Source: Bacteroidales bacterium (GTDB taxonomy: Bacteria > Bacteroidota > Bacteroidia > Bacteroidales > 4484-276). Taken from it: a DNA stretch of 39,473 nucleotides. Shown here piece after piece: positions 1-39,473 of this stretch (position 1 is its first letter; each line of letters begins with the position of its first letter). Under the pieces are notes generated by a model that did no database searches, was not told the DNA's origin, and saw only the letters and a list, made by a program, of their open reading frames with translations. A program made the translations under genes and the position numbers. The stretch lies in NCBI GenBank assembly GCA_014860585.1, contig JACZJL010000045.1, forward strand, positions 1-39,473, in the 5' to 3' direction.

Positions 1-873
1 GACCTGCTTAATGTTGAATCAAGCGGGATCACAGTAAAAAATCCTTTGTTCAAATATAGAATTGATGAGGCGCATCGCATAAGGTTGAGAAATCAGAAAT
101 TCATTGGTACAGTAGCAACCTCCTATGATTATATCGAAAAAATTTTCCAGATCCCATTTTTACTCAAACCCATCGATGACAAAGGAAAAGACCAGCTGAT
201 CGAATCCCAGCTCAATATAACAACCGGTAAACATGATTCTAAAATAGAAGATACCATCACTATTGAGCAACCAAAAAACATTGAGGTTGAAGAATCGAGT
301 AGTCAGTCGAAGAATCAGGTGAATAAAGTTTCTCCTGTACAAACCTCTTTACGACAAACTGTTATCACAAACGCTCAACCCAAAGTAAAACCTGTGCCTG
401 GCAAATCACAAAAGAATAAAGAAGCAACTAAACTAAGATCAGCATTGCTTGAGATATCCATTGATGAAGTCAGGTTTATGCAGGGCATTTCATTCCTGAT
501 AGGAGATACACCAAGAACGATCAAGCGGTATGTCAATATCTACAGGGTAATCCGTATTCATCCTAGATTTGCATTTGCCGACAGCAACGAGCTTGAGCAT
601 TATGCTGCCGCTATGGTACTCCTTGCCATGGTCACCGGAATGACTGATCAGTCTAAAGATTTTTTTGACAAATTACGGAACGACACTGTATCAGAAACAT
701 TTGGGCAGTTCCTCCAAACCTGGTTGGATGCTCCAGGTAACAGTGCACCCCTTCTGGTAACCCTGGTCGAATCATTGGATAAAGAAGAAGCCTTAAAAGA
801 TTTGAGCAATATTCACATCGATAAGTTTAAGATCAATCTCGACCTGGTTTCAAGGTTTACGTTCAGGAATTAG
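1..873 (+). CDS. KAP-family P-loop NTPase, C-terminal part (5' end outside window)
   Basis: The reading frame is open from the first base, so this is the last 290 residues of a longer protein. The first in-frame start-like codon (TTG at 46) is unlikely to be real. Two short stretches resemble the C-terminal half of KAP-type P-loop NTPases: YIEKIFQIPF near residue 45, and TPRTIKRYVNIYRVIR near residue 170, the conserved helix after the ATPase core. A Lys/Gln/Ser-rich, low-complexity linker (about residues 75-140) separates them. The Walker A and B motifs would lie upstream of the window. KAP NTPases are often membrane-associated and some occur in phage-defence systems, but nothing here shows the role of this one. 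The family call is by motif memory only. Confidence 0.6.
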   Translation, partial: DLLNVESSGITVKNPLFKYRIDEAHRIRLRNQKFIGTVATSYDYIEKIFQIPFLLKPIDDKGKDQLIESQLNITTGKHDSKIEDTITIEQPKNIEVEESSSQSKNQVNKVSPVQTSLRQTVITNAQPKVKPVPGKSQKNKEATKLRSALLEISIDEVRFMQGISFLIGDTPRTIKRYVNIYRVIRIHPRFAFADSNELEHYAAAMVLLAMVTGMTDQSKDFFDKLRNDTVSETFGQFLQTWLDAPGNSAPLLVTLVESLDKEEALKDLSNIHIDKFKINLDLVSRFTFRN

Positions 874-1271
874 TTGGAGGCTTCTCATAGCGTTGAACAT
901 AAAATCAAAAGATAACTTCCCGTGAGATAACAGGGAATATTTGGAAAAGGTGTAAAACCAGGTTTGTATTCCGAACGTAAAATCGGAATATGTTGTATGA
1001 CTCCTTTATTGACTCTGTATTCTGAAATGAGCCTCAAAATTTGATGATGTTCTGCACGAAATGATAAGCTTCTAAATTTAAGGAAGAAAACGAAATTTAT
1101 TCAGGCTATAACAGGTTGTCGGACACTCCCTCCTGGTAGGATAAGTTTTACGATAAGAATAGGTGTGACACACTCATCATTGACTTTGATCTGCGATACC
1201 TGATCGGAACTATGAATAGGATCAACTGCAGTCTGCCGTTGAAAATCCCTGATAAGGAACCGTTTTTTGGT
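874..1271. other. Non-coding gap, no gene seen
   Basis: About 400 bases between the NTPase gene and the transporter. Only short open frames occur, none with a recognisable product. A weak inverted repeat TTCCC/GGGAA (917-921 with 933-937) lies just after the NTPase stop but has no T tract, so I do not call it a terminator. Nothing else stands out. Confidence 0.5.
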
Positions 1272-1279
1272 TACATTTG
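1272..1279 (+). promoter_or_regulatory. -7 promoter box of the EamA transporter
   Basis: TACATTTG matches the Bacteroidetes -7 consensus TAnnTTTG and ends 17 bases before the ATG at 1297. No TTTG was found at the usual -33 spacing. Confidence 0.45.
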
Positions 1280-1296
1280 CCGCTTAATTTTAAACG

Positions 1297-2223
1297 ATGA
1301 AGCCGGAAAGAAAGAATTTTGTATTGGGCGCCTCTGCCGTAAGTTTAGCAGCTGTGTTGTGGGGTTTCGATGGTATTGTTCTTACACCGAGACTTTATAA
1401 TCTCGAGGTGAGTTATGTGGTTTTCATCTTGCATCTTTTTCCATTCCTGTTAATGAATTTCGTGCTTTACAGGGAATATCGCCACCTCCGGAATTTCACC
1501 GCATCCGACTTTACGATATTCCTGCTCATTGCCTTGTTTGGCGGTGCGTTTGGAACCCTTGCCATTGTCAAGGCACTCTTCCTGCTCAATTTCAACCACT
1601 TGTCCATTGTTGTTTTACTGCAAAAACTTCAACCCATATTTGCTATCCTGCTCGCAGTTATCTTTTTGGGTGAAAAAACCGGTAAAAATTTCCTGGTTTG
1701 GGCCGGGTTAGCCATGATTGGTGGTTATTTCCTCACCTTCGGGCTTGCTCTGCCCGATTTTGAAACCGGTGGGAATACGCTAAAAGCTTCTTTGCTGGCG
1801 CTGGTGGCCGCCTTTTCGTTTGGGAGTTCAACAGTATTTTCAAAAATGATACTCGGAAAATACAGTTTTGTTACCTCAGCATTTTACCGCTACGGCTTCA
1901 CCAGCCTGATCATGTTGATTATTATGCTTGGTTTTGGAGACTTTGGGCAATTTGCAGTAACCACGAAAATTAACTGGCTCTTTATTGCCATCATTTGCCT
2001 CACTACCGGAACCGGTACAATATTTCTGTATTATTACGGATTAAGGCAGGTTAAAGCCATCATGGCTACCATCAGCGAATTGATGTTTCCGGTCTCTGCA
2101 GTGATTTTTGACTATATTTTCAATGGAAGTCTTTTTACTCCTGTGCAGTGGATAAGTGCAGCAGTGATGATATTTGCAATCATCAAACTGAATATGAAAC
2201 CAGGAAAAGCTGCCAATCACTGA
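1297..2223 (+). CDS. EamA/DMT-family inner-membrane transporter
   Basis: This 308-residue, very hydrophobic protein has about ten membrane segments in two similar halves (about residues 8-140 and 160-300), the standard layout of drug/metabolite transporters with two EamA domains. Visible family features are the early helix with LAAVLWGFDGIVLTPRL, the end-of-first-half pattern PIFAILLAVIFLGEK, and the matching second-half SELMFPVSAVIFDYIFNG. Members export or import small metabolites, but the substrate cannot be read from sequence. The ATG at 1297 follows a good -7 box; an alternative frame opening at 1212 overlaps it out of frame and is not credible. The gene stands alone, with tRNA-Leu immediately downstream. 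Confidence 0.85.
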   Translation: MKPERKNFVLGASAVSLAAVLWGFDGIVLTPRLYNLEVSYVVFILHLFPFLLMNFVLYREYRHLRNFTASDFTIFLLIALFGGAFGTLAIVKALFLLNFNHLSIVVLLQKLQPIFAILLAVIFLGEKTGKNFLVWAGLAMIGGYFLTFGLALPDFETGGNTLKASLLALVAAFSFGSSTVFSKMILGKYSFVTSAFYRYGFTSLIMLIIMLGFGDFGQFAVTTKINWLFIAIICLTTGTGTIFLYYYGLRQVKAIMATISELMFPVSAVIFDYIFNGSLFTPVQWISAAVMIFAIIKLNMKPGKAANH

Positions 2224-2253
2224 AGAAGCTTCAAACTTTTTTTCCCGGATAGA

Positions 2254-2282
2254 TTTGACCAAAAGAGAAAGATATATCTTTG
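2254..2282 (+). promoter_or_regulatory. Promoter of tRNA-Leu
   Basis: TTTG (2254-2257), 17 bases, then TATCTTTG (2275-2282): a full match to the Bacteroidetes -33/-7 layout. The -7 box ends 13 bases before the first tRNA base, so the 5' leader would be very short. Confidence 0.65.
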
Positions 2283-2295
2283 CCGCCTCAATTTT

Positions 2296-2377
2296 GCGGA
2301 TGTGGCGGAATTGGTAGACGCGCCAGACTTAGGATCTGGTGCCGGAAGGCGTGGGGGTTCGAGTCCCTTCATCCGCA
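2296..2377 (+). tRNA. tRNA-Leu, anticodon UAG
   Basis: An 82-base class II tRNA. Acceptor arm GCGGATG (2296-2302) pairs with CATCCGC (2370-2376), with A2377 as discriminator. The anticodon stem CCAGA/TCTGG encloses loop CTTAGGA, giving anticodon UAG, which reads CUA/CUG-type leucine codons. A long variable arm and the T loop GTTCGAG are present, as expected for leucine tRNAs. CCA is not encoded (CAA follows), so the 3' end must be added by the CCA enzyme. Confidence 0.95.
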
Positions 2378-2384
2378 CAAATTA

Positions 2385-2463
2385 AAAAGAGGCTCTCTCC
2401 TAAGTCTTTAAAAACGATTTTCAACTTTCGTTGGAAATCCAGACTCCTGAGATAGCCTCTTTT
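2385..2463. terminator. Two-tier palindrome, likely bidirectional terminator
   Basis: Outer arms 2385-2407 and 2441-2463 pair imperfectly (about 19 of 24 positions). Inside them a second hairpin pairs GATTTTCAAC (2416-2425) with GTTGGAAATC (2430-2439) around a TTTC loop. A run of T follows the right arm on the plus strand, and a run of A precedes the left arm, so it can stop transcripts from tRNA-Leu and from the convergent thioredoxin gene. Confidence 0.55.
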
Positions 2464-2485
2464 GCTTCTCAATCAAACCAATCCA

Positions 2486-2860
2486 TTAATTTTTGCTGGC
2501 GCTGCTTTTGCTTTTCAGGAGCACGTCGTCAATCACCTGCTTAAGCGTGTTCTTGGGCAATGCACCCTGTGCCATCTGCGGCTGCTCATTTTTTGGGCAG
2601 AAGAGCAGGGAGGGAATGCTGCGGATTCCGAAAACAGCCGATAATTCCTGTTGTTCTTCAGTATCCACCTTGTAAATATTGATCTTCCCTTCGTATTCCT
2701 TTGAAAGTTCTTCAAGCACCGGTGCAACCATCTTGCAGGGGCCACACCAGTCGGCGTAAAAATCTATCAGACAAGGGAGTTCACCCTCGAATTTCCATTC
2801 TTTGTTTTGCTCATAATTAAAAACCTTCAACATGAAGGTGTCTTTGGTTAAATGTTCCAT
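2486..2860 (-). CDS. trxA: Thioredoxin (cytoplasmic)
   Basis: A 124-residue thioredoxin with the canonical active site WCGPCK (Cys39, Cys42), the preceding DFYADW strand, and the cis-proline region RSIPSLLF. It would reduce protein disulphides in the cytoplasm using thioredoxin reductase; there is no signal peptide. I chose the ATG at 2860. A TTG at 2893 would add eleven residues, but the ATG gives the usual start of a cytosolic thioredoxin (MEHLTKDTF). It lies 40 bases downstream of a lipoprotein thioredoxin on the same strand, so the two are probably co-transcribed. The two share extended similarity (LTKETF/LTKDTF, KIKIYKIDT/KINIYKVDT), suggesting gene duplication. The C-terminal extension after the thioredoxin fold is short and Ser/Lys-rich. 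Confidence 0.9.
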   Translation of the reverse strand: MEHLTKDTFMLKVFNYEQNKEWKFEGELPCLIDFYADWCGPCKMVAPVLEELSKEYEGKINIYKVDTEEQQELSAVFGIRSIPSLLFCPKNEQPQMAQGALPKNTLKQVIDDVLLKSKSSASKN

Positions 2861-2900
2861 GTGTTTATTTTGTTTTGTGTTAATTCGACTCAATACTTAA

Positions 2901-3377
2901 TTATTTCTTTAAGAGGACTTCATCAATGATCCTGGTGAATGTCTCTTTATCTTTCAACCCTTTGTCCATTTGTGGCTGACCTTCCATAGGAATATAAAGA
3001 AATGCAGGGATGCTCTGCACCTGGAAAACACCGGCGAGTTCACGTTCGACCTGGGTGTCTATCTTGTAAATCTTGATTTTTCCATCGTACTCCACCGAAA
3101 GCTCGTCGAGAATGGGAGCCACCATACGGCAAGGACGACACCAGTCAGCATAGAAATCAATGATAGCCGGTTCTTTGCCTTCATAAACCCAGGTTTGCGG
3201 GTTCTTCTCGTAATCCCAAATCTTTTGTTTGAAGGTCTCCTTTGTAAGGTATTCAATTTTTACGCTGGTTTTGTCATCAGGTGAATTACCTGCGCCGTTA
3301 CCCGAAGTAGAGTTACAACCATAAGCAGCTAATGCAACAAAGGTCACAATGAGCAATAAGGAACTGATTTTTTTCAT
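2901..3377 (-). CDS. Thioredoxin-fold lipoprotein with WCRPCR active site
   Basis: A 158-residue protein with a type II signal peptide: Lys-Lys start, hydrophobic stretch, and lipobox LAAYGC with Cys21 as the likely lipidated residue. A flexible Gly/Asn/Ser linker (about residues 22-36) leads into a complete thioredoxin domain. The active site reads WCRPCR (Cys80, Cys83) instead of WCGPCK. The cis-proline segment QSIPAFLY is intact. It is therefore probably a membrane-anchored periplasmic thiol-disulphide protein. The Arg between the cysteines should shift redox potential or partner choice relative to the neighbouring TrxA. First gene of a probable two-gene operon with the downstream thioredoxin. 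Function as reductase versus oxidase is not decidable from sequence. Confidence 0.85.
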   Translation of the reverse strand: MKKISSLLLIVTFVALAAYGCNSTSGNGAGNSPDDKTSVKIEYLTKETFKQKIWDYEKNPQTWVYEGKEPAIIDFYADWCRPCRMVAPILDELSVEYDGKIKIYKIDTQVERELAGVFQVQSIPAFLYIPMEGQPQMDKGLKDKETFTRIIDEVLLKK

Positions 3378-3423
3378 GTTTTATCGTGTTAAATGGTTAA
3401 TTGTTCTGTCTTAATTCCGGCTG

Positions 3424-3431
3424 CAAAAATA
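3424..3431 (-). promoter_or_regulatory. -7 promoter box of the thioredoxin operon
   Basis: On the minus strand this reads TATTTTTG, a match to TAnnTTTG, 47 bases upstream of the lipoprotein ATG. No clear TTTG at -33. Confidence 0.4.
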
Positions 3432-3555
3432 ATATCTTTTTTTATTTTAAATCGTTTAAGTATCACCTTTTAACTATTTTTGCAAAATAAAGTTCATTCA
3501 GGTTTTTGCATGATCTTGTTTTTTTTACTTAAGTTGTTTAAAAATAGCCATTTAT

Positions 3556-3960
3556 ATGAAAGATATCTTTTCACAATTAAAACAGGTAGAGTTTGAATCC
3601 ATCTTCTCGGAGGATGAAAAATGCCTTGAATTTCTTGCCACGGAGAAATGGAAAGATGGCTATGTGTGCCGTAAATGTGGTCATACAAACTATTGCCAGG
3701 GTAAAACTCCTTTTTCACGCCGATGTACACGGTGTAAAACGGATGAATCAGCTACTGCACACACAATTTTTCATCGGTGCAAAATTCCACTTCACGAGGC
3801 TTTTAAGATTGCTTACCTGGTATGCGGACAGCCTGAAATTTCATCATACGACCTTTCCCGAACAATAGAAATACGCCAGATGACATGCTGGAAATTCAAG
3901 AAAAAGATTTCGGAATGCGTTGCTAAACAGGGTTTTTTGAACATGGTTGAAAATCAATAA
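3556..3960 (+). CDS. Stand-alone IS1595-type transposase zinc-ribbon protein
   Basis: This 134-residue protein resembles the N-terminal zinc-ribbon domain of IS1595-family transposases. Residues about 35-62 contain two metal-binding CxxC pairs (VCRKCGHTNYC and RRCTRCK). After them comes the typical stretch ATAHTIFHRCKIPLHEAFKIAYLV and a helical segment that would normally lead into the DDE catalytic domain. That domain is absent: the frame stops and the next gene starts within 100 bases. I see no terminal inverted repeats. It may be a decayed transposase, or one of the short proteins of this type that seem to persist in Bacteroidetes as independent genes, perhaps DNA-binding. The ATG at 3556 gives a plausible N-terminus (MKDIFSQLKQVEFESIF). 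Confidence 0.7.
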   Translation: MKDIFSQLKQVEFESIFSEDEKCLEFLATEKWKDGYVCRKCGHTNYCQGKTPFSRRCTRCKTDESATAHTIFHRCKIPLHEAFKIAYLVCGQPEISSYDLSRTIEIRQMTCWKFKKKISECVAKQGFLNMVENQ

Positions 3961-4026
3961 TTGTTTGGCGCCAGAAAATTCTAATCGAAGGGATATAAAT
4001 TTTTACCACCGGTTTGAAAATATCCT

Positions 4027-4034
4027 TAGCTTTG
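4027..4034 (+). promoter_or_regulatory. Possible -7 box of the GH31 gene
   Basis: TAGCTTTG matches TAnnTTTG and lies 14 bases before the ATG at 4049, which supports a start at 4049 or 4058 rather than further upstream. No good -33 TTTG at the usual spacing. Confidence 0.35.
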
Positions 4035-4048
4035 TTTCTCATTTAAAT

Positions 4049-7000
4049 ATGGAATCGATGAGAACGTTTCAGCTCTTTTTCAAATCTTTGTTTGTTGGTC
4101 TTTTTTTCTGTCTTCCGGTATTATTGGTTGGTCAATACTCCCTCGACTTTAATGGTGGAACAGATTATGTTTTGCTGAATGGCGCCGACATTGCTCCACC
4201 CTGGAGTGTGGAAGTGATGGTGAACAAGAACGAAACCGACAATTACCAGCACCTGCTCACGGGAAATGACGGCAATAGTGGCATCCGGATCGAGCAGTAC
4301 TGGGGTACGAAAGTAGGTTTTACCCATTCGGGAGTTATGGACTGGTATTTCAATTATATCTGTCCTATCGGGCAATGGGTGGCATTGGCCATCACCAACA
4401 ATGGTACTTCAACAAAGCTTTATGTCAACGGGATGTTAAACAGCACGGTGAGCGCTTCCATCAATTTTCCGATGCGATGGATCAGTAAAAATACAACCGA
4501 TGCATCGCTGAAAGCTAAGATTGACGAACTGAGGATCTGGAATATCGTGCTCAGCGATGCTGTTATTCAGCAGTATGCCGGGCAGCCTGTTGACCCCTCA
4601 CATCCCAACTATGACGACCTGCGGCATTATTACAAGTTCGACGAGGGCAGCGGAAATACCTGTTATGACTCTAAAGGAACTTTACACGGAACTATTTTTG
4701 GGCCGGTTTACTATATTGACACCGACCACGACGCCGGTATCAGCAAGTTGGTAGCCCCTGAAACCACACCCGATAATTATTCATGGGCAGAGCCGCTGAT
4801 TGTAAGGGTCAAGAATTTTGGTTCACAGCCTATTAATGAAGACTTTGATGTGACCTACACGATCCAGGGGATTGCCGGCGAAACGGTGACAGTAACTGCC
4901 GGAACAACACCGTTACCCTCAAATCAGTCAGTTGATGTGGAGTTTATGCCCATCAATATGAATGCATCAGGGTCATACAACTTTAAATTTTACACATCAC
5001 TGGCCAATGATGAAAACAACAACAACGACACGCTAACCAAAACGCTGGTCAGCAATTCTACAGTGATAGGACAAATTACAGCTTTCTCTGCTGATACTTG
5101 CACTGCCCTGATCACCTGTGGCGCCGCTAAAGTAAGGGTGATATTTTACAAAGATGATATGTTTCGTATCTGGCTGGCGCCAAACGGAAATTTTTTAAAC
5201 CCGGCAGGAAATCACATTGTAGCAGATTATGATTTCCCTTTAATCACCATCAATTGGACAGATGAGGGAAGCTACTATAAAATTACAACGGAAGAACTGA
5301 CGCTCAGGGCTTACAAAAACCCATTGAGATTTGAGCTTTACCGAAACGATAATACTACCGGAATCTGGAAAGAATCTCACGGGCTGGATTTTGGAACCCG
5401 GACTTTTCAATACCTCGAGACGGATGAAAATGAATATTTCTATGGTGGTGGGATGCAGAACGGTTATTTTTCGCACAAGGGAACCAAAATCAAAATTTCC
5501 AAAGAGATTACCCATTGGGACGATGGCGCTGTACCCAACCCGGTTCCGTTTTACATGAGCACAAACGGCTATGGTGCTTTCAGAAATACTTTCAGCCCGG
5601 GAGAATATGATTTCAAAGGAGCTGAGTATATCGGTGCTTCACACACTGAATATCGGTTTGACTGCTTTTATTTTTATGGTCCATTGCTGAAAGAAATCCT
5701 GTATGGCTATACTGAGCTCACAGGCCGCCCTACGCTGATCCCGAGGTGGGGTCTTGAATTGGGCGATGCCGATTGTTACAACGTGAACGGACAGACCACC
5801 CCGGATGTAATTGAACTTGTAGCCGAGCCGTACCGGAATAACGACCTGCCAGGAGGATGGATTCTGCCAAACGATGGTTATGGTTGTGGTTATACCGATT
5901 TGCCCGTTCTAGTTTCGGAACTTCATGACCTGGGATTCTGGACAGGACTGTGGACAGAAAACGGTGTTGGACAGATTGCCTGGGAAGTAGGAACTGCCGG
6001 CACAAGAGCCTGTAAACTCGATGTAGCCTGGGTTGGTTCCGGTTATCTGAATGCTCTGAATGCCTGTAAAAGTGCTTACGACGGCATCGAATCGAACAGC
6101 GATCACCGGGCTTTTGTCTGGTCAGTGTGTGGATGGGCTGGTACGCAGCGCTACTCAGTGGTTTGGTCTGGAGATCAATCCGGTAATTATGAATACATCC
6201 GTTTTCATATCCCTACTTTTACGGGCAGTGGGTTGTCGGGTTACAATTATGCTTCGAGTGATGTGGACGGCATCTTTGGTGGCAGTGGCCCAAGCTATAC
6301 ACGTGATCTGCAATGGAAAACCTTTATCCCTGTGACTTACTGTATGTCGGGCTGGGCTGCCAGCGATAAACATCCCTGGAATTATGGCACAAACATCACC
6401 AATATCAACAGGACTTATCTGAAATTGAAAATGAGGCTTACTCCTTATATTTACACCTACTGCAATGAAGCCTGGGAGACAGGCACACCCATGGTAAGAG
6501 CCATGATTCTTGAGTTTCCCGACGACCCTGTTACACGTGATCAAACCACACAATATCAGTTCATGAGCGGCGAATGGTTGCTTGTGGCGCCTGTTTTCAA
6601 ACCACAACTGATTCGTGACAGCATCTATTTCCCGGCCGGAAAATGGATTGATTACTGGGACGGAATTGTTTTTTTAGGGCCATTGACTTTAAACGGCTAT
6701 TCAGCTCCTCTGGATAAGCTCCCTGTTTTTGTGAAAGCAGGAGCCATTATCCCAATGTATCCCGAAATGCTTTATGATAACCAATACCCGAAAGACCCGG
6801 TCACATTTGATGTTTACCCTAATGGGTATTCCGGTTTCGAATTGTATGAGGACGATGGTCTTACCAGACAACATAGGGAAGGCGCATTTGCGAAAACGTT
6901 GATCGAATGTGAAGGGCCGGCATTCGGAAGTGGGGGAGAGGTGACCATCACTGTTAACGAAAGCATAGGAAATTATGAAGGCATGCCAATATTTCGTTCA

Positions 7001-7474
7001 AATTTATTTGAGGTTCATCTTCACTCAAAACCGGATGGTGTGTTGCTGAATGAAACAACCCTGGTGGAATACCCAACCCTTGAAGCATTGCAGCAAGCTG
7101 AAGATGGCTGGTTTTATGATCCGGCGGACAGGCTGGGCATTGTCCATGTAAAAACTCAATCTTTACCCTTGAATGCTGCATTTCAGATAAAGCTCCTGTC
7201 TTTAACTTCCACACCGGATCAGAATGAAGGAAATTCAATACGTTTCTTTCCTAATCCAACCACCGGAAAGGTTTCAATCAGTGTTGGAGATGACCGCATT
7301 TTGGGTGTAAATGTTTACGATCTAAACGGAAAACTGATTACTCAAAAATTCAGTCATCTCCTCAATGGACACATTTCAACGATTGATTTATCCGGTCAAC
7401 CCGATGGGATTTACTATGTCGAGGTAAGGACTGATCATGGATGGGTGAGCCGAAAAGTAAGTTTGGTGCGATAA
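4049..7474 (+). CDS. Secreted GH31 glycosidase with LamG-like and T9SS tail domains
   Basis: About 1,141 residues. An upstream in-frame ATG at 3947 lies inside the previous gene. The ATG at 4049, or at 4058 immediately before the signal peptide (MRTFQLFFKSLFVGLFF...), is more likely. Order: signal peptide (1-29); LamG/concanavalin-like domain (about 31-225); CARDB/Ig-like spacer (about 238-340); GH31 N-domain and barrel (about 350-900); GH31 distal beta region with YEDDG near 930; T9SS sorting tail from about 1064 (FFPNPTTGKVSIS). The nucleophile is probably Asp658 in KLDVAWVG and the acid/base Asp709 in VWSGDQSG, with SSDVDGIFGG after it. GH31 enzymes cleave or transfer alpha-glucosyl, or sometimes alpha-xylosyl, groups. 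The KLDVAW form departs from the common DMNE and is reminiscent of glucosyltransferase-like members. Likely cell-surface or secreted; substrate unknown. Confidence 0.85.
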   Translation: MESMRTFQLFFKSLFVGLFFCLPVLLVGQYSLDFNGGTDYVLLNGADIAPPWSVEVMVNKNETDNYQHLLTGNDGNSGIRIEQYWGTKVGFTHSGVMDWYFNYICPIGQWVALAITNNGTSTKLYVNGMLNSTVSASINFPMRWISKNTTDASLKAKIDELRIWNIVLSDAVIQQYAGQPVDPSHPNYDDLRHYYKFDEGSGNTCYDSKGTLHGTIFGPVYYIDTDHDAGISKLVAPETTPDNYSWAEPLIVRVKNFGSQPINEDFDVTYTIQGIAGETVTVTAGTTPLPSNQSVDVEFMPINMNASGSYNFKFYTSLANDENNNNDTLTKTLVSNSTVIGQITAFSADTCTALITCGAAKVRVIFYKDDMFRIWLAPNGNFLNPAGNHIVADYDFPLITINWTDEGSYYKITTEELTLRAYKNPLRFELYRNDNTTGIWKESHGLDFGTRTFQYLETDENEYFYGGGMQNGYFSHKGTKIKISKEITHWDDGAVPNPVPFYMSTNGYGAFRNTFSPGEYDFKGAEYIGASHTEYRFDCFYFYGPLLKEILYGYTELTGRPTLIPRWGLELGDADCYNVNGQTTPDVIELVAEPYRNNDLPGGWILPNDGYGCGYTDLPVLVSELHDLGFWTGLWTENGVGQIAWEVGTAGTRACKLDVAWVGSGYLNALNACKSAYDGIESNSDHRAFVWSVCGWAGTQRYSVVWSGDQSGNYEYIRFHIPTFTGSGLSGYNYASSDVDGIFGGSGPSYTRDLQWKTFIPVTYCMSGWAASDKHPWNYGTNITNINRTYLKLKMRLTPYIYTYCNEAWETGTPMVRAMILEFPDDPVTRDQTTQYQFMSGEWLLVAPVFKPQLIRDSIYFPAGKWIDYWDGIVFLGPLTLNGYSAPLDKLPVFVKAGAIIPMYPEMLYDNQYPKDPVTFDVYPNGYSGFELYEDDGLTRQHREGAFAKTLIECEGPAFGSGGEVTITVNESIGNYEGMPIFRSNLFEVHLHSKPDGVLLNETTLVEYPTLEALQQAEDGWFYDPADRLGIVHVKTQSLPLNAAFQIKLLSLTSTPDQNEGNSIRFFPNPTTGKVSISVGDDRILGVNVYDLNGKLITQKFSHLLNGHISTIDLSGQPDGIYYVEVRTDHGWVSRKVSLVR

Positions 7475-7477
7475 TGA

Positions 7478-7511
7478 AAATGAGTGGTTAAGTATTACCC
7501 ACTGCTCATTT
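7478..7511. terminator. Weak hairpin between convergent genes
   Basis: AAATGAG (7478-7484) pairs with CTCATTT (7505-7511), with further TGG/CCA pairing inside. It sits between the convergent GH31 gene and mtaB. T tracts are short, so the call is tentative. Confidence 0.35.
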
Positions 7512-7520
7512 CAAACCCAT

Positions 7521-8807
7521 TTATACGATCAATTCCCCAAGAAATGACGGTTCATCGCCTTCATTCAATGAAACCAGCCTGGCTTTTACAAATTCGTTAA
7601 TGGGAATATTTTTTCCCCTGATCTTAACCGGCACGTAGTTTTCTCCGTATCCCTGTGCAATGCCGGATTTGCTTTTTTCGATAAGTAAGGTTTGTTCTTT
7701 TCCGATCAACGAGGAGCGGTAGTTCCGTTTTAGCTCTTCAGCAAGGTTACGGATCATCTCGCTTCTCGCTGTTTTCATCGCTTCCGGGATTTGTTCGGAC
7801 ATCCGTTCGGCACGGGTTCCTTTTCTGACCGAGTATTTGAATGTGTGAATATGGCCAAAGCCGATCTGTTTGCAAACATCAAGGGTTTGATTAAAATCCT
7901 CTTCAGTTTCATCCGGAAAACCGACAATCACATCGGTGGTGAAATTGAAATCGGGGTAACGGTTTTTTGTCTTGTTCACAATATCCATAAACCCGCCAAC
8001 GGTGTACATCCGGCGCATTTTTGACAGTATGTTGTCTGAACCGCTTTGCAGGCACAAATGGAGGTGAGGGGTAAGCTTAGGGTGAGCAAAAAGATCAAGA
8101 AGCCGGTCTCCAAAACCCTCCGGTTCGATAGAGCCAATCCTGAGTCTGAAATCTCCGGGCAATTCTAAAATCTTCTCCACCAACATTTCAAAATCAACAT
8201 CACCAGCTTTATAGCGACCAATGTTGACGCCTGTCAGGACAATTTCTTTAAAGCCAAAACCCACTACCTGTCGGATATTTTCCAGCACATCTTCACAAAG
8301 CCTGCTGGTAGCTCTTCCCCTCACTTTTGGGATGATACAGAAAGTACAGAAATTATCGCAGCCATCCTGAATTTTTATCCAACTGCGGGTGTGGAAGGTA
8401 TTTTCGGCCGCCTGGTAGTTAAAAAGGTTTTGATCAGAACGTTCCGGATGGATAATTTCTCCTTTAAAATGTCCGTCAACAAGTGAAAAAATGGAACTTT
8501 TCTGCTCGTTTTCAACAAACCATATGAGATTGTCAGGATTACTTTCCAGCGTTTGCTTGTGATTGTTCACCATGCAGCCTGTAACAACAAGCATGGCGCC
8601 CTGGTGCTTACGTGCTGCCTGCCGGATCATCTGGCTTGATTTCTGGTCGCTTTGGTCGGTTACAGTGCAGGTATTGACCACCACCACATCGGCATTTTCA
8701 TTAAAATCGACGACGGTGTATCCATTTTTCTGAAACTGAGAGGCCAGTGCATCGGTTTCAAACTGGTTGAGGCGACAGCCTAATGTCTTAAAAGTTATTT
8801 TTTTCAC
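7521..8807 (-). CDS. mtaB: tRNA threonylcarbamoyladenosine methylthiotransferase MtaB
   Basis: A 428-residue radical-SAM methylthiotransferase that adds a methylthio group to N6-threonylcarbamoyladenosine at position 37 of tRNAs reading ANN codons. The N-terminal UPF0004 domain starts with the MtaB signature KTLGCRLNQFETD and holds three cluster cysteines (Cys11, then those in NTCTV and TGCMV). The radical-SAM triad is in DGCDNFCTFCIIPKVRGR, and a C-terminal TRAM-like segment follows. The sequence KTLGCRLNQ rather than the MiaB or RimO forms decides the subfamily. The start is GTG at 8807, overlapping the ddl stop by four bases, so translational coupling in the recR-ddl-mtaB operon is likely. 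Confidence 0.93.
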   Translation of the reverse strand: MKKITFKTLGCRLNQFETDALASQFQKNGYTVVDFNENADVVVVNTCTVTDQSDQKSSQMIRQAARKHQGAMLVVTGCMVNNHKQTLESNPDNLIWFVENEQKSSIFSLVDGHFKGEIIHPERSDQNLFNYQAAENTFHTRSWIKIQDGCDNFCTFCIIPKVRGRATSRLCEDVLENIRQVVGFGFKEIVLTGVNIGRYKAGDVDFEMLVEKILELPGDFRLRIGSIEPEGFGDRLLDLFAHPKLTPHLHLCLQSGSDNILSKMRRMYTVGGFMDIVNKTKNRYPDFNFTTDVIVGFPDETEEDFNQTLDVCKQIGFGHIHTFKYSVRKGTRAERMSEQIPEAMKTARSEMIRNLAEELKRNYRSSLIGKEQTLLIEKSKSGIAQGYGENYVPVKIRGKNIPINEFVKARLVSLNEGDEPSFLGELIV

Positions 8808-9805
8808 CTGGTTCCAACGCTATGTCTATCGATTGCATCCTCAATCAGCATCGAAAATAACTCCTTCAATGGAATTCCCATTTCGCCTGCCATTTTCGGA
8901 ACAATGCTCTCCCCGGTCAATCCCGGAACGGTGTTTACTTCGAGGAAAAAGAGTTTTTTCCGGTTTTTGGAGTAGATGTAATCAAAACGCACAACTCCAT
9001 GGCAATTCAGTTTTTTGTAAAGGTAGGCTGAGGTTTCTTTGATTTCCAGTTCAAGCTTCTCAGGAATGGGAGCGGGGAGGATTTCTGAGGCGAGCGAGGG
9101 GTCGTATTTGGCTTCAAAGTCAAAATACTCTTTCTTGCTGATGATCTCGCAGATTGGAAAAACATACATCCTGCCCTGCGTCTCCATCACGCCACAGGTA
9201 AGTTCACGGCCTTCAACAAATTCTTCTATCAAAATCTCCGAGTCCTCACGAAAGGCTTTTTCGATGGCCGGCATGAGTTCTTCCGGTTGTTTCACTTTAC
9301 TCATCCCCACGCTCGATCCGCCTGCGTTGGGTTTGACAAAAACCGGCAGGTTCATGCTTTTGAGGATGGATTGTGGTTCAATCTTATCTTTTTGAAAAAA
9401 ATGTACGGAGGGCGAAATGTTGGCGCCAAAACCTGCCACCACGCGATTGCAAAGGTTTTTGTTAAATGTTAAGGCCGAAGTAAGGCTGTCGCAGGAGGTG
9501 TAAGGGATGGAGAGCATCTCGAAGTACGCCGGCAGCTTGCCGTTTTCGCCCGGTGTGCCATGTATCGCACAAAAAACACAGTCGAAAGTGATCCTCCGGT
9601 TTTCAATAGTTACGCTGAAATCGTTTTTGTCTACTTGTATCCGCTTCCCGTTATAATCATAATACCAGTTACTTCCTTTGATTGTAATAAGCAATACTTC
9701 ATACAAGCTGGGATCAATGGCGCCGGCCACCATTTTCCCACTTTTTATCGAAATCTCAAACTCACCGGAATCACCTCCGGCAATTACTGCAATTTGCTTT
9801 TTCAT
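8804..9805 (-). CDS. ddl: D-alanine--D-alanine ligase
   Basis: A 333-residue ATP-grasp ligase joining two D-alanines for peptidoglycan precursor synthesis in the cytoplasm. Visible family features: the N-terminal AVIAGGDSGEFEISIKSG, the glycine-rich ATP loop PNAGGSSVGMSKV, the strand EILIEEFVEGRELTCGV, and the C-terminal metal and nucleotide site FFLEVNTVPGLTGESIVPKM. I chose the ATG at 9805 (MKKQIAVIAGG). Frames extending upstream to 9907 run into recR and lack similarity. It begins 5 bases after the recR stop and ends inside the mtaB start (GTGA overlap). The N-terminal GGDSGEFE replaces the GGxSxEHE seen in many Ddl proteins, a common variation in this phylum as far as I recall. Confidence 0.93.
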   Translation of the reverse strand: MKKQIAVIAGGDSGEFEISIKSGKMVAGAIDPSLYEVLLITIKGSNWYYDYNGKRIQVDKNDFSVTIENRRITFDCVFCAIHGTPGENGKLPAYFEMLSIPYTSCDSLTSALTFNKNLCNRVVAGFGANISPSVHFFQKDKIEPQSILKSMNLPVFVKPNAGGSSVGMSKVKQPEELMPAIEKAFREDSEILIEEFVEGRELTCGVMETQGRMYVFPICEIISKKEYFDFEAKYDPSLASEILPAPIPEKLELEIKETSAYLYKKLNCHGVVRFDYIYSKNRKKLFFLEVNTVPGLTGESIVPKMAGEMGIPLKELFSMLIEDAIDRHSVGTR

Positions 9806-9809
9806 CCTG

Positions 9810-10430
9810 TCAATGATTAATTGATTTTTCGTACGGAATGCGCTTGATGATTGACCTTCCGAGGGTAACCTCATCGGCATATTCCAGTTCATCGCCAACT
9901 GACACACCGCGTGCGATGGTGGTTACAATCACGTCGAAATCTTTTATTTTTTTAAAAATGTAAAAACTTGTGGTGTCGCCTTCGATAGTAGCAGATAAAG
10001 CAAGGATCACCTCGCTGATCGTCCCTTCGGCAAGCCGCCTGCCCAGCATTTCGATGGTCAGGTCGCCAGGCCCGATGCCGTCCATCGGCGAAATAATACC
10101 GCCCAAAACATGGTAAAGCCCGCTGAATTGCGAGGTATTCTCAATGGCCATCACATCCCGGATGTCCTCTACCACGCAAACCACCGACCGGTTGCGCTTG
10201 TGGTTGCTGCAAATGTCGCATACATCGCGGTCTGCGATGTTGTGACAAACCTGGCAATGCATGATGTCGTTACGCATTTTCAGCAATGCATCGCTGAGCA
10301 GTGCAACATCATTTTTGTCGCCACGCAGAAGGTGTAAAGCAAGCCGAAGTGCTGTCTTTCGTCCAATTCCCGGCAGTTTCGACAGCTCATCCACAGCATT
10401 TTCCAATAATTTCGACGAGTAAGTGCTCAA
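9810..10430 (-). CDS. recR: Recombination mediator RecR
   Basis: A 206-residue RecR protein, close to the usual length of about 200. In order: the helix-hairpin-helix [18 protein letters not shown] (about 18-35), the four-cysteine zinc finger (Cys59, Cys62, Cys71, Cys74), the Toprim domain opening [14 protein letters not shown], and the conserved [16 protein letters not shown]. RecR works with RecO, and RecF where present, to load RecA at single-stranded gaps. It is the first gene of the recR-ddl-mtaB run. A -7 box lies 27 bases upstream of the ATG. Confidence 0.95.
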
Positions 10431-10456
10431 GAAAAATTCGTTTGTTTGTCAGGTTG

Positions 10457-10464
10457 CAAAAGTA
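10457..10464 (-). promoter_or_regulatory. -7 promoter box of recR-ddl-mtaB
   Basis: On the minus strand this reads TACTTTTG followed by C, a perfect TAnnTTTG match, 27 bases before the recR ATG. No -33 TTTG at standard spacing. Confidence 0.5.
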
Positions 10465-10565
10465 ACTTTTTTTGAGGCCTGACTGAAAATTTCGGATCGC
10501 AGCGATGATTGCGGTTTTCAATAAATAGCGCTGTTTTTCGTTCGATCTTGAAAATATCATTTCAG

Positions 10566-11279
10566 ATGAATAAACCCGGCATCTTTATTACAGCGCTATT
10601 GGTTTTTGCAACCGTTTTTGTTTTTGCTCAAAATGACCAATCCATCAATCAGAAAGATGAGATGGGCAGGAAACAGGGAATCTGGAGGCAGACGGATGAA
10701 AAGGGCAAGCTTCGTTATGAAGGTTATTTCCGCGATGATATTCCCGAAGGGGAGTTCAAACATTACTATGAAGATGGCAAAATAAAGGCTGTTTCGGAAA
10801 TCAGCGGGAATGGCAGCTGGTCCTACACAAAAACCTACCATCCGAACGGTAAGATGATGAGCGAAGGCCTTTACGTTGATCAGAAGAAAGACAGCCTTTG
10901 GCGCTTCATGGATGAATTTGAAAATCTTCTCACAACCGAAACCTATTCAGCCGGTTTTAAGAACGGCGAGATGAAAGCCTTTGATCAGGATGGTGAAATA
11001 GTGGAAATTTTGAATTATTCTAACGACATAAAAGAAGGTGAATGGAAGCAGTTTTTCAGAAATGGAAAACCTAAGCTGGAAGCTAACTATAAGGAAGGGA
11101 AGCTTTCGGGCCTGACAAAATATTTTTTCATGAATGGCATCATAAGTTCAGAAGGAAATTATCACGAGGATCTCAAAGAAGGGCGCTGGAACCATTACAA
11201 TGATGAGGGGGCACTTATGCTCACCGAAGAATGGGAAAAAGGGACACTGATCAGCAGCGAAAAACACCTGGAGGAATAG
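10566..11279 (+). CDS. Exported MORN-variant repeat protein
   Basis: A 237-residue protein with a Sec signal peptide (MNKPGIFITALLVFATVFVFA, cut near residue 21). The rest is a chain of about eight degenerate repeats with the pattern G-x-W/F-x-x-Y-x-x-x-G-K-x-x-x-E-G-x-Y, for example EGEFKHYYEDGKIKAVS and EGEWKQFFRNGKPKLEA. This is the MORN-2/YwqK-like repeat that Bacteroidetes use widely in exported proteins. The ATG at 10566 starts the signal peptide; an earlier TTG in frame at 10509 adds an implausible N-terminus. Repeat proteins of this type are thought to be structural or binding modules. There is no catalytic motif, and partners are unknown. Divergent from recR, upstream of the xanthine dehydrogenase genes but separated by about 110 bases. 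Confidence 0.75.
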   Translation: MNKPGIFITALLVFATVFVFAQNDQSINQKDEMGRKQGIWRQTDEKGKLRYEGYFRDDIPEGEFKHYYEDGKIKAVSEISGNGSWSYTKTYHPNGKMMSEGLYVDQKKDSLWRFMDEFENLLTTETYSAGFKNGEMKAFDQDGEIVEILNYSNDIKEGEWKQFFRNGKPKLEANYKEGKLSGLTKYFFMNGIISSEGNYHEDLKEGRWNHYNDEGALMLTEEWEKGTLISSEKHLEE

Positions 11280-11355
11280 TCAGCTTAAACACATCTCAAT
11301 CAATCCCAGCCAGCGTAATTTCAAACTTTTAACCTCACAAATCACCACTTTGACT

Positions 11356-11363
11356 TACATTTG
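11356..11363 (+). promoter_or_regulatory. -7 promoter box of the xanthine dehydrogenase operon
   Basis: TACATTTG, a TAnnTTTG match, ends 24 bases before the ATG at 11388. No standard -33 element seen. Confidence 0.45.
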
Positions 11364-11387
11364 CTCAAATTTTGAATCACCATTCAT

Positions 11388-12851
11388 ATGGATGAGTTTA
11401 GTCATTCGATAGCCTTTGTTTTAGACAGCAGGGTAGTAAAAATTGATTTTTCCGGAGGCGGGAACTTCAAACCATCCACCACAGTGCTGAATTACCTGCG
11501 CTCACTCGACAATCACAAGGGAGTTAAAGAGGGCTGTGCCGAGGGAGACTGTGGCGCCTGCACTGTTGTAGTGGCCGAGCCGAATGGGCGGGGCGGACTG
11601 GAATACAAAAGTCTCGATTCCTGTTTGCTTTTCCTGCCGATGATCCATGGTAAGCAATTAATTACGATCGAAAATCTTGCACAGAATGACAATGGCCGCC
11701 TGTTGCTCCACCCGGTGCAGCAAGCCATGGTGGAAGCCGGTGGTAGTCAGTGTGGCTACTGTACCCCGGGAATTATCATGTCGCTGTTTGCACTTTACAA
11801 AACCCATCAAAATCCGGTCGAAGAGACAATTACAGATGCTCTCACCGGAAACCTCTGCCGGTGCACCGGCTACCGACCAATTGTTGACGCAGCCGCAAAA
11901 GCATGTTCCGGAGACCATTCCGATCATTTTTCATCAACAGAGGATGGCATTGTTGATTTACTCAACGAGTTGAATCAGAACAAAAATTCCCTTGAATTAA
12001 ATGCCTGTGGCCAGCTATACCTAAAACCCTTCTCCTTTGATGAAGCGCTCCGGCTGCGCAGGTTACACCCCGATGCCCTGATTGTGAACGGATCTACTGA
12101 TGTAGCTTTACTTCAAACCAAGAAAAAAATCCATCTTCCAAAAATCCTTGATATTTCTTCGGTAAATGAATTAAAAATGCTCGTGGAGGACGAAAATGTT
12201 GTTGCGATTGGCTCGGGTGTGGTGTTACAGGAAGTGCTTGAATTTTGCAAATTCAGGCTGCCGGTGCTGGCCGACATTTTAGCGGTGTTTGGCTCTCTTC
12301 AGATCAGGAACCTGGCGACGCTGGGAGGAAACATCGGTTCGGCTTCGCCAATCGGGGATACACTGCCGGTACTCGTGGCGATGGAAAGTAAAATCAAACT
12401 GGCGGGTGAAAATCATCAGAGGGAAATTCCTCTGGAGCAATTCATCACCGGCTATCGCAAAACAGACATCAGGTTGGATGAGCTGATTACTATGGTAATT
12501 ATTCCAAAACCTGCAGGCAACGAATTGATTAAGAGCTACAAAATTTCCAAGCGCAAAGACCTCGATATTTCGTCGGTTTCGGCATGTTTCAAGCTTGTGT
12601 TCGACGATTACAAAACCATCCTGAAAGCAATTCTGGTTTATGGAGGAATGGCCGAAATGACCAGGAGAGCAGAAAAAGCAGAAGCGTATCTGGTTGGAAA
12701 AATCTGGTCAAGGGATGTCGCGGAGAAAGCTGCGCAGCTTGTTTATCATGAATTTTCGCCAATTTCCGACGCACGGGCCGACGCTGACTCACGAAGAATA
12801 ATGGCTAAAAATCTACTGATCAAGTTTTGGGTCGAAACTAAGGATATCTAA
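11388..12851 (+). CDS. xdhA: Xanthine dehydrogenase, FeS/FAD subunit
   Basis: This 487-residue subunit joins the iron-sulphur and flavin parts of xanthine dehydrogenase, as in Rhodobacter XdhA (about 460 residues). Residues 1-90 form a plant-ferredoxin-type 2Fe-2S domain with CAEGDCGAC (Cys50, 55, 58). Residues about 100-165 hold the second cluster (QCGYCTPG and GNLCRCTGYRP). The FAD domain follows (about 205-370), with VNGSTDVAL and the flavin loop NLATLGGNIGSASPIGD. The CO-dehydrogenase-flavoprotein C-domain ends the chain. It passes electrons from the molybdenum centre in XdhB to NAD or another acceptor. XdhB begins 15 bases downstream, so one operon. Confidence 0.92.
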   Translation: MDEFSHSIAFVLDSRVVKIDFSGGGNFKPSTTVLNYLRSLDNHKGVKEGCAEGDCGACTVVVAEPNGRGGLEYKSLDSCLLFLPMIHGKQLITIENLAQNDNGRLLLHPVQQAMVEAGGSQCGYCTPGIIMSLFALYKTHQNPVEETITDALTGNLCRCTGYRPIVDAAAKACSGDHSDHFSSTEDGIVDLLNELNQNKNSLELNACGQLYLKPFSFDEALRLRRLHPDALIVNGSTDVALLQTKKKIHLPKILDISSVNELKMLVEDENVVAIGSGVVLQEVLEFCKFRLPVLADILAVFGSLQIRNLATLGGNIGSASPIGDTLPVLVAMESKIKLAGENHQREIPLEQFITGYRKTDIRLDELITMVIIPKPAGNELIKSYKISKRKDLDISSVSACFKLVFDDYKTILKAILVYGGMAEMTRRAEKAEAYLVGKIWSRDVAEKAAQLVYHEFSPISDARADADSRRIMAKNLLIKFWVETKDI

Positions 12852-12866
12852 ACTAAATCACCTGCG

Positions 12867-15188
12867 ATGGAAACAAAAAGCAACCCGATACCTCACGAAA
12901 GCGCCGTTGGCCATGTTACCGGCCAGGCAGTTTATGTGAATGATATGCTTGTTGGAGGGAAACTTCTGCACGGTCATGTGGTTTACAGCCGACATGCCCA
13001 TGCAAAGATCAAAAACTTCAGTCTCACTAAAGCGCTTGAAGTTGATGGAGTGGAAGTCATTTTGTCGGCAAAAGATATTCCAGGTGAAAACCAGATGGGA
13101 CCGGTGGTTCACGACGAGCCTTGTCTTGCTGCTGATGAAGTGAATTTTATCGGGCAGGCCATTTTTTTGATTGCTGCAAAAGACGAGGAAACTGCACTAC
13201 AAGCAGCCAAACTGATTGAAATTGAATACGAACCCCTGCCTGCAATTCTCGACATCGAAAGTGCAATGCAGTCAGGTAAACGGTTAAGCAGTGATCGTAA
13301 AATAGAAACCGGTGATGTGAATTCCGCATTCAAAAACGCTAAAAACATCATCTTTGGCGAACTAAAAACCGGCGCTCAGGAACATTGGTACCTCGAAACC
13401 CAGTCCTGCCTGGCCATCCCCGGCGAAACAGAGGAAATGCAGCTGTACAGTTCTACGCAGCACCCTGCCGAGACACAAGCTGTTGTGGCCGAAGTGCTTG
13501 GCATTCCACGCAATGCTGTTACTGTCGAAATGAGAAGAATGGGTGGCGCCTTTGGAGGGAAAGAAACCCAGGCCAACCACGTGGCTGCCTGGGCGGCTTT
13601 GCTCGCCAGCAAAACAAATAAGCCGGTCAAAATCCATCTGTTCAGGGACGATGACCAAATTATGACAGGCAAGCGACACCGTTTTCTGTCGTTTTACAAA
13701 GCCGCTTTTGATGATGACGGCAAAATCACTGCGTTGGATGCCTGCCTGAACTCCGACGGCGGCGCAGCTACCGACCTTTCCAATGCGATCCTTGAACGGG
13801 CGCTGTTTCATATTGATAACGCGTATTTTATCCCAAACCTGAAAGTGATTGGTACTGCGTGGAAAACCAACCTGCCATCCAACACAGCCTTTCGCGGGTT
13901 CGGTGGTCCGCAGGGAATTGCAGTGATTGAAACCGTGATTGATCGCATTGCACGCCAGTTGAAGAAAGATCCGGCAGAAATCAGAAAATTGAATTTATAC
14001 AAAACCGAAAAAAATAACATTACCCACTATGGTCAGAAGGTAGAACTGAATCGCCTGGGAAATATCTTTGACCTGATCGTCAGAAAATCGAATTATCATC
14101 CACTAAGAAAGCAGGTGGATCAGTTCAATGCTGAAAACGAGTTCTTTAAAAAAGGACTGGCACTTACACCGGTAAAATTCGGCATTTCGTTCACCACTTC
14201 ATTTCTCAACCAGGCCGGTGCTTTAGTAAATATTTACCAGGATGGTACTGTGTTGGTTAACCACGGTGGAACCGAGATGGGGCAGGGGCTGCACACCAAA
14301 ATTCTTGACATCACAGCCGCAGAGCTCGGATTGTCATACGACAGGATCAGAATTTCGGCCACCAACACTTCCAAAGTTCCCAACACATCAGCAACTGCGG
14401 CATCATCAGGAAGCGACCTGAATGGAATGGCGGTGAAAAATGCCATTGACAAACTAAAAGCCCGTCTTTTGCCCGTCGCTTTCAGGTTATTATCAATTGG
14501 CGGACACCTTCAAAGCAGCGCCGATAGCCTGGTTTTTTCGGAAAATAAGATTTTCAGCAAAGACAACCCCGGACAAAAAATCGGATTTGATGAACTCGTA
14601 AAAGCTGCCTATTTTAACCAGGTAAGCCTTAGCGCCACCGGATTTTACAAAACGCCGGATATTCATTTTGACAAGGAAAAGGGGAGGGGAAATCCGTTTC
14701 ACTACTTTGCTTTTGGCATGGCCGTTTCGGAGGTGCTGCTCGACACGCTGACCGGCCACCACGAAATCCTGAACACTTTCATTATCCAGGACACCGGAAA
14801 CACGCTGAACCACCAGGTGGACATCGGGCAGGTGGAGGGAGCTTTTATACAGGGTGTGGGTTGGTGCACTACCGAAGATATGAAATGGGACAAGAGTGGG
14901 AATCTTTTAAATCATTCACCCGACACATACAAAATTCCCGGGGTTCGGGATATTCCCAGGGAATTTCATGTTGAGCTGCTCGCCGATGCCCCTAATCCTG
15001 ACACCATCAGGAACAGTAAAGCTGTAGGGGAACCTCCGTTTATGCTCGCTTTCTCCGTCTGGCTGGCAATCAAAGACGCCATTTCGGCTGTGGGAAATCA
15101 TGAGCTTGAGCCCGATTTTCAGCTTCCTGCTACCAATGAAGTCATTTTAAAGGCGATCGAAAAGATCAGGAATGGTATTAAAACCTGA
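12867..15188 (+). CDS. xdhB: Xanthine dehydrogenase, molybdopterin-binding subunit
   Basis: A 773-residue molybdenum hydroxylase subunit, nearly the length of Rhodobacter XdhB. It hydroxylates xanthine/hypoxanthine to urate in the cytoplasm. Key visible sites are MGGAFGGKE with Glu233 (substrate-binding Glu), FRGFGGPQG with Arg343 (typical of true xanthine dehydrogenases), the cofactor loop GTEMGQGLHTK, and GEPPF with Glu722 as the general base. That set argues for purines over aldehydes or nicotinate as substrate, though specificity still needs assay. Preceded closely by xdhA. No xdhC chaperone or molybdopterin gene lies in the window, so maturation genes must be elsewhere. The start MKETKS-type ATG at 12867 fits (METKSNPIPHESAVGHVTG). 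Confidence 0.93.
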   Translation: METKSNPIPHESAVGHVTGQAVYVNDMLVGGKLLHGHVVYSRHAHAKIKNFSLTKALEVDGVEVILSAKDIPGENQMGPVVHDEPCLAADEVNFIGQAIFLIAAKDEETALQAAKLIEIEYEPLPAILDIESAMQSGKRLSSDRKIETGDVNSAFKNAKNIIFGELKTGAQEHWYLETQSCLAIPGETEEMQLYSSTQHPAETQAVVAEVLGIPRNAVTVEMRRMGGAFGGKETQANHVAAWAALLASKTNKPVKIHLFRDDDQIMTGKRHRFLSFYKAAFDDDGKITALDACLNSDGGAATDLSNAILERALFHIDNAYFIPNLKVIGTAWKTNLPSNTAFRGFGGPQGIAVIETVIDRIARQLKKDPAEIRKLNLYKTEKNNITHYGQKVELNRLGNIFDLIVRKSNYHPLRKQVDQFNAENEFFKKGLALTPVKFGISFTTSFLNQAGALVNIYQDGTVLVNHGGTEMGQGLHTKILDITAAELGLSYDRIRISATNTSKVPNTSATAASSGSDLNGMAVKNAIDKLKARLLPVAFRLLSIGGHLQSSADSLVFSENKIFSKDNPGQKIGFDELVKAAYFNQVSLSATGFYKTPDIHFDKEKGRGNPFHYFAFGMAVSEVLLDTLTGHHEILNTFIIQDTGNTLNHQVDIGQVEGAFIQGVGWCTTEDMKWDKSGNLLNHSPDTYKIPGVRDIPREFHVELLADAPNPDTIRNSKAVGEPPFMLAFSVWLAIKDAISAVGNHELEPDFQLPATNEVILKAIEKIRNGIKT

Positions 15189-15291
15189 GTCTTGGAGCTA
15201 ACGCCTAGCCTGTAAATGCTGCAAAAGTCAATTACTGAATTAAAGAATTGATGCCGGCATTATTGCATTTCCAGGTATGTTTGGTGCGGTT

Positions 15292-16068
15292 TTATCTTAT
15301 TTCAAAATTCAAATTTCTTTTATTCGCTAGATAATATTCAACTAATCTTTTTTTAAGGTCTGTATTTATTTGCATTTCTAAATAACACATTTGACGGACT
15401 TCCTTTAAGTAGCTATCAAAATCTTTGAATTCTTTCCTTTTTGCGCTAGTCTGAATTTGTAAGAAACTTTCAAAATCAGAATAAAAATCCGGTATCTTAT
15501 TTTTCGACATGTAAAATATGATTGCTTCTATGGTAAATGCTTCCAATAATAACAAATCTTTACTTGAGTTACCTTCATTTTGTCCATGGATACCGATACA
15601 GATTTTATACAAAATTGTTGTATCACTCTCATAAACATCATAGCAATAAAAAAACCTGGATGCAACTTCCATCATTTCTTGTGTAGTAAAGGAATCATTC
15701 CTCAAATCCCATGTAGTCAAATTATTTGGGGTTAATGCACTAAAGTATAATTGAACGGAATCTGATCTGATAATCTCATTGCAAAACCTCTCTGCAATTA
15801 AAGCCGTATCAGGATATAACTGTTTTATGTCTTGTAGCTTGTCTGAATACTTTAGAAGTAAATATTTGAAACGTATATCATGTGCCTTGACAAATCGGCC
15901 AAAAACAGTTTTTCTTTTTGTATTTACATCAATATGAAAATAAAGACTGTTCTTGTCTCCATTTTCCCGCTCGGTAAAATCAAGAGAGAAATAGTCACAG
16001 TAATTCAATGGTTGTGTAAAACTCTTATTAGTCTCCAATAATATTAATAAAATTATCAGCGCTTTCAT
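15292..16068 (-). CDS. Unknown exported protein, AT-rich gene
   Basis: A 258-residue protein I do not recognise. The N-terminus MKALIILLILLETNKSFTQ looks like a short Sec signal peptide. The remainder is soluble and rich in Tyr, Phe, Asp and Lys, with no repeats, membrane segments or known motifs. A helical C-terminal third (about 200-258) is charged. The gene is more AT-rich than the xanthine dehydrogenase genes beside it, as are the vapBC genes upstream, which hints at an accessory or transferred patch. It is convergent with xdhB. No function can be assigned. Confidence 0.55.
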   Translation of the reverse strand: MKALIILLILLETNKSFTQPLNYCDYFSLDFTERENGDKNSLYFHIDVNTKRKTVFGRFVKAHDIRFKYLLLKYSDKLQDIKQLYPDTALIAERFCNEIIRSDSVQLYFSALTPNNLTTWDLRNDSFTTQEMMEVASRFFYCYDVYESDTTILYKICIGIHGQNEGNSSKDLLLLEAFTIEAIIFYMSKNKIPDFYSDFESFLQIQTSAKRKEFKDFDSYLKEVRQMCYLEMQINTDLKKRLVEYYLANKRNLNFEIR

Positions 16069-16242
16069 CTTTTATTATCGAAAAATCTTACCCAACGTTA
16101 AACACTTTATTCATCTTTTTCAGGCAAAGTTAACCAAAAAACCGGATGTTCAGATTTTTGTTGGATGATTTTAAATGGAAGGAAGAAGCGCAGGCAGGCG
16201 CCTAAAATAACCCTGGAATCGAAAAAATCAGGAATAAAAAAA

Positions 16243-16267
16243 CCTGGCCAATACTCCATCGGCCAGG
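16243..16267 (-). terminator. Hairpin terminator downstream of vapBC
   Basis: CCTGGCC (16243-16249) pairs perfectly with GGCCAGG (16261-16267) around an 11-base loop. On the minus strand it is followed by a run of T (AAAAAAA at 16236-16242 on the plus strand), the form of a rho-independent terminator for minus-strand genes. Its upstream arm and flank are copied next to pckA, see 17044-17087. The rest of the 16069-16319 gap shows no gene. Confidence 0.65.
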
Positions 16268-16295
16268 TAATCCATGTTTTTATAAAACAGAAACT
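16252..16295. repeat. Direct repeat flanking vapBC, copy 1
   Basis: 44 bases, 39 identical to 17044-17087 in the same orientation, including an unbroken 21-base identical block. This copy is part of a complete terminator hairpin. Confidence 0.8.
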
Positions 16296-16319
16296 TACTT
16301 GCTTTGTTTCTTTTTAAAA

Positions 16320-16715
16320 TTAAGTCCAATCTTCAATAATGATTTCGGATAAACGTTCAAAATCGCTTACGTTTTTTGTTACTAAAATGAAATTGTTGAA
16401 AATGGCTGTTGCTCCGATCAGTAAATCAAAGTCGTCCAAAATCTTCCCTTTTGTTTTCAGTCTGGCTTTTTCTTTTGCATAAATTTCAAGTGCAGGAAAA
16501 ATCGGGAGTATGCCAAATTTTGTTTGAAACGTTTCAAGGATTTTCCTGTTCTTTTCTTTGTAAGTGCTCTTTTCTACTCCATATTTCAGTTCGGCAATCG
16601 TTATTTCAGAGACAAGACAATTCTCAATTCCAGCTTCATTAATTTTTTCGTCAAGATTGTATTTCCCATTGAGAAAATAAGCACAAATATTGGTGTCTAA
16701 AAGATACTTTTTCAC
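16320..16715 (-). CDS. vapC: PIN-domain toxin, VapC type
   Basis: A 131-residue PIN-domain protein, typical VapC length. The acidic residues expected for Mg-dependent RNA cleavage are visible: Asp7 in YLLDTNI, Glu in EITIAELKYG (about 42), and Asp residues in DDFDLLIGATA (about 98-101), plus the terminal Asp in NVSDFERL. VapC toxins cut tRNA or rRNA to arrest translation and are held inactive by the partner antitoxin. Its ATG overlaps the antitoxin stop by four bases (16712-16715), the standard coupling. The best-known relatives are chromosomal VapC4-like toxins in Bacteroidetes and cyanobacteria. RNA target unknown. Confidence 0.88.
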   Translation of the reverse strand: MKKYLLDTNICAYFLNGKYNLDEKINEAGIENCLVSEITIAELKYGVEKSTYKEKNRKILETFQTKFGILPIFPALEIYAKEKARLKTKGKILDDFDLLIGATAIFNNFILVTKNVSDFERLSEIIIEDWT

Positions 16716-16957
16716 AAGCGAACTGATTTACGGTTGAAATTTCTATCTTTTTTCAGTCCTTCAATAAATTCTTCTACAGGCTGGTCAAGGACTAAAGCAC
16801 CAAACAATGACTTCCAGGAGTTATCTTTTGTCTTTTTCGTGGTTGTCATTGAATTTGAAAGTCGGGCGATAAGCTCCAACTTATCGTCATGGCTCAGGTT
16901 TTTCAGTAACACATAGTAGCTGTCAACCAAGTTTGTATTTACATCTAAAGTATTCAT
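16712..16957 (-). CDS. Antitoxin partner of VapC
   Basis: An 81-residue protein placed directly before vapC with a four-base overlap. The N-terminal half is helical (SYYVLLKNLSHDDKLELIARLSNSM), resembling small antitoxins of the DUF2281/Phd-like kind seen with PIN toxins. The C-terminal half, with SWKSLFGAL and EFIEGLKKDRNFNRK, would be the toxin-wrapping tail. I do not see a clear AbrB or ribbon-helix-helix fold, so the symbol is left blank. It would repress its own promoter and neutralise VapC. Confidence 0.75.
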   Translation of the reverse strand: MNTLDVNTNLVDSYYVLLKNLSHDDKLELIARLSNSMTTTKKTKDNSWKSLFGALVLDQPVEEFIEGLKKDRNFNRKSVRL

Positions 16958-17043
16958 TTTTATAGTTATTCAATTTCCGCAAATTAAATAAAAATTCTTT
17001 TAAGGTTGTTCCCGTTTTGTTGTGGAAAAATAATGCTTTGAAT

Positions 17044-17087
17044 TACTCCATCGGCCAGGTAATCTATAATTATATAAACCAGAAACT
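17044..17087. repeat. Direct repeat flanking vapBC, copy 2
   Basis: Matches 16252-16295 at 39 of 44 positions. It starts 37 bases beyond the pckA stop. Only one arm (GGCCAGG) of the terminator hairpin is present; the matching CCTGGCC is missing, so this copy cannot fold as a terminator. Confidence 0.8.
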
Positions 17088-17123
17088 GATCTTCTGTAAT
17101 AAGTAACCGAAACAAAACAGTTC

Positions 17124-18773
17124 TTATTTCCCGGGACAAACTTTCACCACACTCTCTTTGATGTTTTTGTGGCCGTAGTTTTTATCGAAAGCGTCGCTGA
17201 ATTTTTTGGCAAGCATTTTTGCCTGTTTGTCGTAAGCCTCTTTGTCTTTCCAGGTGTTTTTTGGCCAAAGCATTTCATCAGGAACGCCCGGGCAGCTTTT
17301 TGGTACATCCAAATGGAAAATTTTATCCCTTTCGAATTCAACTTTTTCCAATTCTCCTGAAAGTGCCGCATTCACCATTTTGCGCGTCAATGTCAGGTCA
17401 ATACGACTGCCGGTTCCATAGGCGCCGCCACTCCAGCCGGTGTTGATCAGATAAACCTTGGTATTGAATTTCTTCATTTTCTCACCAAGCATCCCTGCAT
17501 ACACATCAGGATTTCCGGGCATAAACGGTTGTCCGAAAAATCGCGAGAAAGTAGCCTGAGGCTCTGTAACGCCAGTTTCCGTACCAGCCAGTTTACTGGT
17601 GTAGCCCATCAGGAACCAGAGCATAGCTTCATCTTCATTGAGTCTCGAAACGGGAGGTAACACGCCATAGGCGTCTGCTGTGAGGAAAAGGATGGTGGTC
17701 GGGTGACCGGAAACTGAGGATTCCTTGATGTTTTTCAGGTAGCTCAGCAGGTATGATGCTCTTGAATTGGGGGTATAACGCGAGTCGTAAAAATCGAAAC
17801 GACCATCGGGATAGATCATTGCATTTTCCACAATTGAGCCATGGTTCAGATAATTGTCCTTGTGCATCACAGCGTCGTAAATATCAGGCTCTTTGTTTGG
17901 GTTGATATCAATCATTTTTGCATAGCATCCAAATTCAAAGTTGGCGATACCATGATCGCTCCATCCATGCTCGTCGTCGCCAAGCAAAGCGCGCGACGGA
18001 TCGGCAGAAAGGGTGGTTTTTCCTGTTCCCGAAAGGCCTAACAACAGCGCTGAGTCCCCATTCGGACCTTCGTTTGCAGAGCAGTGAAGCGGCAAAATTC
18101 CTTCAAAAGGCAGCAGGTAATTCATTACGGTGAAAATCATCTTTTTCATGCTTCCCATGTAGGCCGAGCCGATTACAATCCCTACGCGGCGATCGAAGTC
18201 GATGGCTACCGCCATATTTGAGGTTTTTCCGTTCTCAAGCGTTCTGAGTCTTCCTTTGTACCTGTCCGGATCAAGCTTCCTGTAAGGGATGCAGATGAGT
18301 TCAAACCCGTTATCGCAAAAAATACTTTTGCTAATGTCTGCAGGGATCGGGCGGAACATATTATCAACAAAGAGGGCATGCAAAGCGCGGGTAGTGACCA
18401 CTTTAACGGGTAGAGCATACCTGCTGTCGGCGCCGGCCACGCGGTCGATAACATAAGTTTCCGGATGCCCCTTCAAAAAATTTAACGCATCCTCAAAAAG
18501 CATATCGAACGTTTCCTCGTCGATGGGTATGTTATTTGGAGAGGTCCAATCGATGGTATTTTCGCTTGACTTACGTCGAACCGACACTGTGTCTTTGGGC
18601 GAACGGCCTGTGGATTCTTCCGGGGTCCACATCGCCAGTGCCCCTGAATGTGAAACGATTGCCTCGCGGTTTTCAACAGCCATCCTGATCATCTCACTGC
18701 GCGCTATGTTTCTGAAAACATTACCGTGAGCCTCAACCGTTGCGTGGAGTTTTTCCTTCAAATTGTTGTTCAT
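17124..18773 (-). CDS. pckA: Phosphoenolpyruvate carboxykinase (ATP)
   Basis: A 549-residue ATP-dependent PEP carboxykinase, close to the usual 530-540. It interconverts oxaloacetate plus ATP with PEP, CO2 and ADP. In Bacteroidetes it often runs toward CO2 fixation on the way to succinate. Visible sites: the kinase-1a loop GLSGTGKTTLS (about 246-256), the metal and catalytic region LLGDDEHGWSDHGIANFEFGCYAK, HCSANEGPNGD just before the loop, and RYTPNSRASYLL further on. Upstream spacing to secA holds a palindromic element, and downstream its apparent terminator is damaged by the vapBC patch. A candidate -7 box (GACATTTG on the minus strand, 18849-18856) has one mismatch. Confidence 0.95.
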   Translation of the reverse strand: MNNNLKEKLHATVEAHGNVFRNIARSEMIRMAVENREAIVSHSGALAMWTPEESTGRSPKDTVSVRRKSSENTIDWTSPNNIPIDEETFDMLFEDALNFLKGHPETYVIDRVAGADSRYALPVKVVTTRALHALFVDNMFRPIPADISKSIFCDNGFELICIPYRKLDPDRYKGRLRTLENGKTSNMAVAIDFDRRVGIVIGSAYMGSMKKMIFTVMNYLLPFEGILPLHCSANEGPNGDSALLLGLSGTGKTTLSADPSRALLGDDEHGWSDHGIANFEFGCYAKMIDINPNKEPDIYDAVMHKDNYLNHGSIVENAMIYPDGRFDFYDSRYTPNSRASYLLSYLKNIKESSVSGHPTTILFLTADAYGVLPPVSRLNEDEAMLWFLMGYTSKLAGTETGVTEPQATFSRFFGQPFMPGNPDVYAGMLGEKMKKFNTKVYLINTGWSGGAYGTGSRIDLTLTRKMVNAALSGELEKVEFERDKIFHLDVPKSCPGVPDEMLWPKNTWKDKEAYDKQAKMLAKKFSDAFDKNYGHKNIKESVVKVCPGK

Positions 18774-18954
18774 GTTCTTTACAAGTTTGAAAAATGAATA
18801 TAAATTATTGAAATTATTTAATGTGTTTTCTACTTAGTAATGGGGTTGCAAATGTCCTATTTTTCGTTCATCTGTATTTAGAAATCACAAAAAAAAGAGC
18901 AAACAGACAAAAGGAAAAAGAGTTCATAAAGTACTTGAGGTTCTTTAAGTAGTG

Positions 18955-19091
18955 CCAGCAAGAAAACTCTAAATGTTGAAAATCAATGAGTGCCCCAACC
19001 CTAAAGGGAGCATTGATTTTCAACGATTTACTCCCTTTAGGGTGGGGTAGATAAATCGTTGAAAATCAAATTTGATGAGTTTTCTTGCTGG
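18955..19091. repeat. 137-bp nested palindromic element (MITE-like) between pckA and secA
   Basis: Perfect 15-base terminal inverted repeats: CCAGCAAGAAAACTC (18955-18969) and its complement at 19077-19091. Inside are two further perfect pairings that share the central segment: 18975-18988 with 19011-19024 (14 bases) and 19013-19030 with 19052-19069 (18 bases). A third near-perfect pairing joins 18993-19010 with 19031-19047 (blocks containing CCCTAAAGGG/CCCTTTAGGG, each itself palindromic). The hairpins exclude one another. No ORF and no transposase is present. It fills much of the 407-base pckA-secA gap (18774-19180); the rest of that gap shows nothing else clear. Confidence 0.8.
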
Positions 19092-19180
19092 TAATGAGTA
19101 CATTAAAAGTATAAAGAACTTTGTTTTAAAAATGATCACAACGTGGGTTATCTTCTATCTTGAATGATAAAAATTTGATT

Positions 19181-22100
19181 TTACTCCTCGCCTTTACCGT
19201 GGCAATGCTTGTATTTTTTACCGCTGCCGCAGGGGCACTGTTCATTGCGTCCGACTTTTTTCTCCACCTTAACAGGCTGAGGTTTTTGCCTTTGCTGTGT
19301 TTGACTGTTCGCCTGCGACAGAAGATCGTCACGGCTTTCCTGGAGTCTGCGTCTGTCGGCACGATGAGCAATGTGTGCTTCACGAACAGTACCCGGGTCC
19401 TGAGTTGGCAAGTCGCCTTTGATGAGGAAAGAGGTGATCTCGCGGTTGATTTTTTGTATCATCCGTTTGAACAACTGGAAAGATTCAAATTTGTAAATCA
19501 AAAGCGGGTCTTTTTGCTCGTAAGTAGCCGCCTGCACTGATTGTTTCAGTTCGTCCATTTCGCGCAGGTGTTCTTTCCAGGCCTCGTCAATCATGCCAAG
19601 CGTCACGCTTTTCTCAAAGGCAAGATTGATTTCCCGCCCACCATTTTCGTAGGCTTTCTTCAGGTTAACAATGATCTGGCGGGTTTTCAGCCCGTCGGTG
19701 ATGGGGATGGCAATATTTTCGTAGGTAGTATTGTTTTCATAAACATCTTTGATCACCGGTGCAGCTTTCTCACCTATAGCTTTCATTTTCAGTTTGTACG
19801 ACTGATACACCTTTTCGTATAGCTTCTCAGTCATCTCATCTTTTGATCCCTGCAGGAACTCTTTCTCGTTCATAGGCGCTGAGATGGCCATGTCTTTAAG
19901 CACTTCCAGCCGGAAACCCTCAAAGTCGCCTGTTTCCTGATAATCTGAAACAATCTGATCGCACAGGTCGTACATCATGTTCGAGATGTCCACCTCCAAA
20001 CGTTCACCAAAGAGGGCGTTGCGGCGGCGACGATAGATGACTTCACGCTGCTGGTTCATCACATCGTCATACTCGAGCAACCGTTTCCGAATGCCAAAGT
20101 TGTTCTCTTCAACTTTTTTCTGCGCCCGTTCGATGGATTTGGTAATCATCGAGTGCTGAATTTCTTCCCCATCTTTGATCCCCATCCTGTCCATGATTTT
20201 GGATATTCGCTCTGATCCAAACATGCGCATGAGGTCATCTTCAAGCGAAACGAAGAATTGTGAACTGCCGGGGTCGCCCTGTCGTCCTGAACGACCGCGC
20301 AACTGCCGGTCAACACGCCTCGACTCATGCCTTTCCGTACCAATAATGGCAAGCCCTCCTGCATCTTTAACTCCCTGTCCCAGCTTGATATCTGTTCCAC
20401 GACCAGCCATGTTGGTGGCAATGGTCACCCTGCCCGGCTTACCGGCTTCTGCTACAATGTCTGCTTCTTTCTGATGAAGTTTGGCATTGAGTACATTGTG
20501 AGGAATGTGCTGACGGGTTAACATCCTGCTTAGCAATTCTGACGTTTCCACCGAGGTAGTACCTACAAGAACAGGACGTTTCTTTTCAACTAATTTTTCA
20601 ATATCGGTAATTACTGCATTAAACTTCTCCCGCTTGGTCTTGTAAACCAGGTCTTCGCGGTCATCGCGGACAATTGGCCTATTTGTTGGGATTACCACCA
20701 CATCCAGCTTATAGATATCCCAAAGTTCGCCTGCTTCCGTTTCAGCAGTTCCGGTCATACCGGCGAGCTTTTTGTACATTCTGAAATAGTTCTGAAGCGT
20801 GATCGTCGCGTAAGTCTGGGTAGCAGCTTCGATCTTAACATTTTCTTTGGCTTCGATGGCCTGATGCAGTCCATCGGAATAGCGCCTTCCTTCGAGGATA
20901 CGACCGGTTTGCTCATCAACAATTTTCACTTTGTTGTCCATCACCACGTATTCAACATCCTTTTCAAACATCGAATACGCTCTTAACAACTGGTTTACAG
21001 TGTGTATCCTTTCTGACTTCACGGAGAATTCGCGGATCAAATCATTGCGTTTCTCCAGTTTTTTATCTTCCGGCAGGTTGGTTTTATCAAGGTCTGCCAG
21101 TTCAGCGCCTAAGTCAGGAATGATGAAAAAGGAGGGGTCGTTATAAGAAGAACTTAGCAGATCGTGACCGTTTTCAGTAAGTTCGATGGAGTTACTTTTT
21201 TCATCAATCACAAAATAGAGCGGATCATTAATAATATGCATGTGTTTGTTCTGCTCCTGCATGTAAAAGCTTTCGGTTTTGGTCATCAGCGATTTCATGC
21301 CAGGCTCGCTAAGGAACTTAATCAGCGCTTTGGTTTTGGGTAACCCGTGGTGGGCTCTCAACAGGTATTCGCCTCCTTTTTTCTGGTTGTCGTCGCTCAC
21401 ATTATCCGCCGTAAGAATTTGCTTGGCATCAGCCAGTAATTTTGTAACGAGGTTACGCTGAGCATTGTAAAGCCTGGCTACATTGTCCTTCATTTCTTCG
21501 AACAACTGATTCTCGCCTTTTGCTGTAGGTCCAGATATAATAAGAGGTGTACGGGCATCGTCAATTAATACGGAGTCCACCTCATCCACAATAGCATAGT
21601 TATGGGGGCGTTGCACAAGTTCCGCAGGATTACCTGTCATGTTGTCGCGCAGGTAATCAAAGCCAAATTCGTTATTTGTACCGTAGGTGATGTCGGCTAA
21701 ATACGCTTTTCTCCTTGATTCGGAATTGGGCTCATGCTTGTCAATACAATCCACTTTTAGCCCATGAAACATATAGAGCATACCCATCCATTCCGAGTCA
21801 CGCTTTGCCAGGTAGTCATTGACTGTAACCAGGTGAACCCCTTTGCCGGGTAAAGCATTGAGGTACATAGGGAGGGTAGCGACAAGTGTTTTTCCTTCAC
21901 CGGTGGCCATTTCAGCGATCTTACCCTGATGTAGTACAACGCCACCAATCAACTGGACATCGTAATGCACCATATCCCAGGTAATCAGATTACCTCCGGC
22001 CATCCATTGGTTCTTATAATGTGCTTTATCACCTACAATATTAACATGGTCATAGCGCGCTGCCAGGTCCCGGTCAAACTGTGTGGCTGTAACAACAACT

Positions 22101-22483
22101 TCATCATTCTCCTTGAACCTTTTAGCGGTTTCTTTGATGACGGAAAAAGCTTCAGGAAGAATCTGGTTGAGAATGTCCTGGGTTTTTTCATAAGAGGTCT
22201 TTTCTAACCTGTCAATCTCATTATAAAGTTTCTCCTTCTCATCCATTGGCAGATCAATCTCAGCCTCTATGCGTTTTCTTATTTCGACAATTTTATTTTC
22301 TTCATCGGCAATGTGGGTAGCAATTTGTTGTCTGAAACTAAAGGTTTTCGCACGTAACTCATCGTTTGAGAGGGTTTTGATGGTTTCGTAGGCGGTAAGG
22401 ATTTCATTCAATAAAGGATCAATCTCCTTCATGTCTTTATCGGCTTTCGTTCCGAAAAGTTGCTTTATTATTTTACCTAGCAT
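19181..22483 (-). CDS. secA: Preprotein translocase ATPase SecA
   Basis: A 1,100-residue SecA, the motor that pushes preproteins through SecYEG. Walker A is [15 protein letters not shown] (about 191-205), the DEAD-type Walker B is [19 protein letters not shown] (about 300-318), and the second RecA-like domain has [15 protein letters not shown] and [15 protein letters not shown]. The C-terminus carries the zinc-binding SecB/ribosome-contact tail with [14 protein letters not shown]. It is about 200 residues longer than E. coli SecA, mainly from charged inserts near the N-terminus (about 50-100) and after the DEAD box (about 320-480), a pattern I associate with Bacteroidetes SecA. Preceded by a leader of about 100 bases with a hairpin and followed by the palindromic element. 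Confidence 0.96.
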
Positions 22484-22522
22484 AAATTCGAAGTTTAATT
22501 AATAAACGGCCATCAATCAACA

Positions 22523-22564
22523 ATAATGCCCTTACTTCATTCACTCAGCGTTCAGTGGCATTAT
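22523..22564 (-). promoter_or_regulatory. Inverted repeat in the secA leader
   Basis: ATAATGCC (22523-22530) and GGCATTAT (22557-22564) form a perfect 8-base stem between the secA -7 box and its ATG, with CACT/AGTG pairing possible inside. It could be a leader hairpin affecting secA expression; function unproven. Confidence 0.35.
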
Positions 22565-22588
22565 GTCATGATGACGTTTTTAAGGCCA

Positions 22589-22596
22589 CAAAAGTA
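22589..22596 (-). promoter_or_regulatory. -7 promoter box of secA
   Basis: Reads TACTTTTG on the minus strand, a perfect TAnnTTTG match, 105 bases upstream of the secA ATG. No -33 TTTG at standard spacing. Confidence 0.45.
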
Positions 22597-22680
22597 ATTC
22601 AAAATATCGAAAGGGTAGGGGAGTAAGTTAGGTAGTGCTTGGATTCCCTTATGTTTGAGAGAAAATTGGTGAAGTACAGT

Positions 22681-23142
22681 TTAAGTCAATTTTAAACCCT
22701 CGGGGATAAATTGCTCCGGATTGCCACCATGACGAAGAATATCGCGGACTACAGATGAATTTAAAGCAGTATATTCAGGTAGGGTGAGAAGAAATATGGT
22801 TTCTATTTCAGGATGCAACTGTTTGTTTACCTGTGCGATAGAGCGTTCAAACTCAAAATCTGCCGAGGTGCGAAGCCCCCTCAGTATGTATTGAGCTCCA
22901 ACCTGTTTGCAGTAGTCAACTGTCAGTCCGGAATATTCCTCAACGACAATTGAAGGATAATCTTTAAAAACAGTTTTGAGAAATTCAAGTCTTTTGTGAA
23001 TCGGAAAATACACCTTTTTATCCTGGTTCTGGCCAATGGCAACAATTATTTTGTCGAAAAGGGGCACAGCCCGCCGGATAATGTCTTCATGTCCTTTTGT
23101 AATGGGATCGAAAGACCCGGGAAATACGGCAATTTTGATCAT
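22681..23142 (-). CDS. coaD: Phosphopantetheine adenylyltransferase
   Basis: A 153-residue nucleotidyltransferase catalysing the fourth step of CoA synthesis, 4'-phosphopantetheine plus ATP to dephospho-CoA. The N-terminus shows the signature FPGSFDPITKGHEDII with the adenylyl-binding T/H-x-G-H motif. RGLRTSADFEFE and the C-terminal LNSSVVRDILRHGG (SS-VRE-like loop) complete the family pattern. Length matches the roughly 160-residue norm. A -7 box lies 13 bases upstream of the ATG. It sits in tandem with secA but about 200 bases apart, so it probably has its own transcript. Confidence 0.95.
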   Translation of the reverse strand: MIKIAVFPGSFDPITKGHEDIIRRAVPLFDKIIVAIGQNQDKKVYFPIHKRLEFLKTVFKDYPSIVVEEYSGLTVDYCKQVGAQYILRGLRTSADFEFERSIAQVNKQLHPEIETIFLLTLPEYTALNSSVVRDILRHGGNPEQFIPEGLKLT

Positions 23143-23155
23143 TGTGTTTTTTTCG

Positions 23156-23163
23156 CAAAAATA
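23156..23163 (-). promoter_or_regulatory. -7 promoter box of coaD
   Basis: Reads TATTTTTG on the minus strand, matching TAnnTTTG, 13 bases before the coaD ATG. Confidence 0.45.
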
Positions 23164-23256
23164 GATGAATTTTTACTTCAACTATTGAATCATCAATTCC
23201 GGGAGGAGGCTTTGATATTTATTTTCATATTAAATGTCCAACTGATTAATTTTATG

Positions 23257-23264
23257 TACTTTTG
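23257..23264 (+). promoter_or_regulatory. -7 promoter box of the cold-shock gene
   Basis: TACTTTTG, a perfect TAnnTTTG match, 31 bases before the ATG at 23296. The AT-rich leader that follows (about 25 bases) is unlike the long structured leaders of E. coli cspA. Confidence 0.5.
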
Positions 23265-23295
23265 TCGCGTTAATTTATTAAATATCAAATTTTTT

Positions 23296-23487
23296 ATGAA
23301 AGAAGGTAAAGTAAAATTCTTCGATGAGACCAGAGGTTTTGGTTTTATCAAAGATTCAGAAACAAACGAAGAAATTTTCGTTCACGTTTCAGGTCTTGTT
23401 GACAGAATCAACGAAAACGATGATGTGTCATTTGAGATCAAACAAGGAAAAAAAGGATTAAACGCTGTTAATGTGAAACTTGCATAG
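23296..23487 (+). CDS. Cold-shock domain protein
   Basis: A 63-residue protein consisting of one cold-shock domain. The two nucleic-acid-binding motifs are present as KVKFFDETRGFGFIKD (RNP1, aromatic surface) and EIFVHVSGL (RNP2). Such proteins bind single-stranded RNA or DNA and melt mRNA structure. The frame stays open upstream to 22996, but the ATG at 23296 is right because it starts the domain and follows the -7 box; the upstream part runs antisense to coaD. A strong terminator follows. The domain has the EEIFVH form and a GKKGLNAVNV end common in Bacteroidetes. Confidence 0.93.
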   Translation: MKEGKVKFFDETRGFGFIKDSETNEEIFVHVSGLVDRINENDDVSFEIKQGKKGLNAVNVKLA

Positions 23488-23517
23488 TTTAAATAAATAG
23501 TAAAATCCGTTTGAAAG

Positions 23518-23544
23518 AGGCCTCACGCAAGTGGGGCTTTTTTT
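23518..23544 (+). terminator. Rho-independent terminator of the cold-shock gene
   Basis: GGCCTCAC (23519-23526), loop GCAA, GTGGGGCT (23531-23538), then seven T in all from 23538. One G-T wobble in the stem. It begins 30 bases after the stop codon. Confidence 0.8.
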
Positions 23545-23664
23545 ATGCGCTGATACAGGTTTAAAATTTATTTCTATTTTTGGAATCTATTACAAGTTCA
23601 TTATTTCATTGTTGTTAAATCCTGACTTGCTGCTAATCCTAATCCATTAACTAATTCTTTTATC

Positions 23665-26649
23665 ATGAAGTTTTTCTACATCATCCTCGTCCTTATGACA
23701 ATTGCATGGTCTATCCCTGCCAAATCTCAGGTTGTGATCAATGAATACTCGGCTTCCAATCTCAATCAGTTTGTTGATAATTATCAGGAATATGAAGACT
23801 GGTTCGAATTGTACAACCCAAATACGTGGTCAGTAAATATTGGAGGCTACTTCTTAAGCGATCGGCCCGGGAATCCGATGAAATGGGAAATTCCAGCCAA
23901 CACAACGCTGTCTGCAAATGGATTTTTAAAAATTTGGGCATCAGGTCGGAACCTGGTTTCTGGTTCAAATTATCATACCAATTTTAAATTACACCAAACC
24001 AAAGACAGCCCCGATCATATCATTTTGTCTGATCCGGAGGGAACAATTATTGACTCACTTCAATTGCAAATTACTCAATTAGGGCACTCAAGAGGAAGAT
24101 CTACAAATGGTGGTGCATTATGGGTAATATTTACAAGTCCTACGCCTGGGGCATCCAATAACTCAGCACAGGCTTACCTGCGTTATGCAAAGCGCCCTCA
24201 GATGAGCCATGAAGCAGGATTTTATGATGGTAGCCAAACTATTACCATTACCTGCGATGATCCCGAAGCACAGATCAGGTACACTACAAATGGAAACGTT
24301 CCTACTTCTAACTCACAACTTTATACAAACCCTCTACCTGTCAATAACACACTGGTTTTGCAAGCACGGGCTTTTCATCCAAGTGCTCAGGTGTTGCCAA
24401 GCTTGATTGAATTCAATACCTATTTCATCAACGTCACACACACCTTACCGGTGATGTCAGCAACCGGCGACCAACTCACACAATTACTCAACGGCAATGC
24501 AGGCCTGCGCCCTCAGGGATCCTTCGAATATTTCAATGAAAACCATGAAAGAACAAACATAGCCTATGGCGAATTTAATAAGCATGGCCAGGATTCATGG
24601 GTAAACCCGCAGCGAAGCATTGACTGGATTACCCGCGACGAAATGGGATACAACTACGCAATCAGGGAAAAGCTATTACCGCTTTCAGACCGGGATGAGT
24701 TTCAGCGATTGATACTCCGCGCTGCAGGAGATGATAACTATCCCGGGAAAGACACTTCAGCTCACATGCGTGATATCTGGACACAAAATCTTGCACAGAA
24801 ATCAGGTATGCATCTTGACGTAAGGAAGGGCGCCAGAGCCATACTTTATGCAAACGGTCAGTTTTGGGGAATCTATTCAATCAGGGAAAAGGTGAGCGAC
24901 CACGACTTCACTGATTTCTACTATGGACAGGGTAAATTTGATATTCAATTTCTGATGTATTGGGGAGGTTTATGGGCACAATACGGCGGTCAGCAAGCCA
25001 TTAACGACTGGATGGAACTGCGTACATATATTCTGACCAATAATGTAACTGATCCTTTCGTGTTTTCTTACATCGATTCAAAATACGATTACAAAAGTCT
25101 TGTTGACTATGTGATTATCAACTCGTTTGTTGTTTGCTCTGACTGGTTAAACTGGAATGTAGGATGGTGGCGAGGGTTAAATCCAGATGGCGGGCACCAA
25201 AAATGGGGCTATATTTTATGGGATGATGATGCCATCCTTGGGCACTACATAAATTATACTGGAATACCAGGCCAACACCCTTATGTACCGCCTTGTTTCC
25301 CCGAAAATTTATCAAGTTATTCCGATCCACAAAAACATATCGAGATACTCAACAAGCTGAAGACCAACCCAGATTTTTACCATTATTATGTATCCCGTTA
25401 CATTGATTTAAAGAACACAATATTCATCAAAGAAGACTTGCTTACTTATCTCGACAGCATGTCAATGTTAATTGCTCCTGAAATGCCGCAACACGTTACC
25501 CGATGGGGGGGCACTGTGACAAAGTGGAATAGTAATGTGCTCAAAATGAGAAATTTTATTTCAGCCCGTTGTGATTATCTTGACCAGGGGTTAAAAGATT
25601 GCTATGGACTAACAGGGCCTTATCAACTAACTTTAAATGTTGAGCCAGAAGGTGTTGGTGTCGTGCACCTCAATTCTTTGGATTTAGATCACTTCCCATG
25701 GTCCGGCGAATATTTCGGAGGTATTGATGTGAAACTTGAAGCAGAAGCGACCAACTTCAATTATGAATTCGACTACTGGGAATTGGTTAATCATACACCT
25801 AATCCAGGAATAAACTCACCCCGGATAAGTGTCAGTTTAACGGAATGGGATATTTTAATTGCACATTTCAAACCAAAATTATACACTGACTCACTGGTTA
25901 TCAACGAAATAAACTATAGATCAGCAGCCTGGTTTGATCCAGAGGATTGGGTTGAATTTTATAATCCACATGAATATGACCTGGATATCACCGGTTGGGT
26001 TTTCAAGGATAGTAATGACAATAATGCTTTTACATTCCCTCAAAACACGATTGTTGAGTCAAATAGTTACCTTGTGCTTTGTCGCGATACTGCTGCTTTT
26101 AAAATTCACTTCCCTCAAGTCAGCAATTTTATAGGGGACATGGATTTTGGATTCGACAGCAATGGTGAACTTTTAAGACTATACAACCCTGAAGGAATCC
26201 TGATTGATACTGTCCATTATGGTATAAATTCCCCCTGGCCACAGCAACCTAATGGTGGCGGACCAACACTTGAACTGATCCATCCCTGGCTCGACAATGC
26301 GCTTGGCGAAAACTGGCTGGCATCGTCACTTTACGGAACACCGGGTGCTATGAACAGCTATTGGGTTAGTACTCCTGATTTAGTGGAACCAAAACAAAAC
26401 CTTTCCATCACAATTTTCCCAAATCCGGCAACTTCAGTTGTCACTGTTTATGCTAACGATGATTATTTAATCACCGACGGTATGTTACAAATTTTCAATT
26501 CGTTTGGAAAGCAGGTAATGATTCTTGAAGGAATAAAAACAGACAGAATTGAAGTTCAGGTGGAACAATTTCCAAAAGGATTATACATTTTCAAATTATC
26601 AGACAATAAAAACGGATTAACAGCAAACAGAAAGGTTGTGATCAAATAA
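23665..26649 (+). CDS. Secreted CotH-kinase/lamin-tail protein with T9SS tail
   Basis: A 994-residue exported protein. Order: signal peptide (1-21); a lamin-tail (LTD) domain opening VVINEYSASN (about 22-150); a chitobiase-C-like Ig domain (about 177-236, IRYTTNGNVPTSNSQLY); the CotH kinase-like domain (about 280-620), with LRAAGDDNYPGKDTSAHMRD, GQFWGIYSIREKVSDHDF, and the metal-binding ILWDDDAILGHY near 519; a short beta segment (LTLNVEPEGVGVV); a second LTD (about 744-890, LVINEINYRS); and a T9SS sorting tail from about 916 (ITIFPNPATSVVTVY). CotH enzymes are atypical kinases that phosphorylate proteins, known from spore coat. Here the protein is outside the cell, so any ATP source and target are unclear. 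It may act as a surface adhesin or enzyme. Confidence 0.85.
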   Translation: MKFFYIILVLMTIAWSIPAKSQVVINEYSASNLNQFVDNYQEYEDWFELYNPNTWSVNIGGYFLSDRPGNPMKWEIPANTTLSANGFLKIWASGRNLVSGSNYHTNFKLHQTKDSPDHIILSDPEGTIIDSLQLQITQLGHSRGRSTNGGALWVIFTSPTPGASNNSAQAYLRYAKRPQMSHEAGFYDGSQTITITCDDPEAQIRYTTNGNVPTSNSQLYTNPLPVNNTLVLQARAFHPSAQVLPSLIEFNTYFINVTHTLPVMSATGDQLTQLLNGNAGLRPQGSFEYFNENHERTNIAYGEFNKHGQDSWVNPQRSIDWITRDEMGYNYAIREKLLPLSDRDEFQRLILRAAGDDNYPGKDTSAHMRDIWTQNLAQKSGMHLDVRKGARAILYANGQFWGIYSIREKVSDHDFTDFYYGQGKFDIQFLMYWGGLWAQYGGQQAINDWMELRTYILTNNVTDPFVFSYIDSKYDYKSLVDYVIINSFVVCSDWLNWNVGWWRGLNPDGGHQKWGYILWDDDAILGHYINYTGIPGQHPYVPPCFPENLSSYSDPQKHIEILNKLKTNPDFYHYYVSRYIDLKNTIFIKEDLLTYLDSMSMLIAPEMPQHVTRWGGTVTKWNSNVLKMRNFISARCDYLDQGLKDCYGLTGPYQLTLNVEPEGVGVVHLNSLDLDHFPWSGEYFGGIDVKLEAEATNFNYEFDYWELVNHTPNPGINSPRISVSLTEWDILIAHFKPKLYTDSLVINEINYRSAAWFDPEDWVEFYNPHEYDLDITGWVFKDSNDNNAFTFPQNTIVESNSYLVLCRDTAAFKIHFPQVSNFIGDMDFGFDSNGELLRLYNPEGILIDTVHYGINSPWPQQPNGGGPTLELIHPWLDNALGENWLASSLYGTPGAMNSYWVSTPDLVEPKQNLSITIFPNPATSVVTVYANDDYLITDGMLQIFNSFGKQVMILEGIKTDRIEVQVEQFPKGLYIFKLSDNKNGLTANRKVVIK

Positions 26650-26751
26650 GCCGACTGTATAAAAAAAACTTAAGCAATTCCATCAATGGTCTTGCTTCAA
26701 ATTTTTTGTTTTTAATTGTTCTATAATTTATATTATGTTAAATACAACAGT

Positions 26752-26784
26752 AAAAAAAGAGGGGAATAAACAAATTTACTCCCC
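26752..26784 (-). terminator. Terminator of the TPR-protein gene
   Basis: GGGGAATAAA (26761-26770), loop CAAA, TTTACTCCCC (26775-26784), one mismatch. On the minus strand it is followed by a T run (AAAAAAA at 26753-26759 plus strand). It lies 8 bases after the TPR stop codon. Confidence 0.7.
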
Positions 26785-26792
26785 TTTCATCA

Positions 26793-27938
26793 TTAGTCGT
26801 TTTGATGAAGTTTTTCATCGACTTCCTTAAGTTTATCCAGCATACCTAAACGGGCGTAGATATCTCTTAAAGTTCTCAGTACATAAACATCATTAGGATT
26901 TAACTGATCAGCTTTTTCAAGATAGGGCAAAGATTTTGTAAGATACTCATCTGCCTGTACTTTCAGCTCATCGTATTTTTTCTGCTCGTTCAGCGGCAGT
27001 TTATTGGCTTGTTCAGTGATTTCGATGGCTTTATTCACATAAAGCGCTCCGAGGTTATAAATTGGATCAAAAAATTCACTATTTAATTCAATCGCTTTCA
27101 GGTAATTCTTTTCTGCTTCTTCGAAATTTCCCATCTGGTCGTAATTCGTTCCAACGGCAAAAAATAATGTTGGATTCTTGTCATCCTTGGTAATGGCAAT
27201 CTGTAAAAGTTCCATTGCTTTATCTTTTTCATTTGCAGCAAGGTAAATATTAATCTCTTCGATAATCAGGCTGAATTCATCCGGGAATCTTGATCTACCT
27301 TGCTTGATAGTTTCCAATGCTTTAACTGTATCTGCTTCTGCTTTGTAAACTTCGGAAGTAAATCTGAAAATAGCAGGCTCAGCGTAATTCATTTCGATCA
27401 ACTTTTGAAAATTTTGTTTGGCCAGGTCGAGTTTACCGGCGAAAAAAGCGCTTTGGGCAGTATAAAAGTATGAGGTAGTATCAGTTATCCCGATGTTTTG
27501 ATTAATCAGAGCAGCCTGGTCGAACGCAGATGCTGCATCAGCAAAGTTTGATTCGTTGTAAAAAGTGACTCCTTTGTTAAAGTATTGCTCAGCACAAACA
27601 ATCAGCCTTTCGTTGATTTCTTGGGTAAATTCATTTTTTTCATCATATTGCAATGCTTTTTCGTATCCGTTAAATGCTTTTTCAAGAGCATCGGGATCAA
27701 GATTCTTATAATCAGGTTCGTCTGATAAGTGGATAGCAAGGTAAACGTTTCCATAATAAAACCAGGTTTTCCCGACAGTCATCGTTTTGGGATTCTCTAT
27801 GGCTTTATCAATGGCTTCTTTTGCCTTATCCAATTTGCCATACCTTAGATGATTGTAAGCTGCTGTGACATTGTTGGTTTGAGCGTTGGCTCCATGCACC
27901 AACATTAGTCCTAAAATTATGAACACAAATCTTTTCAT
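26793..27938 (-). CDS. Exported tetratricopeptide-repeat protein
   Basis: A 381-residue protein with a Sec signal peptide (MKRFVFIILGLMLVHGANAQ). It then carries several TPR helix pairs, for example AAYNHLRYGKLDKAKEAIDKAI (about 26-47), FNKGVTFYNESNFADAASAFDQAA (about 116-139), FFAVGTNYDQMGNFEEAEKNYLKAIEL (about 258-284), and a last pair near 340-370. TPR domains bind other proteins. No enzymatic motif is present, so it is probably a periplasmic scaffold. It follows gyrA on the same strand but has its own near-consensus promoter in the gap of about 108 bases, so separate transcription is likely. Confidence 0.85.
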   Translation of the reverse strand: MKRFVFIILGLMLVHGANAQTNNVTAAYNHLRYGKLDKAKEAIDKAIENPKTMTVGKTWFYYGNVYLAIHLSDEPDYKNLDPDALEKAFNGYEKALQYDEKNEFTQEINERLIVCAEQYFNKGVTFYNESNFADAASAFDQAALINQNIGITDTTSYFYTAQSAFFAGKLDLAKQNFQKLIEMNYAEPAIFRFTSEVYKAEADTVKALETIKQGRSRFPDEFSLIIEEINIYLAANEKDKAMELLQIAITKDDKNPTLFFAVGTNYDQMGNFEEAEKNYLKAIELNSEFFDPIYNLGALYVNKAIEITEQANKLPLNEQKKYDELKVQADEYLTKSLPYLEKADQLNPNDVYVLRTLRDIYARLGMLDKLKEVDEKLHQND

Positions 27939-28014
27939 AGTTTTTTTTATTTTGTATTAGTTAATCAAATTCAAATCAAAAGTCGCACCAAATGAAACAA
28001 TCGTCAAAACGGTG

Positions 28015-28044
28015 CAAAAGTAATATTTCAGTAAAAGCATCAAA
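28015..28044 (-). promoter_or_regulatory. Promoter of the TPR-protein gene
   Basis: On the minus strand TTTG (28044-28041), 18 bases, TACTTTTG (28022-28015): a full -33/-7 match, beginning just past the gyrA stop and 77 bases before the TPR ATG. Confidence 0.65.
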
Positions 28045-28046
28045 AA

Positions 28047-30599
28047 TTATTCTTGGGTGAAAGTTTCAGCTTGATCGTTGTCAAAATTTTCTTCAATGGT
28101 TCCGATATCGCTGATGTCTTCATCTGATTCAATTTCTACCTGGTTATTCTCGTCAAGTTCAACCTTAGCAACTGCTGCTATGCTGTCATCATCGCGTAAA
28201 TTAATTAACCGGACGCCCTGTGTGGCTCTTCCCATCACACGCAATGCGGAGACTGCCATTCTGATGGTAAGCCCCGATTTATTGATTATCATCAGATCGT
28301 CTGAGTCTTTCACATTTTTTATTGAGATGAGATCACCGGTTTTTGGTGTTATGTTCAGCGTTTTTACGCCTTTACCACCTCTGTTTGTTACCCGGTAATC
28401 CTCGAGTTTCGATCGTTTTCCATATCCATTTTCTGATACTACAAGTACATCAAATTCCAGGTCATCAAGACAGATCATACCTACCACTTCATCTTTTTCA
28501 GAATCAAGCCAGATTCCACGGACTCCGGTACTATTTCTACCCATCGACCTGACTTTCTGTTCGTTAAACCTGATAGCCCTGCCAGATTTGACAGCCATGA
28601 TGATTTCGTTATGGCCGTTGGTTAATCTGGCTTCAAGCAAAGTATCATCATCACGAATAATAATGGCATTGATCCCGTTTTGACGTGGTCGTGAATAAGC
28701 TTCCAGGGGTGTCTTTTTGATCACCCCTTTTGAGGTAGCCATGACAATGAAATGGTTATTAACATATTCCTCGTCTTTCAGGTCCTTGGTATTAATAAAT
28801 GCTCTTACCTTATCATCGGGTTCTATGTTGATCAGGTTTTGGATTGCCCTACCTTTTGAAATCCTGCTACCTTCTGGTATTTCAAATACTCTCAGCCAAT
28901 AACATTTACCTTTTTCGGTAAACAGTAGCAGGTAATTATGGTTGGAGGCAATAAAAAGGTATTCCAAAAAGTCTTCATCACGAGTGGTACTGCCTTTGGC
29001 TCCTCTCCCACCCCTGGCTTGAACACGGTATTCTGTCAAAGGTGTACGTTTAACATAACCAAGATGAGAGATAGTAACAACAACATCATCATCAGGGATA
29101 GTATCTTCAATTCTGAAGTCGCTTGCAGAAAACTCAATCGTTGATCTTCTCTCGTCGTTGTATTTTTCTTTGATTTCCAGCAATTCAGCTTTGATTATGT
29201 CCATCCGCATCTGTTCACTTGCAAGAATTGCTTTGTAATGTTCAATTTTTTGGAGGAGTTCCTGGTATTCTGCTTTAATCTTGTCGCGCTCCAATCCTAC
29301 AAGCCGCTGAAGCCGCAAATCAAGAATTGCTCGTGCCTGCGGTTCGGAAAGTGAAAATTTAGTCATCAATCCTTCACGAGCTTCTTCTGGTGTTTGTGAT
29401 GCCCTGATCAGGCTGATGACCTCATCCAGGTTGTCCAAAGCAATTAGCAAACCTTCCAGGATGTGGGCGCGCTTTTCAGCTTCTTTCAATTCGAATTGGG
29501 TTCGACGGATCACAACTTCATGACGGTGTTCAATAAAATGTCTTACAATGTCTTTTAGATTAAGCTGCATCGGCCGGCCGTGTACTAAAGCAATATTATT
29601 GATGCTGAAAGAAGTCTGCAATGCAGTCATCTGATACAACTTATTGAGTACTACATTGGTAACTGCATCGCGTTTGAGATCGTAAACAATCCGGATTCCG
29701 TTTCGGTCGGATTCATCGCGCAGATCTACGATTCCTTCAATTTTTTTGTCATTAATCAGATCGGCTGTTTTTTTGATCATTTCAGCTTTATTCACCTGGT
29801 AAGGAACGGATGTCACGATAATCTGCTCTCTACCTGAAGGCGTTGTTTCAATTGTAGCTTCACCGCGCTGTACTACCCTCCCACGGCCGGTTTCATAAGC
29901 TTCTCTTACTCCATCATAGCCATAAATGATCCCGCCTGTCGGAAAATCAGGCGCCTTAATGTATTCCATCAATTCGGGAATAGTGATATCATTATTATTA
30001 ATGTAGGCAATGCATCCGTCAATAGCTTCTCCGAGGTTATGAGGCGCCATGTTGGTGGCCATACCTACTGCAATCCCGGATGCCCCGTTGATCAGAAGAT
30101 TGGGTACTTTAGCAGGAAGTACAGTAGGTTCTTCAAGTGTGTCGTCAAAATTTAGCTGGAAATCAATGGTTTCCTTGTTGATATCGTCGAGCATTTCCTC
30201 CGATATCTTTCTGAGTCGGGCTTCGGTGTAGCGCATGGCAGCAGGACTGTCGTTGTCAATTGAACCAAAGTTACCTTGTCCATCCACTAAAGGGTAACGC
30301 ATTGACCAGGGTTGCGCCATCCGAACCATGGCATCGTAAACTGAAGTGTCTCCGTGAGGGTGATACTTCCCTAAAACTTCTCCAACAATCCTTGCCGATT
30401 TTTTATAGGGACGGCTTGAAAGTATGCCCAAGTCCAGCATTCCAAATAAAATCCGGCGGTGAACAGGTTTCAGGCCATCACGAACATCCGGCAAAGCACG
30501 TGAAACGATGACTGACATCGAGTAATCGATGTAAGCCGATTTCATTTGATTCTCGATATTTACTTTTACAATTCTTCCTTCTTCGTTGTTGTTTTCCAT
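28047..30599 (-). CDS. gyrA: DNA gyrase subunit A
   Basis: An 850-residue type II topoisomerase subunit that, with GyrB, introduces negative supercoils. Catalytic Tyr124 is in [10 protein letters not shown]. The drug-binding region reads [17 protein letters not shown], so Thr85 and Ser86 stand where E. coli has Ser83 and Ala84, and Asp89 matches Asp87. The C-terminal beta-pinwheel contains the GyrA box as [11 protein letters not shown] (about residue 525), which marks gyrase rather than topoisomerase IV ParC. The tail is acidic ([19 protein letters not shown]). The gene is divergent from clpC. gyrB is not in the window, as is common in Bacteroidetes. Confidence 0.96.
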
Positions 30600-30936
30600 C
30601 TACTAACTTATTCAAAATTAGATAAATACTATATTTTAAGTATTTTGTGCAAAAGTACGAAATAATATCGTACTGATGATGAGTTGGCCGGTATTTGTTT
30701 TTAACACAGTAATGTTGATAAATTCCTTCACTGATTGCCCTTATGTCATGCATTGCAGTTATCTTTGTTGATGAACATTTCGAATATGTTTCCTGTTTAT
30801 TGGCTAACGTTTATCTCAATGAGATGCAATTATTTAGATGGCTTTAAGTTTTGATGTTTGATTTTTACAAATTAAAAGTTTCATTTTTTGGAATGCCATT
30901 TGATACCTTAAATTTTTAAACTCGAAAATAATTAAA
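30600..30936. promoter_or_regulatory. Divergent gyrA/clpC promoter region
   Basis: 337 non-coding, AT-rich bases. For gyrA there is a perfect -7 box TACTTTTG on the minus strand at 30657-30650, 51 bases before its ATG. On the clpC side I see no convincing TAnnTTTG box and no CtsR- or CIRCE-like operator. A short palindrome ATCTCAATGAGAT (30813-30825) is the only symmetric sequence; its role is unknown. Confidence 0.45.
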
Positions 30937-33510
30937 ATGGAAGCAAAATTTTCGCAACGCGTAAAAGATGTACTGACTTACAGTCGTGAGGAAGCCTTGC
31001 GGGTTGGAAATGAATATATTGGCGTAGAGCATCTGATTCTTGGAATTTTACGGGAGGGCGAAGGCCTTGCCGTACAAATACTTAATTATTTAGGCGTAGA
31101 GCTATCTGAATTTAAAAAAACAATTGAGAAATCAATTGCTGCAACCGCAAAACCGGGGATCAGGAAAGCTGAAAATCTACCATTAGTCAAACAAGCTGAG
31201 AGGGCTTTGAAACTTACCTACCTTGAGGCTAAACTTTTTAACAGTGAACTGATTGGTACAGAACATCTTCTACTTGCCATACTTAAGGATGAAGATAACT
31301 TAGTTACAAATACATTGGTTAAACAAGGTGTTGACTATGACAGTGTAAAGGAGGAGTTGCAGTCAATCATGTCGAACAATGAACCCAAACCAAAGTCTAT
31401 TGAGGATTCTGGGAAAATTGAGCCAACAGCGCAGTTTCCAGGTGATCCTGCAGATGAAGAATTTGAAGATAAAGGCTATAAGTCTTCGAAAAAGCCAACA
31501 GAATCAAAATCTAAAACACCTGTATTGGATAATTTTGGCAGGGATCTCACACGTGCAGCAGAAGAGGGCAGGCTTGATCCAATAGTTGGCAGGGAAAGGG
31601 AACTCGAGCGAATTTCTCAGATTCTCAGCCGCCGCAAGAAAAATAACCCCATACTGATAGGTGAACCAGGTGTCGGAAAATCTGCTATTGCTGAGGGGCT
31701 TGCAACAAGGATTATTGAGCGGAAGGTTTCACGCGCTCTGTTTAACAAAAGAGTAATCACGCTTGATCTTGCTTCGATTGTTGCCGGGACAAAATACCGA
31801 GGCCAGTTTGAAGAACGGATGAAAGCAGTATTAAATGAGTTGGAAAAGAATCCGGATATTATCCTTTTTATTGACGAAATTCACACATTGGTAGGTGCAG
31901 GAAATGCATCCGGTTCATTGGATGCTTCTAATATGTTCAAGCCGGCGCTTGCCAGAGGTGAGATACAGTGTATTGGAGCAACAACGCTGGATGAGTACAG
32001 GCAATATATCGAAAAGGATGGCGCCCTGGAACGTCGTTTTCAGAAAATCCTGATTGATCCTACAACTGTTGAAGAGACAACCATCATCCTCAACAATATC
32101 AAGGAAAAATACGAAGATCATCACCTTGTAAAATATACCGACGAGGCCATAAAATCATGTGTCACGCTGACCAACCGTTACATCAGCGACAGGTATCTGC
32201 CCGACAAAGCCATTGATGCGCTTGACGAAGCTGGTGCAAGGGTGCATATAACCAACATGCATGTTCCTTCGCGTATTATACAGATTGAAAACAGGATTGA
32301 GGAGATTAAAACTGAAAAAACCAAAGCTATCAGCAGCCAGAAATTTGAAGAAGCTGCCCGATTCAGGGACATCGAACGCAAATTGCAGGATGAACTTGAA
32401 TTGGAAAAGAAGAACTGGGAGATTGAATCACGCATCAATCGTGAAATCGTTACCGAAGAAAATGTGGCTGAAGTGGTTGCCATGATGACAGGAATACCCA
32501 TGAAGCGTATAGCGCAGAGTGAAGGTAAGCGTTTGTTCAACATGGACGAAGAGATTAAAGGTTCGGTTATCGGTCAGGATGATGCGATAAAAAAGATTGT
32601 AAAATCAATTCGCCGAAACCGTGCAGGATTGAAAGACCCCAATAAACCAATCGGTAGTTTCATTTTTCTTGGGCCGACAGGTGTTGGAAAAACTCACCTT
32701 GCCAAGGTACTTGCCCGTTTCCTGTTCGATTCAGAAGACGCACTGATCAGAATTGACATGAGCGAGTACATGGAAAAGTTTTCGATCTCTCGTCTCGTTG
32801 GAGCGCCTCCCGGGTATGTAGGTTATGAGGAAGGTGGTCAGTTGACCGAAAAAGTCAGGCGTAAACCATATTCTATTGTTTTGCTGGATGAAATCGAAAA
32901 GGCTCATCCTGATGTATTCCATCTGTTGCTGCAGGTTTTGGATGATGGTCTGATAACCGATAGTCTCGGGAGAAGAATCGATTTCAAAAACACCATCATT
33001 ATTATGACTTCTAACATTGGAAGCCGGCAGGTTAAAGACTTTGGTCAGGGCGTTGGTTTTAATACATCAGCCAGAGAATCAGAAAAAGATAAATACTCAC
33101 AAGGCATTATAGAAAATGCACTCAAAAGAGCATTTGCACCTGAGTTCCTGAACCGGGTGGATGATATTGTAATTTTCGATTCACTCAAACGGGAGCACAT
33201 CCACCAAATAATTGATATTGAACTCAAATCTTTATATACACGAATCAAAGAATTGGGTTATTCACTCGAACTGACTGAAAAGGCAAAAGATTTTATCGTC
33301 GAAAAAGGGTGGGACGAAAAGTTTGGCGCCAGACCATTAAAGCGGGCAATTCAAAAGTATGTTGAAGATCCGCTTGCTGAAGAAATCATCAGCGCCAGGC
33401 TTAAGGAAGGCGACCTGATTTTACTTGAATTTAATGAAGCTAAAAGTGAGCTGGATATCGCAATCACCAAGTCAGAAAAACAGGAGACCACTGAAATTTC
33501 GTCAAATTAG
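30937..33510 (+). CDS. clpC: Clp protease ATP-binding subunit ClpC
   Basis: An 857-residue Hsp100 AAA+ unfoldase that feeds proteins to ClpP. Order: double Clp-N repeat (about 1-145, [17 protein letters not shown] and [25 protein letters not shown]), a charged linker, AAA-1 with Walker [10 protein letters not shown] (about 242), a UVR-like middle motif (about 467-488, [13 protein letters not shown]) that defines ClpC versus ClpB, and AAA-2 with Walker [10 protein letters not shown] (about 579) followed by a D2-small domain. The ATG at 30937 begins the N-domain. The middle domain is short, unlike the long coiled coil of ClpB disaggregases. Divergent from gyrA; no mcsA, mcsB or ctsR beside it, so regulation differs from Firmicutes. 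Confidence 0.95.
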
Positions 33511-33536
33511 CAATTTCATATTTGACGAGTCTTTTG

Positions 33537-33568
33537 CGGGAACATGCTGAAAGGACTGTTCCTGTTTT
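33537..33568 (+). terminator. Likely terminator of clpC
   Basis: CGGGAACA (33537-33544) pairs with TGTTCCTG (33557-33564) with one wobble around a 12-base loop; TTTT follows. It sits between clpC and the convergent gene ending at 33573. Confidence 0.45.
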
Positions 33569-33572
33569 CATT

Positions 33573-34313
33573 TTACAACCTGTCAAATAGCTCAGTTTCA
33601 AAATCAGAAGTTATTTCGTCAATTCCTTTTTTGATAGCGGTGTTCCAGAATTGGTCAAGTTTGTCATTTATTTCCTGATTTGAACTGTCGAGGTATTTCA
33701 CGGAAAGGTTAAATCCGGTATTTTCAAATCTCAGTTTAGCTTCATTCGCTCCATTGATCAGGAAGTTCATCGAATCATCCTTTGCTCCGTTAAGGTACTT
33801 TTTCCGCAATATCAGCGCAACCTCTTTTAATTTGGCATCTGCAGGATTTTTAAAAGTATACTCTCCCATGAAAAACCTGTTGTTGATAAAGTAATAGTAT
33901 GATTTCATCTCCGTATCGAACATCTCACTGCGATAACCAAGTATTTTCAATTCAAAATGCTCAAGTCTGAAAGAATTGACGCAAAAGGGTTTCGTGTTTT
34001 CTTTAAATACCTCCTTAAAACTTGCTCCATAAGGAATTTTTCCGAAAAGGACAGGTTGATCGCTTTTGAAGGCTTGAAAACTGCTTTTCTTTTTGTAAAA
34101 AGAGGCTATGTGGTTCACAAAATCATCCTTGATACAGTACCCGTATGGACTTTTACCTGTGTATTTTTTATGCACATCAATGTAGCGTGCACTGAATTTT
34201 CCGAATACGTACTTTGCGAACAAAATGTGGAAAACCGGGTAAAACCAGATTACAAGCACGATGATTAATGCAAGAACACCTGAAAGGATCAGGATAAATT
34301 GAGGTATTTCCAT
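33573..34313 (-). CDS. Unknown membrane-anchored protein
   Basis: A 246-residue protein I do not recognise. Residues about 5-34 form one strong hydrophobic helix (FILILSGVLALIIVLVIWFYPVFHIL), probably an uncleaved N-terminal anchor. The rest is soluble, basic in the first part (FGKFSARYIDVHKKYTGKSPYG), with aromatic-rich beta-like segments (KSYYYFINNRFFMGEYTF). No known motifs. A -7 box lies 24 bases upstream. Convergent with clpC; a separate unit from the deacetylase upstream because of its own promoter. Function unknown. Confidence 0.7.
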   Translation of the reverse strand: MEIPQFILILSGVLALIIVLVIWFYPVFHILFAKYVFGKFSARYIDVHKKYTGKSPYGYCIKDDFVNHIASFYKKKSSFQAFKSDQPVLFGKIPYGASFKEVFKENTKPFCVNSFRLEHFELKILGYRSEMFDTEMKSYYYFINNRFFMGEYTFKNPADAKLKEVALILRKKYLNGAKDDSMNFLINGANEAKLRFENTGFNLSVKYLDSSNQEINDKLDQFWNTAIKKGIDEITSDFETELFDRL

Positions 34314-34337
34314 CTTTTTGAATTAAAAATAAAGACG

Positions 34338-34345
34338 CAAAAGTA
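34338..34345 (-). promoter_or_regulatory. -7 promoter box of the membrane-anchored protein gene
   Basis: Reads TACTTTTG on the minus strand, matching TAnnTTTG, 24 bases before the ATG at 34313. Confidence 0.45.
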
Positions 34346-34393
34346 AAAGATTTTGCATGATAAACTACTAAGTTCGAGCAATCCTGAAACTTA

Positions 34394-35278
34394 TTATCCG
34401 ATGGATAATTCATTATTCCATTGGATATTGGTGGGTTTTGCACCAATATTGACCCCTTCCACAAACATATCCACACATTCTTTCAGGTCAGAATGATAAC
34501 CGCCTTCAAGCACCGCAAATATATTTTTAAACGCTTTCCGCAACTTATAGCCACATTCATAATAGGCGTGCAATGTAAAGTTGAGCGCAAGCAGTCTGTC
34601 CTTCCGGTAGCCATCAAACCCAGCCGAAACGGCAATCACATCAGGTTTGAATTGCTGAGCAACATGAATTGCTTTGTCAACTGCTTTTAAGAAATCTTTT
34701 TCTCCACTTTGCTCCGGAATGGGAATGTTTAATGTACAACCCAACCCATCTCCTTTACCGATTTCGAGAAATGTTCCGGTGAAAGGATAAGTATTTTGCT
34801 GGTGAATCGAGCAAAAGAAAACCTGTTTATTGTCATAAAAAATGCTTTGAGTCCCGTCTCCATGATGCCCGTCAATGTCGAGAATGAAAACCTTTTTACC
34901 CTTGTTTACGAGTGTTTGAGTGGCAATGGCGATGTTGTTGAACAGGCAGAAACCGGATGCTTTATCCCGGTGGGCATGGTGCCCGGGAGGTCGGATGACT
35001 GCAAAATCTCCATTTTCGGCAGCCTTTACCGCCAATCCTACAGCCTGACAAGCAGCCTTGTAACTTAAAGGGTTAAGTTCAATTTCTGCAATTGTGTCAC
35101 CTCTCTCACAAGCCTTGCGGATTTTTGTAATGTATTCTTTAGAGTGAACCAAACTCAAGTAAGCCTCACCATCAAGTTCAATTGTTTCCAGCCCTGAAAA
35201 TGCCTCCAGCCGGTATTTTCCTTCAAATGGACTATCAACATTATGATCCAAAAAAATCTTATTAAAGAGTAGCTTCAT
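34394..35278 (-). CDS. Histone-deacetylase-fold hydrolase
   Basis: A 294-residue zinc hydrolase of the arginase/deacetylase fold, related to class II histone deacetylases and bacterial acetylpolyamine amidohydrolases. The active-site pair His100-His101 is in RPPGHHAHRDKASGF. The zinc ligands are Asp136 and His138 in LDIDGHHGDG and Asp222 in SAGFDGYRKD, and the catalytic Tyr is in LEGGYHS. All key residues are present, so it should remove acyl groups from lysine, polyamines or a related amide. It is shorter than most (about 340 or more). The natural substrate is unknown in bacteria without histones. The ATG at 35278 fits the family N-terminus. Monocistronic by layout. Confidence 0.9.
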   Translation of the reverse strand: MKLLFNKIFLDHNVDSPFEGKYRLEAFSGLETIELDGEAYLSLVHSKEYITKIRKACERGDTIAEIELNPLSYKAACQAVGLAVKAAENGDFAVIRPPGHHAHRDKASGFCLFNNIAIATQTLVNKGKKVFILDIDGHHGDGTQSIFYDNKQVFFCSIHQQNTYPFTGTFLEIGKGDGLGCTLNIPIPEQSGEKDFLKAVDKAIHVAQQFKPDVIAVSAGFDGYRKDRLLALNFTLHAYYECGYKLRKAFKNIFAVLEGGYHSDLKECVDMFVEGVNIGAKPTNIQWNNELSIG

Positions 35279-35457
35279 TGCGTCAAAATTAAATCAGCAA
35301 CTAAAGTATAAAAATATTGACAAAGCAAGATTTTTTTGTGGAAGTTAGACTGAGTTTCATTAGAAAAGGAATATAACCGGGAAATTCTTACACATAGATT
35401 TGCCGCTTCTATGTGTAATCAAATTGTTGATGAATCCAATGGACATTTGAGAAATTA

Positions 35458-35495
35458 AAAACCCACTGTCAAATTGCTGTTTAACAGTGGGTTTT
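35458..35495 (-). terminator. Terminator of the initiator tRNA gene
   Basis: AAACCCACTGT (35458-35468) pairs perfectly with ACAGTGGGTTT (35484-35494). It lies 4 bases beyond the tRNA 3' end and is followed by T on the minus strand. Confidence 0.8.
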
Positions 35496-35498
35496 CTG

Positions 35499-35573
<75 letters not shown>

Positions 35574-35626
35574 ATGTGTTGTGTTTTGAATGAACTACCG
35601 GTTCTGCGAATTTTTGAATCGGGCTG

Positions 35627-35634
35627 CAAAGATA
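35627..35634 (-). promoter_or_regulatory. -7 box upstream of tRNA-fMet
   Basis: Reads TATCTTTG on the minus strand with TTTG 15 bases upstream (35653-35650), slightly short of the usual spacing. It is 53 bases before the tRNA. The same segment separates tRNA-fMet from the divergent era gene; no clear era box found. Confidence 0.4.
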
Positions 35635-35675
35635 TAATTTGTTTCTTTGCAAATTAAAGTTTGTTTAAAATAAAT

Positions 35676-36554
35676 ATGGCACACATAGCAGGTTTTGTAA
35701 GCATTTTAGGACGTCCTAACGTTGGAAAGTCAACGTTGATGAACGTTCTGGTGGGGGAAAAACTATCGGTGATTACCAGCAAAGCCCAAACAACCAGGCA
35801 TAGAATTAAAGGAATTGTCAGTGGAGAAGATTACCAAATCGTCTTTTCCGACACTCCTGGCATTCTGGAACCTCACTATAAATTGCACGAAGCAATGATG
35901 CACCAGGTAGAAACCGCCATCGAAGATGCCGATGTGATTGTTTATATTGTGGAGCCAGGAATGAAAGAGATTGACGAAACATTAGAGCAACTCAGAGAAA
36001 AATCGACCGGTAAGCTTATCCTTGTGATCAATAAGGTGGATACAGGTCAACAAGCTGAAATTCAAGCATTGGTTGATCAGTGGAAAATGAAACTGCCTGA
36101 AGCTACGATCATTCCTATCTCTGCTTTGCATGCATTTAATGTTCAGACGGTTTTACAAACCATCATTGAGAATCTACCTGAACACCCTGCTTATTATCCT
36201 AAAGATGAGCTAACCGATAAATCCTATCGTTTTTTTATAGGTGAAATTATTCGGGAAAAGGCACTGAATCTATACCGCAAGGAAGTTCCTTACTCAGTGG
36301 AAGTGGTGGTGGAAGAATTTAAGGAGGAGGAAAAAATTACCCGCATTCGCGCTTTGATTTATGTTGCACGAGAAAGTCAGCGGATGATCATTATCGGTCA
36401 TCATGGAAAAGCCATCAAACAGCTTGGCACTGATGCAAGAAAAGACATAGAAACGTTCCTGAATAAAAAAGTGTTCCTTGAACTATCAGTTAAGGTAGAT
36501 AAAAATTGGCGCGACAGTGATCAGGCGTTAAGAAGGTTTGGGTACGAATTTTAA
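35676..36554 (+). CDS. era: GTPase Era
   Basis: A 292-residue GTPase that binds the 3' end of 16S rRNA and helps mature the 30S subunit. G1 is GRPNVGKST (about 12-20), G3 is DTPG, G4 is NKVD, and the C-terminal KH domain carries IIIGHHGKAIKQLGTDARKDIE. Length matches the family (about 300). An earlier ATG at 35661 is in frame but would add five residues; MAHIAGFVSILGRPNVGKS from 35676 is the usual start. Divergent from the tRNA-fMet gene. Upstream of der with a 189-base gap. Confidence 0.95.
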   Translation: MAHIAGFVSILGRPNVGKSTLMNVLVGEKLSVITSKAQTTRHRIKGIVSGEDYQIVFSDTPGILEPHYKLHEAMMHQVETAIEDADVIVYIVEPGMKEIDETLEQLREKSTGKLILVINKVDTGQQAEIQALVDQWKMKLPEATIIPISALHAFNVQTVLQTIIENLPEHPAYYPKDELTDKSYRFFIGEIIREKALNLYRKEVPYSVEVVVEEFKEEEKITRIRALIYVARESQRMIIIGHHGKAIKQLGTDARKDIETFLNKKVFLELSVKVDKNWRDSDQALRRFGYEF

Positions 36555-36743
36555 GCGACCCTGACATAAATAGTTTTTTGTGAATGGATTATTATTGGAT
36601 CACTGGGGGAGTTTCGAATTGGAGTATTGGAAAAATGAAAGTGATTAAAATCTTATGCGGGTGAGGTAAACACCAGAAATTGATAGTATTTACAAATCTT
36701 CAGCTTGAGTAAAGGTTGAAGTTTCAAACAGAAATGTAAAAAT

Positions 36744-38048
36744 ATGGCAAATATATTAGCAATTGTAGGCAGGCCCAACGTGGGAAAATCCACGCTGTTC
36801 AACCGTTTGGTCGGACAGCGGCAGGCTATTGTAGAAGAGACAAGTGGCGTAACGCGCGACCGTCACTATGGCAAAAGTGATTGGAACGGGATCGGTTTTT
36901 CGGTGATTGATACAGGTGGTTATGTTGTTGGATCTGATGACATTTTTGAAGAAGAAATCAGGAAGCAGGTCGACCTCGCCATTTCTGAGGCTGATGTGAT
37001 CCTCTTTGTTGTGGACTCGCGTGATGGCGTTTCAGAGCTGGATAAAGACGTTGCAAGAATATTGCGCAAAACCAAAAAAGAAGTGCTGCTGGTGGCAAAT
37101 AAAGTGGATAGTACCCGCCAGACGAACGACTATACTGAGTTTTACGAACTCGGTTTAGAAAAAATCTTTCCTATTTCGGCTATCAATGGAAGCGGTACAG
37201 GCGAATTACTGGATGAAGCTGTCAAACATTTCACTGATACCGGTGATGACCATGATCCGGAAATTCCGAGATTGGCTGTTGTGGGGCGACCTAACGTTGG
37301 CAAATCTTCGCTGATCAATGCATTGGTTGGAATTGACCGAAACATTGTAACTGATATCCCCGGAACCACCCGCGACACCATCAATACACGCTACAACACT
37401 TTCGGTTTTGATTTTATGCTTGTAGATACTGCCGGATTGAGAAAAAAAAGCAGGGTTTCCGAAAATATCGAATTCTACTCTGTGATGCGCTCGATAAGGG
37501 CCATTGAAAACAGCGATGTGTGTATTCTCATGATTGATGCCACACAGGGCTTTGAGAGCCAGGACATGAATATCCTTCACCTGATCGAAAAAAACAGGAA
37601 AGCTGTGGTGATGATCGTTAACAAATGGGACCTCGTGGAAAAAGGAACGAATACACATCTTGAGTTTGAACGCAAAATACGCTTACAAACAGCACCCTTT
37701 ACCGATTACAAAATCATTTTTACATCGGTCACCGAAAAGCAACGGATTTTCAAAGCCATTGAAGCTGCCAGTGACGCATTTAAAAATAAATCCAAACGAA
37801 TTGCAACTTCAAAACTGAACGAGTTGCTGCTGCCGATGATCGAGTCCTCGCCTCCGCCGGTTTATAAGGGAAAATCCATCAAGATTAAATACATTACCCA
37901 ACTTCCTGTGAAATTCCCTGCTTTCGCATTTTATTGTAACCTGCCACAGTATGTACGAGATCCTTACAAACGTTTCATCGAGAATCAATTGCGCAAGCAG
38001 TTCGATTTCAGTGGAAATATGGTTCAGATTTATTTCAGGAAAAAATAA
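36744..38048 (+). CDS. der: GTPase Der (EngA)
   Basis: A 434-residue GTPase with two tandem G domains, required for 50S subunit assembly. Domain 1 has GRPNVGKSTLFNRLVG (about 8-23), DTGG and NKVD. Domain 2 has GRPNVGKSSLINALVG (about 180-195), DTAGLRKK and NKWD. A C-terminal KH-like domain ends with RFIENQLRKQFDFSGNMVQIYFRKK. Length and order are standard. hslR follows 5 bases after the stop, so the two are likely one transcript with shared translational coupling. era precedes it but is separated by non-coding sequence without a visible terminator. Confidence 0.96.
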   Translation: MANILAIVGRPNVGKSTLFNRLVGQRQAIVEETSGVTRDRHYGKSDWNGIGFSVIDTGGYVVGSDDIFEEEIRKQVDLAISEADVILFVVDSRDGVSELDKDVARILRKTKKEVLLVANKVDSTRQTNDYTEFYELGLEKIFPISAINGSGTGELLDEAVKHFTDTGDDHDPEIPRLAVVGRPNVGKSSLINALVGIDRNIVTDIPGTTRDTINTRYNTFGFDFMLVDTAGLRKKSRVSENIEFYSVMRSIRAIENSDVCILMIDATQGFESQDMNILHLIEKNRKAVVMIVNKWDLVEKGTNTHLEFERKIRLQTAPFTDYKIIFTSVTEKQRIFKAIEAASDAFKNKSKRIATSKLNELLLPMIESSPPPVYKGKSIKIKYITQLPVKFPAFAFYCNLPQYVRDPYKRFIENQLRKQFDFSGNMVQIYFRKK

Positions 38049-38053
38049 GTAAG

Positions 38054-38434
38054 ATGGAAGGCCTGGTTAGAATCGACAAATGGCTTTGGGCCGTAAGGGT
38101 GTTCAAAACCCGCAGCATGGCTTCAGATGCTTGCCGGTCGGGAAAGGTAATGATAGACGGTTCAGCAGTAAAACCATCTCGTGAGGTTAAGATCAATGAT
38201 GTGGTTGAGGTGAAAATAAACCCTCATTTTACGCGAACGGTGGTCGTTTTGGGTAATTTGACAAATCGTGTCGGCGCTAAGCTTGTTGCTGAGTTTGCAA
38301 AGGATATAACCCCTCAGGAAGAGTATGACAAGCTTAAACTTTACAGCGAAATGAATGCAGAAAAACGAGACCGGGGAATTGGCCGGCCGACCAAGAAAGC
38401 ACGCAGGATGATCGATAAGTTGAAAGAAACCTAG
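38054..38434 (+). CDS. S4-domain RNA-binding protein, Hsp15/HslR type
   Basis: A 126-residue protein with an N-terminal S4 RNA-binding domain (MEGLVRIDKWLWAVRVFKTRSMASDACRSGKVMIDGSAV, about 5-60), as in Hsp15, which binds stalled 50S subunits carrying a nascent chain. The C-terminus is basic (RDRGIGRPTKKARRMIDKLK), likely contacting RNA. It is coupled to der (gap of 5 bases), a sensible partner in ribosome quality control or assembly. Length is near that of E. coli Hsp15 (133). Confidence 0.88.
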   Translation: MEGLVRIDKWLWAVRVFKTRSMASDACRSGKVMIDGSAVKPSREVKINDVVEVKINPHFTRTVVVLGNLTNRVGAKLVAEFAKDITPQEEYDKLKLYSEMNAEKRDRGIGRPTKKARRMIDKLKET

Positions 38435-38545
38435 CCAAAAAATACGATAACTAATTGCAGATTAGCAATTATCGGGTTAAGATTGAATGAAATTCATTTG
38501 TAGAATTAGTATTATGATTTTCCAATTTTTTTATATCCACAAATA

Positions 38546-39473
38546 ATGCTCACATCCCGCCAACTCTTTTTCGGGCACCTTGCTTTGCCTTCTCAATTTC
38601 CGATGGGGCTTGAAATTGTGCGTGCTGAAGGTATTTATCTGTATGCTCCGGACGGGAAGCAATACATCGACCTGGTTTCGGGTGTTTGCGTAAATAATCT
38701 CGGTCACTGCCATCCTGCTGTTGTGGAAGCAGTGAAGAATCAGTTGGACAACTACATGCATCTGATGGTTTATGGCGAATTTATTCAAAGTCCTCAGGTC
38801 AAATTGGCAAAGAAGTTGGCCGACTTACTGCCCTCCCCTCTCAACTCGGTTTACCTGGTGAACTCGGGCAGTGAAGCTGTGGATGGTGCTCTTAAATTGG
38901 CTAAGCGTTTCACTGGAAGGACTGAAATGGTGAGTTTTCAAAACAGCTATCATGGTGGAACGCATGGTGCTTTGAGCATGTTGGGCAATGAAACGCTGAA
39001 ATCAGCCTACCGGCCTCTCCTGCCTGATGTCAGACATTTGAGGTACAATGATTTTGAACAGCTAAACCTGATTACTGAACTTACGGCCTGTGTTTTGGCA
39101 GAACCTGTTCAGGCGGAAGCCGGAGTGATTTTACCGCAAGACAATTTCCTGACGGCTCTTAGGAAAAGATGCACCGAAATGGGAGCTTTGCTGATTTTTG
39201 ATGAAATACAAACCGGGTTTGGTCGCACCGGGAAACTGTTTTGTTTTGAACATTATGGTGTTATTCCCGACATTCTTTGCCTTGCCAAAGGAATGGGTGG
39301 AGGAATGCCCATTGGTGCTTTTATTGCAGACAGGCAGGTGATGCTATCACTGACAACCAACCCGGAATTTGGTCACATAACTACCTTTGGAGGACACCCG
39401 GTATGTGCCGCCGCCGCGTTGGCTAACCTTGAAGTGCTCACAGGTGAACCGGATATTATTGAGCAAGTTGAAA
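38546..39473 (+). CDS. Class III PLP-dependent aminotransferase (3' end outside window)
   Basis: 309 codons visible, open at the window edge. It is a fold-type I, class III aminotransferase of the ornithine/acetylornithine kind. The PLP-binding lysine is probably Lys248 in LCLAKGMGGGMPIGAF. LVNSGSEAVDGALKLAKR binds the cofactor phosphate, and DEIQTGFGRTGK holds the conserved Asp that pairs with the pyridine nitrogen. The N-terminus MLTSRQLFFGHLALPSQFPMGLEIVRAEGIYLYAPDG fits an ATG at 38546. Substrate could be ornithine, acetylornithine, lysine or a 4-aminobutyrate-like amine; the visible part does not decide it. Confidence 0.85.
   Translation, partial: MLTSRQLFFGHLALPSQFPMGLEIVRAEGIYLYAPDGKQYIDLVSGVCVNNLGHCHPAVVEAVKNQLDNYMHLMVYGEFIQSPQVKLAKKLADLLPSPLNSVYLVNSGSEAVDGALKLAKRFTGRTEMVSFQNSYHGGTHGALSMLGNETLKSAYRPLLPDVRHLRYNDFEQLNLITELTACVLAEPVQAEAGVILPQDNFLTALRKRCTEMGALLIFDEIQTGFGRTGKLFCFEHYGVIPDILCLAKGMGGGMPIGAFIADRQVMLSLTTNPEFGHITTFGGHPVCAAAALANLEVLTGEPDIIEQVE

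Follow-up and report, generated by a model that had tools for sequence, protein, structure and literature searches.

Which kind of element forms the nested palindrome between secA and pckA, and how did it come to lie there? The palindrome is part of the window, the whole 39,473-nt stretch of DNA from a Bacteroidales bacterium that was analysed, and the first-pass annotation of this stretch had named a miniature inverted-repeat element, a REP-like unit and an RNA switch as possible identities. We propose, with a probability of about 0.87, that it is a miniature inverted-repeat transposable element (MITE) mobilised in trans by an ISNCY-type transposase and carrying a double-hairpin cassette, X-Y-X′-Y′-X. 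The MITE is of a known kind; the recurrent cassette is the unusual and new part. The MITE part of the first interpretation is supported, and its REP-like, RNA-switch and third-fold parts are not.

Architecture, copies and borders of the element

The host of the window copy is a 407-nt gap between the PEP carboxykinase gene pckA (17124–18773, minus strand; Pfam PF01293) and secA (19181–22483, minus strand; PF07517 and other SecA domains), and the element sits roughly 170 nt upstream of pckA and roughly 80 nt downstream of secA. It had been delimited at 18955–19091. An element is indeed present there; its real limits are slightly wider, 18952–19094 (143 bp), and are flanked by a 6-bp target-site duplication, TAAGTA on the left (18946–18951) and TGAGTA on the right (19095–19100), which has no strand, is identical at five of six positions and was assigned from direct-repeat statistics over 39 copies with the family consensus TAATTA. 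The left terminal inverted repeat, GT-GCCA-GCAAGAAAAC (18952–18967, plus strand), was recognized from end-pattern counts and pairing, and the right one (19079–19094, minus strand) has one mismatch to the end pattern. The four nucleotides at 18954–18957 in the left end vary among copies and are mostly mirrored at the right end.

All of the pairings in the first-pass annotation were recovered as described. The outer arms (18955–18969 and 19077–19091) match at 15/15 positions. In the left hairpin, stem A, the 5′ arm (18975–18988), which includes X1 = GTTGAAAATCA, pairs at 14/14 positions with the 3′ arm (19011–19024), of which 19013–19024 is the shared arm X′, an inverted copy of X. In the right hairpin, stem B, the 5′ arm (19013–19030) pairs at 18/18 positions with the 3′ arm (19052–19069), which includes X2 = GTTGAAAATCA, a direct repeat of X1; all four arms are given on the plus strand. 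The hairpins had been called mutually exclusive, and this is literally correct because 19013–19024 is part of both. The CCC...GGG blocks are 17 nt long and match at 94%; they correspond to the loop module Y (CCCAACCCTAAAGGGAG; 18994–19010, plus strand), for which other hairpin modules are swapped in elsewhere among copies, and to a second, inverted Y (19031–19047, minus strand). The fold is non-random, with z values of −10.4 as RNA and −10.7 as DNA, and none of 200 shuffles equalled it in either case. Around the element lies a further inverted repeat, GTTCTTT (18940–18946) and AAAGAAC (19113–19119), so the insertion may have occurred into an older hairpin. Elsewhere in the window, a PIN-domain protein (PF01850) is encoded at 16320–16957 on the minus strand together with a small overlapping upstream frame lacking a Pfam match, an arrangement that we take to resemble a VapBC-type toxin–antitoxin pair.

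The genome of origin (G000; 4.73 Mb in 194 contigs) was searched by similarity to the window copy, which is how all scored copies were found. Among 148 first-look candidates 40 copies were scored, the others being 74–91% identical to the window copy, and alignment A1 holds 39 of the 40, with one copy cut by a contig end (L029) excluded. Related genomes also carry matches. The single copy with unconserved pairing arms that the first-pass annotation had set against its own reading is not what was seen. Terminal inverted repeats are present and the end reads GT-NNNN-GC[AC]AGAAAAC. When up to one mismatch is allowed, the end GTNNNNGC[AC]AGAAAAC occurs 225 times in this genome (103 + 122) compared with 40 times (22 + 18) for the reversed control. 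A check for target-site duplications had also been suggested, and direct 6-bp repeats do border the copies in A1. The left and right repeats are identical at 6/6 positions in 15 of the 39 copies, at 5/6 in 14 and at 4/6 or fewer in 10. The two variable middle positions agree in 32 and 33 copies, where 17.9 and 19.8 are expected, and the direct duplication reaches a z value of about 8 against re-dealt right flanks of the 39 copies. Regarding gene context, 29 of the 39 copies have sufficient flank: 17 lie between tandem genes, five between divergent and two between convergent genes, three overlap a mechanically called frame and two have no neighbour on one side. With 26 of 29 outside called frames, the copies are dispersed and mostly intergenic.

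The inverted match of the two ends exceeds expectation solely at the four N positions, and not at the conserved GT or further on. In 53 elements, for which the duplication was one criterion of choice among 80 fetched loci and which are therefore no test of the duplication itself, 164 of 212 N positions agree between the left end and the mirrored right end, compared with 95.3 after shuffling. A comparison of regions within this set is skewed towards the conserved core, since the pairs were selected by core similarity, and departures from the majority letter over the 39 copies provide the unbiased measure. These amount to 1.0% in X1, 3.8% in X′ and 2.6% in X2, to 9–10% in the end cores, to 28% in the spacers and to 43–45% at the N positions. 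We dropped as unnecessary the idea that every insertion rewrites a 4-nt tag at the ends, because the adjacent spacers are likewise very variable. The same measure supplies a point against our model: the X arms (1–4% departures) are more conserved than the ends, and transposition alone needs none of this conservation.

Hairpin pairing and the double-hairpin cassette

To compare the alternative folds, we scored pairing and covariation in A1. The outer stem is paired in 86.9% of cells, with two-sided changes at 11 of 18 pairs and a covariation score of 0.284 against 0.137 for shuffled alignments. The corresponding values are 98.5%, 3 of 14 pairs and 0.098 against 0.022 for hairpin A, and 94.4%, 5 of 18 pairs and 0.073 against 0.039 for hairpin B. 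Each of the three scores was reached by none of 500 shuffles, to be read with the caveat that related rows may beat shuffles even when there is no structure, and that lower values are seen in slid controls anyway when the structure is drawn from an aligned row, as was done here. By a weaker measure, the number of further pair types, hairpins A and B do not exceed shuffles (236 and 404 of 500, respectively). The first-pass annotation had also offered a third fold, CCCTAAAGGG with CCCTTTAGGG, and this Y·Y′ pairing dominates the energy-based RNA fold of the window copy. Its covariation over the 39 copies is 0.032 compared with 0.035 shuffled, a value that 351 of 500 shuffles equalled or exceeded, and we rejected it as a maintained structure. 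Thus, hairpins A and B look maintained and the third fold does not, since covariation is found in A and B and is absent in Y·Y′. The outer stem has 16 G·T and 17 A·C mismatches, A has zero and three, and B has three and four, or 19 and 24 in total; since they are equally frequent, selection on one RNA strand is not suggested. Our preferred explanation is that paired changes are kept, most likely at the DNA level, by palindrome-templated correction in replication and/or by recognition of the hairpin or of the paired ends.

End-to-end lengths in the genome of origin fall mainly into classes of 59–60, 142–144, 162–165 and 184–186 bp, and single copies of 124, 149, 226 and 377 bp are among the other lengths. 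The 60-bp form contains one X (GTTGAAAATCA), and the 143-bp form contains X-Y-X′-Y′-X in that position, where the shared arm X′ can form either of two hairpins. Y consists of CCCNACCC-loop-GGGAG, where the loop is TAAA or one among several hairpin inserts, and these inserts are exchanged independently of each other in the two Ys. When short and long copies of one subfamily are compared over 60 end positions, there are one (L063/L056), two (L084/L030) and three differences (L065/L001); the remaining seven short copies show 3 to 10 differences from the nearest long copy. Short copies therefore match the long copies of their own subfamily, and more than one subfamily shows both states, with the cassette precisely present or absent between direct repeats of X. 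The simplest cause of the 60-bp copies, and the one that best explains them, would be slippage across the hairpin between the direct X repeats, with precise loss of the cassette.

The double-hairpin cassette recurs in at least three MITE shells that differ in their ends, and two of these shells also have copies from which the cassette is precisely missing. In family 2, which has ends GAGGCTGTCTCAAAAG, the loci taken from the genome of origin (L282–L284, L286, L288, L291–L300, L302, L305–L307, L309–L311; 40 of 117 candidates scored) include seven 72-bp copies, each with a single X, and ten copies of 150–197 bp with X-Y-X′-Y′-X, the X sequence being unchanged. Family 3, with ends near TTCTACTTTAACA (40 of 80 candidates scored), has three copies in the genome of origin (L281, L287 and L289) and two in G004 (L278 and L279); here X is different (GAAAAATC), X′ is altered to match, and the double-hairpin architecture is kept. 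Across the phylum, MITEs with ISNCY-type ends (L094–L253) often contain a central stem-loop in which the loop AGTTTAC..GTAAATGACT is constant and the stems vary. In 24 of 45 such stretches the Watson–Crick score is at least 9, compared with a mean of 2.8 and a maximum of 8 for re-dealt right flanks, and the other stretches pair poorly. Since several MITE families share the architecture, it is not a property of one transposon. In our searches of open-access papers we found none that describes this element, nor one on a hairpin cassette that recurs among MITE shells whose ends are unrelated.

Insertion sequences bounded by identical or similar ends

An element of 143 bp is too short to encode a transposase, and we looked for a parent through its ends. 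The element itself is matched in five of the 59 genomes searched, its own included, with partial matches in G004 and G038. A scan of named genomes for TANNTAGTNTCTGCAAGAAAAC gave at least 114 loci; by the titles of 80 among the matches listed, 73 are from Bacteroidota, five from Chlorobiota (one assembly), one from Balneolales and one from Arenicellales. For 65 of 123 end hits, a partner end lies no more than about 620 bp away and the duplication matches at 5/6 positions or better; 56 of these 65 duplications are exact, in a set that was preselected for this duplication, counts some elements twice and includes a few likely chance pairings (for example L154, L201, L221 and L224). TANNTA duplications thus accompany identical ends across Bacteroidota.

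Related reading frames lie beside the end at six loci (L153, L161, L175, L179, L185 and L186), two of which come from one assembly. The three scanned (L153, L179 and L186) all match the ISNCY family transposase model NCBIfam NF033593, at 398.7, 402 and 424.8 bits against a cut-off of 325. Two belong to complete insertion sequences whose left end is exact: L179 is 1832 bp long with TATATA and TATTTA at its borders, and L186 is 1835 bp long with TAAATA and TAATTA, so that each duplication matches at 5/6 positions. Two further insertion sequences from same-order genomes have transposases identified by similarity to the L153 protein. L254 (1849 bp, 71% identity) has ends GTGTCTGAAAGAAAAC and TATATA on both sides, and L255 (1844 bp, 60%) has ends GTGTCTCTAAGAAAAC and GTGCCTCTAAGAAAAC and TATTTA on both sides; their duplications are identical at 6/6 positions, but the ends deviate at one and two core positions, respectively. 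Two more relatives of L153 (L256 and L257) are partial, and such ends were not seen in them. We conclude that insertion sequences of 1.83–1.85 kb with an ISNCY-type transposase and the same or close ends are the likely parent of the MITE. Copy number, terminal repeats, 6-bp duplications and these parent-type insertion sequences together bear out the first-pass proposal of a miniature inverted-repeat element.

The search for an ISNCY transposase in the genome of origin gave no hits, which counts against our model; the parent gene may have been lost, be unassembled or be supplied from elsewhere. G011, which is rich in such ends, contains two ISNCY-like frames of 101 and 115 bits, below the cut-off, and no such ends were found beside either. 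Reading of unpaired ends in G000, G002, G006, G007, G009 and G011, with frames for one locus, revealed no recognisable transposase, and a scan of genome contigs for the X-Y junction pattern gave no matches. A longer element sharing this end is present three times in G007 (L108, L129 and L130); all three copies run off contig ends, and it is probably an unassembled insertion sequence.

Competing explanations and known systems

Our model would be a non-autonomous element whose 16-bp ends are bound by an ISNCY-type DDE transposase acting in trans, with insertion at TANNTA and duplication of 6 bp, as expected from known DDE biology. The position between secA and pckA would then result from insertion, and the element would not be a dedicated regulator of either gene. 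An RNA switch or attenuator in a secA–pckA transcript, working through the alternative hairpins, seems to us highly improbable. The two hairpins are real and both covary, and the element lies upstream of one gene and downstream of the other with both on the minus strand; however, it is dispersed in dozens of unrelated contexts. At the 17 tandem gene pairs its orientation is with the genes in seven and against them in ten, and G·T mismatches are not in excess over A·C. In G001, of the same genus, pckA and secA are neighbours, and the roughly 290 nt that separate them contain no recognisable element; among seven relatives with a pckA hit, this is the one with secA on the same fetched locus. The whole G001 genome gave no element matches, with 14 of 19 candidates scored. 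Apart from the missing element, the two spacers can hardly be aligned, and therefore define no base-exact empty site. An Rfam scan of 18850–19200 gave best matches far below the gathering scores. Orientation, wobble symmetry and the absence in G001 led us to reject the switch. Just as little credence attaches to a REP- or REPIN-type repeat moved through single-stranded DNA hairpins by a REP-associated tyrosine transposase, even though the element is palindromic, high-copy and mostly intergenic and its stems change sequence while the pairing stays. The direct 6-bp duplications are unlike IS200/IS605-type transposition, which to our knowledge yields none, and in other genomes a DDE transposase lies between identical ends. 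The consensus end TAATTAGTGNCNGC is also without the GTAG/CGTC tag; the window copy reads TAAGTAGTG, where a chance GTAG is created by its duplication. Such tags beside REP palindromes are described in PMC3733652.

A different history of the cassette is unlikely, if less so than the two preceding explanations. The MITE shell would be as modelled, and the double hairpin would be an independent unit that entered at X, with X copied first inverted and then direct as the template is switched twice at the Y palindrome. X-Y-X′-Y′-X would then be a selfish, structure-templated unit invading MITEs of unrelated transposases, kept or lost as a whole, with pairing selected over sequence. The identical architecture in three shells of differing ends, the precise cassette-less forms of two of them and the correspondingly differing inner X′ that accompanies the differing X of family 3 would suit such a unit. 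However, we noticed no X-Y-X′ intermediate among the loci that were read, presence and absence can be explained without gain by a precise loss between direct repeats, and the families could possibly exchange through their common X and Y sequence. If the unit did exist, the stem-loop with a constant loop and changing stems would belong to that element class throughout Bacteroidota.

Under our preferred reading, a MITE with an ISNCY-type parent, orphan palindromic repeats of many Bacteroidota genomes are linked to a single end motif and a single type of transposase, and this link opens them to annotation and testing. Paired-base evolution in mobile DNA is commonly taken as a sign of RNA structure, but in this system it may arise at the level of DNA, and dozens of sister copies per genome reveal which stems are kept and which are not.

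Finally, we compared the element with known systems. REP/REPIN–RAYT systems also consist of palindromic intergenic repeats (PMC3733652; PMC2817692), whereas the element here has target duplications and a DDE partner and lacks the tag tetranucleotide (PMC3733652). BrickBuilt of Porphyromonas gingivalis is likewise a multi-copy Bacteroidota MITE, although it has IS5-like ends, duplications of variable length and a minisatellite interior in place of hairpins (PMC4596501). The IS982-derived MITE of a Cardinium endosymbiont is likewise a Bacteroidota MITE that is likely maintained by a parental insertion sequence, but it involves a different transposase family and was found in a single strain (PMC9769881), in contrast to the phylum-wide occurrence of the ends studied here. 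For the IS1202 group, within the ISNCY category, target-site duplications of 3–5, more than 15 or 0 bp are given, and these differ from the 6 bp at this element (PMC10132070). The parent insertion sequence was not matched to any named ISfinder element. With ISNCY-type insertion sequences (NF033593) and IS-derived MITEs, the 16-bp end and the TANNTA duplications are common to parent-type elements; in contrast to IS-derived MITEs, the interior here is built of modular covarying hairpins.
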